64,000 bases of DNA from Fibrobacter sp. (GTDB lineage Bacteria; Fibrobacterota; Fibrobacteria; Fibrobacterales; Fibrobacteraceae), in the NCBI GenBank assembly GCA_024399015.1, contig JAKSIC010000001.1, positions 124,001 through 188,000 of the forward strand, written 5' to 3'. Positions 1 through 64,000 of the stretch are shown here, piece by piece; positions within the stretch are counted from its first letter, which is position 1; each line of letters starts with the position of its first letter. A model generated the notes under the pieces. The model saw nothing but the letters and a program-made list of their open reading frames with translations. It was not told where the DNA came from and ran no database searches. The position numbers and the translations under genes are program-made.

Positions 1-722
1 TGGGTGTAAGCGTAGGATCCCACCATGGAAAGCCACAAGATGACAATCATAGGGAGAATGGTCGCCAGGCAAAGCACCGTACGAGAACCTTTCGCTGCAG
101 CCAGGAACTTTCTCAGACGGCGTTCACGAAGAGGATAGCTCATAAGGTATGCCGCCCCAAGAATTGCTGCCAGGTGGAACACAGATGTCACAAGGCCCAT
201 ACCAAGGAATCCCTGGTAATTACTTTCTGCGTTACCCACGGACTTGATCTGAACACTGACAGGATCTTCCATGGACTTTGTGTACAAATTAGATCCGATG
301 GAAGAGAATACAGAACGGATTTCCTTTGTCGCAAAAGTATTGGTCAAATAATTCTGGCCACTGGAATAAATAGGAACCACAGGCGTTTCCAAACGGAGAG
401 CCTTTTGTTCCATGTCATAGGGCAACACAATAAAAGCCTGCAAGTCACCACGGATGATCGCATGTTCACATTCGCTAAGGTCCGCACAAACCATTGCCAC
501 GTCAATGACGGGGCTAGCCCTCAAACCTTGTTCGAATTCATCTGCCAACTGAGAGCGATCCTGTTTTACGATTCCAACAGGAACGTGCTGGACAATTTCA
601 GCAGAGAAAACATCCAGCATGAATACAGAAACACCAACGGGCAGAACAAGCAACACCAACCACAATACGAGATTGTGGTTGAGATAAAGCAGGCGAACAG
701 TTTTAAGAAAATTCTTTAGCAC
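1..722 (-). CDS. ABC-2 type transporter permease, partial (C-terminus beyond window)
   Basis: About 240 codons of an inner-membrane permease run off the left edge. A hydrophobic segment lies near the N-terminus (about residues 15-36), followed by a large periplasmic region containing VPVGIVKQD, typical of ABC-2 permeases of the YhgE/YbhR kind. More membrane segments begin near residue 175 (GFLGMGLVTSVFHLAAILG). I chose the GTG at 722, about 25 bases after the stop of the adaptor gene, with GGTGAG just upstream. It is the third gene of an outer-membrane channel, adaptor and permease operon, so it is likely the inner-membrane part of a tripartite exporter. The ATPase is not visible and may lie further left. 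The substrate is unknown. Confidence 0.8.
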   Translation of the reverse strand, partial: MLKNFLKTVRLLYLNHNLVLWLVLLVLPVGVSVFMLDVFSAEIVQHVPVGIVKQDRSQLADEFEQGLRASPVIDVAMVCADLSECEHAIIRGDLQAFIVLPYDMEQKALRLETPVVPIYSSGQNYLTNTFATKEIRSVFSSIGSNLYTKSMEDPVSVQIKSVGNAESNYQGFLGMGLVTSVFHLAAILGAAYLMSYPLRERRLRKFLAAAKGSRTVLCLATILPMIVILWLSMVGSYAYT

Positions 723-747
723 AAGCTCACCAAAATACTTTTAAGGA

Positions 748-1749
748 TTACTGGATTTGGTCAACCGGGAAGAGAACGCTCATACCAGGGCGGAGATTTT
801 CAACTTTTTCCTTCGGACGGAGGCGAACTTCGAAAGACTTGAGATCGAAACCGCCACTTTCCTTGGAGCTGCGCCAGGTTGCGTAATCACCTACGGAAGC
901 AATGTAAGTCACTTCCATATCCACGTGCTTGTCCAATGCCGGAATGAACATGTTGAAAGTCTTGCCCTTGGAAACATTCTTCAGCATATCTTCACGGAGG
1001 TGGAAGACTGCCCAGGAATCATCAAGGTCAGTAATTGCGACAACGGGCATGCCGGAACCAACCACTTCGCCTTCTTCAACAAGCTTGACGGAGACTTCGC
1101 CTGCAATAGGAGCACGAATCTTGGTTTCTTCGAGGTAAGCATCCACTTCGGCATTAGCACCGCGAGCTTGCATCACGAGAGCTGCGGCAGCAGCCTTGTC
1201 TTCGGAACGAGCACCTGCGAGAGACTGATCGTACTGAGCGCGGGCAGCGTCTGCAGCGGATTGGGAAGCTCTCATCTGAGTTTCTGCTTCGTCGCGCTTC
1301 TGCAACGGGAGCACGCCTTCATTATAAAGTTTCTGTACACGGTCGTAGGTATTCTTTGCGAGGTTTGCAGCTTCCTGAGCACGGTCAGCCATAGCCTTCA
1401 AAGCAGTCACGTCTTCGGAGCGAGCGCCATTCTTAGCCTTGTTTGCCTGTGCGCGAGCGGCACCAAGAGCACCCTGGGCCTGAATCTTCTTTGCTTCAAT
1501 TTCCGGGCTGCTGATGACAGCAACGATCGCACCCTTGGTCACCATGTCGCCTTCATGGAAGAACAAACTTTCCACACGGCCAGGCACCTTACCGGCAACA
1601 AGAACGCGACGAGCTTCCATCTGCCCCTGCAGATAAGCCTCGCGAGGCTCCGTAGCAAACTTTTGCAGTGTAGTGATGCCAAGAACAATCAAGGCAATCA
1701 AAGAAAGAATGACTAAAATCTTGCCAATAACTTTAAGAACTTTAAGCAT
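748..1749 (-). CDS. HlyD/MFP-family periplasmic adaptor of an efflux pump
   Basis: 333 residues. An N-terminal signal-anchor (about residues 5-28) is followed by the first half of a barrel-sandwich domain (GKVPGRVESLFFHEGDMV), a long alanine-rich coiled-coil hairpin (about 85-200) and the returning half (IRAPIAGEVSVKLVEEGEVV). A C-terminal beta-barrel part ends in LRPGMSVLFPV. This is the classic membrane-fusion-protein layout that joins an inner-membrane transporter to a TolC-type channel. AGGAG lies 7 bases before the ATG. It sits between the channel gene (12-base gap) and the ABC-2 permease, so the three probably form one pump. Substrate not predictable. Confidence 0.9.
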   Translation of the reverse strand: MLKVLKVIGKILVILSLIALIVLGITTLQKFATEPREAYLQGQMEARRVLVAGKVPGRVESLFFHEGDMVTKGAIVAVISSPEIEAKKIQAQGALGAARAQANKAKNGARSEDVTALKAMADRAQEAANLAKNTYDRVQKLYNEGVLPLQKRDEAETQMRASQSAADAARAQYDQSLAGARSEDKAAAAALVMQARGANAEVDAYLEETKIRAPIAGEVSVKLVEEGEVVGSGMPVVAITDLDDSWAVFHLREDMLKNVSKGKTFNMFIPALDKHVDMEVTYIASVGDYATWRSSKESGGFDLKSFEVRLRPKEKVENLRPGMSVLFPVDQIQ

Positions 1750-1761
1750 AATGAACTCCTA

Positions 1762-3606
1762 TTAATTTTCAGATGCGGGGGTAGTAGATTCAACGGAAGT
1801 TTCTGCTGCGGGTACAGCTTCGACGGAAGCAGGCTCTGCGGGAGCGGAGGCGGCGGCCTCTGCGGGAGCAGTTTCTACCGCAGGAGCGGATTCAGCAGAA
1901 GCGTCTGCCGGCAGAGCGGCTGTGGCAACTGCATTTTCAGTTGCAGGCAGAAGCACCGGAGTGGTAGCGGGAGCAGTCACAGCGGCATCCTGCCTCACTT
2001 CTTCAACAGGCTGAACGGCACTCAGCATTGCACCAGCATTCACAACTTCGCCGCTAGCTTCCAGCAAGCCAAGCCATGCAATAACGGCGTCATAATGAGC
2101 TTTCAAGTCGCCCACCTGCAAACGAGCCAAAGACAACTCAGCATCAACAACTTCCAAGCCAGTAGCAAGACCTGCTTCGTAAGCCAAGGTCTGGCTACGA
2201 AGAGCTTCTTCTGCAAGTTCACGAGTCTTGTTCAAACTGGTCAAACGACTCATGGCATGTTCCTTTTCTCGCCAACGCTTTTCCACAAGCAGCTTGATGT
2301 TGTCCAAAGTGCTTTCTTCCATATTCAGAAGAGAACGATCCAAAGCCTTTGCGTTTGCAACCTTGGAACGAGTTTCACCACCCTTGAACAAATCCCACTG
2401 AAGCTTTGCGCCTACAGCCCATTCCGGTTCCAAAATGGTCAAGTCCCTCGTATAAAGTTCCTTATAAGCGAACAAGGCAACCATCGGATAATAATCACCT
2501 TGAGCAGCCTTCACTGCGTTCTGGCTACGCTTACGTTCAGTACGCAACTGCTGAAGACCCGGATGACGCTCAATAGCCAAGGACTTGAATTCTTCCATAG
2601 TCGGAGTCTGTTCCGGAGCAAGAACCGGAGTCACAGCAGTCAAGTTGGTATCGGTATGCAAAAGACTAGCCAAGGCCATACGAGCCAAGGACTGGTCACG
2701 GTAGGAATCTTCCAAAGCGTTCTGAGCTTCAGCCAAGGCAACTTCAGCGCGGAGGCGTTCAGCCTTACTAATCTGACCACCGGCTTCCAATTTCTTGGAA
2801 CGTTCCAAATGTTCTTCAAGATTCTTCTTGGTCGTTTCGCGCAATGCAGTCAATTCTTCGGAAAGGCGCAAAGTGAAATACTTTGTAGCCACATCCATCA
2901 AGACTGTATTTTGAGCCATTTCGAAAGCGGCCTTCTTGGCAGTCACATTTCCCTTGGCGGCATCATAGGCTGCAGTACGCTTGAAACCAGTGAACAAGGG
3001 CCAAACAGCGGTAAGACGAGCGTTGAAGAACACGTCGTCCTGAACCTTCATCTTGAAATCCTTGGACTTTTCAATTTCCTTGGAGGCGTTTTGACCATAC
3101 TGGTCTGCAACCAGCTGAGCCTTGTCATTCACATCCTTACTGGAAACGACTCCACTCCAAATGGTGGCGGCATTTTCGTCCAATGTTTCCTTAGCCTTAG
3201 ACTTGGCCACTTCCTCGGGCAAACCCATACCCATCATCTGGTTTACGGCATTTTCATACTGGCTTTGATAAACCTGACCATAAGCCTGGTTATAGACAGA
3301 CAGATAAGCCTTCGAATAGGCGGCTGCGCCGGCAATATCACTTAGGGGTGCCTGAAGGGAACTCAAATCAATCGTAATAGGATCATTAATCTTTGTAACA
3401 CTGGCAGACAGGCTCAACGACGGCATAAAACGGGACAAAGCCTCAGATTCCTCGCTTTCGGCAATTTCCACTTTGGCCCTTTCGGACTTAATCTGGGAAT
3501 TGCTGGCCTTGGCCATATCCAAGGCGTCTTGCAAGGTGATTGGTTTTGCGAACAAGGGTGTTGCCACCGTAATAACAGAAATCAGGGATGCACAATACTT
3601 TTTCAT
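1762..3606 (-). CDS. TolC-family outer-membrane efflux channel, enlarged
   Basis: 614 residues, against about 450 for the family. A cleavable signal peptide (MKKYCASLISVITVATPLFA) precedes ITLQDALDMAKASNSQIKSERAKVEIAESE, the usual start of the first OEP repeat. The second repeat begins near residue 340 (SLAIERHPGLQQLRTERKRSQNAVKAAQ, split here for length). Two oddities: an extra stretch of roughly 100 residues in the first repeat (about 95-200, Tyr/Gln/Ala-rich then charged), and an Ala/Pro/Glu/Thr-rich low-complexity tail over the last 80 residues. First gene of the efflux operon. A promoter with three in-phase repeats lies upstream. Confidence 0.88.
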   Translation of the reverse strand: MKKYCASLISVITVATPLFAKPITLQDALDMAKASNSQIKSERAKVEIAESEESEALSRFMPSLSLSASVTKINDPITIDLSSLQAPLSDIAGAAAYSKAYLSVYNQAYGQVYQSQYENAVNQMMGMGLPEEVAKSKAKETLDENAATIWSGVVSSKDVNDKAQLVADQYGQNASKEIEKSKDFKMKVQDDVFFNARLTAVWPLFTGFKRTAAYDAAKGNVTAKKAAFEMAQNTVLMDVATKYFTLRLSEELTALRETTKKNLEEHLERSKKLEAGGQISKAERLRAEVALAEAQNALEDSYRDQSLARMALASLLHTDTNLTAVTPVLAPEQTPTMEEFKSLAIERHPGLQQLRTERKRSQNAVKAAQGDYYPMVALFAYKELYTRDLTILEPEWAVGAKLQWDLFKGGETRSKVANAKALDRSLLNMEESTLDNIKLLVEKRWREKEHAMSRLTSLNKTRELAEEALRSQTLAYEAGLATGLEVVDAELSLARLQVGDLKAHYDAVIAWLGLLEASGEVVNAGAMLSAVQPVEEVRQDAAVTAPATTPVLLPATENAVATAALPADASAESAPAVETAPAEAAASAPAEPASVEAVPAAETSVESTTPASEN

Positions 3607-3644
3607 AGTACTGTAAAAATAAAAAAACGCTCTTTCGGAGGGAA

Positions 3645-3700
3645 GATTTATAAGAAATAAAAACTTACTTTTTTTATAAATAAACTTACAAAAAGCTTAC
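3645..3700 (-). promoter_or_regulatory. Candidate activator sites and promoter of the efflux operon
   Basis: On the plus strand AAACTTAC occurs at 3661-3668 and 3682-3689 and AAGCTTAC at 3693-3700. The starts are 21 and 11 bases apart, so all three face the same side of the helix. On the gene's strand a TATAAA-like -10 lies near 3647-3652, and the nearest repeat falls about where a -35 would be. Such 11-base-phased direct repeats are typical of OmpR/PhoB-type response regulators. The regulator itself is not identified. Confidence 0.4.
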
Positions 3701-3772
3701 TTTAATGAAATCACCCGCCTTTTTCTGCAACCCTATTAAGAACAATAGTAAAAATAGACGGTAAAATTCACC

Positions 3773-3802
3773 AAAAAAAGGTCCTCTTCAAGAGAGGACC
3801 TT
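3773..3802 (-). terminator. Rho-independent terminator of the VTC/LTD operon
   Basis: A perfect 10-bp stem (3778-3787 pairing with 3793-3802, core GGTCCTCT/AGAGGACC) with a 5-base loop. On the minus strand it is followed by a run of seven T. It lies 28 bases after the stop of the lamin-tail lipoprotein gene and closes the operon that starts at 9531. Confidence 0.9.
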
Positions 3803-3829
3803 CATAAAAACATCGATTTTTAGGACAAA

Positions 3830-5470
3830 CTACTTACCCGGAGTCGGATTAGCAGCCTTCCATGCAGACGGGCCAAAACCCATGGTAGTCAGGTCTGCGC
3901 GCTGGAGACTGAATCCTGCGCCATCAGCATCGGTAAGACCGGCCCAAGCATCAGAATAGAGGGTTGCATCGTGCCAAGTATAGTAATACTTAGTTTCATT
4001 TGTTTCCGAGTCTTTGGTACTAGTGTACGGTTCCTTAATAGCGATTGTTTCACCGCGGTTGGAAAGTTTACCGTTATAAGAGAAAATCTGGACGGTTTCA
4101 GGAATATTATAGCTCTTGCGAACCAGTTCCGGACCCCAGCCAGCAATTGCAACATCTTCCAGAGTTGCAGGAATCAAGAGAGCCTTGGAATTTGCCAGAA
4201 GAACATCGGTTGCACCAAATTCAATGTTGACACCTTCAATCTTCCAACCCTTTTTCAAAGAGGAGTTGTACAAAGGAATATTAGCTGCGGTCGCATTTAC
4301 GATTTCCATGAATTCAAAAGGCAAAGCGCCCTTTTCGTCCGGATGGTAATGGATTTCGCTGATGTAGACAGAGCCCAGCTTAAGGGCAGAATTTGCAGCG
4401 CCCGGTGTAGCCATAGCCAAGGGACCTTGAGCTACAGAACCATCGGCAACATCAACAACACCGCTAACGCCCTTACCGGCCGGCAACCAGATACTGGATT
4501 CCTGACCTTCAGCCAAGCCATACAAATAGATTTCACCACCCTGGTCGGAAACTACGACTTCCTTATCGAAGTCACCACCTTCACCACCGTCCAAAACGAG
4601 GTAGCCACCGGCAGGCACGACTGCACCAGCATTAACCTTTATGGTATCCTTACGAAGCTTCACATTCAAAGTCCAGCCAGAAACATCCACCGGAACCGCA
4701 CCAGAGTTGTAGAGCTCGATCCAAGAACCTTCATAAGTTCCTGCGGCAGAGAATGAGGGCTTGACTTCGTTAATACGCACCGTGTTCACAACATCAATGC
4801 AAGCGTCTTCACCTACGCCGGGATTTCCACCAGGATTAGCGCTAGCACACCAGGAGACAGACTGGGCGGCAATACCACCGGTATAAACCAGGGAATGTCC
4901 CTTACCGTCGGCAAGGCTAGGCCAAGGAGGTTCGCTACTAAACGCGCAGGTCACGTCGCCCTCGCCACGGACCTTGACATTGACCACACCACCTTCATTG
5001 ACCATCTTGCCTGTCATATTTCCAAAAAGGCGGCCAGCGAATGTGGGATAGGCTTTCTTAAACAAAGCTTCATTGTTGGTCACTACCACATACTCACCCT
5101 TTTTCAAGGGTTCGGCAGGGAAAGTAAAGTCCACATCACCGCTCAGATGCAGGGTGAAGTTCTGCATGTTATCCATATCCATGCCACCAGCGATATAGAT
5201 TTCCACCCATTCCAGGGTATCACCCTTGGCGTTGTTATACATAATTTCGGAACAAGCCATCTGGGGTTCATCGGTGTTCTTCATGGAAGAACTGGAAACC
5301 AGAACGCCATTGCCCTTGGAGCTGGAGGAATTACCCCCGGACACCATACCGGAAGATAGAGTAGGATCATCCGGTCCTACGGGATTTTTCGGCTCGGGAT
5401 CCGAGCATGCAGACACCAAGGCCAGCATGGAGGCGCTAGCGCCAATAGTCAAAATCTTTTTGATATCCAT
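3830..5470 (-). CDS. Surface lipoprotein with lamin-tail (LTD) domains
   Basis: 546 residues from the preferred ATG at 5470; another ATG nine bases upstream directly abuts AAAGGA, while this one has AAAGGA at normal spacing. The lipobox LVSAC puts the lipidated Cys at 22, followed by a Ser/Gly/Asn-rich linker. At least three LTD-like beta-sandwich units follow: about 70-180 (CSEIMYNNAKGDTLEWVEIY), 225-340 (RINEVKPSF, GSWIELYNSGAVPVDVSGW) and 365-480 (VYISEIHYHP, FEFMEIVNAT). LTDs are known as adhesion or substrate-tethering modules on secreted bacterial proteins. It is the last gene of the DUF4956-HlyD-TolC-VTC operon, 24 bases after the VTC gene, and probably sits on the outer membrane. Exact role unknown. 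Confidence 0.85.
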   Translation of the reverse strand: MDIKKILTIGASASMLALVSACSDPEPKNPVGPDDPTLSSGMVSGGNSSSSKGNGVLVSSSSMKNTDEPQMACSEIMYNNAKGDTLEWVEIYIAGGMDMDNMQNFTLHLSGDVDFTFPAEPLKKGEYVVVTNNEALFKKAYPTFAGRLFGNMTGKMVNEGGVVNVKVRGEGDVTCAFSSEPPWPSLADGKGHSLVYTGGIAAQSVSWCASANPGGNPGVGEDACIDVVNTVRINEVKPSFSAAGTYEGSWIELYNSGAVPVDVSGWTLNVKLRKDTIKVNAGAVVPAGGYLVLDGGEGGDFDKEVVVSDQGGEIYLYGLAEGQESSIWLPAGKGVSGVVDVADGSVAQGPLAMATPGAANSALKLGSVYISEIHYHPDEKGALPFEFMEIVNATAANIPLYNSSLKKGWKIEGVNIEFGATDVLLANSKALLIPATLEDVAIAGWGPELVRKSYNIPETVQIFSYNGKLSNRGETIAIKEPYTSTKDSETNETKYYYTWHDATLYSDAWAGLTDADGAGFSLQRADLTTMGFGPSAWKAANPTPGK

Positions 5471-5503
5471 AAGAGACATCCTTTGCAGAGTATTTTCTCT
5501 ATA

Positions 5504-6334
5504 TTACAAATTTTCTTCCAACGTAGTTCCAAGCTTTGTCCAATAAGGGGTCTTGAAACGGCGGGGATTTTCATAAACACGCTGCCATTCAGCGGCGGCA
5601 TTGCCAAACTTGGAGAATCCGCCCTGCTTAAGGTTCAGGAATCGGATCAGATCGATCATCCAGTAGGGCACCTGGGAACAGGGACACTTCAGTTCCAAAA
5701 CAGCATCGCAACCCGGCAAGAAGAATCGGGGGATACCGGTGGAATGCATGTAGTGGGGATCGACAGTGTAATCAAAGCCATTTTCTTCGCGAAAACGCAT
5801 GCCAGTATCGATGGTCACGCGGGAATATTCTTCGCGGAGACCGAACCATGCGCGACGCTTATACTGTGTCAACAGACGGGGATGTGCACCATGCAATTCA
5901 GTCTTGTACAAGAAATCCTTAAGGTACTTACGATCCTTTTCGCCCTTGCACGGCCATTCGTCCGGTTTCATGTTCCAGACTTCACCAGGGTTGATGCCCT
6001 TGATGGTGGCGCGGCTCTTGTAGCAAATGCTCTTGATCTTACGCTTCACTTCAAAATGGAAGGTTCCATCCTGAGCAGGATGTTCACCGTAAGTACGGAT
6101 ACGCATGTTGAAACGATCCAGCAACTGACGTTTTTTCCAGCCAAGGAACGTCCACGTGGGGGTATCCAGATAGAGGTTGGTAATCCAGTAGAAACCACCC
6201 GGAGTAATTTTGGAGTAATAGTCTTCTTCGCAATACGGAGCAATGAAGGCGCCAATCTTGTCGGCCCATTCCACAGGAATGTGGTACTTCAACTCGAAGC
6301 GTTCGAGAAGACTAAATCCGCGGGCTTCAGCCAT
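5504..6334 (-). CDS. VTC-domain (polyphosphate polymerase-like) protein
   Basis: 276 residues covering one VTC domain of the triphosphate-tunnel superfamily; the yeast Vtc4 domain makes polyphosphate from ATP. The tunnel residues look intact: E14/K16 in FELKY, R78/R80 in MRIRTYG, E95/K97 in FEVKRK, K106/R108, R160/R161 in QYKRRAW, R172 and D176 in RVTID, E214/K216 in LELKC. There is no signal peptide or membrane segment, so it should be cytoplasmic. The start (GAGGTAATATG) overlaps the region of the TolC-like gene's stop codon, implying tight translational coupling with an export channel. That polyphosphate is the product is inference; another nucleotide-derived polymer or transfer reaction is possible. 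Confidence 0.85.
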   Translation of the reverse strand: MAEARGFSLLERFELKYHIPVEWADKIGAFIAPYCEEDYYSKITPGGFYWITNLYLDTPTWTFLGWKKRQLLDRFNMRIRTYGEHPAQDGTFHFEVKRKIKSICYKSRATIKGINPGEVWNMKPDEWPCKGEKDRKYLKDFLYKTELHGAHPRLLTQYKRRAWFGLREEYSRVTIDTGMRFREENGFDYTVDPHYMHSTGIPRFFLPGCDAVLELKCPCSQVPYWMIDLIRFLNLKQGGFSKFGNAAAEWQRVYENPRRFKTPYWTKLGTTLEENL

Positions 6335-6335
6335 A

Positions 6336-7715
6336 TTACCTCAAGCCCTTCTGCAGATGATTCTGCACACCTTCGGCACCGAGAACACCAGCGTATTCAA
6401 GCAATGCAAGGTAGCGGGTAAAGATATCGTTTTCCAACTTGATTGCTCTCAAGTCGCTTTCAAGAGCGCTTTCACGAGCGCGGAGCAAAAGCAGCGGATC
6501 GGAACCGGCGTTCTTAGCAAACTGTTCAAAGATGGAGCCGGCATTAACCTTTTCCACAAATTCCTTCTGAACCTTCCACTGTGCAATCAAGGCATTGATT
6601 TCATCAACCAACTTGGTAACCTTCTGAGAGACATCACGGAAGTCTTTCATATAGTCACCTTCAGCATCAAGTTCAGCAACCTGAGTCTTCAAGTCGGAAT
6701 CCTTATTGCTGTCAAAGAACGGAAGACGGAATGCAAGGTTTGCAAAGAACTTGTCGGAAGTCTTGCGGTTGTCAACGTCCGGAATCAGAACGCGGGCAGT
6801 AGCGGTACAACCAAGCTGGCTTACGCAACCAGTCTGCTTTTCAAACTCGCCCCTGTAGGCATCATAGGAGCCGGTACCATAAATGTCATAGGCATCCAAG
6901 TCCTTGTACTTTTCCATCAAGGATTCAATCTTCAAGGAATAGCCAATGCCGATATGGGAAATGTAGTCGCGGCTCTTGGAGGCATCCTGCTGGATCTTGG
7001 ACTTTTCAGACTTCATCTTGCCAGCAGCCATTGCAATAGCCGGGAAGGTTTCGTTAATTTCAAGACCGCCTTCCAACTGAGCAGCAACTTCGTCCATGGA
7101 AGGAATCCAGGTGGAGTCCAGTTCAACGCCGTCAAAATCCGGAACCCAAAGTTTGAGTTTCGCTTCGGCATTCAGTAAGGATGCGCTATCGGTCATCATT
7201 TCTGCGCGGAGGGAAGCTTCCTTTTCCAAAGAAGTCATCAAATCCTGGGGATTGAAAGTTGCAGAACCGGCCTTCATGTGGAGAACTTCGATGCGGTCGG
7301 AGTTGACCTGGTAAAGTTCCTTGTTCAACTTGGCAATACGCTGACGATTGATGTAGTGAATGGCGCGATCGTAGCGGTCATACAGAAGTTCTGCACGGTC
7401 TGCGATAAGGTGAGCCTTCTGGTAGGCAACCTGGGCTTCCCAGTGAGCCTTGTCTGCGGAGCCCTCACCAAAGCCCTTCGGCGTAATGCGGAGTTCAAAA
7501 TCATGCTGAGCGAAGCTGAAGCCATCGAGTTTGTAGCGAAGCTCCAACTTGTCCCAAAGTTTGGTATTCTGTCCGGTGGAGGTCATTTCTGCACGTTTCT
7601 GCGCAGCCTGGTAACGAGGGTCGTTATCCACGGACTGAATCAACTGTTCCCAGGTAAGGGGGCCAGCAAACGCAGCGGCAGACAATGCTAAGGTTACCAA
7701 TCCAAACTTTTTCAT
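6336..7715 (-). CDS. TolC-like outer-membrane channel protein of the VTC operon
   Basis: 459 residues. A signal peptide (MKKFGLVTLALSAAAFAG) is followed by LTWEQLIQSVDNDPRYQAAQ, the start of an OEP-type repeat. Long alpha-helical coiled-coil stretches rich in K, E and A follow, and the second half (FRLPFFDSNKDSDLKTQVAE) resembles the second OEP repeat. It is divergent from the larger TolC-like protein at 1762-3606. AGGAAG lies before the ATG. It sits between the HlyD-like adaptor (56-base gap) and the VTC gene (1-base gap), so it probably forms the outer-membrane exit of the system. Annotation as an outer-membrane efflux protein is reasonably safe; its cargo is unknown. Confidence 0.78.
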   Translation of the reverse strand: MKKFGLVTLALSAAAFAGPLTWEQLIQSVDNDPRYQAAQKRAEMTSTGQNTKLWDKLELRYKLDGFSFAQHDFELRITPKGFGEGSADKAHWEAQVAYQKAHLIADRAELLYDRYDRAIHYINRQRIAKLNKELYQVNSDRIEVLHMKAGSATFNPQDLMTSLEKEASLRAEMMTDSASLLNAEAKLKLWVPDFDGVELDSTWIPSMDEVAAQLEGGLEINETFPAIAMAAGKMKSEKSKIQQDASKSRDYISHIGIGYSLKIESLMEKYKDLDAYDIYGTGSYDAYRGEFEKQTGCVSQLGCTATARVLIPDVDNRKTSDKFFANLAFRLPFFDSNKDSDLKTQVAELDAEGDYMKDFRDVSQKVTKLVDEINALIAQWKVQKEFVEKVNAGSIFEQFAKNAGSDPLLLLRARESALESDLRAIKLENDIFTRYLALLEYAGVLGAEGVQNHLQKGLR

Positions 7716-7771
7716 AAATACTTCCTAAAACTTTTTTATTCGAATTAACTTCTCGAAAAACACACCCGAAA

Positions 7772-8839
7772 TTATTCGGAGATAGTCACCATTTCACCCA
7801 ACAGGAACGGGTTTTCTTCAGGAATCTGAATGATGACTTCGCGACCATGAATAGGCATTTCCGGCATCTTCCACATACGCATGGGGAATTCAACAATACG
7901 GCTGGAGAGGCCAACGACCTTGCCCTTGATTGCCTTGCCGGTACCACCCAGAGTGCGAACCTTCACGGTTTCGCCAACGTCCATACGCTGGTACATACGT
8001 TCGTGAATGTAGCCACGAACGAGAGTCGGAGACTTATGGGTCAAGGTAACAACCGGAGCAAAGCTGGAGAGTTTTTCACCATCGCGAGCATTGACAGAAC
8101 CAACAACCCAGTCTTCCTTGGCTATCTGCACCAATTCTTCCTGCTGCTTCTGGAGTTCAGCCAATTCCTTCTTGAGGTTTTCGACTTCAGTCTTGCCAGC
8201 GCTCTTCTGCAAACGACCGCTGCTCTTGAGGAGCTTTATCTGTTCATTTGCATTGGCCTGGAGAACAGCGAGTTCGTTCTTCAAGCTCTTGATGCGCATT
8301 GCCATGGCGTCGTTGCCATCGCTCTTTGCATCAGAATTCTTAAGGCTCTTAAGCTTAGCAGCAATTTCCTTATTCTTCTGGTATTCGGTTTCCAGGTTGC
8401 GAATTTCAGACTTGAGGGCGAGACTGCGGGAAGCAAGATCGGCCTTGACCTCAGCAACTTTCTGGTCAATTTCAGCATTGGACAAGTCGCTGCGACCTTC
8501 GCTAGCGTCAAGTTCGCGGGTAAGCTCTGTAATACGAAGGGTAAGGTCCGGACGGTTCAATTCAACGATGGTATCACCAGCGTGAATGGACTGACCAGGC
8601 ATCACGTGAACCTTGACAACTTCAGTGGGGCTCGGCAAGCTGATAGTAGTTTCGGTAGCTTCGGCAATTCCCTGGAACATGGAGGCCTTGCCGGCGAACA
8701 TAATGCCAAGGACAATAACGATAAGGATGCTAAGGCACCAGGCGTAAATCAGCTTGTGTTTGTAAGCGTGAGCTACACCAGGATTGGTCTTGTGCTTATT
8801 CCAAAAAGTATCGAGAGCGTCTTCAAACTTGTTCATCAT
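7772..8839 (-). CDS. HlyD-like membrane-anchored adaptor of the VTC operon
   Basis: 355 residues. A short cytoplasmic N-terminus precedes one membrane segment (about 30-50, LIYAWCLSILIVIVLGIMFA). A split lipoyl/barrel-sandwich domain (VVKVHVMPGQSIHAGDTIVE near 75-95) encloses a coiled-coil hairpin (about 100-235). The C-terminal barrel contains VRGYIHERMYQRMDVGETVK. The family links inner-membrane components to TolC channels. Two adjacent ATGs exist; the second (8836) has the better GGGAG spacing. The gene lies 8 bases after the DUF4956 gene and before the TolC-like gene. No ABC, RND or MFS partner is encoded in the operon, so DUF4956 is the only candidate inner-membrane partner here. Confidence 0.82.
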   Translation of the reverse strand: MMNKFEDALDTFWNKHKTNPGVAHAYKHKLIYAWCLSILIVIVLGIMFAGKASMFQGIAEATETTISLPSPTEVVKVHVMPGQSIHAGDTIVELNRPDLTLRITELTRELDASEGRSDLSNAEIDQKVAEVKADLASRSLALKSEIRNLETEYQKNKEIAAKLKSLKNSDAKSDGNDAMAMRIKSLKNELAVLQANANEQIKLLKSSGRLQKSAGKTEVENLKKELAELQKQQEELVQIAKEDWVVGSVNARDGEKLSSFAPVVTLTHKSPTLVRGYIHERMYQRMDVGETVKVRTLGGTGKAIKGKVVGLSSRIVEFPMRMWKMPEMPIHGREVIIQIPEENPFLLGEMVTISE

Positions 8840-8847
8840 CTACTCCC

Positions 8848-9531
8848 TTACATTTCGGTGGTTGCATCTTGCATCATGAACTGAACGTCGGAGATGCCTT
8901 CAATTTCAGAAAGTTCTTTCAAGATTTCTGCAGCCGGCTTAGTTGCACGGAGACGAACCTGGTAGGCGCAATCCACACGAGCGCCACCATCCACCTCACG
9001 CATTGTGATTAGGATGTAGGTCTTTAGACTTTTTCGAAGGACATCTTCGATTTGCTGACGGGGAGCAGATTCGTTGGGAAGAGCGAAACGAAGCATGCCA
9101 TCAAAGAAATGCTTGGTACCGAGACCGGTACGGGAAATGAGGAAGGCAACAATGCAGAATGCAATGGTACCACCGAGAGCCGGGCCCCAAGCATAAACAC
9201 CGCAACCGATACCTGCGCCAAGGGAGGCGAAGATAAACATGATGTCGCGAGGATCCTTAAAGCTGGTACGGAAACGGACCACAGAAAGTGCGCCCATCAT
9301 ACCGAGGCCGCGGCCAACGTTATCACCGATAGCAGCCATCACCATGGCGGCGACCACAGAGCTCAACACGATGCCCTGCACAAAATTTCTGGAGTAAGAA
9401 AGACCAAGGAACGTCTTTTCGTAGGTCCAAGCAATGGTGGAAGAAAGGATGAAGGCCAAGATAAGGGTATAGGCCAGAGTGATGAGAGATGCGTTGGCAG
9501 TACCAGACTGTACCGCTAAAAGATCGAGCAT
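8848..9531 (-). CDS. DUF4956 integral membrane protein
   Basis: 227 residues. The N-terminal two thirds holds about four membrane segments (approximately 15-37, 47-68, 95-112, 113-133). A conserved polar stretch, GRGLGMMGALSVVRFRTSFKD, lies between them (given over residues 73-93) and is followed by PRDIMFIFASLGAG. The last third is soluble and ACT/ferredoxin-like in pattern (TYILITMREVDGGARVD). This matches DUF4956, a family I remember as frequently adjacent to VTC and CotH genes in bacterial genomes. GGAGA precedes the ATG. It is the first gene of the VTC operon, and its conserved charged loop could form a channel or sensor for the polymer. Molecular function is not established. Confidence 0.85.
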   Translation of the reverse strand: MLDLLAVQSGTANASLITLAYTLILAFILSSTIAWTYEKTFLGLSYSRNFVQGIVLSSVVAAMVMAAIGDNVGRGLGMMGALSVVRFRTSFKDPRDIMFIFASLGAGIGCGVYAWGPALGGTIAFCIVAFLISRTGLGTKHFFDGMLRFALPNESAPRQQIEDVLRKSLKTYILITMREVDGGARVDCAYQVRLRATKPAAEILKELSEIEGISDVQFMMQDATTEM

Positions 9532-9650
9532 AAGGTCTCCGTTTTAGAAAAAAAACACTTCCACCCATAATTTACTTTAAAATTTGACGTTTTTTCGCCA
9601 TTTTTGTGTAAAAAAGGGTGAACAAGAACCTTTCTCATCCCTAAAATATC

Positions 9651-9671
9651 GCAGTTTTGGAACAAAACTGC
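9651..9671. promoter_or_regulatory. 21-bp perfect palindrome upstream of the VTC operon
   Basis: Two 9-base arms, GCAGTTTTG and CAAAACTGC, are separated by GAA. The site is 120 bases upstream of the DUF4956 start and 57 bases after the BatB stop. There is no convincing T-run on either strand, so an operator for a dimeric regulator is favoured over a terminator, though a BatB mRNA 3' hairpin is possible. Confidence 0.45.
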
Positions 9672-9727
9672 CCTATTTTCAAACACCAATAGGAATTTAG
9701 AAAAAACGGGCCTAAAATGCTCGTAAA

Positions 9728-10756
9728 TTATTGAAAACGTCCGGCCACCTGTTTGCGGCGACGGCCCCTTTCGGAGATAAGCGCTTCTAGCAAGAACAGG
9801 AAAGCGGCAAAGCCGAGGAAAATCTGATAACGGTCCTGATAGTTTTCCATACGGTCGCTGGCCTGTTCCTTCTTTTCGAGGGAAGCGATTTCAGTCAAGA
9901 CCTTCTGGAGTTGAAATTCACCAGGGTTAGCGTAGAAATACAAGCCGCCAGTGACGTTTGCAATTTCTTGCAGGGTACCGTCTTCGAGACGGGTGGTGAC
10001 AATGTTGCCTTGAGCATCCTTCTTGTAGGCAACGTCCCCATTGCGGCTAGGAACCGGAATAGGAACACCTTCGCGGGAACCGATACCGATGGTGTAAATG
10101 CGGATACCGAGGGCGGCAGCTTCCTTGGCAGCATTGACCGCAGCGGCCTCCAGTTCTTCACCATCACTCATAAGGATCATCACGGAATACTGGCCGGCAC
10201 TACCCGAATTCTGGTACAAGGCCATACCCTTGCGGATTGCATTCTCAAGGTTCGTACCCGGCATGAGCCAACCCGGGGTAAGTTCGCGGAGCATCATCTG
10301 CACCGTACCATAGTCCAAGGTCAAGGGAACCATCACCTGGGCTTCACCAGAGAAAGCCACCAATCCCACACGGTCGCCGGACAAGGATTCCAGGAACGCA
10401 GAAATTTCATGGCGGCTACGGGTCAATCGATTGGGCTTAATATCTTCGGCCAGCATGGAAAGGGAAATGTCCTGCAGAAGAACCAGGTCCAAGCCCTTGC
10501 GCTCAATATGTTCCATCTTGCGGCCCCACTGGGGGCGAGCCAGAGCAACAAACAGGAAGGCGATCGCCAACAAAAGAATCAAGACCTTAGCCAGACGACG
10601 CCACGGGGAAACGGACGTGGAAAGCTTCGGCAACATGGAAAGGGATACAAATCGGGCAGCCAACTTCTTGCGACGGCGGTAGGCATAGACAAACAGCAGC
10701 GCAAAAAGCGGGAGGGATAGAAGGCCCCACAAGAAACTCGGTTCAGCAAAACGCAT
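9728..10756 (-). CDS. VWA-domain membrane protein, BatB-like
   Basis: 342 residues. It has two N-terminal membrane segments (about 8-26 and 55-73), a von Willebrand factor A domain (about 88-280) and a C-terminal membrane segment near 315-333. The MIDAS motif is present (D96-x-S98-x-S100 in DISLS, the Thr in PLTLDYG, the Asp in LMSDGEE). Bat proteins were named for Bacteroides aerotolerance and are thought to act in the envelope, often near MoxR ATPases and TPR proteins. The start overlaps the stop of the upstream BatA-like gene by one base (TAATG). No MoxR, DUF58, BatC or BatD gene accompanies the pair here. Confidence 0.85.
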   Translation of the reverse strand: MRFAEPSFLWGLLSLPLFALLFVYAYRRRKKLAARFVSLSMLPKLSTSVSPWRRLAKVLILLLAIAFLFVALARPQWGRKMEHIERKGLDLVLLQDISLSMLAEDIKPNRLTRSRHEISAFLESLSGDRVGLVAFSGEAQVMVPLTLDYGTVQMMLRELTPGWLMPGTNLENAIRKGMALYQNSGSAGQYSVMILMSDGEELEAAAVNAAKEAAALGIRIYTIGIGSREGVPIPVPSRNGDVAYKKDAQGNIVTTRLEDGTLQEIANVTGGLYFYANPGEFQLQKVLTEIASLEKKEQASDRMENYQDRYQIFLGFAAFLFLLEALISERGRRRKQVAGRFQ

Positions 10757-11859
10757 TACGGGATCCTCACAAAGCGGGTGTTAGCCAAAAGCAGTTCCAG
10801 CAAAATCAGGAGAGCGCCCGCCAGAAGCCAGGGATAGAATTTCTCTGCATAACGGGCGTAAGCGATGGTCTCGATTTCAGTCTTTTCAAGTTCGTCAATT
10901 TCGGAATAGATGCGTTCCAGTTCATCCTTATTTTCGGCACGGTAGAAACGACCACCAGTCTTCAAGGCCACAGCCTTCAGCACATTCTCGTCAATGCCTT
11001 CTTCGGGAGTGATTTCGCGTTCACCCCAGGAAATTTCGCCAGTCCAGGGGTTCTGCTGGAAGGACAGAATCTTACCGTTCTTCTTACCTACACCGATGGT
11101 ATAAACCTTCACCCCAAGGGACTGAGCCACCTCGGCGGCACGCATAGGAGGAACAAGGCTTGCATTATCACGACCATCAGTCAAAAGTACCACAACCTTG
11201 GACTTAGCCTCGGACTTCTGCAAACGGGCAAGGGCGTTCATCAAGCCATCACCAATGGCTGTGCGGGAAGCATAAACGGAATCCTGGGCAAGGTCACCAG
11301 AAGCCTTCAAAATTTCAAGCAGGGAACCGTAATCCAAAGTCAGCGGACACTGGGTCATGGATTTAGAACCGAAGGCGGAAAGGCCGATACGGTCGCTATG
11401 GCGCTTCTGGATAAATTCGGCAATGACTTCCTGGGCGTAACCCAAGCGGCTATACTTCCAGTAGTTTCCGGACTTGAGCATACGTTCAGCATTCATCACA
11501 CCAAGTTTAGCCTGTTCTGCGCGAGTAAGCATATCCAAGGTGCCCATGGAGCCAGAAATATCCAGAGCCAGCATAATGTCTACACCATCGGTAGAAGTGT
11601 ATTCCACTTCCATGGCATTCTGGGGACGGGCCAGAGCCACAACAAAACAGCAGAGGGCAGCCAAACGGAGAGCAGGCACGATATGACGGAAGCGTACCCT
11701 TTTACTGGGGACAGCTCTTTTAGCTATGGACAACGCAGGAAACTTGATGGTACTCTTGCGACGACGATTCCTGTATATGTAAGAGGCAATCAGAACGGGA
11801 ACCAAAAGCAAAAGCCAGAAGGCCTCCGGGTTCTGAAAATGCAACGATCCAATATCCAT
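10756..11859 (-). CDS. VWA-domain membrane protein, BatA-like
   Basis: 367 residues. It has an N-terminal membrane segment (about 12-29), a second one (about 60-77) ending in ALARPQ, a VWA domain with complete MIDAS (D100-x-S102-x-S104 in DISGSMG, TLDYG, LLTDGRD), and a C-terminal membrane helix (YPWLLAGALLILLELLLA). It is paralogous to the BatB-like protein that follows it. GGAG precedes the ATG. It is transcribed divergently from the AAA+ ATPase gene at 12055, sharing a 195-base intergenic region. A role in envelope integrity or stress tolerance is inferred from the family. Confidence 0.87.
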   Translation of the reverse strand: MDIGSLHFQNPEAFWLLLLVPVLIASYIYRNRRRKSTIKFPALSIAKRAVPSKRVRFRHIVPALRLAALCCFVVALARPQNAMEVEYTSTDGVDIMLALDISGSMGTLDMLTRAEQAKLGVMNAERMLKSGNYWKYSRLGYAQEVIAEFIQKRHSDRIGLSAFGSKSMTQCPLTLDYGSLLEILKASGDLAQDSVYASRTAIGDGLMNALARLQKSEAKSKVVVLLTDGRDNASLVPPMRAAEVAQSLGVKVYTIGVGKKNGKILSFQQNPWTGEISWGEREITPEEGIDENVLKAVALKTGGRFYRAENKDELERIYSEIDELEKTEIETIAYARYAEKFYPWLLAGALLILLELLLANTRFVRIP

Positions 11860-12054
11860 GAATACTCCAAAAACGCTAATTCGATAAAATCACAAAGAAT
11901 ATACAATTTCTAGACAAGGCAAAATTTACGAAAAAACGTCAAAAAAGACCAATAACTCCCTCTGGGCAACCCTATTTTCCAGAATGATGAAATTTTCCTG
12001 ACACTTTTCAATTCCAAAACCGATAAACAAACGGATTTTTTTTGGAGTTTTGCA

Positions 12055-14484
12055 ATGAACAAGAACTACTACAAGAATATTGTCGCCCAGCTCAACAAAA
12101 AGACAAAGGACGTTGAGTTCACCCCGAAGTTTCCCGCACTCAAAGCCTACGAATACTGGATTCGCTTCCTCCGTGGCAACACTCACTATCCCTCCCCCTC
12201 CGAATTCATCAAAATTCTCCCCTTCAAATCCGTCCTGAACATTCTTGACGCCGTGAAAACAGTTCTCCAGGCAGAAAACAACCAAGAATTGGCAGAAATC
12301 AAAAAACGTGGGAAGAAGGCGATTTCCGCAACAAAAGCAAAGAAGCATAAAAGCCAAATCAATCCGGACAAGGACTTGGACCTTGAAGCCATTCTTGAAA
12401 TCACGGGAAAGAAACTCGGCCCTATGCACAAGGCGGAACCATCGGGCTTTGATGAGGAATTTGAAGACCAGGTGTCAACAGAATTCCACAACCGCAAAAG
12501 CGCCTGCATCGACATGGAGTCGGCAGCAGAATCCGGTTATATGGACCAGGTCATCAACTCCGTACGCCAGCACCTTGACCGCGAAGCCATTTACGACAAA
12601 ACCGTAAAGAATGCTCTGCAGCAGCAATTCATCACCGAAGCTTCCAACTTCATTCTTGAAGCGTCTGCGGAAAACGATCCCTACATTCAAAGACTGAAAT
12701 CCATCCAGAAGATTTACCAGCTTACAGATTTGGAATTGGAGTTCCTGATTTTCACCTGGGTGTTCTTCTTTGAAAAGGATTGCGAAGACCTGGTTGACTT
12801 TATGCGAATGAACCAGCAGAAGCTACCCAACAGCGCCATTCTTTTCCAGCAAATCTGCGAAGTCCCGCAAGAAGAAATCGACAAGATTCTCGACCCCAAG
12901 GCAACCCTTCGCCGCATGATGATTCTTGACAACGAATTGAATCCGTTGCCGAAAATTATTCAGTACTTGAGCGGACGCGCAGGTGCCAGCTATTGCGAAA
13001 ACAACTTCCAAATTTTCAAAGGCGACACCATTGCCTATGAACAGTTGCAGGACAACAATTCCGACACTGAACTTATGGTGGAAATGTTGACCCATTACCA
13101 GAAAGGCAACCCGCTGAACATTTTCTTGTACGGCGTAGAAGGCACCGGTAAAACGGAACTTTCCAAGGCCATCGCAAAGAAGTTGGGTAAGAAGTTGATT
13201 CTCACCAATCTGGAACATTCCGGCGACAACAAGGACAATCCTTTCAGCAACAAAATCATCGACAAGATGAGCAGCATTCTGCTCGCCAGCTACACTTTTC
13301 GCAATGATGACGCAATCATCCTTGTGGATGAAGCGGACTGCGTTTTGAACTGTTGCGAAAAAGGGGAGTTGAACGGCTTCCTGGAAAAACTGGACACCCC
13401 CATCATCTGGATTTCCAACAATACGGAATTCATCGAGGCAAGCTCCCTGAGGCGCTTTGATTTCTCCTTGAAGTTTGAACGCTTGGATGGATCCCGACGC
13501 GTTGACATCTGGAAATCCATCGTGAAGACTCAGAAGGCGGAAAAACTTCTTGACGAAGAAACTATCATCAAGCTGTCTAGTGAAATTCCCGTGACCGCGG
13601 GAGGAATTACGCAGGCAATTCGTACTGCGAAGGCATTAAAGAAGGCGGGTTCGAAACTTGACCCCAAGGACATTGTACAGCGCATGACCAAGGCGCAGGC
13701 AGATCTTTTGGGACTTGAACTGGAATACAACAACCGCGATACAGAAACTCACGCCCCCAAGTACTCCATTGACATCCTCAATACCGATGCCGACATGAAG
13801 CACCTTACCAAGGTCATTCATAATTTTGATGCAAAATGGCAAACCTTCGAAGAGGGAGACCGCCCCGATTCCCTGAACATTTTGCTGTACGGCGCTCCCG
13901 GCACCGGCAAAACGGAATTTGCGCGTCACATTGCACGAGAACTGGACCGCAAGCTCATCATCAAGCGCTGCAGTGATTTGTTGGACAAGTACGTTGGCGA
14001 AAGTGAAAAGAACATCCGACAGATGTTCAAGGACGCCGAAGAACAGGATGCAATTCTTTTTTTGGATGAAGCCGACAGCTTGATCCGCGACCGTCGTGGA
14101 GCAACCCGCAACTGGGAAGTAAGTCAGGTGAACGAAATCCTCACCCAGATGGAAAACTTCAAGGGAATCTTCATTGCAGCCACCAACTTCAACGACAATT
14201 TGGACCAAGCTTCCAGACGTCGATTCGCCCTGAAGGTGAAATTTGGATACCTGAAACCGAATGCAATTCCCCAGGTGTGGAATTTGTTCTTCCCCAAGGT
14301 AGAATGCCCTGAGGAAGCTACACGAATCCGCAATCTTGCTCCAGGCGATTTTAATGCAGTCTATGGCCAGTTGCGTTTTCTGGACGAAAATGAAGTTACT
14401 GCCCAGAGAATCTTGAAAGAGCTTCAAAATGAGGTCGCCTGCAAGGACGATCATGAAGGTCGCCACATGGGATTCTGCGCTTAA
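12055..14484 (+). CDS. Tandem AAA+ ATPase (two AAA modules) of unknown target
   Basis: 809 residues. Residues 1-330 are a helical, charged region I do not recognise, with a Lys-rich stretch near 80-110. AAA module 1 has Walker A GVEGTGKT (360-367) and Walker B ILVDEAD (422-428), then ISNNTEF and SLRRFDF. Module 2 has GAPGTGKT (613-620), Walker B LFLDEAD (668-674), a DKYVGESEKN pore-like segment and SRRRFAL. Both modules therefore look catalytically competent, in a Cdc48-like order. The protein should be a cytosolic remodelling or unfolding ATPase. GGAG precedes the ATG. It stands alone, divergent from batA, and no protease, nuclease or effector gene is adjacent. A hairpin terminator follows. 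Target unknown. Confidence 0.85.
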   Translation: MNKNYYKNIVAQLNKKTKDVEFTPKFPALKAYEYWIRFLRGNTHYPSPSEFIKILPFKSVLNILDAVKTVLQAENNQELAEIKKRGKKAISATKAKKHKSQINPDKDLDLEAILEITGKKLGPMHKAEPSGFDEEFEDQVSTEFHNRKSACIDMESAAESGYMDQVINSVRQHLDREAIYDKTVKNALQQQFITEASNFILEASAENDPYIQRLKSIQKIYQLTDLELEFLIFTWVFFFEKDCEDLVDFMRMNQQKLPNSAILFQQICEVPQEEIDKILDPKATLRRMMILDNELNPLPKIIQYLSGRAGASYCENNFQIFKGDTIAYEQLQDNNSDTELMVEMLTHYQKGNPLNIFLYGVEGTGKTELSKAIAKKLGKKLILTNLEHSGDNKDNPFSNKIIDKMSSILLASYTFRNDDAIILVDEADCVLNCCEKGELNGFLEKLDTPIIWISNNTEFIEASSLRRFDFSLKFERLDGSRRVDIWKSIVKTQKAEKLLDEETIIKLSSEIPVTAGGITQAIRTAKALKKAGSKLDPKDIVQRMTKAQADLLGLELEYNNRDTETHAPKYSIDILNTDADMKHLTKVIHNFDAKWQTFEEGDRPDSLNILLYGAPGTGKTEFARHIARELDRKLIIKRCSDLLDKYVGESEKNIRQMFKDAEEQDAILFLDEADSLIRDRRGATRNWEVSQVNEILTQMENFKGIFIAATNFNDNLDQASRRRFALKVKFGYLKPNAIPQVWNLFFPKVECPEEATRIRNLAPGDFNAVYGQLRFLDENEVTAQRILKELQNEVACKDDHEGRHMGFCA

Positions 14485-14495
14485 GTTACTAACTT

Positions 14496-14522
14496 ATACC
14501 TCGGTAAAACGAGGTATTTTTT
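14496..14522 (+). terminator. Terminator hairpin that also contains the next gene's ribosome binding site
   Basis: A perfect 8-bp stem (14496-14503 with 14510-14517, ATACCTCG/CGAGGTAT) with a 6-base loop, followed by five T that run straight into the ATG at 14523. The descending arm carries GAGG at Shine-Dalgarno distance from that ATG. It can therefore end the AAA+ transcript and, if read through, mask the start of the lipoprotein gene. Confidence 0.75.
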
Positions 14523-15413
14523 ATGAAGATTCTTTTTAACGCAGCTATTACCGCAACGCTTGCCGCAACCATTTTGGGATGCAGCAACAACGGATCCGCA
14601 CAAACTTCCAAGGAAACCCAGCAGGCAGCAACCGCCGAAACTTCCCAGGAAGCAGTTCAAGCATCTTCAGATTACAAGACCATCACTTTAAGCGACGGTG
14701 CCTCAGTCACCTGGATTAAGGACAACGCTGGCGACAAGCTGAATCCTCGCGACTTGTTCAGCGACGCAAGCGATTCCCTCTACAATAGTTTGAATCTCGC
14801 CGATGGCATTCCGGCTTCTGTCAGCACCTTCCTGATGAAGGCTGATGGCGAATACGTATTGTTCGATGCAGGCCTCGGTGACTTCGGCGGTCAAATGGCA
14901 AACCATTTGAAGGAACTGAACGTCAATCCCGATGACATCAAGCTGATTTACCTCACCCACCTTCACGTGGACCACATTTCCGGCCTAGTCAAAAAGACTG
15001 AAACTGGTTTTGAAAAAGTTTTCAAGAACGCAACTGTTTACGTTGGCCAAGTTGAAAAGGACGCCTGGTTCAACGACATCGAAAAGAACGATTTGCAGAA
15101 AGCAATTCTCGGAGTCTATAGCGACAAGCTGAAACTGTTCGCTTTCGGCGACATCCTCCCCCACGAAGTGGAAGCTATTGACGCCATCGGCCACACTCCT
15201 GGCCACACCGTTTTCCGCCACAAGGAACTTCTGGTTATCGGAGACTTGATGCACGGTTACGCCTTGCAAATCAACCATCCGGAAATCAATTCCAACTACG
15301 ACATGGACAAGGCAAAGTCCATCGAAAGCCGCAAGAAGATTCTTGAATACGCCAAGGCAAACAAGTTGACTATGGCCGGTATGCACCTGCCCACCCCTGG
15401 TTTCGCTGAATAA
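14523..15413 (+). CDS. Metallo-beta-lactamase-fold hydrolase, lipoprotein
   Basis: 296 residues. The signal peptide ends in lipobox ILGC (Cys20), followed by a Gln/Thr/Ala-rich linker to about residue 50. The metallo-beta-lactamase fold carries HLHVDH (H146, H148, D150, H151), GHTPGHT and GDLMHG, so both metal sites look complete. Relatives include lactonases and other small-ester hydrolases, but the substrate cannot be read from sequence. It is a periplasmic or outer-membrane lipoprotein. It is co-directional with the SGNH esterase 26 bases downstream, suggesting a two-gene operon for hydrolysis of envelope or extracellular esters. Confidence 0.88.
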   Translation: MKILFNAAITATLAATILGCSNNGSAQTSKETQQAATAETSQEAVQASSDYKTITLSDGASVTWIKDNAGDKLNPRDLFSDASDSLYNSLNLADGIPASVSTFLMKADGEYVLFDAGLGDFGGQMANHLKELNVNPDDIKLIYLTHLHVDHISGLVKKTETGFEKVFKNATVYVGQVEKDAWFNDIEKNDLQKAILGVYSDKLKLFAFGDILPHEVEAIDAIGHTPGHTVFRHKELLVIGDLMHGYALQINHPEINSNYDMDKAKSIESRKKILEYAKANKLTMAGMHLPTPGFAE

Positions 15414-15439
15414 ATCAAGCCGACTTCGTGGAGTAATCA

Positions 15440-16567
15440 ATGTCTGAAAACAAGTACACAAAGTGGGTAGCCTGCTGGGGAAACGCAACCTCCATTACCG
15501 ACCGTAAGGAAGCCGTTTATGCCAAGGACATCACTCTTCGCTACCCCATTCGCATGTGCTTTTCTGGAAGCAAGCTGAGGTTCCGTTTTTCCAACTTGAC
15601 CGGAACCGAAGCAGTAACCATTAGCGAAGCATTCGTTGCCCACACCCCCATCACATTTGAAGGAAACAAGCAGGGCGTTATCGCACCCGGCAAGGAAATT
15701 GAAAGCGACGAAATTCCCTTCAACGTTACCGCAGGCGAAACTCTTGACGTTAGCCTTTACTTTGCCGACTTCACCCAGATGAACGCAGGCACCTTGATTA
15801 CGGGTCCTCTTTCCAGCGGCAAGTATAGCTACGGTAATTTTGCAAACGCAGATGAATTGCCCGCAGATCTTACTCGAAATACCAACTGGTTCTATTTCCT
15901 GAACACCATCGATATTCTGACCGAAGAAAAGAATTTCGCACTGGTCTGCTACGGCGATTCCATTACCGCCCAGGATTGGCCGGACTACCTAAGCATCCGC
16001 GCTGCACAAGAAGGATTCAACAACGTTTCCATCATCCGTAGGGCTGTCAGCGGCACCCGAATCTTGCGCCAGTACGACTGCATTACCTACGCAGCTTACG
16101 GCTTGAAAGGAGCAACCCGTTTCCCCATCGAAATGAATGTGGCTGGGGCAAAGTCCGTCATCATCCAGCACGGCATCAACGACATCATCCACCCGGTGGG
16201 CGCCGAAGTAAACCAGTTCCGCCCCTGGAGCGACATGCCCACCACCCAGAACCTGATTGACGGAGTTGAAAAAATATATATCGCACACGCCCGCTCTTTA
16301 GGCCTAAATGTTTGGAGCGGAACACTGCTCCCCATTTTCGGTTGGAGAACCTACAACGAAAACCGAGACGTCATCCGTAACGAATTCAACAAGTGGCTTC
16401 GTGAATCCGACAAGTTCAATGGTTGTGTAGATTTCGACAAGGCAGTCCAGGATTCTGCTGATCCGAAAAAATTTGCCGACGGCTTTGACTCCGGAGACCA
16501 CCTGCACCCCAGCGCCAAGGCCTACGAAGCCATGGCAGAATGCGTGCCTGCGGAACTTCTGAAATAA
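15440..16567 (+). CDS. SGNH/GDSL-family hydrolase (esterase)
   Basis: 375 residues with no signal peptide. The N-terminal part (about 1-155) looks like a beta-sandwich. The SGNH hydrolase domain follows, with block I YGDSITAQ (S174), an oxyanion block around HGIND, and block V GDHLHPS (D353, H356), so the catalytic residues are present. The family deacylates carbohydrates, lipids or small esters. GGAG lies before the ATG, and the gene follows the metallo-hydrolase lipoprotein. A strong terminator follows. Its substrate is not known; deacetylation of a plant or surface sugar is a guess from the cellulolytic context. Confidence 0.87.
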   Translation: MSENKYTKWVACWGNATSITDRKEAVYAKDITLRYPIRMCFSGSKLRFRFSNLTGTEAVTISEAFVAHTPITFEGNKQGVIAPGKEIESDEIPFNVTAGETLDVSLYFADFTQMNAGTLITGPLSSGKYSYGNFANADELPADLTRNTNWFYFLNTIDILTEEKNFALVCYGDSITAQDWPDYLSIRAAQEGFNNVSIIRRAVSGTRILRQYDCITYAAYGLKGATRFPIEMNVAGAKSVIIQHGINDIIHPVGAEVNQFRPWSDMPTTQNLIDGVEKIYIAHARSLGLNVWSGTLLPIFGWRTYNENRDVIRNEFNKWLRESDKFNGCVDFDKAVQDSADPKKFADGFDSGDHLHPSAKAYEAMAECVPAELLK

Positions 16568-16590
16568 AAATTCAAAGTTTCGATTTCATG

Positions 16591-16617
16591 AAAAGGTGGA
16601 TGCTTCATCCACTTTTT
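16591..16617 (+). terminator. Rho-independent terminator after the SGNH esterase gene
   Basis: A 12-bp stem (AAAAG-GTGGATG with CATCCAC-TTTTT, one G-T pair) with a three-base loop, followed by more T. It lies 24 bases after the stop codon. Confidence 0.9.
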
Positions 16618-16709
16618 CGTTTTTTACACAGAAAAAAAGCGTTTTTCGCAAAAATGTTATAAAAATCTTACATTATTAACTATTATTGGTATGGATTGTG
16701 AGGTTTTGA

Positions 16710-17936
16710 ATGGTTACACGTGATCATTTTTTAGTGCGTCAAAATGAAGCAGACGCCAATAAAACAGTTGCCAAGGCACTATCGATTACCCTCGGCATCT
16801 TCACCCTTATCTACATACTGAACCTACTTCATATTTTCATCATCGACCAGAAGGTGATGACAACCGCTTATGTAGTTGGCGCCGTACTTCTTTTGAGCCC
16901 GTGGGCATTAAACAAGATTCTTGGCCCGCATAACCCGAAGCTCAAGTACATATACGTTCTGCTGACCAACCTGTTCCTGTTTGTCATTCAAACCACACTG
17001 ACGTTCCACGCCACCATTGTTTACGCCTTCCCCATTGCCATTGCAAGTCTCTATTTCTCCAAGAAGACCACCCTATTCGCATTGATCACCACCATGATCA
17101 TGTCTACCTTGGGCCAGTTCTCCGGTTTCTTCGGGAACTTCGTTCCCGACCAGAACTTCCTGGTGATGAAGCGTCTTGTTCTTTTCAGCGTATTGCCTCG
17201 CGCACTTACCTTGTGCAGTTTTGGCTATCTGCTCTACTTCCTTTCCAGCAGAACAACGAAGCTACTGGACAGACAAATCAACGGAACCCAGAAAATCAAG
17301 GAACTGAACCAGGACATTGTTCTCGGTTTTGCAAACTTGGTTGAAAACCGCGACGAAAGCACTGGAGGCCACGTTAAGCGCACCAGCCGTTACGTAGAAC
17401 TTCTCTCTAAGGAATTGTTCAAACGCAAGGTTTATCCGGAAATCATCAACATTGAATTCATCGGCAACTTGACCAGCGCTGCTCCTATGCACGACATCGG
17501 AAAGATGTCCATTCCGGATCACATTTTGCAGAAACCGGGCAAACTGACCGACGAAGAATTTACCATCATGAAGAGCCATGCGGAACAAGGCGGCAAGATT
17601 ATTAAGCAGACCTTTTCCCACATCGGCGATGACAATTACCGCCAGATGGTTTACGAAGTGGCCCGTTACCACCATGAAAAATGGAACGGCAGAGGCTACC
17701 CCGAAGGCCGTTCCAAAACCGAGATTCCTCTGGCAGCTCGCATCATGGCCGTGGCCGACGTATTCGACGCAATCTCCCAGAAGCGCTGCTACCGCGACGC
17801 CATTCCTCTGGAAGAATGTTTCCAGATTATTGAAAAAGGTAAAGGCACTGATTTCGAGCCGGTCCTTGTTGACGTGTTCCTCAGCATGAAGGATCAAATC
17901 ACTCAGGCCATGAACGAAATCAAGGATGAAGTCTAA
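16710..17936 (+). CDS. Membrane HD-GYP phosphodiesterase
   Basis: 408 residues. The N-terminal half (about 25-190) contains five or six membrane segments with no recognised sensor fold. The HD-GYP domain (about 205-390) follows, with GGHVKRTSRY, HDIGKM, the ARYHHEKWNGRGYPEG signature and ARIMAVADVFDA. HD-GYP proteins hydrolyse cyclic di-GMP (some act on cGAMP) and the metal ligands look intact. GAGG lies 7 bases before the ATG. Its 3' end overlaps by four bases with a convergent gene of the same architecture at 17933-19258, so the two may be an inverted duplication. Input signal unknown. Confidence 0.9.
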   Translation: MVTRDHFLVRQNEADANKTVAKALSITLGIFTLIYILNLLHIFIIDQKVMTTAYVVGAVLLLSPWALNKILGPHNPKLKYIYVLLTNLFLFVIQTTLTFHATIVYAFPIAIASLYFSKKTTLFALITTMIMSTLGQFSGFFGNFVPDQNFLVMKRLVLFSVLPRALTLCSFGYLLYFLSSRTTKLLDRQINGTQKIKELNQDIVLGFANLVENRDESTGGHVKRTSRYVELLSKELFKRKVYPEIINIEFIGNLTSAAPMHDIGKMSIPDHILQKPGKLTDEEFTIMKSHAEQGGKIIKQTFSHIGDDNYRQMVYEVARYHHEKWNGRGYPEGRSKTEIPLAARIMAVADVFDAISQKRCYRDAIPLEECFQIIEKGKGTDFEPVLVDVFLSMKDQITQAMNEIKDEV

Positions 17937-19258
17937 GATATCTTTTTGATTTTATCTTCAATGGACTTCATGCAGTTAGCGTGAATGTCCATGATATCAT
18001 CCTTGATGGACAAGAACAACTCAACAATCTGGGGATCAAAATCTTCCCCGGATTTATTTTTTATGATGTCAAAGCAGGCGTCCAAAGGCAAAGGTTCCTT
18101 ATAGCAACGCTTTTCAGACAAGGCATCAAAGACATCCGCTACTGCCATAATTCTTGCAGAAAGGGGAATGTTTTCACCATGCAAACCTAGAGGATATCCC
18201 TGGCCATTCCACTTTTCGTGATGATGCATGGCGACTTCATAACAGACTTTTGTGTATTCAGGGCTACTGACGTTGGCAAAAGTTCTGCGGATAATTTCTC
18301 CACCCTTTGCAGCGTGGGTCTTCATAATATCGATTTCTTCCTGGGTCAGCCTTCCGGGCTTTTGAAGGATTGCGTCAGGGATTGCGATTTTACCAATATC
18401 ATGCATAGGTGCAGCCATACGAAGATTATTGACAAAGTCCTTTGTCATCACTTCCCCATAAACATTACGGCGCTGCATTTCCACTGCAATACGTTCCGCA
18501 TAAAGAGAAGTTCTCTTAATATGACCGCCCGTATTGTTATCACGATTTTCAACAAGAGTTGCAAAGCCCATCACCATTTCATCTTGATAATGGTATAGAT
18601 CCTGAATCACTGGATTTTCATTGGTCAAGAAAATACCGCAAACCAAGACCGTAACACCGGAAGCCGTAATCAAGAAATCAGGATAGATAAACTTGACCAC
18701 AACAATAATCAAAAGAGAAATGCCATAGAGGGCGATACTAGCCTGTTTCTGTTTTTCAATGAACTTCAACTTTCTAAGGAACACAACCAGCGAAAAGATG
18801 GCATAAAGGGTAGCCATAGCGTAACAAGCATTTGCAGAGGTTCCCTCACAATGGTACGATAGTTCGCCAGGAACATAGCGCAAGTACTCCATATTCGTCA
18901 ACAACAAGAAGAAGTTGACAACCAATGGAGAATACAAAACAACCTTCCCCTTCATCGATTTCGGGAAACAATCCACCATCTGGAGCAGATAGCAGAACAC
19001 CAGGAATACAACGGCGTCAATGCTTGTGAGGAAAAGGAAATGGGCCCACTGGTTCAGCCACTTGGGAACGGAATCCAGGTTGTTGACGGTGTACGCAGAC
19101 AATCCATCAAAAATAAATTCAACAACCGCACAAATGACAATTGCAATGAAGAACTGGGACGAGCCCTGCAATTTCATATTCTTTGTCTGGATTCGTGAAT
19201 TGATGTACACATACACGAACAACAACAGACAGCAAATCTGTAGTACACAATAAACCAT
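17933..19258 (-). CDS. Membrane HD-GYP phosphodiesterase (second, convergent copy)
   Basis: 441 residues from the ATG at 19258; 36 more in-frame codons upstream are rich in Trp, Cys and Arg and look non-coding. About seven membrane segments fill residues 1-215. The HD-GYP domain follows with TGGHIKRTSLYAERIA, HDIGKIAIPD, HHEKWNGQGYPLG and ARIMAVADVFDALS. The domain is clearly homologous to that of the neighbouring convergent gene, while the membrane halves are only loosely alike, so the two probably sense different signals. Expected activity is cyclic di-GMP hydrolysis at the inner membrane. Confidence 0.88.
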   Translation of the reverse strand: MVYCVLQICCLLLFVYVYINSRIQTKNMKLQGSSQFFIAIVICAVVEFIFDGLSAYTVNNLDSVPKWLNQWAHFLFLTSIDAVVFLVFCYLLQMVDCFPKSMKGKVVLYSPLVVNFFLLLTNMEYLRYVPGELSYHCEGTSANACYAMATLYAIFSLVVFLRKLKFIEKQKQASIALYGISLLIIVVVKFIYPDFLITASGVTVLVCGIFLTNENPVIQDLYHYQDEMVMGFATLVENRDNNTGGHIKRTSLYAERIAVEMQRRNVYGEVMTKDFVNNLRMAAPMHDIGKIAIPDAILQKPGRLTQEEIDIMKTHAAKGGEIIRRTFANVSSPEYTKVCYEVAMHHHEKWNGQGYPLGLHGENIPLSARIMAVADVFDALSEKRCYKEPLPLDACFDIIKNKSGEDFDPQIVELFLSIKDDIMDIHANCMKSIEDKIKKIS

Positions 19259-19363
19259 ATTACACCATAACCAACGGTGCAAAAATAGAATTTTGCGAAC
19301 TTTATGTAAAGTTGCGTTAACAAGAAGGGGGCACCAATTTGTCCTAAATGTCGCCCTTTGGCT

Positions 19364-19404
19364 CAAAAAAGGAGTTCTTGCTAAGCCAAATTTTGATAAG
19401 AACT
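19364..19404 (-). terminator. Probable terminator of the alpha/beta hydrolase gene
   Basis: A 7-bp perfect stem (AGTTCTT at 19373-19379 with AAGAACT at 19398-19404), an 18-base loop and six T on the minus strand. The stem begins inside the stop codon. The long loop makes this a weaker candidate. Confidence 0.5.
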
Positions 19405-20209
19405 AGCAGTTTTTGAAAAACTGAAGGATTCTTTCCTTGTAATCCTTGGCCTCGTCGAATACGGCGTGACCATTTTCTTCGTAGGTGTAGAATTCGCAAG
19501 GGACATTGGCAGACTTCAACTTTTCTGCAATTTTGACGGAAGCCTCATAGGTCACCACATGGTCTAGGCCTGCGCCAATGACAAATGTCGGGCATTGAAT
19601 GCGTCCGAGAATTTCGTAGGTATCTATCCCCGCGCAGGCTTCCGCGGTGATTGCGAAACGGAGAAGTTCCTCTTCCGTCAAGTTCTTGTACATCATCAAG
19701 AGTGCGCGGCGATAGCGTTGCACGAATGCAGGCGTAAAAGCGTTATCGATGAAATCGCCCACCAAGTCGTCTGCGCGGCCGGCGCGGGCAAGAGCTGCCC
19801 AATTCCCGATGACTTCAAGCTGAAGGGGTTCTGCTTTTGAAGAACTGGAGGCCAGCACCAAGCGGCTCACCAATTCCGGATTTTCGATGGCGATATGCTG
19901 GGCAATCATGCCGCCCTGAGACGTTCCCAGAATATCCGCATGTTCTAGACCCAAGGCCTTCATGGCAGCAGCAGTATCCTTAGCCATGTCAGCAACAGAA
20001 TAAACCGCAGGCATATTCTTGCGACGATCAAAAAGATAGACGGTATAATCGTCCTTGAAGATTTTGTAAGAAGTTTCTACAGAAGAGGCAGAAACCATCA
20101 CACTGCGGAGACTCAGCCCCGGAATAATCACGAAAGTCTTTGCACCGCTACCAAAGCGGGCATATTCCATTTCTACATCGCCAACGCAAACAGATTGAAT
20201 TTCAGCCAT
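19403..20209 (-). CDS. Alpha/beta hydrolase
   Basis: 268 residues, single alpha/beta-hydrolase domain with no signal peptide. The nucleophile elbow is GTSQGG (S97), the acid is probably the Asp in GAGLDHVV and the His is H248 in NGHAVFDE, so the triad is complete. The sequence resembles small cytoplasmic esterases or lipases of the 3-oxoadipate enol-lactonase-like group, but the substrate cannot be assigned. AAGGA lies before the ATG. It follows the lipoprotein gene at 20245 by 35 bases on the same strand and may be co-transcribed with the TIGR02147/lipoprotein pair. Confidence 0.85.
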   Translation of the reverse strand: MAEIQSVCVGDVEMEYARFGSGAKTFVIIPGLSLRSVMVSASSVETSYKIFKDDYTVYLFDRRKNMPAVYSVADMAKDTAAAMKALGLEHADILGTSQGGMIAQHIAIENPELVSRLVLASSSSKAEPLQLEVIGNWAALARAGRADDLVGDFIDNAFTPAFVQRYRRALLMMYKNLTEEELLRFAITAEACAGIDTYEILGRIQCPTFVIGAGLDHVVTYEASVKIAEKLKSANVPCEFYTYEENGHAVFDEAKDYKERILQFFKNC

Positions 20210-20244
20210 AGCTTATTCCTTTGTACGTGGCGCAATATACAAAA

Positions 20245-21819
20245 TTATAGGTCGTCTAGATTTACACCATAGAACTTGATGTCGTCCAGCCAGAATTCTG
20301 CTTCACCGTAGGCGGCAATATTGAAGTTGGTAACCCGAGTCTGGATAACGTCCCAACCAATATTGGCATAGGCGCCAGTGCCTTCCACGAAATCGCTTTG
20401 CTTGATAACCTTGCGAACCCATTCGCTGGATTCCGTCTTGAGGGTATCAAAGTTAAAGGCCTTGCTAACATATCCTGTAGTGTCTTCGGACTCGAAGGCA
20501 AAGGCAATACGGCCATTTCCACGAACCATGAATTCCACTGAATCAATGGCCTGGAAGTTACTGGGTTTCTTTGCCGAGCTAAGCCAGAGGCCCACACAGG
20601 ACCAGCTACCATTGGGAGATTTCGATTTCCAGTGGAAAGCCTTGCCATCGCGGCCAGCACCCGCAGATTCAACACCCTCAATAGCATCGTCCAAACCCGG
20701 AGTGGTTTCCACAGAGTCACCCTGGTATTCAAAGTACCAATCAAACACCTTAGCAGGTGCCGTCACATTGGTCTTGAATCCATTTTCGAAATCCACAAGG
20801 TTCACGGAGTTCTGCTCGCGAGCCACATCTGCAGAAACAGATTCCCACAACTTTGAAGAGGACACTTTCTTGGCAGTCTTTTCGTCCACAGCGCCCATAC
20901 CCCAAGTCAACTTGACATTTTCAGTTTCCGCATCCATCAGCACCTGAATTTCAGCCTGTTCCAGAGTATCGTTCCAGTAGTTGATAGCAAAGGTAATCGG
21001 TTCTCCGTCCTCAGTTTCAATCTGGACATCTTTGCCCTGAGTCATGACGTCCTTAAAGTCAAAGTTCGCAGAATTCAAGCGAATGAAACCCACCACAGGT
21101 TCACCATTCTGGCGAGCAGACTTGGCAACTTTCATCCAATCAGAAATCATCAAGACGTCGTCATAACGGACATACTTCTTAAGGATAATTTCACCCACAT
21201 CCTTCGTCTTTTCCGCAGACACACCTGCTTCCATTTCTACGACAGTATTGCTGCTAGAGCCCACATACAAGGTGTAATGAGCGTAAGGCGGAAGGTCATT
21301 GATTTCAAAGTTTCCTTCAGCGTCTGTAGTGACAATACGATCCGTTCCATAAATGCGGACTTCTGCTGTAGAATCACCTTCAGCAAAAGTTACACGGCCC
21401 TTCAAAGAACCAAATTTTTCAAGAGCCAAAGTAGTGGAATCGGGAACTGCATCCTCGGATGTTTCTACAGAGAATACACCGAAGGCGCCCTGCTTTTCAT
21501 CAACCACCTCGACCGCAATATTCTTCATGCGGGAGACGTCTTTCTTCACAATAGAAATAAAGCCCTTGGAATCGGCAGTGTATTCTGCGGCAACACCATC
21601 ATGTTCTGCGTTATCAACATCTTGCAAATAGCGAGCTGATCGCACACGGGCCAGAGCACCCTTCGCAGGGGCGCCACCATCCGTCACCTGGATGACCAAG
21701 GCGTTTTCCGTTTCCACGGTGCTTACGCCAGCGGTTTGAGGATCAGCCGTACAACCCAGCAGCGCAAACGATGCACAGCAAGCCAAGGCAATTTCGCTAA
21801 TTACTATAAACTTTTTCAT
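20245..21819 (-). CDS. Lipoprotein with Ig/carboxypeptidase-regulatory-like and carbohydrate-binding-like domains
   Basis: 524 residues. The signal peptide ends in lipobox ALLGC (Cys23). Residues about 40-140 and 130-200 look like beta-sandwich repeats; LKGRVTFAEGDSTAEVRIYG and TDAEGNFEINDLPPYAHYTL recall carboxypeptidase-regulatory (CarboxypepD_reg) domains. The C-terminal part (about 345-520) has NSVNLVDFENGF, FHWKSKSPNGSW, SWSCVGLWL and EFWLDDIKFYG, the pattern of a CBM11/CIA30-like jelly roll. It is probably exposed at the outer membrane. Its start overlaps the TIGR02147 regulator gene by four bases. I do not recognise a specific family name. Confidence 0.75.
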   Translation of the reverse strand: MKKFIVISEIALACCASFALLGCTADPQTAGVSTVETENALVIQVTDGGAPAKGALARVRSARYLQDVDNAEHDGVAAEYTADSKGFISIVKKDVSRMKNIAVEVVDEKQGAFGVFSVETSEDAVPDSTTLALEKFGSLKGRVTFAEGDSTAEVRIYGTDRIVTTDAEGNFEINDLPPYAHYTLYVGSSSNTVVEMEAGVSAEKTKDVGEIILKKYVRYDDVLMISDWMKVAKSARQNGEPVVGFIRLNSANFDFKDVMTQGKDVQIETEDGEPITFAINYWNDTLEQAEIQVLMDAETENVKLTWGMGAVDEKTAKKVSSSKLWESVSADVAREQNSVNLVDFENGFKTNVTAPAKVFDWYFEYQGDSVETTPGLDDAIEGVESAGAGRDGKAFHWKSKSPNGSWSCVGLWLSSAKKPSNFQAIDSVEFMVRGNGRIAFAFESEDTTGYVSKAFNFDTLKTESSEWVRKVIKQSDFVEGTGAYANIGWDVIQTRVTNFNIAAYGEAEFWLDDIKFYGVNLDDL

Positions 21820-22667
21820 TTACGTTTCCTCCCCGATTCCGTAGAACCGCCCTGAGAAACATCAGACACCGGATACAAGGCAAATACAAACTGCATCGCC
21901 TTCTTGGGCTCAGGAACTTCCTCCACACGTTTTTGAATCTGGCGGCGGAATTCCTGGGTCATGTTGTTCAAATCTTCATAGCACTCATCATCCACGCCCA
22001 CCAAAAGCGAAGAGATGTTGCGCTGCTTGGGATCCACCGTCACAATGGAATCCTGGGCCAGCGCCAAAAGCTGGTTCTGGTAGCTACGAATTGCAGTAAC
22101 CTTGGCTGCACCGGCAGAAGTAAAGTTTGCCTGGGTAATGGCATAACGGCCAGAGGCCAGCGGGGTAATCAAGTTCAATTCACGGAGAACTCGAATGGCC
22201 TCGTCCAGCTGCTCCTTGGAAATAGCCGGGCGAATCATCTTCAACAACTTGGAAGGTTCCGCCTCGCCACCATTCATTTCGATAGTCACACGAACCACAG
22301 GAATCCACCACTTGCTGAGGAACATCAGTTCGTTGGAATCCAGGTTACGCATTTTCACGTCTTTCAGCGAAAGGGCCATCTTATAAAGCTTGTCCTTCTT
22401 CGCCTGGGACTTTGTCTTGGAAGCAGCCACCAAAATTTCAAACAGTTCACCACTACGGCCCTTCAATTTCAGAAGGTCCTTTGCCAGGGGAACGCTACGA
22501 GTAGGCAAATGGTATTCCTTGTTCAGAACGCGGTATACCTGACTGGTTTCCAGCCCTAATTTTGAGCCCAGCATTTTATAGGAATACAGAGGAAAGTCCA
22601 ACTTGCGCTGGACATAGTATTCCTTTAAAAGGTCTCGATAATCGCTAATTTCTTCAATATTCAGCAT
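21816..22667 (-). CDS. TIGR02147 family protein (DUF4423-like regulator)
   Basis: 283 residues, soluble. The N-terminus (YRDLLKEYYVQRKLDFPLYS, then LGSKLGLETSQVYRVLN) has the helix-turn-helix-like signature of TIGR02147, a family I remember as strongly expanded in Fibrobacter. The rest is helical with a DUF4423-like repeat (about 110-230). The tail is basic. It probably controls its own operon. Its stop overlaps the start of a lipoprotein gene, and regulator-plus-lipoprotein pairs of this sort appear to be a Fibrobacter pattern. DNA binding has not, to my knowledge, been shown for the family. Confidence 0.85.
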   Translation of the reverse strand: MLNIEEISDYRDLLKEYYVQRKLDFPLYSYKMLGSKLGLETSQVYRVLNKEYHLPTRSVPLAKDLLKLKGRSGELFEILVAASKTKSQAKKDKLYKMALSLKDVKMRNLDSNELMFLSKWWIPVVRVTIEMNGGEAEPSKLLKMIRPAISKEQLDEAIRVLRELNLITPLASGRYAITQANFTSAGAAKVTAIRSYQNQLLALAQDSIVTVDPKQRNISSLLVGVDDECYEDLNNMTQEFRRQIQKRVEEVPEPKKAMQFVFALYPVSDVSQGGSTESGRKRK

Positions 22668-22806
22668 ATTAGGGTCTCTATAAATATAAACTAAGCATCC
22701 AACCTATAAATAATTTTTTTTAGGTTATTCGCACTAAGACCCGGATTTTTTGTTTTGCGTTTTTTACAAAGCACTTTTTGAGGAAAATCACTCAGAAAAA
22801 GCAATT

Positions 22807-24558
22807 TTAAAGGACTACGACCTTATTTTTTCCAGTTCGTTTAGCCCGATAGAGGGCTTCATCCACACGAACGCAGATGGAATCCACAGAGTCGCCCCTT
22901 TTCATTTCGGTGGCACCAAGACTGATCGTCTTTCTTCCAACCTGGGGGAACGAAACCTGAGCAAAGCCTGTACGGACCGCTTCAGCAAATTCAACCGCTT
23001 CCCTGATTCCCATATCCGGAAGCATAATCATAAATTCTTCACCGCCCCAACGACCTGCATCCGCATCAGGAGCGTTTTCGAAAGAAGCTGTCTGAATCTG
23101 TTTTGAAAGACCCTCAATAACGCAGTCACCAATCTTGTGACCATAGGTATCGTTCACCGACTTGAAGTTGTCGATATCAATCATCACCAGGGACATCTGA
23201 TCGTAGGGACTTTCTGCAAATCGTTCAGCAATACGCCTCTGGATTTCACCTCGGTTGTACAATCCGGTCAAGGCATCCGTAATGGAGTTCTTGGTCATCT
23301 TGTTGTACATTTCCATGAGTTCTGCAGAGGAGACGTTGGTAAAGTTTGCCAAGCGACTAATGACAGAAACCCTGCCAGCGCGGGTACCATCATTCACAAC
23401 GACGGTCTTCATTCTGGAATGGTCCGCATAGCCTTCACGCATGGCAACCACAACAATAGTCGCATTGTGAAGTTTAACGGCTTTGTTTGTTCGTAAAATT
23501 TCACCCGACGCATAAAAACCAGCAGTGGGAGCCAAGGTATTAAAAGGCTTTGTTTCCTTGTCCACCTCATCTTCACCCCAGAAGGATCGGCGAGCAACAC
23601 AGGAATACATAAATACAGCTTCCGGACAGAACTTTGAAAGCCTCGTAGTGCAGGCCTTCACACCGTCCATAATAAACTGAGGATCACCATAGGAAATTCT
23701 AGTAGATTCGCCCACCCTCATATCAGTGGCCAATAGCAGAGCCCCTTCTTCAGAACAAGCCAACGGTGTACGTTGAACATACTCCCCATCGCTATGGTAG
23801 AACAACGGGAATTCCAAAGTATTGCTATAGAAGTAATAGTCGTTTTCAATGTTCAGGTACTTGGAGTACGCCTCGAAAGCAGGTCTTCCATCCAATTCCC
23901 AAAGAACGTTGCCATCAGCCCTGGTGACTGTAAATGTTTTTCCTAGAGGTTTCCATCCGGAAATCTTTGATGTTTCCACATGGAGGCCTTCCCCGCCGTA
24001 CAAAACACAGACGACAGAACCATTGGAGAAGCCTCCGATATTGGAGAAAATGTAAGCAGGAGTAGCTTCGTTAATCTGCCCTGCAACACCACCAAAAACC
24101 TGTACATCTTGGCGAATAGCACTAAGACCATCACAAAAACCGGAGAGGGACATTTCCGGAGCAGCTAACAGTAAGCCAACCGCAGTCACCCAAGGACGTT
24201 TTTCCACAGCCTCCGCCAAACCCGCTGCAACCACGGCAGCACTTTCTTCATTCAGGTCATACTGCAAAACACCAATGCGGGTGGTTTCGCTTTCAAAAAC
24301 AGTACAAGAAATTGAAATGGAGTTTCCCGAGAAAGATCCGTCGACGATGCTACCATTGCAAGAACAACCTATGCAAAGTGCACTGGGGAAATATTGAATA
24401 ATGGTATTGCAAACAAGTTTCAGCAGCTTGTAGCCAGACTGTTCAGAATACACATGAAACAACAGCTTGGCAGGTTTGCCTTCGCACAGTTCGCCAATAT
24501 TCTGCAATTCGTCGTCTAACTGTTTTTGACTATCGTATGTAAACTGAACTTGTTTCAC
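22807..24558 (-). CDS. FIST sensor - GGDEF diguanylate cyclase
   Basis: 583 residues without membrane segments. Residues about 1-390 form FIST N and C domains (CIGCSCNGSI, GVLQYDLNEESAAVVAAGL, then a C-terminal FIST part with YSCVARRSFWG); FIST domains are thought to sense small ligands such as amino acids. Residues about 415-583 are a GGDEF domain with an intact active site written GGEEF in GRWGGEEFMIMLPD and an upstream TDALTGLYNRGEI. No RxxD inhibitory site sits before GGEEF, so feedback inhibition by the product is not expected. It probably makes cyclic di-GMP in response to a cytoplasmic signal, opposing the HD-GYP proteins at 16710-19258. Confidence 0.9.
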   Translation of the reverse strand: MKQVQFTYDSQKQLDDELQNIGELCEGKPAKLLFHVYSEQSGYKLLKLVCNTIIQYFPSALCIGCSCNGSIVDGSFSGNSISISCTVFESETTRIGVLQYDLNEESAAVVAAGLAEAVEKRPWVTAVGLLLAAPEMSLSGFCDGLSAIRQDVQVFGGVAGQINEATPAYIFSNIGGFSNGSVVCVLYGGEGLHVETSKISGWKPLGKTFTVTRADGNVLWELDGRPAFEAYSKYLNIENDYYFYSNTLEFPLFYHSDGEYVQRTPLACSEEGALLLATDMRVGESTRISYGDPQFIMDGVKACTTRLSKFCPEAVFMYSCVARRSFWGEDEVDKETKPFNTLAPTAGFYASGEILRTNKAVKLHNATIVVVAMREGYADHSRMKTVVVNDGTRAGRVSVISRLANFTNVSSAELMEMYNKMTKNSITDALTGLYNRGEIQRRIAERFAESPYDQMSLVMIDIDNFKSVNDTYGHKIGDCVIEGLSKQIQTASFENAPDADAGRWGGEEFMIMLPDMGIREAVEFAEAVRTGFAQVSFPQVGRKTISLGATEMKRGDSVDSICVRVDEALYRAKRTGKNKVVVL

Positions 24559-24628
24559 TCTTCCAAACCAACTCTAACAAGCTAAAAGATAATAAAAGCG
24601 ACCTTTCCGCTTTTCAAGTCATCAAAAA

Positions 24629-25567
24629 ATGAGGTTGTATACAAGCATTTATTCTAATTTAGGGCAGAGGATTTATTCAACCATGCATATATTCTACCAT
24701 CTTCCCGGACTTTTCGAATTTTACGATCTGTACAAGGCGTTTTTGCCCCTGTTCCGTGAACATCGGGAATGGTTCTACGACTGGTGCGAAATCGGTTCCA
24801 TTTATGGCGCACCCGCCGATTGCATTTGGGGTGGCGGCCGCGTAGGCTTTGGCGAAGAACCCGCAGAAAACGTCGCCGAATTGATGAAGGAATTCGGAAT
24901 TTCCGCACGATTGACATTTAGCAACTCCTTACTGAGAGAAGAACATCTTTCGAATAGGCGATGCAATGAACTTTGCAGAATGTTTGAAGCGCCGCAAAAT
25001 GGAATCATTGTTCACTCCGATTTGTTGCTGAATTATCTCAAGGAAAAGTATCCAAATTTCTATTTCATTTCTTCCACCACGAAGGTGATTACGGATATTG
25101 CGCAATTCGTCGCAGAATTGAACCGCGATGAGTTCCGCTATGTGGTTCCCGACTTCAGACTCAACAAGGAAATGGATAGGCTCACCGCGCTCACCACTGC
25201 ACAAAAACAGAAGGTTGAATTTCTTTGCAATGAATGTTGCTGGTTTGGATGCACCGACCGCAAAAGATGCTACGAGAACGTGAGTCGCAAAAACCTCGGC
25301 GAAGACTGCAAGGATCACATTTGCATCTCCCCCACTTCCAAAAGAGGCTACCATTTTTCCGACGCCATGAAGAATCCTGGTTTCATTGGAATTGATGACA
25401 TCAAAAACATCTATGCGTCCGCAGGCTTCTCTCAGTTCAAAATTGAAGGACGCGGTCTAGGCAGCGCCCTCATCCTGGAATTTCTGCTTTACTATATGAC
25501 CAAGCCGGAATACCAATTGAACGTGAGAGAAGAAATTTATCTGGACAGTACGCTGGATTTGTTTTAG
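24629..25567 (+). CDS. Peptidase U32-like protein with cysteine cluster
   Basis: 312 residues from this ATG; a second ATG at 24683 (MHIFYHLPG) is an equally good start and may be the true one. The pattern of alternating strands and helices, a run such as IIVHSDLLLNYLKEKYP, and a late cysteine cluster C-x2-CC-x3-C-x5-C (about residues 208-221) resemble U32/UbiU-RlhA-type TIM-barrel proteins, where such cysteines can hold an iron-sulphur cluster. Substrate and function unknown. It is transcribed alone, divergent from the FIST-GGDEF gene and convergent with the lipoprotein at 25597. The U32 link is by pattern only. Confidence 0.6.
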   Translation: MRLYTSIYSNLGQRIYSTMHIFYHLPGLFEFYDLYKAFLPLFREHREWFYDWCEIGSIYGAPADCIWGGGRVGFGEEPAENVAELMKEFGISARLTFSNSLLREEHLSNRRCNELCRMFEAPQNGIIVHSDLLLNYLKEKYPNFYFISSTTKVITDIAQFVAELNRDEFRYVVPDFRLNKEMDRLTALTTAQKQKVEFLCNECCWFGCTDRKRCYENVSRKNLGEDCKDHICISPTSKRGYHFSDAMKNPGFIGIDDIKNIYASAGFSQFKIEGRGLGSALILEFLLYYMTKPEYQLNVREEIYLDSTLDLF

Positions 25568-25596
25568 ACAATAGTGAGCAAATGGATTTGGTGCAG

Positions 25597-26220
25597 TTAG
25601 TTGCAACCGGCTTTTTGCTTCAGCCCGTCACGATCCGTGGGACAAGATTCCATGACTCGGCAAACTTCGTCTTTTTTGCCATCACGATATAGCTGGAAAG
25701 CGTAAATACATGCAGCCTTTTCGTTGCCCGCTTTAATTTCGCTTTCAAACAAATCATTTGCTTCCTGCAATTTAACGGCATCCTTCGAAGACTTTGCCAG
25801 TTCACGAAGAACGATTGCATATTCAGGATTAATTTCCTTCTTATCGCCACCTAACTCAAGAGCCTTTTCGTAATAATGCTTTGAGGATTCCATATTGCCT
25901 AAGCGACCCTCCGCCGCAGCAAAGCCCCAATAAGGTTGGAAGTAGGTTGAGTCTATGAGCCAAGACTGATTGAAACGTCTGACTGCATTTGCCAAATCAT
26001 TGCGAGCCAGGAACGCCCATCCCTGCTGAGCCATTTTATCCTTGGCATCGGGATATTTCTGTGCCTCGCGTAAGAATTCTTCGTCAGCGATTTTTTGCGC
26101 TTCAGTTTTTGCCTGATGGCCATATTCCGGAATGGTATTCAACGGCCGTTCCCTTGATCCAACGGCGCAGGAACAAAGCAAAAGTGAAACACCCGCAAAT
26201 AAACAAAATTTCATTTTCAA
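25597..26220 (-). CDS. TPR-like lipoprotein
   Basis: About 207 residues. A short signal peptide ends in a Cys-rich lipobox (LLLCSC, Cys18). The rest is helical with TPR-like pairs: AQQGWAFLARNDLANAVRRF near 65-85, YFQPYWGFAAAEGRLGNMES near 93-112, ending in SCPTDRDGLKQKAGC. The start is either TTG at 26220, well spaced from GGAGGA, or the ATG at 26214. It is probably a periplasmic scaffold. No functional assignment; small TPR lipoproteins occur in many envelope machines. Confidence 0.75.
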   Translation of the reverse strand: MKMKFCLFAGVSLLLCSCAVGSRERPLNTIPEYGHQAKTEAQKIADEEFLREAQKYPDAKDKMAQQGWAFLARNDLANAVRRFNQSWLIDSTYFQPYWGFAAAEGRLGNMESSKHYYEKALELGGDKKEINPEYAIVLRELAKSSKDAVKLQEANDLFESEIKAGNEKAACIYAFQLYRDGKKDEVCRVMESCPTDRDGLKQKAGCN

Positions 26221-26291
26221 AATCTATCCTCCATTTTCCCACAACGTAAAAAAAAAAAGAAACTTTCGTCAATTATATCAACTGAGTATCA

Positions 26292-26817
26292 CTAGAAAAA
26301 GAATACCGGCAAAGAGATGACTGCAGCGATATAAACTTTTCTGGAATTTGCAAGATATCCAACTTCGTAATTAGCAAGATTAACCCAGCCAAGTAATCCC
26401 CTAAGCCCACCGACGCGTATCGAGAATCCGTAATCAAATCCGTTTTTTGTCATCCAGCCCACTTCAGGACCCACCACCAAAGTGAAGCGCATCCGTTCAA
26501 CCAACATTCGAATGTTCGGCTGGAACAAAAAACCATGCTGCCCATAAGCGAAATCATAAACATATCTAAATCGATTAGTCCACAAAAAGCATAAACTCTT
26601 CGTCTTTCCGCGGACTATAATCCTCAACCAAGAACAACAAGCTATTTTGTCCGAAAGCAATATCCGCACTGGCAACAAACAACTCGTTGCCGCCACCGAT
26701 GGAAACATCCCAAAGAGTAGCTTGAAAACCGGGATTCAAGAAATGATCTTCAGTCGCCAAGGATGAACTTGGCAACATCAAGACAAGCGCAAGAAGTAAA
26801 CCCCAAATAAACTTCAT
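26292..26817 (-). pseudogene. Small envelope protein gene split by a one-base frameshift
   Basis: From the ATG at 26817 a signal peptide (MKFIWGLLLALVLMLPSSSLA) and about 60 mature residues are followed by a stop at 26575. Reading on in the +1 frame from the five-T run around 26584-26588 gives about 95 more residues with beta-strand character, ending in an aromatic residue at 26292 (YIAAVISLPVFFF), as outer-membrane barrels do. Removing one T from that run joins the parts into a single protein of about 175 residues. It may be a true pseudogene, a phase-variable tract or a sequencing error. Family not recognised. Confidence 0.55.
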
Positions 26818-26915
26818 GCGAATAAAGTACAAAAAAATCCCCGAAGGCGAATGCTGCGACGGAACATTTATGTGACCGCATTGCTGAGCCGCAGGGACTT
26901 GCGTTTTTAAAACGC

Positions 26916-26948
26916 AAAGTCCCCGAAGGGGTTAGCTTCGGGGACTTT
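26916..26948. terminator. Strong hairpin downstream of ileS
   Basis: A perfect 13-bp stem (AAAGTCCCCGAAG with CTTCGGGGACTTT) and a 7-base loop. It is followed by TTTTATT on the plus strand and by CTTTGCGTTTT on the minus strand, so it can end ileS transcription and may work both ways. A second small palindrome (GCGTTTT-T-AAAACGC, 26901-26915) adjoins it. Confidence 0.65.
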
Positions 26949-26964
26949 TATTAGTATAAAGGAG

Positions 26965-26985
26965 ATCCCGGCTCAAGGCCGGGAT
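26965..26985. repeat. Intergenic stem-loop, possible dispersed repeat
   Basis: An 8-bp stem ATCCCGGC/GCCGGGAT with loop TCAAG, followed by GAC. The shape, a GC-rich stem ending in ATGAC, is that of dispersed intergenic repeats. A second stretch ending in CGCAATGACA lies at 34245-34258 before the GH8 gene end. Membership in a repeat family is inferred only. Confidence 0.35.
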
Positions 26986-27008
26986 GACACGCAAATGAAT
27001 TCTGCGTA

Positions 27009-30000
27009 CTAGGCTTTTACGGTAGTGAAGCTGAATGCTTCGCCGTCAGCATCGTTAGCTTCAAGGCCGTCAGCGGAAGCTGCCCACTTGATTGCAACAG
27101 CCTGGGTTTCACCGGCGATGTAATCCTGGTTTTCAGCAACAGCCTGCTTGAACACTTCGCTATCAGAGAACAAGGTCACTTCAATCTTGTCGGTGATGGT
27201 GTAGTTCTGTTCCTTACGGCGGTTCTGGATGCGGTTCACCAGTTCGCGGGCGACGCAAGCGCGGCGGAGATCGTCGGTGACGTTCAGGTCGAGAGCCACG
27301 GTGAAGTGACTATCGGCATCCACAGCCAAGCCTTCCGGCACAATGCGCTGGATCATGAGGCAGTCAGCACCAACTTCGCCGAATTCGAACTTGATGGTTT
27401 CACCACCCTGCAGAGCCTTGATTTCGTCAGCGGTGAGGCTGTTGAGCTTAGCAGAGATGACCTTCATGTTCTTGGCGTATTCAGGGCCCTTGGCCTTGAT
27501 GCCCAGGAAGTTGGGCTTTGCGGTAAGCTTCACCAGAACGGTTTCGTCTTCCAGGAACTTCATTTCGCGAACGTTCAGTTCTTCGAGGATGAGGTCCTTC
27601 ATGGTTTCAGCAACGTTCTTTTCCACATCACCGTGGGGAACCACGGTCATGGAAGCGATGGGCATACGGTTCTTTACGTTGTTTGTAGCACGAATGGTAC
27701 GGCCCATTTCGACCATGCCACGAACCATGGCGATACGCTTCACCAAAGCTTCGTCCATCAAGGATTCATCAGCACTGGGGAAGTCACAGAGATGCACGCT
27801 GATCGGAGCGGAAGCATCCACTTCGCGAACGAGGATCTGATAGATTTCTTCGGCCAGGAGCGGGAGGAACGGAGCAAGAATCTTGCTGAAGTCCACCAGC
27901 ACCTTGTACATGGTGGCGTATGCGGCATTCTTGTCGCCATCGTTTTCAGACTTCCAGAAACGACGACGGCTACGACGGACATACCAGTTGGTAAGATCGT
28001 CCACAGCAGCGATGATAGCGGGAACCACATTGTACAGGCGGTAAGCCTTCATTTCCACTTCAACCTTGGCAGCGAGATCCTGCAAGGTAGCGAGCATCCA
28101 GCGGTCAAGTTCGTTATCGCTCTTGACTTCCTGACCCGGCTTCCAAGTGAGCTGGCCCTTAGCGGCGTCAGCGTTGTGGTTAGAAACGAAGAAACTGACA
28201 GCGTTCCACAGCGGGAGCATCACCTGCTTCACGATACCCTTCACACCTTCTTCAGAGAAGCGGAGGTCTTCAGCCTTAAGAGCTGCAGAGTTGATCATGA
28301 ACAAGCGGATAGCGTCTGCGCCGGTGCGGTCAATAAGTTCGTTGGGGTCCGGATAGTTGCGCTTGCTCTTACTCATCTTGGAGCCGTCTTCGGCCAAGAT
28401 GATACCGTTCACGATCACGTTCTTGAAGGCGGGCTTCTGGAACAGAGCGTTGGAAAGAACGGTCAGAGTATAGAACCAACCACGGGTCTGGTCAAGGCCT
28501 TCGGCGATGAAGTCTGCCGGGAAGCTAGCTTCCACCACGTCCTTGTTTTCGAACGGGTAGTGACGGCTTGCGTAAGGCATAGAACCGGATTCGAACCAGC
28601 AGTCAAACACTTCCGGAGTACGCTTGAATTCCTTGCCATTCTTCTTGATGACAATCTTATCGACGAAGTGCTTGTGCAAATCTTCCAGAGTTTCACCGGT
28701 GAGTTCAGCCAATTCCTTGATGGAGCCAACAGCGATCATTTCGCCGTCTTCAGCAATCCATACGGGGATTGGGGTACCCCAGAAACGGTTACGGGAAAGG
28801 TTCCAGTCGCGAGCGTTTTCGAGCCACTTACCGAAGCGGCCGCCCTTGATGTGGTCCGGAACCCAGTTCACGGTCTGGTTATTTTCGATCATCCACTGCT
28901 TGAGGGGCTTGGTAACGCCTTCAGCACTGGTCACTTCGCCATCGATCTTCAAGAACCAAGTCTTGAGAGCGCGGTAAATCAGAGGAACGCCGGTACGCCA
29001 GCAGTGCGGGTAGCTATGGACAATGGTGTCCTGCTTGAACACGCGGCCCTGTTCCTTGAAGTAACGGATAATTTCCTTGTCGGCTTCCTTAGCACCCAGG
29101 CCCTTCCACATGGGGACCTTGTCAGTGAACTTGCCTTCGGTATCCAGCGGGTCAAACAAACCGAGGTCCAGTTCGGCACCCTTCTGGAAGTCTTCTTCAC
29201 CGAAGGAAGGAGCGGTATGAACTGCACCAGTACCGTCTTCGGTGCTAACGTAGTCAGCCGGATAAATCTTGTAGTGACGGGACAGTTGGTCCGGGGTCAC
29301 GAATTCGTCAGAGATGTGAGACAGAGCTTCGTAGCTCTTGCCCACCAGTTCGGAACCCATGCAAGAATCCACAACGTTGGGATTCTTGAAGTAGGCGCCC
29401 ATACGGGATTCAGCGATCCAGTACTTCTTGCCGTCCTGTTCCACCAGGTTGTACTTGATGTCTGCGCCAACGACGATACAGAAGTTGGAGTAGAGAGTCC
29501 ACGGAGTGGTGGTCCAAACCAAGATGCTGGTATCCTTGAACTTGGCTTCATCGGTGATGAGCGGGAAAATCAAGGTGAGGGACGGGTCCTGACGGTCCTT
29601 ATAGCCCTGGTTGGTTTCGAAGTTGGAAAGCGGAGTTGCGAGAGCCGGGCTGTACGGCTGGATGCGGTAGCCCTGGTAGATGAGGCCCTTATCAAAGCAC
29701 TGCTTGAATACCCACCACACAGATTCCATGAAGTTCTTGTCCATGGTCTTGTAGCCCTTGTCGAAATCTACCCAACGGCCCATACGGCGAACGGTCTTCT
29801 TCCATTCGCTGGTGTACTTCAGCACCTTGCCGCGGCAGGTTTCGTTGAACTTATCCACACCCAGGTTCTGGATTTCAGCAACACCGGCGAGGCCCAGTTC
29901 GTTCTGCACGAGAGATTCAATGGGAAGGCCGTGGCAGTCCCAACCGAAACCACGAGGAACCTTCTTGCCCTTCATGGTCCAGTAACGAGGAACGATATCC

Positions 30001-30194
30001 TTAATGGTACCAGCCAGCAAATGACCATAGTGCGGAAGGCCAGTGGCAAACGGAGGGCCATCGTAGAAAGTGTACGGTTCAGTTGCGGGGCGGCTATCCA
30101 AGGACTTCTTGAAAGAGTCGTCATTATCCCACAGGGAGAGCACGCGCTCTTCGATCTGCGGGAAGGTTTCTTCTTTCTTTACTTCACGAAACAT
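27009..30194 (-). CDS. ileS: Isoleucyl-tRNA synthetase, type 2
   Basis: 1061 residues, a cytoplasmic class I synthetase that charges tRNA-Ile. The HIGH motif is HYGH (55-58, in GLPHYGH) and KMSKS is present in DGSKMSKSKRNYPDP near residue 605. The editing CP1 domain lies between them, and anticodon-binding and C-terminal parts follow (NWYVRRSRRRFWKS near 745). Length, the YDGPPFATGLPHYGH form and the C-terminus without the zinc-finger cysteines of type 1 enzymes point to the eukaryote-like type 2, which is generally insensitive to mupirocin. GAGG precedes the ATG. No T-box leader is visible. It is a monocistronic-looking housekeeping gene ending at a strong hairpin. Confidence 0.97.
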   Translation of the reverse strand: MFREVKKEETFPQIEERVLSLWDNDDSFKKSLDSRPATEPYTFYDGPPFATGLPHYGHLLAGTIKDIVPRYWTMKGKKVPRGFGWDCHGLPIESLVQNELGLAGVAEIQNLGVDKFNETCRGKVLKYTSEWKKTVRRMGRWVDFDKGYKTMDKNFMESVWWVFKQCFDKGLIYQGYRIQPYSPALATPLSNFETNQGYKDRQDPSLTLIFPLITDEAKFKDTSILVWTTTPWTLYSNFCIVVGADIKYNLVEQDGKKYWIAESRMGAYFKNPNVVDSCMGSELVGKSYEALSHISDEFVTPDQLSRHYKIYPADYVSTEDGTGAVHTAPSFGEEDFQKGAELDLGLFDPLDTEGKFTDKVPMWKGLGAKEADKEIIRYFKEQGRVFKQDTIVHSYPHCWRTGVPLIYRALKTWFLKIDGEVTSAEGVTKPLKQWMIENNQTVNWVPDHIKGGRFGKWLENARDWNLSRNRFWGTPIPVWIAEDGEMIAVGSIKELAELTGETLEDLHKHFVDKIVIKKNGKEFKRTPEVFDCWFESGSMPYASRHYPFENKDVVEASFPADFIAEGLDQTRGWFYTLTVLSNALFQKPAFKNVIVNGIILAEDGSKMSKSKRNYPDPNELIDRTGADAIRLFMINSAALKAEDLRFSEEGVKGIVKQVMLPLWNAVSFFVSNHNADAAKGQLTWKPGQEVKSDNELDRWMLATLQDLAAKVEVEMKAYRLYNVVPAIIAAVDDLTNWYVRRSRRRFWKSENDGDKNAAYATMYKVLVDFSKILAPFLPLLAEEIYQILVREVDASAPISVHLCDFPSADESLMDEALVKRIAMVRGMVEMGRTIRATNNVKNRMPIASMTVVPHGDVEKNVAETMKDLILEELNVREMKFLEDETVLVKLTAKPNFLGIKAKGPEYAKNMKVISAKLNSLTADEIKALQGGETIKFEFGEVGADCLMIQRIVPEGLAVDADSHFTVALDLNVTDDLRRACVARELVNRIQNRRKEQNYTITDKIEVTLFSDSEVFKQAVAENQDYIAGETQAVAIKWAASADGLEANDADGEAFSFTTVKA

Positions 30195-30264
30195 AGTTTC
30201 CTCGTGTTAGTGGGCGCAAAACTTCCCACTGCGTTTAAAATTTCACGGACGGAAATTTAGCAAT

Positions 30265-30308
30265 TAACAAAAAACACGCCAAACCAATTTACAGGATTTG
30301 GCGCGTTT
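30265..30308 (-). terminator. Terminator after the four-repeat protein gene
   Basis: A long stem on the minus strand (about 14 bp with G-U pairs and one bulge, between 30272-30285 and 30294-30308) is followed by six T. It separates the patatin/repeat-protein operon from ileS. Confidence 0.75.
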
Positions 30309-30335
30309 AAGACGTTATATAGGCCTAGGCCCAGT

Positions 30336-30626
30336 TTAACTAAGAGTCGCTACGAAAGCCAGCACGTAAAGAGGCAGACAATGAGGCTTGTCAATACACG
30401 CAACAGCAGTACCGCTGGCATAGTGTCCCTCATAAATTCTGCCGTCCTTCAGACAATATTTTGCCGAACCACTGGCGTAATGCCCAGCATAGATATGGTC
30501 GCCATCAATACACCATTCGGAAGTTCCGCTTGCATAATGGCCATTGTAAATTCGATTTCTGTCGAAGTTTGCAATGGCGGATCCACTGGCATAGTGTCCC
30601 TTGTAGATTCTCACTTCTGATGACAT
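30336..30626 (-). CDS. Small protein of four 19-residue GHYASG repeats
   Basis: 96 residues. Residues 6-81 are four exact-length repeats of 19 residues, each of the form [RH]IYxGHYASG[ST]A followed by a short variable strand and an Asp/Gly turn. The shape fits a four-fold beta structure, like proteins annotated as 4-fold beta flower, although that link is by pattern only. The C-terminus (CLPLYVLAFVATLS) is hydrophobic. No signal peptide. It lies 18 bases after the patatin gene on the same strand and probably forms a two-gene operon with it. Shine-Dalgarno is weak. Function unknown; it could be a ligand-binding or inhibitory partner of the lipase. Confidence 0.7.
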   Translation of the reverse strand: MSSEVRIYKGHYASGSAIANFDRNRIYNGHYASGTSEWCIDGDHIYAGHYASGSAKYCLKDGRIYEGHYASGTAVACIDKPHCLPLYVLAFVATLS

Positions 30627-30644
30627 AAGGCAACCTGTTCTATA

Positions 30645-31532
30645 CTAGGTGTTTTGAAGGAAGCTCATGATTTCCTGTTCATGGGCAACGAAGTAATCGC
30701 GCCAGATCTTTTCAAGTTCATCCAGCTTAGCATCCTCAACATCATCCAGCTTATATCTTTCGTTTCCTGCAGACGGAGAAAGAACGTGGACATTTTCACG
30801 ACCAATATCGGCCATCACCTGATAATCACCGCTCTTGCCGGAACGAGCCACCCATTCATCCAGGACATACTTGCCCCAGCCAAGCATACTCTGATTACCA
30901 CGAACCTGAACCATCATATCCATATCAGTATCGAAAGTGAGGATACGGTACTGGTCACGAAGTTCAGTCCTCTTCAAACCTGCATTCAACACGGCAATGG
31001 GGGAATTCGCCCACATACCACCGTCGGCATACCAAGTGCCATCAAGTTCTTCAACATCAAAGTAGGTTGGAGCCGAAGTAGACGAAAGAACGGCAAACCA
31101 TTTTTCCACATGCTTATCGCCCAAATCCCAGACCTTCTCAACAGACCTGTTGTTGTTCAAACGGGTTACGGGAATAAAGATCGGCTTAGCCCAATCTCCG
31201 CAGAAACCGCTCAATTCGTCCTTAAGCAAATTCTTCAAGTGAGTGTGATCGTAAGTCGGCTTCTTAAGATCCTTAAGACGCTGCAACAACGTATACTTCT
31301 TGAAAATCTTCTTAAGATTTTTGCGGTAGAGCTGGCGAATTTCTTCTGCAGACTTTCCTTCATCAAGGCAAGCAGCTACGATAGCACCAGTAGAGGTTCC
31401 ACCGAAAGCGGCTGCATTTTGGGAAATCCACTTGTCGCCAAGTCTCTTTTCAATTTCACACATAAGTGCAACCGGGCCCATACCCAGTGCACCGCCCCCA
31501 TTAATAGAAATAGCTAAATGTTCTCTTCTCAT
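30645..31532 (-). CDS. Patatin-like phospholipase
   Basis: 295 residues, cytoplasmic (no signal peptide). The oxyanion motif is NGGGALGMG (12-19), the nucleophile elbow is GTSTG (S47) and the catalytic Asp is D170 in ADGGMW, so the Ser-Asp dyad is complete. The family hydrolyses acyl chains of phospholipids or glycolipids. It is the first gene of an operon with the four-repeat protein. No cyclase, NucC-like or phage-defence gene is adjacent, so a membrane-homeostasis role is more likely than a defence effector. A 15-bp palindrome lies 27 bases upstream. Confidence 0.9.
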   Translation of the reverse strand: MRREHLAISINGGGALGMGPVALMCEIEKRLGDKWISQNAAAFGGTSTGAIVAACLDEGKSAEEIRQLYRKNLKKIFKKYTLLQRLKDLKKPTYDHTHLKNLLKDELSGFCGDWAKPIFIPVTRLNNNRSVEKVWDLGDKHVEKWFAVLSSTSAPTYFDVEELDGTWYADGGMWANSPIAVLNAGLKRTELRDQYRILTFDTDMDMMVQVRGNQSMLGWGKYVLDEWVARSGKSGDYQVMADIGRENVHVLSPSAGNERYKLDDVEDAKLDELEKIWRDYFVAHEQEIMSFLQNT

Positions 31533-31558
31533 AGTAACTTAATAATAGCATAACTTAT

Positions 31559-31573
31559 GTTGTATAGTACAAC
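31559..31573. promoter_or_regulatory. Palindrome between divergent patatin and sugar-transporter genes
   Basis: GTTGTA-TAG-TACAAC is a perfect 6-base inverted repeat with a three-base spacer. It sits 27 bases upstream of the patatin start and about 90 bases upstream of the transporter start, in the only shared promoter region. It could be an operator, but a repeat this short can arise by chance in AT-rich DNA. Confidence 0.3.
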
Positions 31574-31664
31574 TTGGAATATGTTTTCTTGCAATTTCAT
31601 TAAAAATCAACGCAACTTTGTATAAATATGAAGAGTGCAAAAACTTTATCAATCAGAGGTTAAA

Positions 31665-33056
31665 ATGTCCAGCACCCCAAAATACAATCTCGGGCACGTC
31701 ATCTTGATTACCCTTTCCGCCGCAATTGGCGGTTTTCTTTTCGGTTTCGACTCGTCCGTTATTAACGGTGCAAACGTTGCGCTAAAGAGTTACTTCAACT
31801 GTAACGATATGCAATTGGGCCTCGCAGTTTCCTTGGCTTTGATTGGCGCTGCTGCCGGCGCCTATTTTGCTGGCCGTTTGGCAGATAAGTTTGGACGCGT
31901 CCGCTGCATGTTGGCAGCAGCCGTTCTTTTCTTTGTCAGCGCAATCGGTTCCGGCCTCCCCTTCACCGTGGTAGATTTCATTATGTGGCGCGTCATCGGT
32001 GGTATCGGCATCGGTGTCGCCTCCATCATCGCCCCGATTTACATTGCAGAAACCGCTCCCGCGCACCTCCGCGGCCGTTTAGGTTCCATGCAGCAGTTCG
32101 CCATTGTGATTGGTATTTTTGTGGCTCTGCTTTCCAATTATGTTATCGTTCGTGTCGCAGGCTCAGCAAGCCGCCCCATCATGGGTTTCGAAGCCTGGAA
32201 GGTGATGTTCTGGGTTGAAGCCATCCCGGCGCTTCTCTATGGCATTGCCGCATCCCAGCTTCCCGAGTCGCCCCGCTACCTGGTTAGCAAGGGCCGTTTG
32301 GACGAGGCAAAGAAAGTTCTCGCCCAGATCAACGAAGACGGCGTAGACTCTGAAATTGCATCCATCCATGAAACCTTCAAGAACGACAAGCCCGCAAAAC
32401 TTTCCGACCTTCTTGAAATGGTTGGCGGTAAGAAGCGCGTTGCTCCCATTGTCTGGGCGGGCCTCGGCATTGCAATCCTGCAGCAGCTGGTGGGCATCAA
32501 CGTGATCTTCTACTACGGCACCATGCTTTGGCAGAGCGTAGGCTTTGGCGAAAGCGACGCATTCTTTACCAGCCTGGTCTCCAGCGGCATTAACCTGACC
32601 ATGACCATTGCAGCAGTTCTCCTCATTGACAAGATTGGTCGTAAGCCGCTTCTCCTTATCGGTTCTGTAGGTATGACCATTACTCTCGGCACCCTCGGTC
32701 TTTGCTTCCTCTGCGGTTCCGAAAGCGGCATGTTGAGCCATGGCGCAGGCGTCATCGCACTCATCGCAGCAAACCTCTACGTGACATTCTTCGCCGCAAC
32801 ATGGGGCCCCGTCATGTGGGTTATGCTTGGTGAAATGTTCAACAACCGTATTCGTGCCGTGGCAATCTCCGTTTGCGGTCTTGCCCAGTGGGGCGCAAAC
32901 TTCCTTGTCAGCTGGTCCTTCCCGGTCCTCGTTGGCGAAAACGGCATCGGTGTTGGCCCCACCTACATGATCTACACCGCATTTGCAGCTATCAGTATCT
33001 TCTTCGTGGCTAAGTTCACTACCGAAACCAAGGGCAAGGCCCTGGAAGATATGTAA
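31665..33056 (+). CDS. MFS sugar porter (sugar:H+ symporter)
   Basis: 463 residues with about 12 membrane segments. The sugar-porter signatures are present: GRLADKFGRVRC after helix 2, PESPRYLVSKGR before the central loop, QQLVGINVIFYYG in helix 7 and DKIGRKPLL after helix 8. These families import hexoses or pentoses with protons. I chose the ATG at 31665, preceded by AGAGG at the right distance, rather than one 30 bases upstream. A strong terminator follows, so the gene is monocistronic. The substrate is probably glucose, xylose or galactose; sequence cannot decide. Confidence 0.93.
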   Translation: MSSTPKYNLGHVILITLSAAIGGFLFGFDSSVINGANVALKSYFNCNDMQLGLAVSLALIGAAAGAYFAGRLADKFGRVRCMLAAAVLFFVSAIGSGLPFTVVDFIMWRVIGGIGIGVASIIAPIYIAETAPAHLRGRLGSMQQFAIVIGIFVALLSNYVIVRVAGSASRPIMGFEAWKVMFWVEAIPALLYGIAASQLPESPRYLVSKGRLDEAKKVLAQINEDGVDSEIASIHETFKNDKPAKLSDLLEMVGGKKRVAPIVWAGLGIAILQQLVGINVIFYYGTMLWQSVGFGESDAFFTSLVSSGINLTMTIAAVLLIDKIGRKPLLLIGSVGMTITLGTLGLCFLCGSESGMLSHGAGVIALIAANLYVTFFAATWGPVMWVMLGEMFNNRIRAVAISVCGLAQWGANFLVSWSFPVLVGENGIGVGPTYMIYTAFAAISIFFVAKFTTETKGKALEDM

Positions 33057-33089
33057 GCCTCAACAGTTTTTCTTCATAGTAAACAAATG

Positions 33090-33120
33090 CGCTCGGCAAT
33101 TCCGCCGGGCGTTTTTTTTT
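33090..33120 (+). terminator. Rho-independent terminator after the sugar porter
   Basis: An 8-bp stem (CGCTCGGC with GCCGGGCG, one G-T pair), a 6-base loop and nine T. It is one of the clearest terminators in the window. Confidence 0.95.
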
Positions 33121-33221
33121 GCAAAAATCCCCCCGTTCTTATTTGTAAACAGAGATTTCTATAGAAATTTGTTTTTCCCTTTATTTTATTTATATGTTGG
33201 GTAAAACTCTGGAGTAATTAT

Positions 33222-34133
33222 ATGAGCGTTATTACCGCTATCCCTTGGAACGGTCACAAAGCCGCAGCTAGCTTCACTTTCGACGACGCCTCCGAAAGTC
33301 ACGTAACCACCTTGGCTCCCTTAGCAGAAGAAATGGGTATCAAGGTCACCTGTTTTCTAACTGGAGACAGCTACTACTTCCGCAACAACTATGACAAGTT
33401 CCTCGCAATGGCTAAGGCTGGCCATGAAATGGGAAACCATACGGAAACCCATCCGAAGCTGACCCAGCTAAGCGAAGCCGATCGCCGCCGCGAAATTTTG
33501 ACATACAAGAAATTCCTCCAGGATAAATTGCCGGGCCTCCCCTTCAATGTCTTCGGCACACCTTATTGCGACAACAACGAAGATGTACAAAAGATTATTG
33601 GCCTGGAGCATTACATCAATCGTGATTGCCGAGGATATGGTCGCATCACCTGGAGCAAGGAACCTAATTGGCTTTCTATGGATTCCAAAGCATGGCAACG
33701 TTCTCTGAACACCGTTGAAGAATTTCAGCAAATCGCCCGAGACACAAATAACGCCGGTGAATGGATCATCTATATGAACCACGGTGTGGACTTGGATAAA
33801 AATAACGACTACTCCATTGACCCTGATGACTTAAAGGCAATTATCCAACAGGCCAAGGATTTGGACATGTGGATAGCTCCATTCGGTACCGTAGGCGCCT
33901 ATCATAGAGCAGCATTCGCACTAAAGCACGCCTCCACCTCTGAGGACGAGGAAGGCCTTACCATTCATTGGAAAAGCCCTCATGCAAAAATGCCCAAGAG
34001 CGCCCCTGTAAAAGTGAATATTGATGTTGATGGAAACAGTAAAGTCATTCAAGGCGGCAATGAATTGCTGCAAAACGAAGACGGAAGCTACACCATCGAA
34101 TTCATGGAACAAGAATTGAAAATTATTTTCTAG
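33222..34133 (+). CDS. Polysaccharide deacetylase-family (NodB-like) protein
   Basis: 303 residues with no signal peptide. NodB-type motifs are clear: TFDDAS (D21, D22) and HEMGNHTETH with the metal His pair H73/H77. A MNHGVDLDKNN stretch near 185 may hold a later motif. The C-terminal 60 residues form a small beta domain (SAPVKVNIDVDGNSKVIQGG). The family removes N- or O-acetyl groups from sugars such as chitin, peptidoglycan or xylan. GGAG precedes the ATG. Without a visible signal it may act inside the cell on imported oligosaccharides, which fits its position after a sugar porter. Confidence 0.87.
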   Translation: MSVITAIPWNGHKAAASFTFDDASESHVTTLAPLAEEMGIKVTCFLTGDSYYFRNNYDKFLAMAKAGHEMGNHTETHPKLTQLSEADRRREILTYKKFLQDKLPGLPFNVFGTPYCDNNEDVQKIIGLEHYINRDCRGYGRITWSKEPNWLSMDSKAWQRSLNTVEEFQQIARDTNNAGEWIIYMNHGVDLDKNNDYSIDPDDLKAIIQQAKDLDMWIAPFGTVGAYHRAAFALKHASTSEDEEGLTIHWKSPHAKMPKSAPVKVNIDVDGNSKVIQGGNELLQNEDGSYTIEFMEQELKIIF

Positions 34134-34162
34134 CGTAGCCCTAAACGCTCTGCGTGACACTA

Positions 34163-34196
34163 AAAAATCCCCCGGCATTTTAGCCGAGGGATTTTT
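34163..34196. terminator. Bidirectional terminator between the deacetylase and GH8 genes
   Basis: The stem (AAAATCCC-C-CGGC with GCCG-A-GGGATTTT, one mismatch, 6-base loop) has T-runs on both strands. It lies 30 bases after the deacetylase stop and 63 bases after the GH8 stop, so it can serve both convergent genes. Confidence 0.9.
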
Positions 34197-34258
34197 CAAT
34201 TTTCAAGAGTCTGGTTAAGACTGCTTCGTTTGCTTCGGCCATCGGCCTCGCAATGACA

Positions 34259-36463
34259 TTACTTCACAGCAATCTTGCTCATCTTGTTACCGACGCGGAC
34301 CATGTAGATGCCCTTGTTCGGAACAGTGATGGTCTGATCCATGCCGAAGAATGCCTTGGTAGAAGCAATTGCCTTACCCTGCATGTTGAACACAGCAATA
34401 TCAGCACCAGCCTGGGCGCCGCTCACAGTGATATTCATGCCAGAGGTAGAAATCTTTGCCATGCTGAGCTGACTTGCAGCTGCGATAGCATCAGTACCAT
34501 TGCCATTACCATTGCCATTACCGTTAGAACCGGTGCCAGTCACAGCAAAGCCAACAATCTTTGCAGGATCAACAACCTGCTTGCTACCATCAAGGAATTC
34601 AATAGCCTTCACGGAAAGTGCACCGTAACCGCCCTTGGCATCCTTAACTTCGAACTTGAGGCCCTTGACCTTCTTCAAGATTTCCTTTCCTTCCGGAGCA
34701 GAGTTCTTGTCAACCCAGCCAAGGATAGTAATCAAGCTGTCGCTACCAGTTGCGCAACGAGTTTCACGGCCATAGAAGCCATAGTCACACGGAGTCAAAT
34801 CGTAAGTAATTGCAGTATAGTCTGAGGTGTTCGGAATGAACATACCGGGTTCACCACCAGCTTCCACAGTTGCTTCGTTCAAGATTGCAAAACGAATCGG
34901 TCCTTCAGTCTTGGCAGTAATGCGAAGGTACTTAACTCCGAGAGCAGAAAGATCCACACCAGTTTCAGCCTTGTTGAAGGACATTGCGATACCTGCAGAA
35001 GGATACTTCAAAGTACCAGCAGCAGCAGCTTCAGCAGTCCAAGTCGGTTCCGGACCGATTTCCATCACAGCGTCAGCATAGATTGCGCCATCACGTGCGA
35101 ACAACGGAGAAGAACCAGAGTCCGGAGACATCTTAGTCTTGCATTCGACATACTTATCATGATATGCACCCCAGTTCCAGAAGCCGGAAACACCAACGGT
35201 GGTATCGCCACGAGTCTGCTGAACACCGTCAACACCGCTGTCAGAAGAACGCATGAGGCTCGGATCCGGAGTGAACTTTTCGAAGCCAGTCATATCATAG
35301 AGGTTCGGCATGTTACCGGTCATGAGCAAAAGGTACAGGAGGTTCAAAGTAGAGGGATAGTACTTTTCGCCACCATCGGTAGTACCGCAGTTTGCAGCGC
35401 TCTTACAGCTGGTGAGGCTAGCGAGAGTCTTGTAAACGGTTTCCATGTAGTTTTTGGCAGTCTGATCATCAGCCAAAGAGGACGTTGCAAGACCAAGGCC
35501 ACCAGAGAAGGTGGAGGAAACGAAGCGGCGCTTATCGCTCAATTCTGCTTCACCATTTACATAGTAACCGGAATTGATACCAGAAGCGGTCATGGTAGCC
35601 GGCATGAGCCAGCTAGAAATCTTCTTGTTGAAGCTCAATGCATCGCTGTCACCGTACCAGTAGTAAGCCCAAGCGGTGCGCCACGGAGTACGTGCAGCGT
35701 CATCAAAGAAACCTGCATCTTCGGACTGGGCCACAGATGCGGAAGTCTTGGTGGGCTGATGGGAGCCCCAAGAGCACCAGTCAGCAACGAGACCAGTCTT
35801 GGAGTTCTGGCAAGCAAGCAAATCCTTGGCAACATCAGAACGATGGGTTGCCCAAGAGGACTTACCGGTAACCTTTTCAAACAGCTTGAAGTTAGCAAGA
35901 CCTGCATAGCTGGGGTTGAAAGCGTCGTTCCAAGCGCTACCCGGCTTCAACTGGGTACCGTTGAAATCGTTATTTTCAATCCAGTTGATCATGGTCTTAG
36001 CGTCAGAAAGATACTGGGTGTTGCTCCACTGAGCGGAAGCCTGGACCAAAGCGAGAGCAGCATCGATATCGGAGTCAGTTGCAGAACCGGTACCACCGCT
36101 GCAACCGATACGCCAATGCATACCACCGAGACCATCGGCAGAAGCGTTATTGGTCTTCCAAGTATTGTACAGCTTCTTGAACATGGCTTCATCATCCATG
36201 TACACGGTAATCAACATACCGTAAGCGATTGCTTCAGAAACGGTAGAGCAAGTACCTTCAGGGGAAAGAATCCAGCCCTTGTTGGCATCGTACCAAGTAC
36301 CCTTCCAGATATTATAATGTTCCTTAATTACATCCGTAGTTGCAAACGGAACAGTGTAGCCATAGGGGCTCTTGTAATTGTGCGGAAAGGAGGACTTTCC
36401 GGCAGTAGCGGCAACTGCAGTGAGCAAAGTTGCGCTAAGCACTACTTTAAAAATGTTCTTCAT
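34259..36463 (-). CDS. Secreted GH8 glycoside hydrolase (endoglucanase) with C-terminal sorting domain
   Basis: 734 residues. Signal peptide (about 1-21), GH8 catalytic domain (about 25-400) with GTCSTVSEAIAYGM (E77 the likely general acid) and the GH8 signature ATDSDIDAALAL (128-139), then a beta-rich domain (about 430-635) of the kind that binds carbohydrate. A Gly-Asn linker (GNGNGNGNG) leads to a C-terminal domain ending in MVRVGNKMSKIAVK, like type IX secretion sorting domains. It should cleave beta-1,4-glucan outside the cell. AAGGG precedes the ATG. It is single-gene, with terminators on both sides. The linker is coded by 6-base repeats (about 34497-34528) that could vary in number. 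Confidence 0.93.
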   Translation of the reverse strand: MKNIFKVVLSATLLTAVAATAGKSSFPHNYKSPYGYTVPFATTDVIKEHYNIWKGTWYDANKGWILSPEGTCSTVSEAIAYGMLITVYMDDEAMFKKLYNTWKTNNASADGLGGMHWRIGCSGGTGSATDSDIDAALALVQASAQWSNTQYLSDAKTMINWIENNDFNGTQLKPGSAWNDAFNPSYAGLANFKLFEKVTGKSSWATHRSDVAKDLLACQNSKTGLVADWCSWGSHQPTKTSASVAQSEDAGFFDDAARTPWRTAWAYYWYGDSDALSFNKKISSWLMPATMTASGINSGYYVNGEAELSDKRRFVSSTFSGGLGLATSSLADDQTAKNYMETVYKTLASLTSCKSAANCGTTDGGEKYYPSTLNLLYLLLMTGNMPNLYDMTGFEKFTPDPSLMRSSDSGVDGVQQTRGDTTVGVSGFWNWGAYHDKYVECKTKMSPDSGSSPLFARDGAIYADAVMEIGPEPTWTAEAAAAGTLKYPSAGIAMSFNKAETGVDLSALGVKYLRITAKTEGPIRFAILNEATVEAGGEPGMFIPNTSDYTAITYDLTPCDYGFYGRETRCATGSDSLITILGWVDKNSAPEGKEILKKVKGLKFEVKDAKGGYGALSVKAIEFLDGSKQVVDPAKIVGFAVTGTGSNGNGNGNGNGTDAIAAASQLSMAKISTSGMNITVSGAQAGADIAVFNMQGKAIASTKAFFGMDQTITVPNKGIYMVRVGNKMSKIAVK

Positions 36464-36603
36464 ATATTCCCTTTAGTTTTGAAGATATCAAACCGACCTA
36501 AATATAAAACCAAACCCCAAAATCCGCTATACTTTGCTATGTAATAAATCCGTTGCATATTTTTTTGTATCGTAAATTTTTCACAAAAAGTGGCGAATTC
36601 AAA

Positions 36604-36627
36604 TAAAAAAAGGCGCTTTCGCGCCTT
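36604..36627 (-). terminator. Terminator of the acyltransferase operon
   Basis: A 7-bp stem AAGGCGC/GCGCCTT with a four-base loop, followed on the minus strand by seven T. It lies 36 bases after the acyltransferase stop. Confidence 0.9.
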
Positions 36628-36662
36628 ATGTTTCACTGTGTTTACAAACTATTTTTTGTTCT

Positions 36663-37853
36663 CTATCCGTTCGCCATTTTAGCCATCTTAGCCTTTTTGC
36701 GTTTCGTTTTAAAATGCAAATAAAGGGGACTTGCTGTATACAGGAACAGGATAAGAACCAAGGTTGCCTGGGGTGTATTCATATTAGTGAAGCCCCAACC
36801 AATGGTAATGAGCGGCAGGTGCAAAAGGTACGGATAGAAGGAAGCTCTGCCGATAGTGCGCACAATGGGTACGCAGAAGAACCTGGCCAGGAAGCCCTTC
36901 GCCGGAATCAAGCTCATGATGAAGAGACCGCTAATCAAAATCGGGATAGAGTGGCGCACGATAAAGTAGGTAGCCTGATGATGGACCCAGTTCTGTCCAG
37001 CATAACATGTAATATAGAGTGCAACCAGTAAAACCGCCTGGCAAATTCCGGCAACGTAGTTCTTTTCGAGGAATGCAAATTGACGTTCCTGATACAAGCG
37101 GAAAATAATCATGCCGAAGAAGTATTCACACACGTGCATCGCCGGGAACATGTGGAAGAACCTAAAACGAATGCCATAATCGGGAGAGTAAAGCGTAGTG
37201 CAGCCAAAAATCAATCCCTGGACAATTCCCGGGATAAACGTGAGGGCAAAAAGAAGCCATAAGATTTTCACGTTCTTGACTTTATAGAAGAACTTTGCCG
37301 CAGCCGGAGTAAATGCGTAGCAAATAAAGAACCCAGTCAAAGCCCAGGAAGGTTCATTCAATTTCATTCCCAATTCAGGAACAAGAGACCAGGTAAGGGT
37401 CAAGTGCAAGAAAAGGGTGCGAATGGGATGGGCCATATTCTGAAGCCCATTGACAAAACCCGTTCCAATATCACTCAAGTTGTCAGGTACCCCAGTCAAT
37501 CCGGAATACTTGAAAACCATGGCCACAAACATAAGCATTGTGCAGATGAAATGCAAACGATAAAGTTTTGCAATTCTACTGAACATGAAGGGCACCACGG
37601 GAATGCGGCGGTCAGGATCGCTAAACTTGCTAGCAAACAAAAATCCCGCCAGCACAAAGAATAGGCCAGCAGAAAAGGCGGGACCGCTTACAATAGGTTT
37701 TAACCAGGTGTATTTCGCCGCATAGCCAAAAGCGCTGGAGGAGGCCAAGTGCAAAAAGACAATATTCAAGGAAGCCAACAAGCGAAGGCCATCGATGGCC
37801 GGGAAATAGCCCTTGGTACTTTTATAGGAAAATTCTGGTTTCGGGGACGACAT
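36663..37853 (-). CDS. Membrane acyltransferase (acyltransferase 3 family)
   Basis: 396 residues with about ten membrane segments. The start GYFPAIDGLRLLASLNIVFLHL carries the family's first conserved block (given at residues 15-36), and the catalytic-type His in FLHL and the RI/KLYRLH segment follow. OafA/NolL-like enzymes move acetyl or other acyl groups from the cytoplasm onto surface sugars. It is the last gene of a tight operon with a CNNM protein, the barrel-SppA fusion and a barrel protein, which implies envelope work. Specific acceptor unknown; O-acetylation of a surface glycan is inferred. Confidence 0.85.
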   Translation of the reverse strand: MSSPKPEFSYKSTKGYFPAIDGLRLLASLNIVFLHLASSSAFGYAAKYTWLKPIVSGPAFSAGLFFVLAGFLFASKFSDPDRRIPVVPFMFSRIAKLYRLHFICTMLMFVAMVFKYSGLTGVPDNLSDIGTGFVNGLQNMAHPIRTLFLHLTLTWSLVPELGMKLNEPSWALTGFFICYAFTPAAAKFFYKVKNVKILWLLFALTFIPGIVQGLIFGCTTLYSPDYGIRFRFFHMFPAMHVCEYFFGMIIFRLYQERQFAFLEKNYVAGICQAVLLVALYITCYAGQNWVHHQATYFIVRHSIPILISGLFIMSLIPAKGFLARFFCVPIVRTIGRASFYPYLLHLPLITIGWGFTNMNTPQATLVLILFLYTASPLYLHFKTKRKKAKMAKMANG

Positions 37854-37855
37854 AA

Positions 37856-38983
37856 CTAATTTTCTTTTTCGCGGGAAACAGAAGGCATAATGGAGGTTTT
37901 ACTCAGGAGAGCGCTTTCTTTGGAATTCACGAGACGTTTCTGTTCGCGCATAGAAGCGAGAGCCTTGGAGCGGCGGCGGGCAGATTCCTGAAGGTCAACG
38001 GATTCGTCGTACTCGTCCACAATTTCACGGCCAAGAATTTCTTCAAGAACGTCTTCCAAGCTGACGACACCAGCAATAGCACCCCACTCATCGACGACAC
38101 CCACGATATGGCCACGCTGTTTCAGGAAGCGGAGAAGCAATTTATCCAGAGTCAAGGAATCCGGAATCAGTAGCAAGGGGCGCATCATCTGACGAAGTTT
38201 CACATCGCGTTTGCCCTCGGCCAACTTGTTGTACGCATCACGACGGAGAACGATTCCCACCCAGTTATCCTTATTCTTGTCGTACAGCGGGACACGGGAA
38301 AAAGGCCAGTTTCCGCGTTCATCAAGAGTTTCGCCAATGGTCTTGTCCGCGCCAAGAGTAAACACCACCTGACGTGGGGTCATTACCTTACGCACGGGAA
38401 CGGATTTCAAGGCAAGAATATTCTTGATGACCACAGCCTGCTGACGGTCAATCACATCTTCTCGCAAGCCAAGACTTACAAGACTATTGATGTCGTCAAT
38501 GCTCACATCCTTCTTTTCTTCACTTTCGTGAGTCCAATGCTTTGTGAGGGTGAGGCAAAGCCAAATCAAACCTGTAAAGGAAAGCACTTTCGTAATATAA
38601 TAGAACGCCACAGAAACGAGGGGCGCAACAACTTTAGCCTGCTTAACACCAAGAGTCTTCGGGGTAATTTCGCCAAAAAGCAAAATCAAGATTGTGAGAA
38701 TAATCGGGAGAGCCACTTGCCCCGCAGGCGGGAGATTCTTGACCGCCAAGGCCGTGGCCAAGGAAGCACCAACCGTATTAGCAATGGTATTCACCACAAG
38801 GACAGAGGCAATATAACGATCAATGTTATCCTTCACATGAGTCATGTACTTCGCAGTAAATTTCTTCTGCTTTTGCAACAACTCAATAGTCGCCGGAGTC
38901 ACACTATAGAAGGACGCTTCCGTCACGGAGCAAAACGCCGATATGGAAAGGCATCCTAGAACAGTCAGCACGATATAAAACAT
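37856..38983 (-). CDS. CNNM (DUF21) and CBS domain membrane protein, CorC/HlyC-like
   Basis: 375 residues. The DUF21/CNNM domain (about 1-165) has three or four membrane segments with FCSVTEASFYSV near the N-terminus and LLFGEITPKTLG near 105. A CBS pair follows (about 195-315; VMTPRQVVFTLGADKT, VVDEWGAIAGVVSLEDVLEE). The transporter-associated C-terminal domain of many relatives is absent; a short charged tail replaces it. The family is linked to magnesium or other cation efflux. Its start overlaps the stop of the SppA fusion gene by one base, and the acyltransferase follows after 2 bases. Confidence 0.87.
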   Translation of the reverse strand: MFYIVLTVLGCLSISAFCSVTEASFYSVTPATIELLQKQKKFTAKYMTHVKDNIDRYIASVLVVNTIANTVGASLATALAVKNLPPAGQVALPIILTILILLFGEITPKTLGVKQAKVVAPLVSVAFYYITKVLSFTGLIWLCLTLTKHWTHESEEKKDVSIDDINSLVSLGLREDVIDRQQAVVIKNILALKSVPVRKVMTPRQVVFTLGADKTIGETLDERGNWPFSRVPLYDKNKDNWVGIVLRRDAYNKLAEGKRDVKLRQMMRPLLLIPDSLTLDKLLLRFLKQRGHIVGVVDEWGAIAGVVSLEDVLEEILGREIVDEYDESVDLQESARRRSKALASMREQKRLVNSKESALLSKTSIMPSVSREKEN

Positions 38984-41295
38984 TATTCAGCACCCCAAAG
39001 TCTGGGCTCGACGGCCCAAAGCTGAGTCTTTTCCATTTCCGTTACAAAATCCATAAAGGCATGGGCCTTTGCGCTAGGCATTTCATAAGACTTTCCAGAA
39101 TCAAGGAAAATCAAGTCAACGGTATTCTTTTCGTTGATATTAGCCAAACGCTTTGCCGCTTCAATGGCATCATCAATGCCACCAATCTGGTGAACAAGAC
39201 CAGCCTTGAAAGCCTTATAACCAATCATCACACGGCCGCCACCATATGAAGAATCAACGGTAGCCTGCGGGATACCGGTAGCCTTGGCAACAACACCTGT
39301 AAAGCGTTCGTAGAAATCATCCATATATTCTTGCAAGGCGGCTTTTTCTACATCAGTCCAAGGTCTTGCAAAAGTTTCTGCATCAGCATACTCATGGGTT
39401 TTCACAGGTTCTGCGCGAACACCCAATTTAGACAACAGTCCCGAGGCGTCTACCTTGCCGCCATAAATACCGATACTACCCACAATCGCCATCGGTTCTG
39501 ACACAATGTGATCGGCACCGCAGGCAATGTAATAACCGCCGGACGCGCCTATAGATCCAATGCTTGCGACAACAGGAATTCCCTGTTCACTAACATCACG
39601 AAGAGCAGCCCAAATCTTATCGGAGGCAATGGCGCTACCGCCCGGAGAAGAAATACGAACCACAAGAGCCTTAGCCTTAGTAGCAGGCAAATTTCGAATG
39701 GAATTCAATGCGACATATTCCATACGATTATCAATGGAACCATCAATATTCAAGACTGCAATAGGTGTACGACGATTCCAGTTTTCGTCCAGCAATTTTT
39801 TATCCATCGGACGCCAAGTTCTATAGTAAGCTTTTGGCACATCAAGATCAAAGAATGTCTTTAGAGCGTAGGACGGAACCTGATCAATATAAAGCAAAGT
39901 ATCTACAAGACCGGCCTTTTGTGCAGCCTTTGCCGTAACCACGGGTTTTGCGGCCAAGGAATCCAAGCGAGCCACCTCAACCTCTTGAGTTCCAGACTGT
40001 CTAACCTTTCGTTCGGAAACCAAAGTGGACACCACATTCCACAAGTCCTTATACAAGGAATCCATGTTGGAGCGGGCTTCCACGGACATGGAATCGGCAA
40101 TATATGGTTCAACAGCAGACTTAAACTTTCCATGACGGAGGAATTCCACCTTCACACCAATCTTGTCAAAGAGGCCCTTATAATAAAGTCTATTGCCGCC
40201 CATTCCGCGCCAATTCAAATGCGCAGAGGGTTCCACCACAATGCGGTCCGCATTTGCCGCGGCAACCAAAATAGACGGGCGGATATCATCGAGATAGGCA
40301 ATAACCTTGCCTCCCCTAGCTTGCAACTTCATAATTGAACGATTGATTTCATTAGAAACACCGACATTGCCTCGATATCCGGAGAAATCGAGAATCACAA
40401 GACCACAGGATGGATCACGGTAAATATGTTCGAACAGATTACGAATCTTCCAAATACTTGTGGGTGACTTCTTGAACGGAGAGAACGGTTCTTCCCCATC
40501 CGAAATTTCTGAATCCAGCGGGATTCGCAGAATCTGGGCAAAGCGATTAGCCTTCGGATTGCGAGCAGAATGGTAGCTCCAGACGCCCCCCTTCGGCAAG
40601 AAATCATCATAAACATGCAAGGCTACATTATCGTAGGCACCGAAGTTTGTGGAAAGCGTGAATTTGAATTCATCTTTTCCATAAATCGGGACTTGTAAGC
40701 CACCACGGAAACCATAAATTTCTAGTTCCAAAAGCAAACGGTGATCTTCGAAGTTTTCAACGTCATAGCTTACATTGAAGGCATCACCAATCTTTAAAGT
40801 CAAGCCCGCATTCTGGACACGATCTGGAGCCTTAGGGCCAAAGTAAATTAGGTTTTCACAAGAATAGCCCAGCGACAAGAAACTCAAAGGACGATAAATT
40901 AAGCCTAGCGCACCATTCCATTCGGTACCTTTAAAATCCGCACTTCTGAAGGCACCAACACGGGCACCCCAAAACAAGCTATGGCTGAAAAGATCATTGG
41001 AGTACGTCAAATCCCAGCGGGATTCATCAAGATTTTCCTTGCCAATTTTGTAGTTAAAACCGGCGGCCCAATGATTCAAATTTCCGCCGACCCTGACATC
41101 GGAGATTCCATTATCGTAATCATAGGAGGCAACTGCGCCCTTGGAATCAAAAGCTGCAAGACCCGCAGGATTACCCCATATGCCATGAGCACCATCCAAC
41201 GAGGTAAAACCAGATTCCCCGGGAAGATAGGCGAAAGAATAACCTGCAACAGCAAGCGCCAATAATCCCAAGTTTTTGCATTTTTCCAAAATCAT
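38983..41295 (-). CDS. sppA: Beta-barrel - SppA (S49) protease fusion
   Basis: 770 residues. A signal peptide (about 1-22) leads to about 240 residues rich in beta-strands, with GIWGNPAGLAAF near 40, a motif typical of PorV/FadL-like (UPF0164) outer-membrane barrels. Two S49 SppA units follow: the first (about 300-480) with LVILDFSGYRGNVG and a likely catalytic Lys in the ARGGKVIAYLD region, the second (about 510-730) with VVRISSPGGSA and the Ser in GSIGASGGYYIACG (near 585). SppA cleaves leftover signal peptides and membrane-protein fragments. The barrel part suggests localisation at the outer membrane or periplasmic face. It follows a barrel-protein gene by 13 bases. Confidence 0.85.
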   Translation of the reverse strand: MILEKCKNLGLLALAVAGYSFAYLPGESGFTSLDGAHGIWGNPAGLAAFDSKGAVASYDYDNGISDVRVGGNLNHWAAGFNYKIGKENLDESRWDLTYSNDLFSHSLFWGARVGAFRSADFKGTEWNGALGLIYRPLSFLSLGYSCENLIYFGPKAPDRVQNAGLTLKIGDAFNVSYDVENFEDHRLLLELEIYGFRGGLQVPIYGKDEFKFTLSTNFGAYDNVALHVYDDFLPKGGVWSYHSARNPKANRFAQILRIPLDSEISDGEEPFSPFKKSPTSIWKIRNLFEHIYRDPSCGLVILDFSGYRGNVGVSNEINRSIMKLQARGGKVIAYLDDIRPSILVAAANADRIVVEPSAHLNWRGMGGNRLYYKGLFDKIGVKVEFLRHGKFKSAVEPYIADSMSVEARSNMDSLYKDLWNVVSTLVSERKVRQSGTQEVEVARLDSLAAKPVVTAKAAQKAGLVDTLLYIDQVPSYALKTFFDLDVPKAYYRTWRPMDKKLLDENWNRRTPIAVLNIDGSIDNRMEYVALNSIRNLPATKAKALVVRISSPGGSAIASDKIWAALRDVSEQGIPVVASIGSIGASGGYYIACGADHIVSEPMAIVGSIGIYGGKVDASGLLSKLGVRAEPVKTHEYADAETFARPWTDVEKAALQEYMDDFYERFTGVVAKATGIPQATVDSSYGGGRVMIGYKAFKAGLVHQIGGIDDAIEAAKRLANINEKNTVDLIFLDSGKSYEMPSAKAHAFMDFVTEMEKTQLWAVEPRLWGAE

Positions 41296-41308
41296 AGCAA
41301 GTCCTCTC

Positions 41309-42121
41309 CTACCCTAACAAAAATTTTGCGTACATTCCAAGCGAATGTCCGGTTTCTACACCAAACAAGTTGCCTCGGTTCATTTCATAGAACAAGGCTA
41401 TTCCCAAGGATTTTGTGCCTATAGAAATATAGCGTGTACCATCCAACCGTAGTCTAAACCCTCGATACAAATCATCCATTTTTTGGTATAGCTTATCCAA
41501 ATTTAGATTTTCAGATTCCTGAACACGCCAACGGTACAGGAAAACATAATCAAGTTGCCATCCAGTTTTCTTTTTTTCGTTCCACGCAAGCTTCCAAGTC
41601 ATGGATCCTTTCAATCCAAGTTCATCACCAGCCTGGAAATGATCATCCTCTAGGAAAGTGTAATATTCCACAGCCGCACCCAAAGTCAATCTTTTGGACA
41701 ACGGGTACAAGCCAAAAGGAGACACGCCCAGACGATGGAAACGATTCGTTTTAGATCCACCAACCGGAGGAAAACGCCAGCTGACATCAATTCCAAAATA
41801 GGGCACAGGGAAAATTTTCGCACCAACGTAGAATTCGTTGAAGCCATTAACTTGCAGGTTTACCATTTCGTGAATTTGATCATGAAGTTCAGTATCCCAT
41901 TCATAGCTAACGAGCCTGTAAGAAAGGTCGCCATAGACAGCAAAACAATTGCATGGAGCGAACTCCCCCGCAATCCCAGCATCTGCGCTGTACACATCAT
42001 CCCGAAGCTCTGCCAACATGTTCAACTGCACATAGCTCGAAGCAGGGCGAATCACGGAAATTGATTCACGTCCAAAGGCAACAGTACCTAGAACCAAGAA
42101 TAGAAACAGGACTATACGCAT
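41309..42121 (-). CDS. Predicted outer-membrane beta-barrel protein
   Basis: 270 residues. The signal peptide (MRIVLFLFLVLGTVAFG) is followed by about ten amphipathic strands rich in Tyr, Phe and Trp (YGDLSYRLVSYEW, EFYVGAKIFPVPYFGIDVSW, LGAAVEYYTFLEDD), ending in LGMYAKFLLG. The length and strand pattern fit a small 8- to 10-strand barrel. I recognise no family. It is the first gene of the operon that continues with the barrel-SppA fusion. It is divergent from the CotH lipoprotein gene, only 61 bases away. No Shine-Dalgarno is evident. Confidence 0.7.
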   Translation of the reverse strand: MRIVLFLFLVLGTVAFGRESISVIRPASSYVQLNMLAELRDDVYSADAGIAGEFAPCNCFAVYGDLSYRLVSYEWDTELHDQIHEMVNLQVNGFNEFYVGAKIFPVPYFGIDVSWRFPPVGGSKTNRFHRLGVSPFGLYPLSKRLTLGAAVEYYTFLEDDHFQAGDELGLKGSMTWKLAWNEKKKTGWQLDYVFLYRWRVQESENLNLDKLYQKMDDLYRGFRLRLDGTRYISIGTKSLGIALFYEMNRGNLFGVETGHSLGMYAKFLLG

Positions 42122-42182
42122 TTTGCAAAATATAAAACCAACATCAACAAAATTAGAAAAAAGAAATTTCTATTTTGAAAAT

Positions 42183-43415
42183 ATGCAACATTTGTTGGTA
42201 ACTCTAGCCTTTTGTCTCCTTTGTTGTTCCTGCGTTTGGAACGATACGGACGAAGATTTAGACTACCTTGTTATGGACGACTCTGAATATCCTTATGCGG
42301 AAATTCCAAGGATTGTTATTGAAACCGAACATTTTCAGCAGATTCGTGATCGCGAAACACAAATTCCAGCCCGTTTGCAGATCTATGGAGAAAAAGGTCC
42401 CGAGAGCGGAATCCTTGATTTAACTGTTCGTGGTCGCGGCAATTCCAGCTTTACCGGGATGTCCAAATGGAGCATCAAACTTAAATTCAATAAAAAGCAA
42501 GAAATGCTTGGAATGCCAAAGGATAAGGAATGGGCACTCATTGCAAATTCTGCAGACAAAACATTGCTAAAGAACTTTATTACATACAAACTCGCTTGGT
42601 GGCTCGGTGACGAATACTCCCCTAGATCGGAGTTTGTGGAGCTCTATCTTAACAGAAAGTACATGGGCGTTTATCTGTTAACAGAAACTGTGAAAGTCAG
42701 CGAAGATCGAGTAAATATTCCCGACTCCGAAAACAGCTATCTTCTGGAACTGGGATCCACCCCCAAAGAGGGTGAAATCCACGTAATTACTAGGTCTGGA
42801 ACCAATTTTGCCATTAAGCATCCCAAGGATATCTCCGACTCTTCCAAGGAATTTCTAAGGAACAAATTGACCCATTGGGAATACTACCTTCACGACCAGA
42901 ATTTCAATGCCGACGAACCTGTAGACTATTGGCTTGACGTAGAAGATTACCTAAGGTATTACTGGATTCAGGAACTTTCCAAGAACATAGACGGAGCATT
43001 CCGCCGAAGCATTTTTATTACCTGGGCAAAAGGTGAAAAAATCAAGTTGGGACCCGTTTGGGATTTTGACATGGCCTACGGAAACTGGGAGGCCGACACA
43101 CTGCGAACTGTCACCGACTGGTACATAAAACCTTCTGGCTGGAACGAGCGTTTGTTAACGGATTCTGTCTTCTGGCAGCGAGCCGTTTCCTACTGGAAAG
43201 ACCATCACGACTTCATCGAAACCTTAAACGATTCCATCGATGTTTACGCCAAGGAACTGAGCCCTGCCACAAAGAACGAATTCAAGCGGTGGCCCGTATT
43301 GGAAAATACAGAGAACTGGACTTACAAGGAAGTCTACAAGACCTACGGCGAAGCCGTAGATTCCTTAAAGAGCTGGATTTCGCAGCGTATTAATTGGATT
43401 GACAAGAACCTGTAA
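42183..43415 (+). CDS. CotH-kinase family lipoprotein
   Basis: 410 residues from the ATG at 42183; an ATG 60 bases upstream would add a charged stretch before the signal peptide, so it is unlikely. The lipobox is LCCSC (Cys17). The CotH kinase domain covers about 65-405, with TVRGRGNSSF, KWSIKLKFNKK, MPKDKEWALIANSADKTLLKN (split at the Lys for length) and the metal-binding VWDFDMAYG. CotH enzymes are protein kinases that act outside the cytoplasm. Here it should sit in the periplasm or on the outer membrane. The 3' end overlaps a convergent glycosyltransferase gene by 26 bases. Substrate unknown. Confidence 0.9.
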   Translation: MQHLLVTLAFCLLCCSCVWNDTDEDLDYLVMDDSEYPYAEIPRIVIETEHFQQIRDRETQIPARLQIYGEKGPESGILDLTVRGRGNSSFTGMSKWSIKLKFNKKQEMLGMPKDKEWALIANSADKTLLKNFITYKLAWWLGDEYSPRSEFVELYLNRKYMGVYLLTETVKVSEDRVNIPDSENSYLLELGSTPKEGEIHVITRSGTNFAIKHPKDISDSSKEFLRNKLTHWEYYLHDQNFNADEPVDYWLDVEDYLRYYWIQELSKNIDGAFRRSIFITWAKGEKIKLGPVWDFDMAYGNWEADTLRTVTDWYIKPSGWNERLLTDSVFWQRAVSYWKDHHDFIETLNDSIDVYAKELSPATKNEFKRWPVLENTENWTYKEVYKTYGEAVDSLKSWISQRINWIDKNL

Positions 43416-44463
43416 CCTTGACATATTCCTCAAGGTATCTTGCAGCAGTCTTCTTGACATGGTAATTATCTAGAACGTGCTGGCAGGCCTTATTTATCAA
43501 GGCATCGTCGCGGCCATTCTTTACAAAGTCCGCAATTTTTCTTGCCAAATCCAAGGGGTTTTCGGATTGGAACGTATAACCCAAAAGCTGAGCAGAATTA
43601 TCCTTGGGTGTCATAATTTCCAGGGGGCCTTCGATATCACTGCTTAGCACCGGAACCTTGGCTACCATAGCCTCGGCAACGGTCAGGCCAAAGCCCTCGT
43701 AACGAGAAGGTTGGACAAACAGGTCGAAATTGCAGAGGTTTTCATACACCCAGTCGCGAGGTTTATTTCCTTCAAATACAACCACATCGTTCAAGCCCAG
43801 TTCTGCCGTCATTTTCTGCAAAAGATCCTTGTCGGAACCGTCTCCGATAAAGTGCATTTTAAAGTCTATTTCACACAAATTAGCGGTCTTGATTTCGGCC
43901 AAGGCCTTCAGGAGAATATCCTGGCCTTTTTGCTCCACGAAGAGTCTTGAAACCTGAACAAAGTGCAACTTGCCATCATCAAAAAGGTTGCTGCGGTTAG
44001 CATTAATTCGGTCGCAGGCGAGGCCGTTTTCTACCAAGATAGTTTCGTTGTGGCCACCCTGAGCCCATTCCTCTTGCACGGCCTTTGATATGGCATAACA
44101 GGCCTTGAAATATTTTGATTCCTCAAGGCTATTGGTGGTGTTGTGGATGGTTCGAACCTTCGGCCATCTTCCAGCGACAAATTTTGCCAAACCGTCATAA
44201 TGAACGTGGATTAAATCCGGGTTCTCCTTTCGGAGAAAATAGTTCAGTTTTAGGAGGGGCAGAGGGTTACGGCTTTTGCGCTGTCTTTTGCAAAAATGAA
44301 CCCTGATTCGGGAGTCCAATTTCTTTAGGATATTGGGATCCACCATGTCATTAACAACCACCAAAGCGATGTCATTCCCATCGATTTGTTCATTAATGAT
44401 ATCCACAAGCATATTCTCAATGCCGCCAGTGGACAAACCCCATAGAAGATGGACTATTTTCAT
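43390..44463 (-). CDS. Glycosyltransferase family 4
   Basis: 357 residues from the ATG at 44463 (MKIVHLLWGLSTGGIENM), which fits the standard GT4 N-terminus; 33 upstream codons in frame look non-coding. The GT-B C-terminal domain shows HFVQVSRLFVEQKGQDILL near 200 and the nucleotide-sugar motif SRYEGFGLTVAEAM near 280. It transfers a sugar from a nucleotide donor to a growing surface glycan on the cytoplasmic side. It marks the left edge of the glycan locus and overlaps the CotH gene at the 3' end by 26 bases. Donor and acceptor unknown. Confidence 0.9.
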   Translation of the reverse strand: MKIVHLLWGLSTGGIENMLVDIINEQIDGNDIALVVVNDMVDPNILKKLDSRIRVHFCKRQRKSRNPLPLLKLNYFLRKENPDLIHVHYDGLAKFVAGRWPKVRTIHNTTNSLEESKYFKACYAISKAVQEEWAQGGHNETILVENGLACDRINANRSNLFDDGKLHFVQVSRLFVEQKGQDILLKALAEIKTANLCEIDFKMHFIGDGSDKDLLQKMTAELGLNDVVVFEGNKPRDWVYENLCNFDLFVQPSRYEGFGLTVAEAMVAKVPVLSSDIEGPLEIMTPKDNSAQLLGYTFQSENPLDLARKIADFVKNGRDDALINKACQHVLDNYHVKKTAARYLEEYVKVTGSCQSN

Positions 44464-44545
44464 TGATTTCCCGTTTCGTTCCTTACCCTTAAAAATAGCT
44501 AAATTCCTATATTTAAAGGGAATAAAAACATCTTTTTTAGTGGTT

Positions 44546-45889
44546 ATGAAAAAAGTCATCACCTACGGCACATACGACCTTCTTCACCAGGGCCATATCA
44601 ACCTGCTCAAGCGCGCGAAAGCACTTGGGGATTACTTGATTGTAGGCGTCACCAACGACAACTTTGACCGCGATCGCGGCAAACTGAATGTACGCAACAA
44701 CGTCCTTGAAAGAGTAGAGGCAGTAAAGGCCACCGGCCTTGCCGACCAGGTCATCATCGAAGACTATGTAGGCCAGAAAATCGATGACGTCCAGAAATAC
44801 GACGTGGACATTTTCGCCATCGGCAGCGACTGGGAAGGCAAATTCGACTACTTGAGCGAATTCTGCGAAGTTGTATATCTCCCCCGCACCGAAGGCATCT
44901 CCTCCACCATGCTTCGAGCCGAAAGTCAGGACACCGTAAAGGTTGGCATTATCGGTTGCGGAAGAATCGCACATCGCTTCCCCTCCGAAGCAAACGTAGT
45001 GAACGGCGTGTCCATTACAGCAGCCTACGATCTCAATTTCAAGGCCGGACAGGATTTCGTTGAAAAGTTCAAAGACATTACTGTTTATTCCGACCTGCAG
45101 GAGTTCTACAAGAACGTAGATGCAGTCTACGTTGCAACGCCCCACCTGGCCCATTACGAAAACATAAAGACCTCTCTCCTGGCGGGTAAGCATGTTTTGT
45201 GCGAAACCCCCATGGTGTTAAAGTTCGACCAAGCCAAGGAACTTTACAAGCTGGCCGAAGAGCAGGGCGTGATCCTGATGGAAGCCAACAAGACCGCCCA
45301 TTGCCCCGCATTCAACCACCTGATGGTCATGATCAAGTCCGGCCTTATTGGCGAAGTGGTGGACATCGAGGCATCCCTGTCTCAGCTGTTGGACAAGGGT
45401 GGTCGAGAATTTGACCCTGAGCAGGCCGGCGGCGCCATGTTCGAGCAGGGTTCCTACCCGCTGCTGCCCATTCTCAAGCTCATGGGAATCAACTACGAGA
45501 ACATTGAACTTTTCTCCAGAATGGAAAACGGCGTAGACGTACATACCAAGGGTGTCATCAGATATCCTAAGGCGGTATGTTCTTTCAAGGTGGGCCTTGG
45601 CGTCAAGACCGAAGGCAACCTGGTCATCTCCGGAACAAAGGGCTACGCCTATGTGCCAGCCCCCTGGTGGAAGACCGACTACTTTGAACTGCGCTACGAA
45701 GACAGCAACGAGAACAAGAAGTTCTTCTACAAGTGGGACGGTTTCGGTCTCCGTTACGAGATCCAGGAATTCATCAGCTGCATTTACAACCATAGGTTCT
45801 CCTCCGCAAGACTCCGCCGCCGTGAAAGCATTTGCATGGCAGAGATTATGCAGAAGTTCAGCGAAAGAACCAATTTCTTCGAAATTTAA
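44546..45889 (+). CDS. Cytidylyltransferase - Gfo/Idh/MocA oxidoreductase fusion
   Basis: 447 residues from the ATG at 44546; in-frame codons further upstream overlap the glycosyltransferase gene. Residues 1-130 are a TagD-like nucleotidyltransferase with HQGH (14-17) and [11 protein letters not shown] near 115, close to the free-standing TagD at 46995. Residues about 138-447 are a Gfo/Idh/MocA dehydrogenase with [13 protein letters not shown] and the [11 protein letters not shown] segment. The N-terminus should activate a polyol or amino-alcohol phosphate with CTP; the C-terminus should oxidise or reduce a linked hydroxyl with NAD(P). The fusion implies one pathway. Next gene: a class V aminotransferase 13 bases on. 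Confidence 0.88.
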
Positions 45890-45902
45890 AGGAAGGCGAT
45901 TC

Positions 45903-46976
45903 ATGATTAACTTTACCGTAGGTCCGGTCCAGTCTAGCGACGCAGTTCGTGCCGTAGGGGCAGAACAGGTTCCGTACTTCCGTACCGCAGAATTCTCCCA
46001 GATTATGCTGGAGAACGAAGCCCTGGTAAAAAAGTTTGCAAAGGCCTCGGACGATTCCAAGGTTGTCTTCATTACAGGTTCCGGTTCCGCAGGCATGGAA
46101 ACCGCCATCATGAACACCTTGACCCCGAAGGACAAGGCTATCGTGGTAAACGGCGGAAGCTTCGGCCACCGTTTTGTTGAACTCTGCGAACTGCATGAGA
46201 TTCCCTTTACCGAAATCAAGCTTAGCGCAGGCAAGGCCCTCAAGGCAGAGCACCTGGCAGAATTCGAAGGCAAGGGTTACACCACCTTCATCGTGAACAA
46301 GCACGAGACCTCTACCGGTGTTCACTACGACATGGACCTGATCAGCGATTTCTGCAAGCGCAACAACTTGTTCCTGATCGTGGACTGCATCAGCACCTTC
46401 CTTGCCGACCCCTTCGATATGGCAAAGCTTGGCGCAGACATCATGATTACCGGATCCCAGAAGGCTCTGGCTTGCCCGCCGGGTATCTCTGTCATGGCTC
46501 TTTCTCCCAAGGCCCTGAAGCGCATTGAAGAAACCAAGTGCAAATGCCAGTACCTGGACTTGAAGCTCGCCCTGAAGAACGCCGAACGCGGCCAAACTCC
46601 GTGGACCCCCGCCGTGGGAATTCTCCGCCAGATTCACACCCGCCTAAAGGAAATTGACGCCAACGGTGGCGTTGAAGCCGAAATCGCACGTACTGCAGCC
46701 TTGGCCAACTATTTCCGCGAAAAAATCAAGGACCTGCCCTTTGAAATCGTTTCCGAATCCCTTTCTAACGCAGTGACTCCCCTTCACCCCACCACCGCTT
46801 CTGCCAACGACATCTTCTTGAAGATCAAGGACGAGTACGGCATGTGGGTATGCCCCAACGGCGGCGAAATGAAGGACACTATTTTCCGCGTGGGCCACAT
46901 CGGCGCACTGACTACCGCCGACTACGACAAGCTTATCGATGCCTTCAAGGATCTCCAGAAGAAAGGCATCATCTAA
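45903..46976 (+). CDS. Class V aminotransferase (PhnW/alanine-glyoxylate-like)
   Basis: 357 residues from the ATG at 45903 (GGAAGG upstream). Fold type I with [10 protein letters not shown] at the start, the phosphate-binding GSGSAGMET (59-67), D161 in VDCISTF and the PLP lysine K187 in [12 protein letters not shown]. The closest general relatives are alanine-glyoxylate and 2-aminoethylphosphonate transaminases. No PEP mutase or phosphonopyruvate decarboxylase is nearby, so a phosphonate route is not supported here. Its place between the cytidylyltransferase-oxidoreductase fusion and TagD suggests it aminates a ketone made by the oxidoreductase domain, giving an amino-polyol phosphate. That step is inference. 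Confidence 0.82.
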
Positions 46977-46994
46977 TCGATTAAGGATTAAACA

Positions 46995-47387
46995 ATGAAA
47001 AGAGTTATCACCTACGGCACCTTCGACCTGCTCCACTACGGACACATTAACCTGCTCCGTCGCGCCAAGGCTTTGGGCGACTACCTGATTGTGGTCCTTT
47101 CCACGGACGAATTCAACTGGAACGCCAAGCAGAAGAAATGCTACTTCAGCTACGAAAAGCGCAAGCAGCTGCTGGAGGCAATCCGCTATGTGGACCTGGT
47201 CATTCCCGAAGAAAACTGGGAACAGAAAAAGACCGACGTTAAGGAATACCACGTAGACACCTTCGTCATGGGCGACGATTGGAAGGGCAAGTTCGATTTC
47301 TTGAAGGACCAGTGCGAAGTGGTCTATCTGGAACGCACTCCGGAAATCAGCACCACCCAGATTAAGAAGGACCTGGAAACCCGATGA
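46995..47387 (+). CDS. tagD: Glycerol-3-phosphate cytidylyltransferase
   Basis: 130 residues, a full-length single-domain TagD. The motifs are HYGH (14-17), [12 protein letters not shown] and [14 protein letters not shown]. It makes CDP-glycerol from CTP and glycerol-3-phosphate, the donor for glycerol-phosphate transfer in teichoic acids and some surface glycans. AAGGA precedes the ATG. The stop overlaps the first licD gene by four bases, which ties the CDP donor to the LicD transferases. It is paralogous to the N-terminus of the 44546 fusion protein, so two different CDP-linked donors may be made. Confidence 0.92.
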
Positions 47388-48367
47388 AAGCTCTCATCAA
47401 GAAAGTTCTTCCCAAGCCTGTAAAGGCAGCCATCAAGGCTGTCTACAAGAAGGTATTCAAGAACAAGCTGGAAGTGAATCGCCTTAACGGCGAAGTTGAA
47501 GCCCTGAAGTACCAGATTGACTACTTCAAGCATCACTTTGACATCAAGGACATGAAGCCCGCCACCGGTTACCTCCGCGACTATCAGCTTAAGGAACTGG
47601 AATTCACCCAGAAAATTCTGAAAATGCTGGAATCCTACGACATCTTCCCCTTCCTTGAAGGTGGCGCACTTCTGGGCGCACTCCGCCATGGCGGTTTTAT
47701 TCCTTGGGACGACGACATCGACGTTGGCGTCACCCGCAAGGATTTTAACAAGTTAATGGAAATCGCCAAGAAAGATTTTGTGTGGGTAGATTCCACCAAG
47801 AACACAGGCAACTACGCCAAGTTCTACGACGATTCCATTCGCGCAAATCCGGACAAGCTCGTTTTCATCAGAAGCCAGTTCTGCCTGCACCTCTATCAGG
47901 GCACTTGCCTTAGGGACGCCTTGAACCTGGAATTCTTCAGCAACGATTTCGTCAAGGAAAACGTTACCGAAGAACAGTACGTGGCCTACCGCCAGAAAGT
48001 CCATGATTTCATTCATGGCGACCATAGCTGGGACGAAGTCCTAGCATTCTACGACAAGGAACTGGAGAACAGCGAAATCTATTCTCTGGAGCCGACCTCC
48101 CGCATTACTCCGGGCCTCGGCAACTGGGTTCTTACAGAATACAAGTTCCACGGTTTTAGAAACTACGACGAACTATATCCGCTGAAGCCCATTCCCTTTG
48201 AAGGCACCACACTGCCCGGCCCCAACAAGGCCGACATCATGCTGGACAAGCAGTTTGGAAAGAACTGGGGTAACTACCCGAAGGACATTGGCATCCCCCA
48301 TTCCCTGCTGGACTTGAACGAATACCTGGAAACCATCGGTACTCCCATCGACTTTAAGGAATTCTAA
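47384..48367 (+). CDS. LicD-family phosphotransferase (first)
   Basis: 327 residues. A basic, helical N-terminus (about 1-65) precedes a LicD domain with [20 protein letters not shown] and then the metal-binding DDDIDVG near 105-112. LicD enzymes move phosphocholine, or in the related fukutin group ribitol- or glycerol-phosphate, from CDP donors to sugars. It overlaps tagD by four bases. With CDP-glycerol made next door, glycerol-phosphate transfer is the simplest idea. The N-terminal helix may hold it at the membrane. Confidence 0.9.
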
Positions 48368-48388
48368 GTCTTACCGGGAACAAAAGTC

Positions 48389-49192
48389 ATGAAAGCCATT
48401 GACCTTGAAGAGATGAAGCAAATCCAAGTGGATATCCTGAAGGACGTCCACAGTTTTTGCCTAGCCAACGGAATTCGCTACACGCTTATTTTCGGATCTC
48501 TGCTTGGAGCCATTCGCCACAAGGGTTATATTCCCTGGGACGACGACATCGACATCGCTATGCCTCGCGAAGACTACGAAAAGTTCATTGCGGAATACAG
48601 CCACAAGGACTACCACGTATACGACTATCGAAAGGATGCCGACTATCACAATCCCTACGCAAAGATTGCCGACACCCGAACATTGCTCGAAGAAAACGTA
48701 TGCATGAAAAGCATTGGCATCAACGTGGATATTTTCCCCTTCGACTACATGTTCGATTCCAAGGAAGAATGTAGCGCCTTTATCGACGGTCTAAACAACA
48801 TCAAGAAAATTTTCAGGATCAAGTTGGTTAAGCCAGGGCGCAAGAATGTCTGGTGGAAGCGCATCATGATTCGTCTTGCAAAAGTCGCCATGTTGCCGTT
48901 CTCCATGAAGGGCCTGACGGAAAAAGAATACCAAAAGATCAACACCCTGACCAACAAGGACGCTGCTTTCGTAGCACTGCCCGTCGATCCGGAAATTGAT
49001 GCAGCCTACAGGTCCATCTATCCGAGGCGCATGTTCGAAAACTTTGTCAAGGTTCCTTTTGGCAACGAAGAATTTATGGTCACTGCAGATTATCACCAGT
49101 GGCTTACACAAATGTACGGCGACTACATGACTCCGCCCAAGGACGTCGACAGAACATCGCCTCACACATTAAGCAAAATTTATTGGATTTAA
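48389..49192 (+). CDS. LicD-family phosphotransferase (second)
   Basis: 267 residues. The LicD domain shows the motifs YTLIFGSLLGAIRHKGYIPW and then DDDIDIAMPRED near 40-60, followed by a basic central part (KPGRKNVWWKRIM) that may touch the membrane, and VPFGNEEFMVTADYHQWL, typical of LicD C-termini. GGGAAC precedes the ATG. It lies 21 bases after the first licD gene. Clearly distinct in sequence from the first copy, so the two probably differ in donor or acceptor. Confidence 0.92.
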   Translation: MKAIDLEEMKQIQVDILKDVHSFCLANGIRYTLIFGSLLGAIRHKGYIPWDDDIDIAMPREDYEKFIAEYSHKDYHVYDYRKDADYHNPYAKIADTRTLLEENVCMKSIGINVDIFPFDYMFDSKEECSAFIDGLNNIKKIFRIKLVKPGRKNVWWKRIMIRLAKVAMLPFSMKGLTEKEYQKINTLTNKDAAFVALPVDPEIDAAYRSIYPRRMFENFVKVPFGNEEFMVTADYHQWLTQMYGDYMTPPKDVDRTSPHTLSKIYWI

Positions 49193-49206
49193 TTTCAGGA
49201 ATTTTT

Positions 49207-49920
49207 ATGGGTATCGCACACAAGATCTATACTGCACTTGGCGGAAAAGAAGGTTCTTTTTTACAAAAGAAGTGGTCCGCCTATTGTATCAACAAGGACC
49301 TTAAAGCGAAGCAGAAACTCCTTCGTACCTATGGCGTAGAAGCTCTCCAGGAATTCAAGAGCGTCTGTCAGGAATTTGGCGTAGGCTATTGGCTTGAATT
49401 CGGCACCCTGCTGGGCGCCGTTCGTCACAAGTCCTTTATCCCCCACGACTTCGATCTCGATACCGGCATGATGGAAGCTGATTGCACCGAAGAATTCCGC
49501 GAGGCTCTGAAAGCCCACGGTTTTGTTCTGGACCACTCCTTCGATTATGTGAACGTAAAGACCGGCGAGCGCCGCACCTCTGAATATGCTTTCCACTACA
49601 AGGGACTCGCCTTTGACATTTTCCTTGGCATTCGCGAAGGCAACTTTAGAAAGGTGTATTGCTACGAAGTAGAAAAGGGCGACGTCGTTTCTTCTTCCCG
49701 TTCTTACAGCTTTGACTGCACCACACCGCTCTCTACCGTAACAATCAACGGTGTTGAACTCGGCGCCCCCACAGACCCGGTGCAGACATTGTCCTGGTAC
49801 TACGGAGAAAACTTCATGCACCCGGATCCCAACTGGACCAGCAGAAACGGCGGCAACCCCAAGGCAACCTACTACACCACTGACGAAGTAACTGGCGTTT
49901 TGGTTCGCCCCGAAATCTAA
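49207..49920 (+). CDS. LicD-like protein (third, divergent)
   Basis: 237 residues from the ATG at 49207 (AGGA upstream); a longer reading overlaps the previous gene in another frame. The LicD core is recognisable as YWLEFGTLLGAVRHKSFIP, then HDFDLDTG, where WDDDID of the other copies has become HDFDLD. The D-x-D-x-D spacing is kept, so metal binding may persist. It lacks the long C-terminal part of LicD2. It overlaps the flippase gene by one base. It is probably a third transferase with a different acceptor, or a specificity partner. Confidence 0.8.
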   Translation: MGIAHKIYTALGGKEGSFLQKKWSAYCINKDLKAKQKLLRTYGVEALQEFKSVCQEFGVGYWLEFGTLLGAVRHKSFIPHDFDLDTGMMEADCTEEFREALKAHGFVLDHSFDYVNVKTGERRTSEYAFHYKGLAFDIFLGIREGNFRKVYCYEVEKGDVVSSSRSYSFDCTTPLSTVTINGVELGAPTDPVQTLSWYYGENFMHPDPNWTSRNGGNPKATYYTTDEVTGVLVRPEI

Positions 49921-51362
49921 TGGCAGAAAAAAAGAACACACCTTTTTTGGCCGTTATCTGGAGCCTTCTCGAAAGGCTCTCAACACAAATTGTCAGCTTT
50001 TCCATCGGCATTGTTCTTGCACGTCTCCTGACACCTAACGAATACGGCATTGTCGGGCTTACCACCATATTCATTTCCCTGTCAGAAACGTTTGTGGACT
50101 CCGGTTTTGCCAACGGTCTTATTCGAAAGATCAATCGCACCGAAAAGGACTTGTCCACCGCCTTCTACTTTAACGTGGTGGTGGGTCTTGTCGCTTACGG
50201 AGTCCTGTGGGTGTGTTCTCCGCTTATTGCGAACTTCTTCAACGAGCCTTTGCTGATTCCCCTGGTGAAGATTGTTGGCCTGACCGTACTCCTGCAATCT
50301 CTTTGCATTGTTCAGACTGCAATTCTCACCTCTAATCTGAACATCAGGCTTCAAACCATCATCACCCTTTGCGGTCAAATTCCTGCGGGCCTCATTGCAA
50401 TTGCGCTGGCTTACAACGGCTGGGGCGTATACGCCTTGGCTTTACAGACCGTTATTGCAGCCGCCATCCGCACCATTATGCTGTGGGGCTTTGCCAAGTG
50501 GCGCCCCCACGAACGTTTCAGCAAGGAATCCTTCAAGTACCTCTTCGGTTTCGGTTCCAAGCTGTTGGGTGCAAATCTGATCGGCACCATCTTCAACGAG
50601 ATTTATTCCGTCATTATCGGAAAGCTTTTTACCAAGGCTGACCTGGGCTTTTTCACTAAGGCCAACGGCTTAAAGAACAACGTGAACTCCGTCAGTTCCG
50701 GCATTGTTCAAAAAGTCGCCTTGCCCGTTCTTTCCAAATACCAGGACGACCTTCCTACCCTGAGCATTCGCTTTAGAGAAGTCATGCGGCTCCTCATTAT
50801 GATTATCGCGCCCCTGTCTGCCTACCTGTGTTTCTCTGGCCGAGATATCATCATCTTCCTTTGGACTGACAAGTGGGAACCCGCCGTCATCTTCTTCCAG
50901 ATTCTTGTGGCAGGCGCCATGTGGAATCCCATCGGCAATTTAAGCTTGAGCCTGCTCCAGGTTGTCAACCGTACCGGCCTCATCCTAAAGCTGGAATTTC
51001 CAAAGAAGGCTTCCTACGTGGTCATCATTGCCATTGGCGTGCAGTTCGGTGTCATTGGACTTGCCGTAGCACAGTTCTTTATCAACCTGGTGGGCAACCT
51101 GATCAACCTACACCCCACAAAGAAAATTCTGAACTACAGCTATATGCAGCAGCTGTTCGATGTGGTCAAGTACATGGCCATAGCCTTCCCCCTGGCCTGG
51201 GTTACAAAGATGCCATTCCAGACAGAAATTCACCTGTTGAATTTGGGATTGGCCTTTGCGCTCTTCGTGCCCGTTTACTGCGGAGCCCTGTTTATCATCC
51301 GCGACGCCGTTGCCCTCAAATACTTCGGCAAGGTCACGGCAAAGTTCAAGCGTAAGGCTTAA
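49920..51362 (+). CDS. Wzx-like polysaccharide flippase (MOP superfamily)
   Basis: 480 residues with 12 to 14 membrane segments. The start VIWSLLERLSTQIVSFSIGI then VLARLLTPNEYGIVGL is the signature of the WzxC/polysaccharide-synthesis branch of the MOP superfamily. It flips lipid-linked repeat units across the inner membrane. It is the last gene of the plus-strand arm and begins one base before the end of licD3. It meets the convergent Wzy-like gene with a four-base overlap, so the two arms face each other with no terminator between them. Confidence 0.9.
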   Translation: MAEKKNTPFLAVIWSLLERLSTQIVSFSIGIVLARLLTPNEYGIVGLTTIFISLSETFVDSGFANGLIRKINRTEKDLSTAFYFNVVVGLVAYGVLWVCSPLIANFFNEPLLIPLVKIVGLTVLLQSLCIVQTAILTSNLNIRLQTIITLCGQIPAGLIAIALAYNGWGVYALALQTVIAAAIRTIMLWGFAKWRPHERFSKESFKYLFGFGSKLLGANLIGTIFNEIYSVIIGKLFTKADLGFFTKANGLKNNVNSVSSGIVQKVALPVLSKYQDDLPTLSIRFREVMRLLIMIIAPLSAYLCFSGRDIIIFLWTDKWEPAVIFFQILVAGAMWNPIGNLSLSLLQVVNRTGLILKLEFPKKASYVVIIAIGVQFGVIGLAVAQFFINLVGNLINLHPTKKILNYSYMQQLFDVVKYMAIAFPLAWVTKMPFQTEIHLLNLGLAFALFVPVYCGALFIIRDAVALKYFGKVTAKFKRKA

Positions 51363-52651
51363 TTCGTTTTTGCCAAAGATTTATCCGAAGCTTCTTCGGA
51401 TTTTTCTTCTTCCAGCTTTTCTGCTTCCCGTTCCTCGTCTTCCCACTGATAATTTTTTATGAGGATCATACAGAGGATAAAGAAGAAATTCAATTCAAGG
51501 CCAAGGAAGGTCGACATGGTGTAACCGAGGATTACTGCCAAAGGCAGGAACTTGCCATCCTTACGGTACCTGGTCAAGTTTTTGTACATAGAAACAATGC
51601 AAACAATGTAGGCGATAGCTCCAAGGATACCAAAGTCCACCAGCACCTGCAACCAGATACTTTCTGCGCCAAGAAGGTCCTTGTCCACAGCCTTCACAAA
51701 GGTCCAGGTATAGGCATAGCCGTTGCCCCAGATAGGAGAATTCAAGAAGAAAGGCACAATCACGGCAAACTGCATCAAGCGCATGTCCAGACTACTGCCC
51801 GTAACCGCCGTATCGGAATGAACAAAGGAATCCACTAGGGTCATAACCCAGGCGCCCCCCCAAAAGATTGCTCCACCCACAAGGGCTATTTTCAGAAGAA
51901 CAAAACTACCGCTCTTAAAAATAGTGCGAAGAACCGGGAACATAATCACAATGGCGGCCAAAAACACCGAGCGTGCGCCAGAAAGCCAGGGCAGAGCAAA
52001 GCAAAGGATAATCAGACAGAACATCAAGAAATCCTTTTGCACCAGGGTCTTGTACTTTTCGTACAAAACATAGGCAAAGGCCGACATGGCAAGACCCATG
52101 GACATGGGCGTGCAGAAAATACTCTGGAGACGCTTAAAGCCGAAACGAACTTCGGTGTAATTAATAACATTCTCATTTACCAGATACTTCATCTGGAGAT
52201 TTTCAATAATAATGTTCTGGTCCAATGCCAGTTCTACCAAAGCATAAATTGCGCAGAAGCTAAAGAAGGCAATAAAGCCGCCCAGAAGCCACTTTACATC
52301 TTTTTTTGTATCAAGGACACACCATACGATAAAAGGATAGACATAGATGGTGTTGAAAACGAAAATCGTACTGGGCCAATGAGCTTCAGCCAAAACGTTG
52401 GTAACGCAGTAGCTTATAAGAACACAAATACTAGGCACTAAGAACGGATAAGTTTTTAGCTTGGATATAAAATTTGTCTTAAAGGGCAAAAGTGCCGTCA
52501 ATCCAATGCAACAAACATCAAAGACAGAGAATACCTGGCCATCCATCACCGGGAACTCCACCAGGAACAAGCCCAGGGGAGCAAGCAACAGCACCGCAAT
52601 GCGGTACTTGAACAAGGCGAAAACAAAATATGCTACAATGGCGGTCTGCAT
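51359..52651 (-). CDS. Wzy/WaaL-like O-antigen polymerase or ligase
   Basis: 430 residues with ten to twelve membrane segments (IAVLLLAPLGLFLVEFPV at the start) and a large loop before the last helices, typical of the Wzy/O-antigen ligase superfamily. The C-terminus is a charged, Glu/Lys-rich tail (about 400-430). It would polymerise flipped repeat units or attach glycan to a lipid. It is the last gene of the minus-strand arm, one base after the GT2 gene. Polymerase and ligase cannot be told apart from sequence here. Confidence 0.8.
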   Translation of the reverse strand: MQTAIVAYFVFALFKYRIAVLLLAPLGLFLVEFPVMDGQVFSVFDVCCIGLTALLPFKTNFISKLKTYPFLVPSICVLISYCVTNVLAEAHWPSTIFVFNTIYVYPFIVWCVLDTKKDVKWLLGGFIAFFSFCAIYALVELALDQNIIIENLQMKYLVNENVINYTEVRFGFKRLQSIFCTPMSMGLAMSAFAYVLYEKYKTLVQKDFLMFCLIILCFALPWLSGARSVFLAAIVIMFPVLRTIFKSGSFVLLKIALVGGAIFWGGAWVMTLVDSFVHSDTAVTGSSLDMRLMQFAVIVPFFLNSPIWGNGYAYTWTFVKAVDKDLLGAESIWLQVLVDFGILGAIAYIVCIVSMYKNLTRYRKDGKFLPLAVILGYTMSTFLGLELNFFFILCMILIKNYQWEDEEREAEKLEEEKSEEASDKSLAKTN

Positions 52652-52652
52652 T

Positions 52653-53648
52653 CTATTTCTTCAAATTTAGTTTCCAGTAGAACCACTGCAGAATGCGGCG
52701 AGCGGCAAACACCCCCTTACAGGGTAAACCCAACATTATTCCCCGCATAAACATTTTGTCCAGCCTGCGAACAGATACGCTTGCCGCATATTCCTTACCC
52801 TGGCAAACATCCGCCACCAAGGAGGGAATCAATTCGCACAACTCATCCGTGGGATTGGCGCAGATCTTTTCCAAAAAGTTAAAGGCGCTGACAGTCAAAC
52901 GGGCAACAGCCTCCTTTTCGAGGCCAAAGGATTTTGCAAGTTTCACGTTTTCGCGAAGCTCTTCGATCAACTTAAACTGAGATACGTTCACCTTGGAATT
53001 TACAATGCTGCCCTGGCGCTGACGGTAATGATAATGGCAATCACCGGTCAAAGCAACTTTCTCCACCTTGGAGAACAGGGCTCGAGCCACCGGGATATCT
53101 TCGTAGCTCTGCTTCGGATACTGCAGGAATTCCTTCAGGTCGCTACGGTAAAGCTTATTCCAAGCCCATGCAGTCAGGTCATCAGCCAGATACATGCGAA
53201 GGGCATCCTTGCCGGCCAAGCACTTGGCCGCTTCGGCAAAGACCGTTTTTTCCGTAGGCCAGCCACACTCCCAATCTACAAACACGTTGCAAATGGAAAG
53301 CGGGGCATCATTCTTCACGCAAGAGTCCAGCAAGGACTGGTACATATCCTTTTCACACCAGTCATCGCTATCTACAAAGCCGATGTAATCACCCGTGGCA
53401 ACCTCCAGGCCGGCATTTCGGGCATCGCCCAAGCCACCGTTGGTTTTGTGAACCACCTTGATCCTAGAATCACGTTCTGCCCACTTGTCGCACATAACAG
53501 GGCAAGTATCGGGAGATCCGTCATCCACCAGGATGATTTCCAAGTTTCTGTAGGTTTGGTCTACCACACTTTGAACACACTGGTCCAAATAGGTTTCAAC
53601 CTTATAGACAGGAATAATTACGGAAATCAGCGGTTCACTCAGAGCCAT
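52653..53648 (-). CDS. Glycosyltransferase family 2
   Basis: 331 residues from the ATG at 53648, which has GAGG at good spacing; an ATG 24 bases upstream would overlap the preceding gene. The GT-A motifs are SVIIPVYKVETYL, EIILVDDGSPD, GGLGDARNAGLE and the metal-binding FVDSDDW. It transfers one sugar onto a lipid-linked repeat unit. A hydrophobic C-terminal stretch may attach it to the membrane. It is tightly packed between GT4 and Wzy-like genes. Confidence 0.92.
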   Translation of the reverse strand: MALSEPLISVIIPVYKVETYLDQCVQSVVDQTYRNLEIILVDDGSPDTCPVMCDKWAERDSRIKVVHKTNGGLGDARNAGLEVATGDYIGFVDSDDWCEKDMYQSLLDSCVKNDAPLSICNVFVDWECGWPTEKTVFAEAAKCLAGKDALRMYLADDLTAWAWNKLYRSDLKEFLQYPKQSYEDIPVARALFSKVEKVALTGDCHYHYRQRQGSIVNSKVNVSQFKLIEELRENVKLAKSFGLEKEAVARLTVSAFNFLEKICANPTDELCELIPSLVADVCQGKEYAASVSVRRLDKMFMRGIMLGLPCKGVFAARRILQWFYWKLNLKK

Positions 53649-53655
53649 GGCTGCC

Positions 53656-54831
53656 TCATCCGTAAATATCAAGAATTTGCTTCAGGTAGTTATCCCTGGA
53701 ATACAGCTTGCACAAGGCTGCAGCGTCATAGCTGTAGGAATTGCCAAACATGGTGTCAACCTTCTTAGAAAGATCCTCTGCATCGCCGGACTTGAAAAGT
53801 TCTCCAGTTACGCCAGGTTCGATCAATTCTGGAATGCCGCCAATGTTTGCGCCAAGAACCGGAGTGCCCAGGCTCAAGGACTCAATAACAGACAGCGGAT
53901 TGTTCTCGTACCATTCACTGGAGATTACGCTGAACTTGGACTTCAGCAAAATTGCCTTGCAGGTATTCCAGTCACAATGGCCCATGAACTTGATCTGGGA
54001 ACAGGTTGCAAACTCAGCCTTCAGTTCTTCGCTCAAGGGGCCAGTACCCAGCACATACAAAGTCTGGGACTTCTGGGCGGCAACCTTAAGCAGCGTACGT
54101 ACGCCCTTTTCTTGAGAAAGTCGACCTACGTAGCAATAGCAGTCTTCCTTTTCAACAAAGGCGCTAGCCACCTTGGCTTCGTCAATAAAATTGTGGAGGG
54201 CAATGAGCTTAGATGAATCAAAGCCGCCCTGCTCCATCTTGGCCTTCATAAAGGCGCTGGGGCAAACAAACTTGTCTACGCACTTTTCGAGGCGTGCGCA
54301 GTTCCATGATTCAGCTTCTTTCTGAGCGATAATGCTACCAAGCTTGTTCTTGACGCAGCACTTTGCAGAGCAAGGCTTCTTGGAGCCGCCAATGCATTCC
54401 TCGCAAATTTCACCATGGCTATAGCACGTATATGCCGGGCAGACAAGCTTGTAGTCGTGAAGCGTCCACACCACCTTTACACCGCGGGCACGTGCGATTT
54501 CTGCAAGCACCGGAGAAAGCTGCGTATGGATATTGTTCAAGTGAAGTACATCCGGCTTGAACTCGTCCAACATGGCGGTAAACTTCTTGACCGTCTCGGA
54601 ATCGCCAAAGGGGCGCATAAAGGCGCGAATAAAGGCACCCGGCTTCTTGGGGGAAAAGGCTACTTCGCGAGGCCAGTACTTGGACCAGGGACTGCTCAAG
54701 TTCTCTGGAAAATCCATAGCAAAGAAGGCCACTTCGTGACCCGCGGCCTTCAGCAGGGATTCCAATTCAATAGAATAGATACAGTCGCCACCGCGACGAT
54801 AGTAGAACTTGTTCGAGAGCAGAATTCGCAT
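53656..54831 (-). CDS. Glycosyltransferase family 4 with cysteine-rich insert
   Basis: 391 residues. The N-terminal GT-B domain begins MRILLSNKFYYRRGGDCIYS; VVWTLHDYKLVCPAYTCYSH is followed by a Cys-rich insert (CEECIGGSKKPCSAKCC, near 145-165), common in this GT4 branch and probably metal-binding. The C-terminal donor site is EWYENNPLSVIESLSLGTPV near 300. It acts on the cytoplasmic side on repeat-unit assembly. Twelve bases separate it from the radical SAM gene. Donor and linkage unknown. Confidence 0.92.
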   Translation of the reverse strand: MRILLSNKFYYRRGGDCIYSIELESLLKAAGHEVAFFAMDFPENLSSPWSKYWPREVAFSPKKPGAFIRAFMRPFGDSETVKKFTAMLDEFKPDVLHLNNIHTQLSPVLAEIARARGVKVVWTLHDYKLVCPAYTCYSHGEICEECIGGSKKPCSAKCCVKNKLGSIIAQKEAESWNCARLEKCVDKFVCPSAFMKAKMEQGGFDSSKLIALHNFIDEAKVASAFVEKEDCYCYVGRLSQEKGVRTLLKVAAQKSQTLYVLGTGPLSEELKAEFATCSQIKFMGHCDWNTCKAILLKSKFSVISSEWYENNPLSVIESLSLGTPVLGANIGGIPELIEPGVTGELFKSGDAEDLSKKVDTMFGNSYSYDAAALCKLYSRDNYLKQILDIYG

Positions 54832-54843
54832 TCCACGCCCCCA

Positions 54844-55947
54844 TTACTCTTCAATTCTCAAGTCGCCCTGACGGGGATCCTGACCGACATCAAACAGTTT
54901 AAAGTCCTTTTCGTAGCTAATAGTTCCACCCAGGAGGCTCTTCATCTTGGCCTTCATGACCCACGGTGCGGTCTTGGTGATGTACTTCTTCATCACAGGA
55001 GCTGCGGTACCCACCATCCAGCAGTTCTTGGGGCAACTGCGGACCTTTTCACGAACTCTATTAGCCTGTTCGCTGAACCAGATTTCTTCAAAGGTTTTAG
55101 CATTGTGAATGTTGCCCATGGATTCCTGCCAGTACTTGGGTTCCAAACCGTTACAGGGATAAACTTCTCCCCACGGGTCTGTGAAGAAGTTGACAGTACC
55201 AGCTTCGCAAGGCAAGCTACGGCGATTGCCGTTGATGTAGTTAATCAAACCGAGATTGAAGAATGCACGGAACCATGCCTTCGGATGCTTTTCCTGCAAA
55301 AGGCGATTTGCCAATTTTTCGATATTAGCGCAAACTTCTTCCTTATTGGTAATGAAGTTGTCATCCTTGTGGAAGTAGAAGCTGTTATGGAAGGCAGCCG
55401 TTGCAAACTCAAAATTCATGGAACGGGCAAGTTCGTACAAAGGAATAAGGTCATGGCTGTTTTTGTTGCTCAAAGTCTGACCAAAGCCGATATCCTTGAT
55501 ACCCATTTCGTGCAAGGTCTTCAAAGTCCTAAGGCCTCGTTCAAAGCCGTCGTCACGACCGCGCAGGGCGTTGTTGGTAGCTTCCATACCTTCGATGGAA
55601 ACGCGAATGCCAATATTGGGGAAACGTTCTGCCAACTTGATAACGCGATCCACCCACCAGCCACTAGTACTGATCACAATACGCGGAGCCTTGGTGAAGA
55701 GGACTTCAACAATTTCTTCCAAGTCCTGACGGATAAACGGTTCGCCACCTGTAACGTTTGCAAACTTCAGCTGCGGAAGAATTTCCAGATCTTCAGCCTT
55801 GATTTCCTCACTCTTCTTAGTGGGGTTCTTCCAAATGTTGCACATCTTGCAGCGCATCTGGCAACGGTAGGTGGTAATCACCGACACGTCAGTAGGCATC
55901 TGAATTTTATCCGAACTGCAATTTCCGTTACAATTTGAGCAAGACAT
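54844..55947 (-). CDS. Radical SAM protein with SPASM-like C-terminus in the glycan locus
   Basis: 367 residues. The N-terminus is unusual, with four cysteines in the first ten residues (SCSNCNGNC). The radical SAM cluster C29-x3-C33-x2-C36 (TYRCQMRCKMCN) binds the 4Fe-4S cluster that cleaves SAM, and NVTGGEPF is the usual GGE motif. The C-terminal part has Cys residues in LPCEAGTVNF, EVYPCNGLEP and RSCPKNCW, as in SPASM or twitch domains with extra clusters. Substrate unknown; the place between two GT4 genes suggests a sugar or lipid-linked intermediate. GAGG precedes the ATG. Confidence 0.88.
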   Translation of the reverse strand: MSCSNCNGNCSSDKIQMPTDVSVITTYRCQMRCKMCNIWKNPTKKSEEIKAEDLEILPQLKFANVTGGEPFIRQDLEEIVEVLFTKAPRIVISTSGWWVDRVIKLAERFPNIGIRVSIEGMEATNNALRGRDDGFERGLRTLKTLHEMGIKDIGFGQTLSNKNSHDLIPLYELARSMNFEFATAAFHNSFYFHKDDNFITNKEEVCANIEKLANRLLQEKHPKAWFRAFFNLGLINYINGNRRSLPCEAGTVNFFTDPWGEVYPCNGLEPKYWQESMGNIHNAKTFEEIWFSEQANRVREKVRSCPKNCWMVGTAAPVMKKYITKTAPWVMKAKMKSLLGGTISYEKDFKLFDVGQDPRQGDLRIEE

Positions 55948-55957
55948 AAAACCTCAA

Positions 55958-57064
55958 TTAACGCTGGACAAGTTCTTCGTAGACCTTATAGGTCTGGTCA
56001 GCAATCTTATCCCAATCATAGTGTTCGCGGACAACCTGGAGGAAGTTACGCTGAACAGGAGAATTCAAAAATTCCGTAAGCTTCTGGGCCAAGGCATCCA
56101 CATCCGCCATGGGATAGAAGCATTCCTTGGGAAGCGGCACTTCAGTATTTGCAGGAATATCGCTGGCAATCACATTCAGATTGTAGCTCAAAGCCTCCAG
56201 CAAAACAATGGGCAAGCCCTCGTGGTAGCTGGGGATTACAAATAAAGAAGAATTTTCAAAAAAAGCCTGCAGTTCTTCGCCATGAATAAAGCCAGGAAGA
56301 ACGACGCCCGCTTCAGCAGCCATCTGGCGCAGTCCCTTGGAATATTCGCATTCATGATCAGCCGTGCCAGCAATAACCAAAGTAACGTCACCCAAGTCGG
56401 CTTTCTTATAAGCCGCAATCAAGTCATGGAAGCCCTTTTCTTCAACAAAGCGGCCCAACGCAAAGATGTAGCGTTTGCCAACAATGTCGTACTTTTCAAG
56501 GTACTTCACAGAAACGGACTCATCCAGCGCCTTAGGAATATTCACGCCGTTGTGAATCAGCACGGTTTTGTTACAACCATACTTTGTGTTGAGCCAGTTT
56601 TTCAAATATTCAGAAATAACAATAACACGATTGGAGAACTTTGTTCCAAGTCGTTCACTCAAACGCAAAATGCTCTTGGCGAAGGAGCCCCATTTGGCTC
56701 GATTGTAATCCTGACCATGATGGGTATACACGACCTTGAGGCCCGCCATTTTGAACAAAGGAGCGATAGCAGAAGGGCCAATAGCGTGCAAATGCACAAC
56801 ATCAGGTCTCAGCTTCAGCACCTTGCAGAAGCAACGGAACGTGTGGACAAACGCCTCAAGTCCAGCAACGCCAGGTGTCAAAACCGGCACAACATGAACT
56901 CCACGGTAGTAATACGGCTCATTCTGCTTCGTATATCCCTTACGAGCAAAGACCGTCACCGAAACACCCTTCTCTGCTAATCTCGGATACAACTCCTGAC
57001 AATGGGTTTCAATGCCACCCATTATATCTGGAATACCTCGAGTTCCAAGAACAGCTACTTTCAA
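55958..57064 (-). CDS. Glycosyltransferase family 4 (DUF1972-type)
   Basis: 368 residues, TTG start at 57064 with GGAG 9 bases upstream. The N-terminus MKVAVLGTRGIPDIMGGIET is characteristic of the DUF1972 group of GT4 enzymes, which often add rhamnose or a related sugar early in repeat-unit synthesis. VVYTHHGQDYNRAKWG near 130 and IPSYHEGLPIVLLEALSYNL near 290 are the GT-B signature parts. It lies 6 bases after the UDP-glucose dehydrogenase gene. Sugar identity is not determined. Confidence 0.92.
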   Translation of the reverse strand: MKVAVLGTRGIPDIMGGIETHCQELYPRLAEKGVSVTVFARKGYTKQNEPYYYRGVHVVPVLTPGVAGLEAFVHTFRCFCKVLKLRPDVVHLHAIGPSAIAPLFKMAGLKVVYTHHGQDYNRAKWGSFAKSILRLSERLGTKFSNRVIVISEYLKNWLNTKYGCNKTVLIHNGVNIPKALDESVSVKYLEKYDIVGKRYIFALGRFVEEKGFHDLIAAYKKADLGDVTLVIAGTADHECEYSKGLRQMAAEAGVVLPGFIHGEELQAFFENSSLFVIPSYHEGLPIVLLEALSYNLNVIASDIPANTEVPLPKECFYPMADVDALAQKLTEFLNSPVQRNFLQVVREHYDWDKIADQTYKVYEELVQR

Positions 57065-57070
57065 AACAAA

Positions 57071-58441
57071 CTACTCCGCTTTGCCTTTACCGATGCTAGT
57101 CACTTCAAAGCCAATCTTGCGAAGAGCGTCGGCATCCAGGATGTTACGTCCGTCAAAGACAAATGCAGGCTTTGCCATGGAGTTGTAGATACGCTTCCAA
57201 TCCATTTCAGCGAAGCACTTCCATTCGGTACAAACTACTACAGCATGGGCGCCTTCAGCAGCCTTGTAGGCATCTTCTTCGAACTGAACCTGATCCAACA
57301 CATCCTTCAGGTCGCGCTTGGCATCGGGAATTGCCTTGGGGTCGGTTACGACCGGCTGTGCATGTTCGGCCAACAAATCACGAACAACCAAGTTTGCCGG
57401 GCTTTCACGGGTGTCACCAGTATTGGCCTTGAAGGCAAAACCGAACACAGCGATCTTCTTGCCGGCAATGGTGTTGAACATGGTTTCAAGCATACGATCC
57501 ACCACGCGGTGGGTCTGCCATTCGTTGATCTTGACAACACTTTCCCAGTAGGCAGCCACTTCCGGAAGTCCATAGTAGCCACACAGGTACACCAGGTTCA
57601 AAATGTCCTTCTTGAAGCAGGAACCGCCGAAGCCGATAGAGGCCTTAAGGAACTTGCTACCAATACGGCGGTCCTTACCCATAACGAAAGCAACTTCGTC
57701 AACATCTGCACCGGTGCGTTCGCAAAGGGCGCTGATGGAGTTAATGGAGCTGATACGCTGAGCCAGGAAAGCATTTGCGGTAAGCTTTGTAAGTTCAGAA
57801 CTCCAGAGGTTGGTGGTCAAGATGCGATCACGGGGAACCCAGTGAGCATAAACATCGACCAACTTCTGGCAAGCAGCGAGACCGGATTCAGTCTGGTGGC
57901 TACCAATGAGCACGCGGTCCGGTTCAAAAAGATCGTTAATGGCAGTACCTTCTGCCAAGAATTCCGGATTAGAGAGAACCTCAAAATGAAGGCCCTTGTC
58001 ATTGGAATTCAGGATTCGTTCCATGGCGGCAGCGGTACGGACAGGCAGGGTGGACTTTTCCACAATGATCTTGCCTTCGTCAGCAATGTCCAGAATCTGG
58101 CGGGCAGTCTTTTCCCAGTACTGAAGGTCGGAAGCCTTGCCAGCCCCATGGCCAAATGTCTTGGTGGGAGTATTCACAGAAACGAAAATAATGTCAGCTT
58201 CCTTGATTGCTGCCGGAATATCTGTACTGAAGAACAGATTGCGGCCGCGTGCACGGTTCACCACATCATCCAGGCCCGGTTCAAAAATAGGGAGATTTTC
58301 GCTATTCCAGGCATCGATGCGGGACTGGTTAATATCAACAACAGTCACCTTAACATCAGGGCACTTATCGGCAATAACAGTCATGGTGGGGCCACCGACA
58401 TAACCCGCGCCAATGCAAACAATATTGGTTTTGAAACTCAT
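57071..58441 (-). CDS. ugd: UDP-glucose 6-dehydrogenase (eukaryotic-like form)
   Basis: 456 residues. The NAD fold is at the N-terminus (IVCIGAGYVGGPTMTVIADK), followed by VNTPTKTFGHGAGKASDLQY, characteristic of the animal/plant-like UGDH branch, and the catalytic Cys in GFGGSCFKKD near residue 273. It oxidises UDP-glucose to UDP-glucuronate, giving the glycan locus an acidic sugar donor. It is the first gene of the minus-strand arm. Shine-Dalgarno is weak. Assignment is strong; end use of UDP-glucuronate is inferred. Confidence 0.95.
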   Translation of the reverse strand: MSFKTNIVCIGAGYVGGPTMTVIADKCPDVKVTVVDINQSRIDAWNSENLPIFEPGLDDVVNRARGRNLFFSTDIPAAIKEADIIFVSVNTPTKTFGHGAGKASDLQYWEKTARQILDIADEGKIIVEKSTLPVRTAAAMERILNSNDKGLHFEVLSNPEFLAEGTAINDLFEPDRVLIGSHQTESGLAACQKLVDVYAHWVPRDRILTTNLWSSELTKLTANAFLAQRISSINSISALCERTGADVDEVAFVMGKDRRIGSKFLKASIGFGGSCFKKDILNLVYLCGYYGLPEVAAYWESVVKINEWQTHRVVDRMLETMFNTIAGKKIAVFGFAFKANTGDTRESPANLVVRDLLAEHAQPVVTDPKAIPDAKRDLKDVLDQVQFEEDAYKAAEGAHAVVVCTEWKCFAEMDWKRIYNSMAKPAFVFDGRNILDADALRKIGFEVTSIGKGKAE

Positions 58442-58484
58442 AGTAATATAAATCTAGATAATTTCCAAAAACAAGGCCAAAAGC

Positions 58485-61328
58485 CTACTTGAAAACGGCT
58501 GTTAAAGACGGAATTTCCTCGGGATTTACCACTCGAATTTGATCTAGGACACCATCATCCCATCCCGCCCAAATTTTTCCAGCATCAGGGACTGCTGAAA
58601 CAACAACGGGTAGTCCTTTAAAGAAGTTCACCGAAATCGGGAATCTATCTATCGGCAGACCATGAACAAGAATAGAACCACCACCATTTACAGACAACGT
58701 AACAGAAGCTATTTCATCCAATTTAAAGAATTCCCTCATTTCCCGTACAATTACACCTGGGCGATTCTTGGCAAAAATCTTGATTGTTTCCAATTCATCA
58801 TTCATGTGAGAGCTGCTGTGGCTCCAGCGTTTCTGATCTCTAGATATTTCAGCAGAAATTGCAGACATCAACGTATTTATTCTTGCACTGACACGAGATG
58901 TTTCAAAATTCATAGATAACAAAGTCGTCATTCTGTTCACAAAGGCCAACTTGAAATTTTCATTTTCCAGCAACCTTCGCAGCAGCAAAGTAGAATTGGG
59001 TCCATTGGGCCAAGCATCCGCAGAGCCCTCAGCATTTGTAGCAAACTCAAAAATGTTATTCGAATATTCGCTATAAGTATTTCCAAAGCCGAAATCAGTA
59101 TCGTAGATAAACCATTTCCATAAAGTATTCTGCTTTGTATTACGCCATTTCTTCAAATTATTGCTAGGCCAGTCGCGATTGTTCACAAACATTTCCAATT
59201 GCACATAATTCATGAAGTTGTCAACATCAATTTGACTAGCAACTTTCGCATAGTTTTCTTCACTATCAAGATGATTGGCATCCAACCAATCCATTAATTG
59301 CTGATATTCCACAGAAGATCCATTTGAAGCAGAATTATCTGCCTTCAGCAAATCAATATCATCCGGCTCCATACCATAATGGGTTTCAAAATAGTATTCG
59401 GTTGCACGTTCGCGAATATTATGAATTCCATAATATTCACCATTGTAATACACGACAGAAGCGCGACCACGTTGGTAATCAACACCGAGGCCCTCACTAA
59501 TGGAACTTGCCAACATATCACGGATATAGTCATTGGTAAAATTGCTGCCGTTGTTTCGCAACACAAACACCTTAAACTTTTTCAACTCCGGAAAATCCGG
59601 GAAAAGTTGATATTTCAATCGTTTGTTACCATACTTTTCTCGGAAAGTAATAGCAACGGATTTTTTCCCATTTGCTCTACTGTAATTGCCAAAAATTTTA
59701 AATCCGGCATTTTCTGCAAAAGCAGGTTGAGCAGTTCCCTTTTCAATAAGTTCCACAAAAATGGGCAGTTCTTTGTCTTCCCAATAATTAGCGCCATAAT
59801 GAGGTTCCGCAGAAGACGCATTGGGACCATCCATATAAATTCCAGTATCAGGATCAAACAAAGATTTAGGATCACCAGTAAGAAATACAGCAGGCAAAGT
59901 CGGAACATTTTCAAATACGTAGGTTCTGTTCGTCACTTCACCAGGAATAGCTCCCGGCGCAAAACTTGCGCAGCGAACAACTTTGGTTGAAGAAACATTC
60001 AGTTGCGTCATCAACGGGCTCTGAGCCGAAGGTTCTGCGCCGCCCATTTCGCAACGAATATTTTGATCCTGCGGAAGAGTAACTACAAAGGCGGTTGAAT
60101 AAAATCCTGAGGGAGGAAATTCAGCCAACGAATCCAGGGATGGCGAGCGCATTCCATTCACAAAGTTCGAGGCCAGCGCATTGGGGCTTGGATCTGCATA
60201 CCCCCAGCCAACATTATCAGCAGCTGTAGACAAGCTATCTGCAAAGAATCCGTAAGACCAGCTTTTTCCCGCAGGAACATCCTTGTAATCTACGGATGCC
60301 ATAATGCCGCCAGCAGCATTCATAAGATAAAGGCTGCCAGGAGCATTCTTTATTTTGAAGGAAGCATGGGGTTCATGACCTCGATTGCGAGCAATGTAGG
60401 AGAAAGCCTTGAAAGTCACTTCTTTTCGTTCATTAGCTTCCGGACTGAATCGGGTGCCATAAATATTTTCAAGGTCTGGAAGGCTCTTTCCTTTCGGAAG
60501 CAAAAAACGATATACAGTAGAGGAGTCCCCCGTTCCCGTCAATACCGTTTCATAGCCTTTCCAATCGTCAAGTCCTGCCTGTACCAAGCGCAAGGAGATT
60601 TTGCGATCCTTGGTAATGTAGGCATTCAAAAGAACTTCATTGGAATTGGACAAGTCCACAACATCGGATTCAGATCCACTTTTAGCACCCACAAAATCAG
60701 AAATAGAAGTCCACCCTAGTTCTTTATTTTCACCAAACTGCATTGTGGCACCAAAACGGCGAATCCCATTTTCGGTAAAACAGAGATTCTTTTTCCCTGG
60801 TAAATTCTTTGTGGTACTTTCACCCGGAGGATCTTCATTCTGGGAATCAGTCCATGTCCAGCAACCATTGCCCGCAAGATTCACCGTGTCCGACGGAGCA
60901 ACGTAATCAGGATAATTCTTTTCAGAAAGATAGATGAGTAAAAAAGACAGAGGCGGAATAACAATCTTTCCCAATTTCCATTTTTGAGGTTCACTCAAAG
61001 AATTGGTCAAGTACATTCCCGTAAGATTTGCAGGTTCCGAACTCGTATTATAAAGTTCAACCCAGCCAGCATCTCCTCCTTCGTGATCTTCGTAATCCAG
61101 ATTTACAGGATCCACTTCAGTAAACATCACGGGACCACCCACAAAAGGATGCTTTAAGGTATCTACTTTTTCGTTATCTGTTTGGTTTTCTGAACCAGGA
61201 ACTACAACTTCCGATACGGATTGATCAATGACAGCATCACCACTGCAGGATACAAGAGAACATGTCAAAAACGCCGTGCAATAAAAAAGAACACGGCAAG
61301 GCATAACATTTCTCTTGAAGATTTTCAT
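58485..61328 (-). CDS. Lipoprotein fusing lamin-tail, beta-hexosaminidase-C-like and CotH kinase domains
   Basis: 947 residues. Lipobox SLVSC (Cys28). An LTD lies at about 68-180 (VMFTEVDPVNLDYEDHEGG, AGWVELYNTS). A CHB_HEX_C-like beta-sandwich precedes residue 490 (PPSGFYSTAFVVTLPQDQNI, NRTYVFENV). The CotH kinase domain covers about 495-800, with FKIFGNYSRANGKKSVAITF, RNNGSNFTNDYIRDM and the metal-binding WKWFIYDTDFGFG. The C-terminal 75 residues resemble an InlB-type repeat (VVVSAVPDAGKIWAGWDDG). It is probably a surface-tethered kinase. It physically joins LTD and CotH modules that occur singly elsewhere in the window. Confidence 0.88.
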   Translation of the reverse strand: MKIFKRNVMPCRVLFYCTAFLTCSLVSCSGDAVIDQSVSEVVVPGSENQTDNEKVDTLKHPFVGGPVMFTEVDPVNLDYEDHEGGDAGWVELYNTSSEPANLTGMYLTNSLSEPQKWKLGKIVIPPLSFLLIYLSEKNYPDYVAPSDTVNLAGNGCWTWTDSQNEDPPGESTTKNLPGKKNLCFTENGIRRFGATMQFGENKELGWTSISDFVGAKSGSESDVVDLSNSNEVLLNAYITKDRKISLRLVQAGLDDWKGYETVLTGTGDSSTVYRFLLPKGKSLPDLENIYGTRFSPEANERKEVTFKAFSYIARNRGHEPHASFKIKNAPGSLYLMNAAGGIMASVDYKDVPAGKSWSYGFFADSLSTAADNVGWGYADPSPNALASNFVNGMRSPSLDSLAEFPPSGFYSTAFVVTLPQDQNIRCEMGGAEPSAQSPLMTQLNVSSTKVVRCASFAPGAIPGEVTNRTYVFENVPTLPAVFLTGDPKSLFDPDTGIYMDGPNASSAEPHYGANYWEDKELPIFVELIEKGTAQPAFAENAGFKIFGNYSRANGKKSVAITFREKYGNKRLKYQLFPDFPELKKFKVFVLRNNGSNFTNDYIRDMLASSISEGLGVDYQRGRASVVYYNGEYYGIHNIRERATEYYFETHYGMEPDDIDLLKADNSASNGSSVEYQQLMDWLDANHLDSEENYAKVASQIDVDNFMNYVQLEMFVNNRDWPSNNLKKWRNTKQNTLWKWFIYDTDFGFGNTYSEYSNNIFEFATNAEGSADAWPNGPNSTLLLRRLLENENFKLAFVNRMTTLLSMNFETSRVSARINTLMSAISAEISRDQKRWSHSSSHMNDELETIKIFAKNRPGVIVREMREFFKLDEIASVTLSVNGGGSILVHGLPIDRFPISVNFFKGLPVVVSAVPDAGKIWAGWDDGVLDQIRVVNPEEIPSLTAVFK

Positions 61329-61383
61329 ATAAAGAAAATATACTTGATTCGTTAGATAAAAGAACCAACCACAAAATCACCTA

Positions 61384-62250
61384 CTAGAAATTGTGATTTT
61401 TGTCTCGTTTTCTCTTGAAAGTATTGCGGTTCGGGCGGCGCACCACAAAAAGACAGGCGCCAATCAGCACCAAGGTCACAGAGACAACCTTTTCCAGCGG
61501 GAAGGCTTCCGAGAAAACTATGGCACCCGCAATAGTCGGCACGGCAGCACCAACAGCGGCGCTAAACGGAATAATGAACAGGGCGCGGCCTCTAGAGAAG
61601 GAAATCTGGGAATAAATGAAAGCAATTCCATAGGTGGCCACATAAGCCAAGGTTCTGAAATCCAAAAGCAAGGAACCAATGGACGAAAGGGAAATATTGT
61701 CCAAATCAAAATCCATGGCCAGGCTCTTGTAAAACGCGGCAGAAATACCAAAGCCAACACCCATAATCAGGGAGTCCACCATTTCGCGGTCCTTGCAAAG
61801 CAAGTGGGCAAGCAAAGCAATTCCACAGACCACGCCAGCGTAAATCCAAAGCATGCTAATATCTTGAACGCTGGTCGTTTCACCAAGATTTTCCACAGAG
61901 CAAAGCAAGCCTGCGACAACAAAGCAAATAGCGATAACAATGCGACGGGTCAGAACCTCTTTAAGAATGACGAAGCCCATCAACGCCGTAAGCACCGGAT
62001 TCAAAACCATCATGGGCTGAACCTGGCTCAAGTCATACCGAGCCATGGCAATGTAGTAGCCGCCAGTTGCAAACACGGAGCAAGCAATTCCAAGCCACCA
62101 AAAACCGTTGGTGAAAACGCCCTTCCAGAACTGCCAGGGGTTGGACACACCACCAGTTCTTTTGCCTACGTTGGCGACTCCGGATTTTTCCAGAATGTTG
62201 CCACAGGCAAAAAGGAAGGCGGGACCTATTGTCAAAAGTAAGAAGAGCAC
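61384..62250 (-). CDS. DMT-superfamily (EamA-like) transporter
   Basis: 288 residues, about ten membrane segments in two repeated halves. The EamA-type signs are MVLNPVLTALMGFVILKEVL near 82-101 (first repeat end) and FSAAVGAAVPTIAGAIVFSEAF near 230-250 (second repeat end). The start is a GTG. The basic tail (RRPNRNTFKRKRDKNHNF) is cytoplasmic. Members export metabolites or move lipid-linked sugars. It follows the transglycosylase gene by 36 bases on the same strand. Substrate unknown. Confidence 0.85.
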   Translation of the reverse strand: MLFLLLTIGPAFLFACGNILEKSGVANVGKRTGGVSNPWQFWKGVFTNGFWWLGIACSVFATGGYYIAMARYDLSQVQPMMVLNPVLTALMGFVILKEVLTRRIVIAICFVVAGLLCSVENLGETTSVQDISMLWIYAGVVCGIALLAHLLCKDREMVDSLIMGVGFGISAAFYKSLAMDFDLDNISLSSIGSLLLDFRTLAYVATYGIAFIYSQISFSRGRALFIIPFSAAVGAAVPTIAGAIVFSEAFPLEKVVSVTLVLIGACLFVVRRPNRNTFKRKRDKNHNF

Positions 62251-62286
62251 GTTAGTATCAACTATTCAATGGTGGAACGTTGCAAA

Positions 62287-64000
62287 TTACAGGCTGTCGT
62301 AAATTTCCTGATAGATCCAGTAGTTACCCATAACACGCTTCACGTAGTCGCGGGTTTCCCAGTAGCTGATTTCCTCGGCGCGGATATCCCAGGGAAGGCC
62401 CTGGCCTGCGGCCTGCCAGCGCTTGGTGGGCTTGGGACCAGCATTGTAGTTACCGAGAACGTACATGTAGTCGTCCTTATATTCAGCCTTCAAATCGATG
62501 AGGTAGCGGACGCCCAGACGGATATTCATGTAGGCATTGTAAAGTTGCTTCGGGTCAAAGTTTTCCAGGTTTTCAAGCTTTGCGAGCATCTTGCCGGTAG
62601 CAGGCATGATCTGCAGAAGACCGCAGGCACCCACCGGGGAAGCGATTTCAAAGTTGAAGATGGACTCCTGACGCATCACGCTGTACACGAAGAAGGGGTC
62701 GATCTTTTCGCCGGAGTGGTACTTCACCTGATCCTTGTACGGAATCGGGTACAGATAATGCAGAACATCGATAGGTGGCGTCATGAGGCGGCGGCGATCA
62801 ATGTTGTTCTGGAACTGACGAGCCAAGCGATAGCCTGCAGCAGTTTCACCCATCTCGTAGAAGAGCTGGCCGTATTCGTACAAGAAATCCAAGCGCTTTG
62901 CATTCTTCTTGCGTGCTTCATCATAAAGGTCAAAAGCCTGGTCACTGAAGCCGTAGAGGAACAAAGTCTTGATTCGGTTGTAACGTTCCGGACTGTAGGT
63001 AGGATCCGGCTTGCCCAACTTCTGGGAATCGCGAATCCAAGCCAAGGTCTGTTCCGGAGTCATCTGCACGCCATGAGCATAGGGCACATCGGCAGCGGCC
63101 ATCAAGTTATTTTCCACAAGTTTCATTCGGCTGCGATGAGCGTAATAGGCCAGCGGGAAATCGCGGATACAGTCAAGGTAGGCTTCACGTGCCAAGGAGT
63201 CCTTGCCAAGTTTCATGTAGGCGTCACCCAGGAACATGCGGGCGCCACTACCGCTCCACAGGAACGGTTCCTTGGAAGCATCGATAAAGGCAGCAACAGC
63301 CTCTTCCCACTTTTCTTGTTTGAAGAGCACAAAGCCTACGCGGAACTTGGCCCACTGGCGCTTCACATTGTTCTTGAAACGCTTATGGGAAAGTTGCTTA
63401 AAGCAAACCAGGGCGCTATCGTACTTCTGGTTCTGTTCGTATTCAATACCGCGAACCCAGAGGTTGTTTGCATTTTCCTTGCTGTACTTGCTCACGTCAG
63501 TGAGCTGAGCGTCAAGCTTCTTAATGAGTTTTGCATTTCGTGTAGAGTTGTTGCGAAGCAAGCGCAAGGTGGACTGAATCCAGACCGGGCGAACTTCCAC
63601 GGAATCCAGCAAGAAGCGGAACTGGGCAATGGATTCGTCATCACGCTTCAAACCGCGGAGAGCCACGGCGCGCTTTTCCCACAGGTTGATGCGGGTTTCC
63701 ATATCCATAGTGCTGAGAGGAAGCTTGCTCTGAATGGAATCTTCCGGAAGAGCTACTGCACTTTGCGGGTTCTTTCGCACCTGTTCAGCATCAAGAATAA
63801 AGATGGAATCTAAAAGGGTCAAGCAGCTCGCAGCCTCATCCTTAGCGCAAGCCATTTTCGCATAGGCAATCTTCTCCGCCAACGACTCGGGCGCACCCTG
63901 CACCTTACGGAGCTTACGGATGCTGGCAAACGCAGAATCCTTATAGAAGGAAGAACTGGTCAGCAATTGCATATAGATGCGTTTTGCTTCCTTCAACTGC
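62287..64000 (-). CDS. Slt-type soluble lytic transglycosylase, partial (N-terminus beyond window)
   Basis: At least 571 residues; the reading frame stays open to the right edge, so the true start lies outside. The N-terminal part (to about 370) is alpha-helical and TPR-like (FKQLSHKRFKNNVKRQWAKF, ARMFLGDAYMKLGKDSLARE). The C-terminal Slt domain has the catalytic Glu in MRQESIFNFE, GACGLLQIMPATGK and VLGNYNAGPKPTKRW. Slt70-like enzymes cut peptidoglycan glycan strands in the periplasm, leaving anhydro-muramyl ends. It is upstream of the DMT transporter on the same strand. Confidence 0.9.
   Translation of the reverse strand, partial: QLKEAKRIYMQLLTSSSFYKDSAFASIRKLRKVQGAPESLAEKIAYAKMACAKDEAASCLTLLDSIFILDAEQVRKNPQSAVALPEDSIQSKLPLSTMDMETRINLWEKRAVALRGLKRDDESIAQFRFLLDSVEVRPVWIQSTLRLLRNNSTRNAKLIKKLDAQLTDVSKYSKENANNLWVRGIEYEQNQKYDSALVCFKQLSHKRFKNNVKRQWAKFRVGFVLFKQEKWEEAVAAFIDASKEPFLWSGSGARMFLGDAYMKLGKDSLAREAYLDCIRDFPLAYYAHRSRMKLVENNLMAAADVPYAHGVQMTPEQTLAWIRDSQKLGKPDPTYSPERYNRIKTLFLYGFSDQAFDLYDEARKKNAKRLDFLYEYGQLFYEMGETAAGYRLARQFQNNIDRRRLMTPPIDVLHYLYPIPYKDQVKYHSGEKIDPFFVYSVMRQESIFNFEIASPVGACGLLQIMPATGKMLAKLENLENFDPKQLYNAYMNIRLGVRYLIDLKAEYKDDYMYVLGNYNAGPKPTKRWQAAGQGLPWDIRAEEISYWETRDYVKRVMGNYWIYQEIYDSL

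Follow-up and report, generated by a model that had tools for sequence, protein, structure and literature searches.

The stretch of DNA analysed here (the window; 64,000 nucleotides of a Fibrobacter sp. contig) contains five minus-strand genes at positions 3830-9531. The first of them encodes a divergent membrane protein of the DUF4956 family, here called type B (8848-9531; PF16316, 4e-12). It is followed by genes for a HlyD/EmrA-like periplasmic adaptor with one hydrophobic N-terminal helix (7772-8839; HlyD_3, 2e-9), a divergent TolC-fold outer-membrane channel (6336-7715; OEP 0.005, under the cut-off), a polyphosphate-polymerase-like VTC (triphosphate-tunnel) enzyme with no evident signal peptide (5504-6334; PF09359, 9e-30) and a lamin-tail-domain (LTD) lipoprotein with lipobox LVSAC (3830-5479; three LTD stretches, 4e-26). 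The open reading frames lie where an earlier note on this DNA had placed them, with gaps of 8, 56, 1 and 24 bases, and the five family names proposed there agree with Pfam matches or, for the channel, with the predicted fold. The strong terminator that the same note had put at the end of the operon corresponds to an intrinsic-terminator-like hairpin on the minus strand (3777-3803), in which an 11-pair stem is followed by a T run. Upstream of the operon are the BatA/BatB genes; a hairpin found by hairpin search at 9651-9671, terminator-like on both strands, separates BatB from the operon. An Rfam scan of the operon region gave no match.

Downstream, the operon is followed by HlyD2 and TolC2 (748-3606), the genes of a separate pump; in a close relative (locus L050), this pump is in turn followed by an ABC-2 permease gene. 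Membership of this pump in the same operon was rejected because a terminator-like hairpin lies between; moreover, among the surveyed loci the pump adjoins the operon only in relatives from the genus Fibrobacter.

The VTC enzyme of the window scores 104 bits against PF09359 (cut-off 23). A profile built on the alignment of 15 relatives matched eight PDB sequences, which are without exception VTC subunits, with Vtc4 being the best match (1.6e-7). Window residues R78, R80 and E214 align with R264, R266 and E426 of Vtc4, and K97, K106, R160, R172, K216 and K242 align with Vtc4 K281, K294, R361, R373, K428 and K458, respectively (full-length numbering of 8i6v, counted by hand along the alignment); all of these are invariant in 15/15 sequences. 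The R264A/R266A/E426N triple mutant of Vtc4 is a catalytically impaired form (PMC9911596). The PDB comparison and the alignment thus both bear out the assignment of the enzyme to the VTC family: it is a genuine relative of VTC that has retained the catalytic residues. Its 276 amino acids hold the VTC domain only, the SPX domain and the Vtc transmembrane domain being absent. A single VTC gene is present in the genome, and neither PPK1 nor PPK2 was detected in it, which makes VTC the only candidate polyphosphate synthase found in this genome. Tunnel-fold enzymes include triphosphatases too, and sequence alone cannot tell these from polymerases that share the fold; the product would be a phosphate polymer, most likely polyphosphate.

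Type B and canonical DUF4956 proteins were matched by hhalign at 97% and are therefore one family. The structural model of DUF4956 consists of approximately five N-terminal helices, with low confidence in the transmembrane part, followed by a domain at the C-terminus that is similar to ACT domains. The modelled ACT-like domain fits a regulated membrane component equally well as a pore; it would be cytoplasmic, beside VTC, if the positive loops are inside. DUF4956 may serve as a pore, a gate or a sensor. A relationship to MgtC was considered and rejected: the hhalign probability against PF02308 was below 1%, with shallow alignments.

HlyD families were matched by 12/12 aligned relatives of the adaptor, and a search of its profile against known structures retrieved EmrA (1.6e-5). 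Outside the family, most relatives have either a double HlyD protein of 590-750 amino acids or two tandem HlyD genes, which fits an adaptor made of dimers. In an alignment of 21 relatives of the channel, the OEP family was found in 12 (best 3e-7). An AlphaFold model based on this alignment (pLDDT 83) was compared with the PDB using Foldseek, and all 44 matches with E <= 0.001 were outer-membrane factors of the TolC/OprM/CusC type. We therefore conclude that the channel has the TolC/OprM fold. A profile comparison of the channel with the downstream TolC2 gave no match, so a relationship between these two at the level of sequence was rejected. As the earlier note had stated, there is no ABC, RND or MFS motor gene among the five open reading frames; a glycosyltransferase synthase of the Pel or exopolysaccharide type is also absent from the operon.

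The adaptor and the channel might simply be a common pair of the drug-efflux or type I secretion kind, which became part of the operon by chance and borrows its motor from elsewhere in the genome, as could be argued from the similarity of HlyD to EmrA and from the second HlyD/TolC pair located directly downstream. The absence of a sequence-profile match between the channel and TolC2 speaks against this explanation, and so does the distribution of the genes. Named genomes were scanned for type B DUF4956, and the best 80 of 317 relatives were taken. The quartet of DUF4956, HlyD, TolC and VTC genes was complete in 73 of these 80 loci, the remaining 7 being located at contig ends, and LTD or CotH was also present in 68 of the 73 complete quartets. 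Besides Fibrobacterota, the hosts include Desulfamplus, Desulfonema magnum, Desulfoluna and Desulfatirhabdium (Desulfobacterota), as well as MAGs labelled Delongbacteria, Calditrichaeota, Nitrospirales, Oligoflexia and Halobacteriovoraceae (Bdellovibrio-like); a MAG labelled Planctomycetota is also among the hosts, with its locus truncated at a contig end. Gene orders vary (CotH-DUF4956-HlyD-TolC-VTC or CotH-HlyD-TolC-VTC-DUF4956), and it follows that the association is more than inherited synteny. A 1-base overlap was the commonest junction both between HlyD and TolC and between TolC and VTC. The neighbourhood survey, which the earlier note had named as a possible refutation of its reading, thus came out in favour of it: the adaptor and channel are conserved with VTC and DUF4956 across several phyla. 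Because VTC and DUF4956 are accompanied by the same type of HlyD and TolC in phyla far apart, in varied orders and with overlapping genes, the survey largely refutes a chance association with an ordinary pump, and we regard it as very improbable. No transport motor was identified among the recurring neighbours at 27 diverse loci; the neighbours to which a family could be assigned are two-component regulators and, in two cases, a PPDK_N-type gene.

VTC was found in 136/168 and DUF4956 in 133/168 Fibrobacterota genomes, and two types of loci can be distinguished. Type B loci, such as the one in the window, combine a divergent DUF4956 (approximately 40-57 bits) with a VTC gene some 3 kb away, HlyD and TolC being placed in between. 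In type A loci, DUF4956 is mostly canonical (131-177 bits) and adjoins VTC, and HlyD and TolC are absent. Most of the examined Fibrobacterota VTC-DUF4956 loci that lack HlyD/TolC carry a Porin_O_P-like gene in their place. This gene is shared by nine type A loci and usually adjoins DUF4956 (in L061, it adjoins VTC). In eight of the nine, a match to Porin_O_P (phosphate-selective porin O and P) was obtained, but the matches, the best being 1.4e-5, make the family link marginal; a profile of the gene did not match the solved OprO/OprP structures. OprO of Pseudomonas is a pyrophosphate-specific porin (PMC9769906). The two types of loci suggest one shared task, that of moving a phosphate compound through the outer membrane.

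Absent from the earlier note are two CotH-kinase lipoprotein genes that the window holds outside the operon, approximately 33 kb and 49 kb from it, and which we consider candidate partners. One is located at 42123-43412 on the plus strand (CotH 2.8e-35; N-terminal lipobox); a single-sequence PDB search with its product gave no match. The other, at 58488-61328 on the minus strand (CotH 5.5e-40, LTD 7.5e-8; lipobox), encodes CotH fused to an LTD domain that resembles the one of the operon lipoprotein. CotH does not adjoin the operon in the window, but it does so in six Fibrobacterota relatives and at many Desulfobacterota loci. In the former (L032, L038, L039, L040, L041 and L043), the gene upstream of DUF4956 falls into the CotH cluster, with one gene intervening before DUF4956 in L039. 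The upstream gene of L032 matches CotH PF08757 at 1e-56, and its product aligns with Bacillus CotH (5jd9) at 1e-15, the FD and PWD.D stretches being part of the alignment. In Desulfobacterota (L084, L087, L092 and L169), CotH is found beside the quartet or within it.

The link extends to whole genomes. In Fibrobacterota, 134 genomes have both VTC and CotH, 2 have VTC only, 8 have CotH only and 24 have neither; CotH is thus present in 134/136 genomes with VTC versus 8/32 without it (Fisher p=4e-20, uncorrected for phylogeny), and several of the 8 genomes with CotH only are less than 90% complete. For 395 Desulfobacterota genomes, the corresponding numbers are 8, 5, 2 and 380, i.e., CotH accompanies VTC in 8/13 genomes and occurs in 2/382 genomes without VTC (Fisher p=4e-12, also uncorrected for phylogeny). 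The co-occurrence in Desulfobacterota is more telling, since in this phylum the two genes are both rare and in most cases adjacent to each other. The genome analysed here has nine CotH genes, and since at least seven of their products carry a lipobox, CotH kinases are predicted to be located outside the cytoplasm, where ATP should be absent. Through CotH, the system is connected with phosphorylation outside the cytoplasm, and there is better support for this link than for the alternative of phosphate sensing.

We propose that the operon is a double-membrane version of the CotH-VTC-DUF4956 cassette that exports polyphosphate by means of its synthesis and possibly provides a donor for CotH, a reading that we consider quite possible, if a little short of probable. 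Cytoplasmic VTC, docked on DUF4956 in the inner membrane, would polymerise phosphate from ATP, and the growing chain would drive the polymer outward, as proposed for the yeast VTC complex. DUF4956 would form the passage through the inner membrane, and the HlyD adaptor together with the TolC-fold channel would take the polymer through the periplasm and the outer membrane. At the surface, LTD and CotH lipoproteins would bind the polymer, and CotH kinases may take it as a phosphoryl donor where ATP is absent. Such a scheme explains all conserved parts: the enzyme, its membrane partner, the adaptor and channel lacking a motor and the surface proteins that handle phosphate. In its strongest form, i.e., a motor-less tripartite exporter driven by VTC that feeds polyphosphate to surface CotH kinases and thereby allows extracellular phosphorylation of proteins or glycans without ATP, the proposal seems to us rather improbable. 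Points against export to CotH are the position of CotH outside the operon in the window and the ACT-like domain of DUF4956, which suggests regulation; the weak transmembrane model of DUF4956 and the marginal Porin_O_P matches are further ones.

The quartet is found without CotH in Nitrospirales (L098/L100) and in a few others, among them L134. Feeding of CotH therefore cannot be the whole function, and CotH is a frequent, not an obligate, partner of the quartet. These loci are also what one would expect if polyphosphate were exported for the surface itself, as a capsule-like or metal-binding layer or as a phosphate store, with CotH and LTD being separate modifiers that share the habitat; likewise, in Fibrobacter, LTD lipoproteins alone complete the operon. 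Since this explanation has to contend with the adjacency of CotH and its genome-wide co-occurrence with VTC in two phyla, we hold it to be distinctly doubtful.

Alternatively, the cargo of the conduit might be different (a nucleotide, a small phosphate compound, a glycan or a protein), with VTC and DUF4956 powering or regulating its passage, for example, as an ACT-gated phosphate or nucleotide sensor. The ACT-like domain of DUF4956 is in line with this, as are the CotH-VTC-DUF4956 genes that adjoin Gram-positive Pel operons (PMC7112168) and the arylsulfotransferase and FGE genes found beside CotH and the core genes in L032 and L094. However, the recurring neighbours identified at the 27 loci are two-component and PPDK_N-like genes rather than transport motors, and VTC retains the residues on which polymerase activity depends. 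We consider a different cargo rather unlikely.

Without the conduit, the gene association is known from the literature. CotH, VTC (annotated as "poly-phosphate polymerase") and DUF4956 have been described as accessory to the Pel operons of Gram-positive bacteria, with no tested function (PMC7112168), and CotH occurs together with VTC genes in NELoc-2 of C. perfringens (PMC2879425). As the earlier note had stated, the co-occurrence of DUF4956 and VTC is a known but unexplained pattern. The literature searched, from which most subscription journals were outside the scope, contained no description of a conduit-bearing version, nor did we find in it any biochemistry or tested function of bacterial VTC-DUF4956 systems, a dedicated bacterial polyphosphate exporter or a donor for extracytoplasmic kinases. 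Thus, the cassette is already known, and its conduit version appears to be undescribed in the papers covered. Through four genes that are conserved together and a partner kinase, the operon offers a handle on polyphosphate externalisation and on the donor of extracytoplasmic kinases; if the proposal is true, the idea of synthesis-coupled polyphosphate translocation, put forward for yeast, would reach two-membrane envelopes.

The operon resembles the Gram-positive Pel-linked cassette (PMC7112168) in the adjacency of VTC and DUF4956 and in the neighbouring CotH kinase; it differs in its double-membraned hosts, in the presence of HlyD, the TolC-fold channel and the LTD lipoprotein and in the absence of Pel genes. 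With the yeast VTC complex (Vtc1/Vtc3/Vtc4; PMC9911596), it shares a tunnel enzyme that is homologous to Vtc4 and has the same catalytic residues, and the coupling of synthesis to membrane passage proposed there is similar to the one proposed here. Unlike the yeast complex, the window enzyme has neither SPX nor the Vtc transmembrane domain, DUF4956 would be the membrane partner and the polymer would have two membranes to pass. Tripartite HlyD/EmrA-TolC exporters and type I secretion systems also combine an adaptor with a TolC-fold channel, and many relatives of the operon have a tandem double HlyD; however, in place of an ABC, MFS or RND motor, the operon has the enzyme and DUF4956. Finally, as in synthase-dependent exopolysaccharide export (alginate, Pel and cellulose), synthesis of the polymer would drive its passage via a dedicated conduit, but the synthase of the operon is VTC rather than a glycosyltransferase, and its conduit is made of HlyD and TolC.

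The kinase family CotH, the proposed surface partner of the quartet of DUF4956, HlyD adaptor, TolC-fold channel and VTC genes (the core), is represented by nine genes in the Fibrobacter sp. genome. Two of them lie inside the window and encode lipoproteins (42123-43412 and 58488-61328), the latter being fused to a lamin-tail domain. Among the relatives' loci surveyed, CotH stands beside the core together with arylsulfotransferase-like and FGE-sulfatase-domain proteins in a Fibrobacterota locus (L032:1117-4318) and in one from Calditrichaeota (L094:4993-8534).

Other genes also adjoin the core. Directly upstream of it, L134 (2060-4000) encodes a 647-aa protein with PPDK_N, the pyruvate-phosphate-dikinase ATP-binding domain, and L076 (5801-7888) a related 696-aa protein; the two loci belong to unrelated lineages. 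Related 1109-aa genes are located directly 3' of VTC in two different Bdellovibrio-like lineages (L097:12729-16055 and L099:12469-15795); the L097 copy had no Pfam match. At loci lacking HlyD and TolC (L054-L058 and L061-L064), DUF4956 and VTC are adjoined by a conserved Porin_O_P-like gene.

PPK1 was commoner in Fibrobacterota genomes without VTC (21/32) than in those bearing it (30/136; Fisher p = 6e-6, not corrected for phylogeny). The VTC gene of Desulfamplus magnetovallimortis (L074:12290-13107) is present as two ORFs of 101 and 164 aa, which is a frameshift or sequencing error.

The HlyD adaptor of Fibrobacter is single-length; in most non-Fibrobacter relatives, L032, L033, L035, L040, L041, L074, L077, L084 and others among them, two HlyD units occur in tandem, either joined in one double protein of 590-750 aa or encoded by two successive genes.

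Follow-up and report, generated by a model that had tools for sequence, protein, structure and literature searches.

Many bacteria secrete CotH kinases, and we know of no phosphate supply for them outside the cell. The window analysed here, a stretch of 64,000 nucleotides from a contig (JAKSIC010000001.1) of the rumen-type bacterium Fibrobacter sp., encodes a lipoprotein in which a lamin tail domain (LTD) is joined to a CotH domain, as well as an operon for a VTC domain protein and a DUF4956 membrane protein. A first, sequence-only reading had taken this fusion as a hint that LTD lipoproteins, CotH kinases and the VTC conduit serve one surface process, perhaps the phosphorylation of outer-membrane proteins or the display of phosphate on them, which raises the question of whether the LTD-CotH protein is tied to the VTC operon. 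We argue, with evenly balanced confidence, that VTC and DUF4956 form an export module serving extracytoplasmic CotH kinases, and that the LTD-CotH of the window is a dispersed relative of the module kinase, not a contiguous member. A conserved partnership that joins CotH to a polyphosphate polymerase and to a membrane conduit, and that extends beyond Pel loci, makes the extracellular phosphate supply directly testable, and the module hints at an unexplored route of phosphate supply outside the cell.

The LTD-CotH lipoprotein and the VTC operon of the window

The LTD-CotH gene, its domains, its neighbours and a second CotH gene are as follows:
58485..61328 (-): LTD-CotH lipoprotein gene, 947 aa (Pfam CotH and LTD, AlphaFold model)
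61242..61328 (-): LTD-CotH residues 1-29, signal peptide and lipobox-like LVSC, read from the translation
60885..61136 (-): LTD-CotH residues 65-148, lamin tail domain (Pfam, 33.2 bits; weak fold matches)
58755..59699 (-): LTD-CotH residues 544-858, CotH kinase domain (Pfam) with the Asp pair D719 and D743
57071..58441 (-): UDP-glucose/GDP-mannose dehydrogenase, adjoins LTD-CotH, kept in 24/30 genus loci
61384..62250 (-): EamA-like transporter, adjoins LTD-CotH, kept in 27/30 genus loci
62287..63999 (-): SLT transglycosylase with TPRs, near LTD-CotH, kept in 25/30 genus loci
42123..43415 (+): second CotH lipoprotein, start probably at 42183 (Pfam CotH, E 2.8e-35)

The proposed union of an LTD with a CotH kinase in one lipoprotein is borne out by Pfam and AlphaFold, clearly for the CotH domain and more weakly for the LTD. 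The CotH match (PF08757) reaches E 5.5e-40 and 138.3 bits against a curated cut-off of 23.8, and the LTD match (PF00932; E 7.5e-8) scores 33.2 bits, the curated cut-off being slightly higher at 34.3; the LTD of the homologue L042 scores 36.8 bits. The AlphaFold model has a mean pLDDT of 70.5, mostly above 85 in the CotH part and mostly poor in residues 140-318. In the PDB it is closest to B. cereus CotH 5jda/5jd9 (TMt 0.80/0.79), and lamin tails match it weakly (prob 0.60-0.87, E 0.2-0.6). Single-sequence PDB searches with LTD-CotH, the VTC protein and the second CotH gave no matches, and a profile from 14 CotH domains matched a single PDB sequence, CotH 5jd9/5jda (2.6e-33). D719 and D743 are the two invariant aspartates of the CotH-domain alignment and align to the aspartate pair of 5jd9, which lies 23 residues apart, the same spacing as D228 and D251 of B. 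subtilis CotH. Mutants in D228 and D251 are described as inactive in the available part of PMC7821199. By alignment and spacing, via 5jd9, both catalytic aspartates appear to be kept in the CotH domain of LTD-CotH.

LTD-CotH shares its fold and catalytic aspartate pair with the spore-coat kinase CotH of B. subtilis and B. cereus (5jd9/5jda), but is a predicted exported lipoprotein with an LTD, outside any spore. Because of the lipobox, we infer that it is anchored in the outer membrane; that it is an anchored, CotH-type predicted kinase is a claim to which we give, jointly with the reading of the whole module, an even chance. The fusion is not new, since the same LTD-CotH architecture is in print for C. 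thermocellum Cthe_0239 (LTD, LTD, Fn3, CotH; PMC6083626). Unlike the LTD-CotH family described here, Cthe_0239 is given, in the available part of that paper, as a cellulosomal protein without a link to VTC. The second CotH lipoprotein was also read correctly from the sequence, as its open reading frame has an internal ATG at 42183 that is followed by a lipobox.

The VTC operon occupies positions 9531-748 of the reverse strand and is listed here in gene order:
8848..9531 (-): DUF4956 membrane protein (PF16316, 3.9e-12)
7772..8839 (-): HlyD-like periplasmic adaptor (PF13437, 2e-9)
6336..7715 (-): TolC-like outer-membrane channel, 459 aa (AlphaFold and Foldseek)
5504..6334 (-): VTC domain protein, predicted polyphosphate polymerase (PF09359, 9.3e-30)
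3830..5479 (-): lipoprotein with three LTD stretches and the lipobox LVSAC (PF00932, 4.2e-26)
1762..3606 (-): OEP/TolC outer-membrane efflux protein (PF02321, 8e-48)
748..1749 (-): second HlyD-like adaptor (PF16576, 1.2e-15)

The operon was thought to end with the LTD lipoprotein; here, the OEP and HlyD genes come after it, and the lipoprotein gene is last in many outgroup loci. In Fibrobacter, this second OEP-HlyD pair (748-3606) extends the VTC operon; most outgroup loci lack it. The second CotH gene lies about 33 kb and LTD-CotH about 49 kb from the operon; therefore, VTC, DUF4956 and CotH are not contiguous in the window, and the window alone shows no link between LTD-CotH and VTC.

The VTC family profile matches Vtc4 best (5e-18), with Vtc2 and Vtc3 lower, and the VTC domain at 5504-6334 retains the conserved tunnel residues, whose roles we take from Vtc4. 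In yeast, VTC couples polyphosphate synthesis to passage through a membrane partner. The window VTC protein has the catalytic domain in common with the eukaryotic VTC complex (Vtc4), but it has no SPX domain among its Pfam matches, and its candidate partner is DUF4956. The 459-aa protein gave no match in Pfam or NCBIfam and no sequence-profile match, and an NCBIfam search on 10 proteins returned none at all. Its AlphaFold model (pLDDT 80.3) has TolC/OprM/CusC-type structures at all Foldseek ranks from 1 to 44 (TMq 0.64 at rank 1), so that the product of 6336-7715, as modelled, has a TolC fold. In Saprospiraceae, relatives of this protein occur together with DUF4956 and HlyD, frequently in loci that lack VTC.

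The operon contains an adaptor and an outer-membrane channel, as do the HlyD-TolC tripartite exporters, but no ABC, RND or MFS pump, whose place would be taken by DUF4956. Accordingly, DUF4956 together with VTC is the candidate engine, an unusual one for a TolC-type exporter. We take the DUF4956 protein of the window to resemble MgtC plus an ACT domain. Its homologue in S. intermedius has been likened to the same combination (PMC12345266, available part), and a DUF4956 profile gave no matches in the PDB. The protein encoded at 8848-9531 also carries a glycine-rich GLGxxGAL..RFRT motif.

CotH, VTC and DUF4956 in the Fibrobacterota

The genome of the window carries all three families, with nine CotH, one VTC, one DUF4956 and, in addition, six LTD matches. 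Among 150 Fibrobacterota genomes, CotH is present in 125, VTC in 121 and DUF4956 in 119. CotH and VTC occur together in 119 genomes and are both missing from 23, whereas six have CotH only and two have VTC only (p 1.8e-19); the two families thus agree in 142/150 genomes, with 8 discordant, and the absence of co-occurrence that would have counted against the proposed link was not observed. The corresponding counts (both, CotH only, VTC only, neither) are 54/4/2/23 outside the genus and 28/3/2/23 outside the family; counted by genus under a majority rule (n=40), they are 26/2/1/11 (p 3.8e-7), compared to 24/8/3/5 (p 0.09) for the GH8 control. Over genomes, the control is also associated outside the genus (p 0.002), with odds ratios of 14 (all) and 7 (outside the genus) against 228 and 155 for CotH; the statistics of both associations ignore kinship. 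With that limit, chance or shared ancestry alone was rejected as the source of the CotH-VTC co-occurrence because the association of the GH8 control is much weaker. In genus g14, CotH is found only in two genomes, and these are the ones carrying the VTC-DUF4956-CotH trio. LTD was rejected as evidence for linkage: it is present in 148/150 genomes, and its co-occurrence therefore tells nothing.

Gene neighbourhoods were compared in 60 loci around VTC or DUF4956 from outside the genus (987 kb in total) and in 11 further loci from the genus Fibrobacter. The non-genus loci hold 44 CotH ORFs, compared to 1.2 expected from the CotH density in these genomes; the ORFs are spread over 29/60 loci, which is a lower bound because contig ends truncate many of the outgroup loci. 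The type A layout, [CotH]-DUF4956-HlyD-TolC-like-VTC-LTD, is found in 29/60 loci, nine of them with CotH. The other 31 have no TolC-like gene, and 20 of these have CotH, mostly in the order VTC-DUF4956-spacer-CotH. The spacer gene matches Pfam Porin_O_P ('phosphate-selective porin O and P') in 15/16 tested cases, seven of them over the cut-off, with matches that always cover part of the profile. In L055, L057, L060, L065, L073, L075, L076 and others, a Porin_O_P-like barrel gene lies between DUF4956 and CotH, and a Cthe_2159 gene precedes VTC; some operon CotHs (L055, L057) carry CBM_6. In the genus Fibrobacter, CotH is near the VTC operon in 0/11 sampled loci. The proposed neighbourhood of CotH with VTC and DUF4956 thus holds well beyond chance outside the genus, but fails within it.

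The LTD-CotH protein has matches in 111 of the 150 genomes. In G107, G092 and G072, which represent three other (sister) genera of the family, the protein matches best a gene that adjoins the VTC operon (37, 37 and 43% identity, respectively), Pfam confirms both LTD and CotH in these homologues, and in G092 the VTC-adjacent homologue is the sole CotH of the genome. G094 has a query-related LTD gene beside DUF4956 and VTC that is cut by a contig end. Genera closer to Fibrobacter have their best match away from the VTC operon. The tree of CotH domains (n=119) places LTD-CotH in an 18-row clade (support 99) together with these VTC-adjacent homologues and five paralogues from its own genome; six of the nine own CotHs are thus in one expanded clade, and the remaining three group with type-B CotHs. 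The tree took in VTC-adjacent CotHs, the own CotHs and 8/30 genus LTD-CotH loci, and left out CotH domains below 220 residues, dispersed CotHs of other genera, and L133, L134, L172 and L189, scan loci from Fibrobacterota that repeat phylum loci; owing to these omissions, its grouping with VTC-adjacent genes partly reflects the choice of sequences. The best-match search in the 150 genomes is therefore the stronger evidence for the tie to VTC-adjacent genes, and within the genus Fibrobacter the link consists of co-occurrence and descent only.

The trio in other phyla and its relation to Pel loci

A scan of genome contigs with a DUF4956 alignment yielded 79 loci, taken from the best 80 of 374 confirmed stretches, and the following counts apply to this set. 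VTC is found in 59/79 loci, CotH in 58/79 and both, hence the complete trio, in 52/79. The loci contain 63 CotH ORFs, 54 of which lie within 1 kb of DUF4956, compared to 1.4 expected from the density in 28 scan genomes, where about 111 Mb hold 124 matches. By record title, trio loci of this best 80 of 374 come from Spirochaetota, Krumholzibacteria, Calditrichota, Kiritimatiellae, Verrucomicrobia, Aminicenantes, Planctomycetota, Poribacteria and Fibrobacterota, and further from Desulfovibrionaceae, Desulfobacterales, Omnitrophota, Lachnospiraceae, Bdellovibrionia, Chloroflexi and Delongbacteria; most of their genomes are metagenome bins, and a few, such as Nitratidesulfovibrio oxamicus and Desulfovibrio sp. 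A2, are strain genomes.

LTD/CotH fusions occur in 23/79 of these loci from the best 80 of 374, with the LTD either before or after the CotH domain. Loci and fusions were counted with LTD and CotH HMMs built from Pfam-located seeds; Pfam recovered both domains in 10/10 of the scan fusions to which it was applied (10/23), with the LTD under the cut-off in one, and verified all five Fibrobacterota fusion loci. The fusions are spread over several clades of the tree, which suggests that the fusion of LTD with CotH in a VTC context probably arose more than once. As a link between the families, the fusion therefore keeps part of the weight that the sequence-only reading gave it: fusions lie inside VTC loci of several phyla and of the sister genera, but LTD itself carries no co-occurrence signal.

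The trio is known from Gram-positive bacteria, where Pel genes are flanked by cotH, a polyphosphate polymerase, DUF4956 and DUF4832 (PMC7112168, available part). CotH, the VTC-type polymerase and DUF4956 are contiguous both there and in SIR_1592-1594 of S. intermedius (PMC12345266), and VTC and CotH genes are given in one C. perfringens locus in the available parts of PMC2879425 and PMC11677781. According to the portion of PMC12345266 at hand, this three-gene synteny is not found outside the Pel locus. The trio loci described here are at variance with that statement: among 44 genomes with the complete or a partial module, PelG was found in two, and in both it is remote from the CotH matches, either on a different contig or at a distance of about 1 Mb; it gave no match in the genome of the window. 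A dependence of the module on Pel was rejected on these counts of PelG. In the literature covered, which includes few subscription papers, no description of the module in diderms was identified. In contrast to the Pel accessory group, the module here occurs in diderms, together with HlyD and a TolC-like channel or a Porin_O_P-like barrel, and with LTD lipoproteins and LTD-CotH fusions. What is new is therefore a known trio outside Pel, with predicted outer-membrane passage and fused LTD-CotH kinases.

Possible readings: export module, polysaccharide decoration or expanded family

Our reading of VTC and DUF4956 as an export module builds on gene content, co-occurrence, adjacency, domain fusions, the intact catalytic aspartate pair and the TolC fold. 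At the inner membrane, VTC would use ATP to synthesize polyphosphate or a related phosphoanhydride, and DUF4956 would couple this synthesis to inner-membrane passage. In diderms, the outward path may lead through HlyD and the TolC-like channel, as here, or through the Porin_O_P-like barrel of other Fibrobacterota. Extracytoplasmic CotH kinases would phosphorylate surface proteins or glycans, with the LTD of LTD-CotH as a putative binding or scaffolding domain. The VTC-DUF4956-CotH module would be the home of the LTD-CotH family, to which the dispersed LTD-CotH may still be functionally tied through the Fibrobacter operon.

The export reading is favoured by the co-occurrence and adjacency of CotH and VTC, the VTC-adjacent homologues, the fusions, the profiles, the TolC-like component, the Porin_O_P matches and the Pel and aggregation effects in S. 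intermedius. There, deletion of the DUF4956 homologue raised Pel and deletion of the CotH homologue lowered it, and either deletion reduced aggregation in one medium to less than half (PMC12345266, available part). The reading is weakened by the 0/11 genus loci with CotH and the other conserved block around LTD-CotH, by the six genomes with CotH but without VTC and the two with the reverse, and by the DUF4956-HlyD-TolC-like loci of the scan, 19/25 of which have no VTC match nearby (best 80 of 374; nearly all Saprospiraceae/Bacteroidota). In addition, the S. intermedius polymerase-homologue mutant still aggregated, with no change reported in the available part of PMC12345266. It is tempting to go one step further and to regard VTC and DUF4956 as a synthesis-driven exporter whose polyphosphate, delivered in diderms via the HlyD/TolC-like or porin-like outer-membrane path, is the donor for CotH outside, with the LTD holding kinase and conduit together. 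If true, this would overcome the absence of extracellular ATP; we consider it unlikely, and the published polymerase knockout without a reported phenotype speaks against it.

Alternatively, the module might regulate or decorate an extracellular polysaccharide. CotH would then phosphorylate the glycan itself, proteins of the cell surface or those that synthesize the polysaccharide, VTC and DUF4956 would sense or buffer phosphate, and the LTD-CotH of Fibrobacter would serve the neighbouring polysaccharide cluster. This explanation draws on the place of the trio in Gram-positive Pel loci (PMC7112168) and the influence of two of its genes on Pel and aggregation (PMC12345266), as well as on the surroundings of LTD-CotH, which include the UDP-sugar dehydrogenase in 24/30 Fibrobacter loci and, in the window, glycosyltransferases and Wzy-like and flippase-like genes. 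The CBM_6 domains on the operon CotHs L055 and L057 and the Cthe_2159 carbohydrate-binding genes upstream of VTC in 8/8 tested type-B loci point in the same direction. However, neither of the two PelG genes among the 44 genomes is near a CotH match, and no polysaccharide system was found common to module-bearing genomes; we hold this explanation to be doubtful.

The LTD-CotH of Fibrobacter could also belong, as an ordinary member, to a surface-protein family that has expanded and have no present tie to VTC, the linkage elsewhere being ancestral only; nine CotHs against one VTC in the own genome, six of them in one expanded clade, the missing CotH-VTC adjacency in the genus (0/11) and the conserved alternative neighbourhood of LTD-CotH over 30 genus loci (EamA, SLT, UDP-sugar dehydrogenase) argue for it, but CotH and VTC still match in presence and absence across the phylum, and in g14 CotH is confined to the two trio-bearing genomes. 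We consider this explanation improbable.

Single loci of the scan deviate from the common arrangements. In a Rhodospirillaceae bin (L187, 9154-12807), a long CotH gene comes after DUF4956, with no VTC match nearby, and in Nitratidesulfovibrio oxamicus (L158, 1623-7391) a tandem DUF4956-CotH pair follows a single VTC gene.
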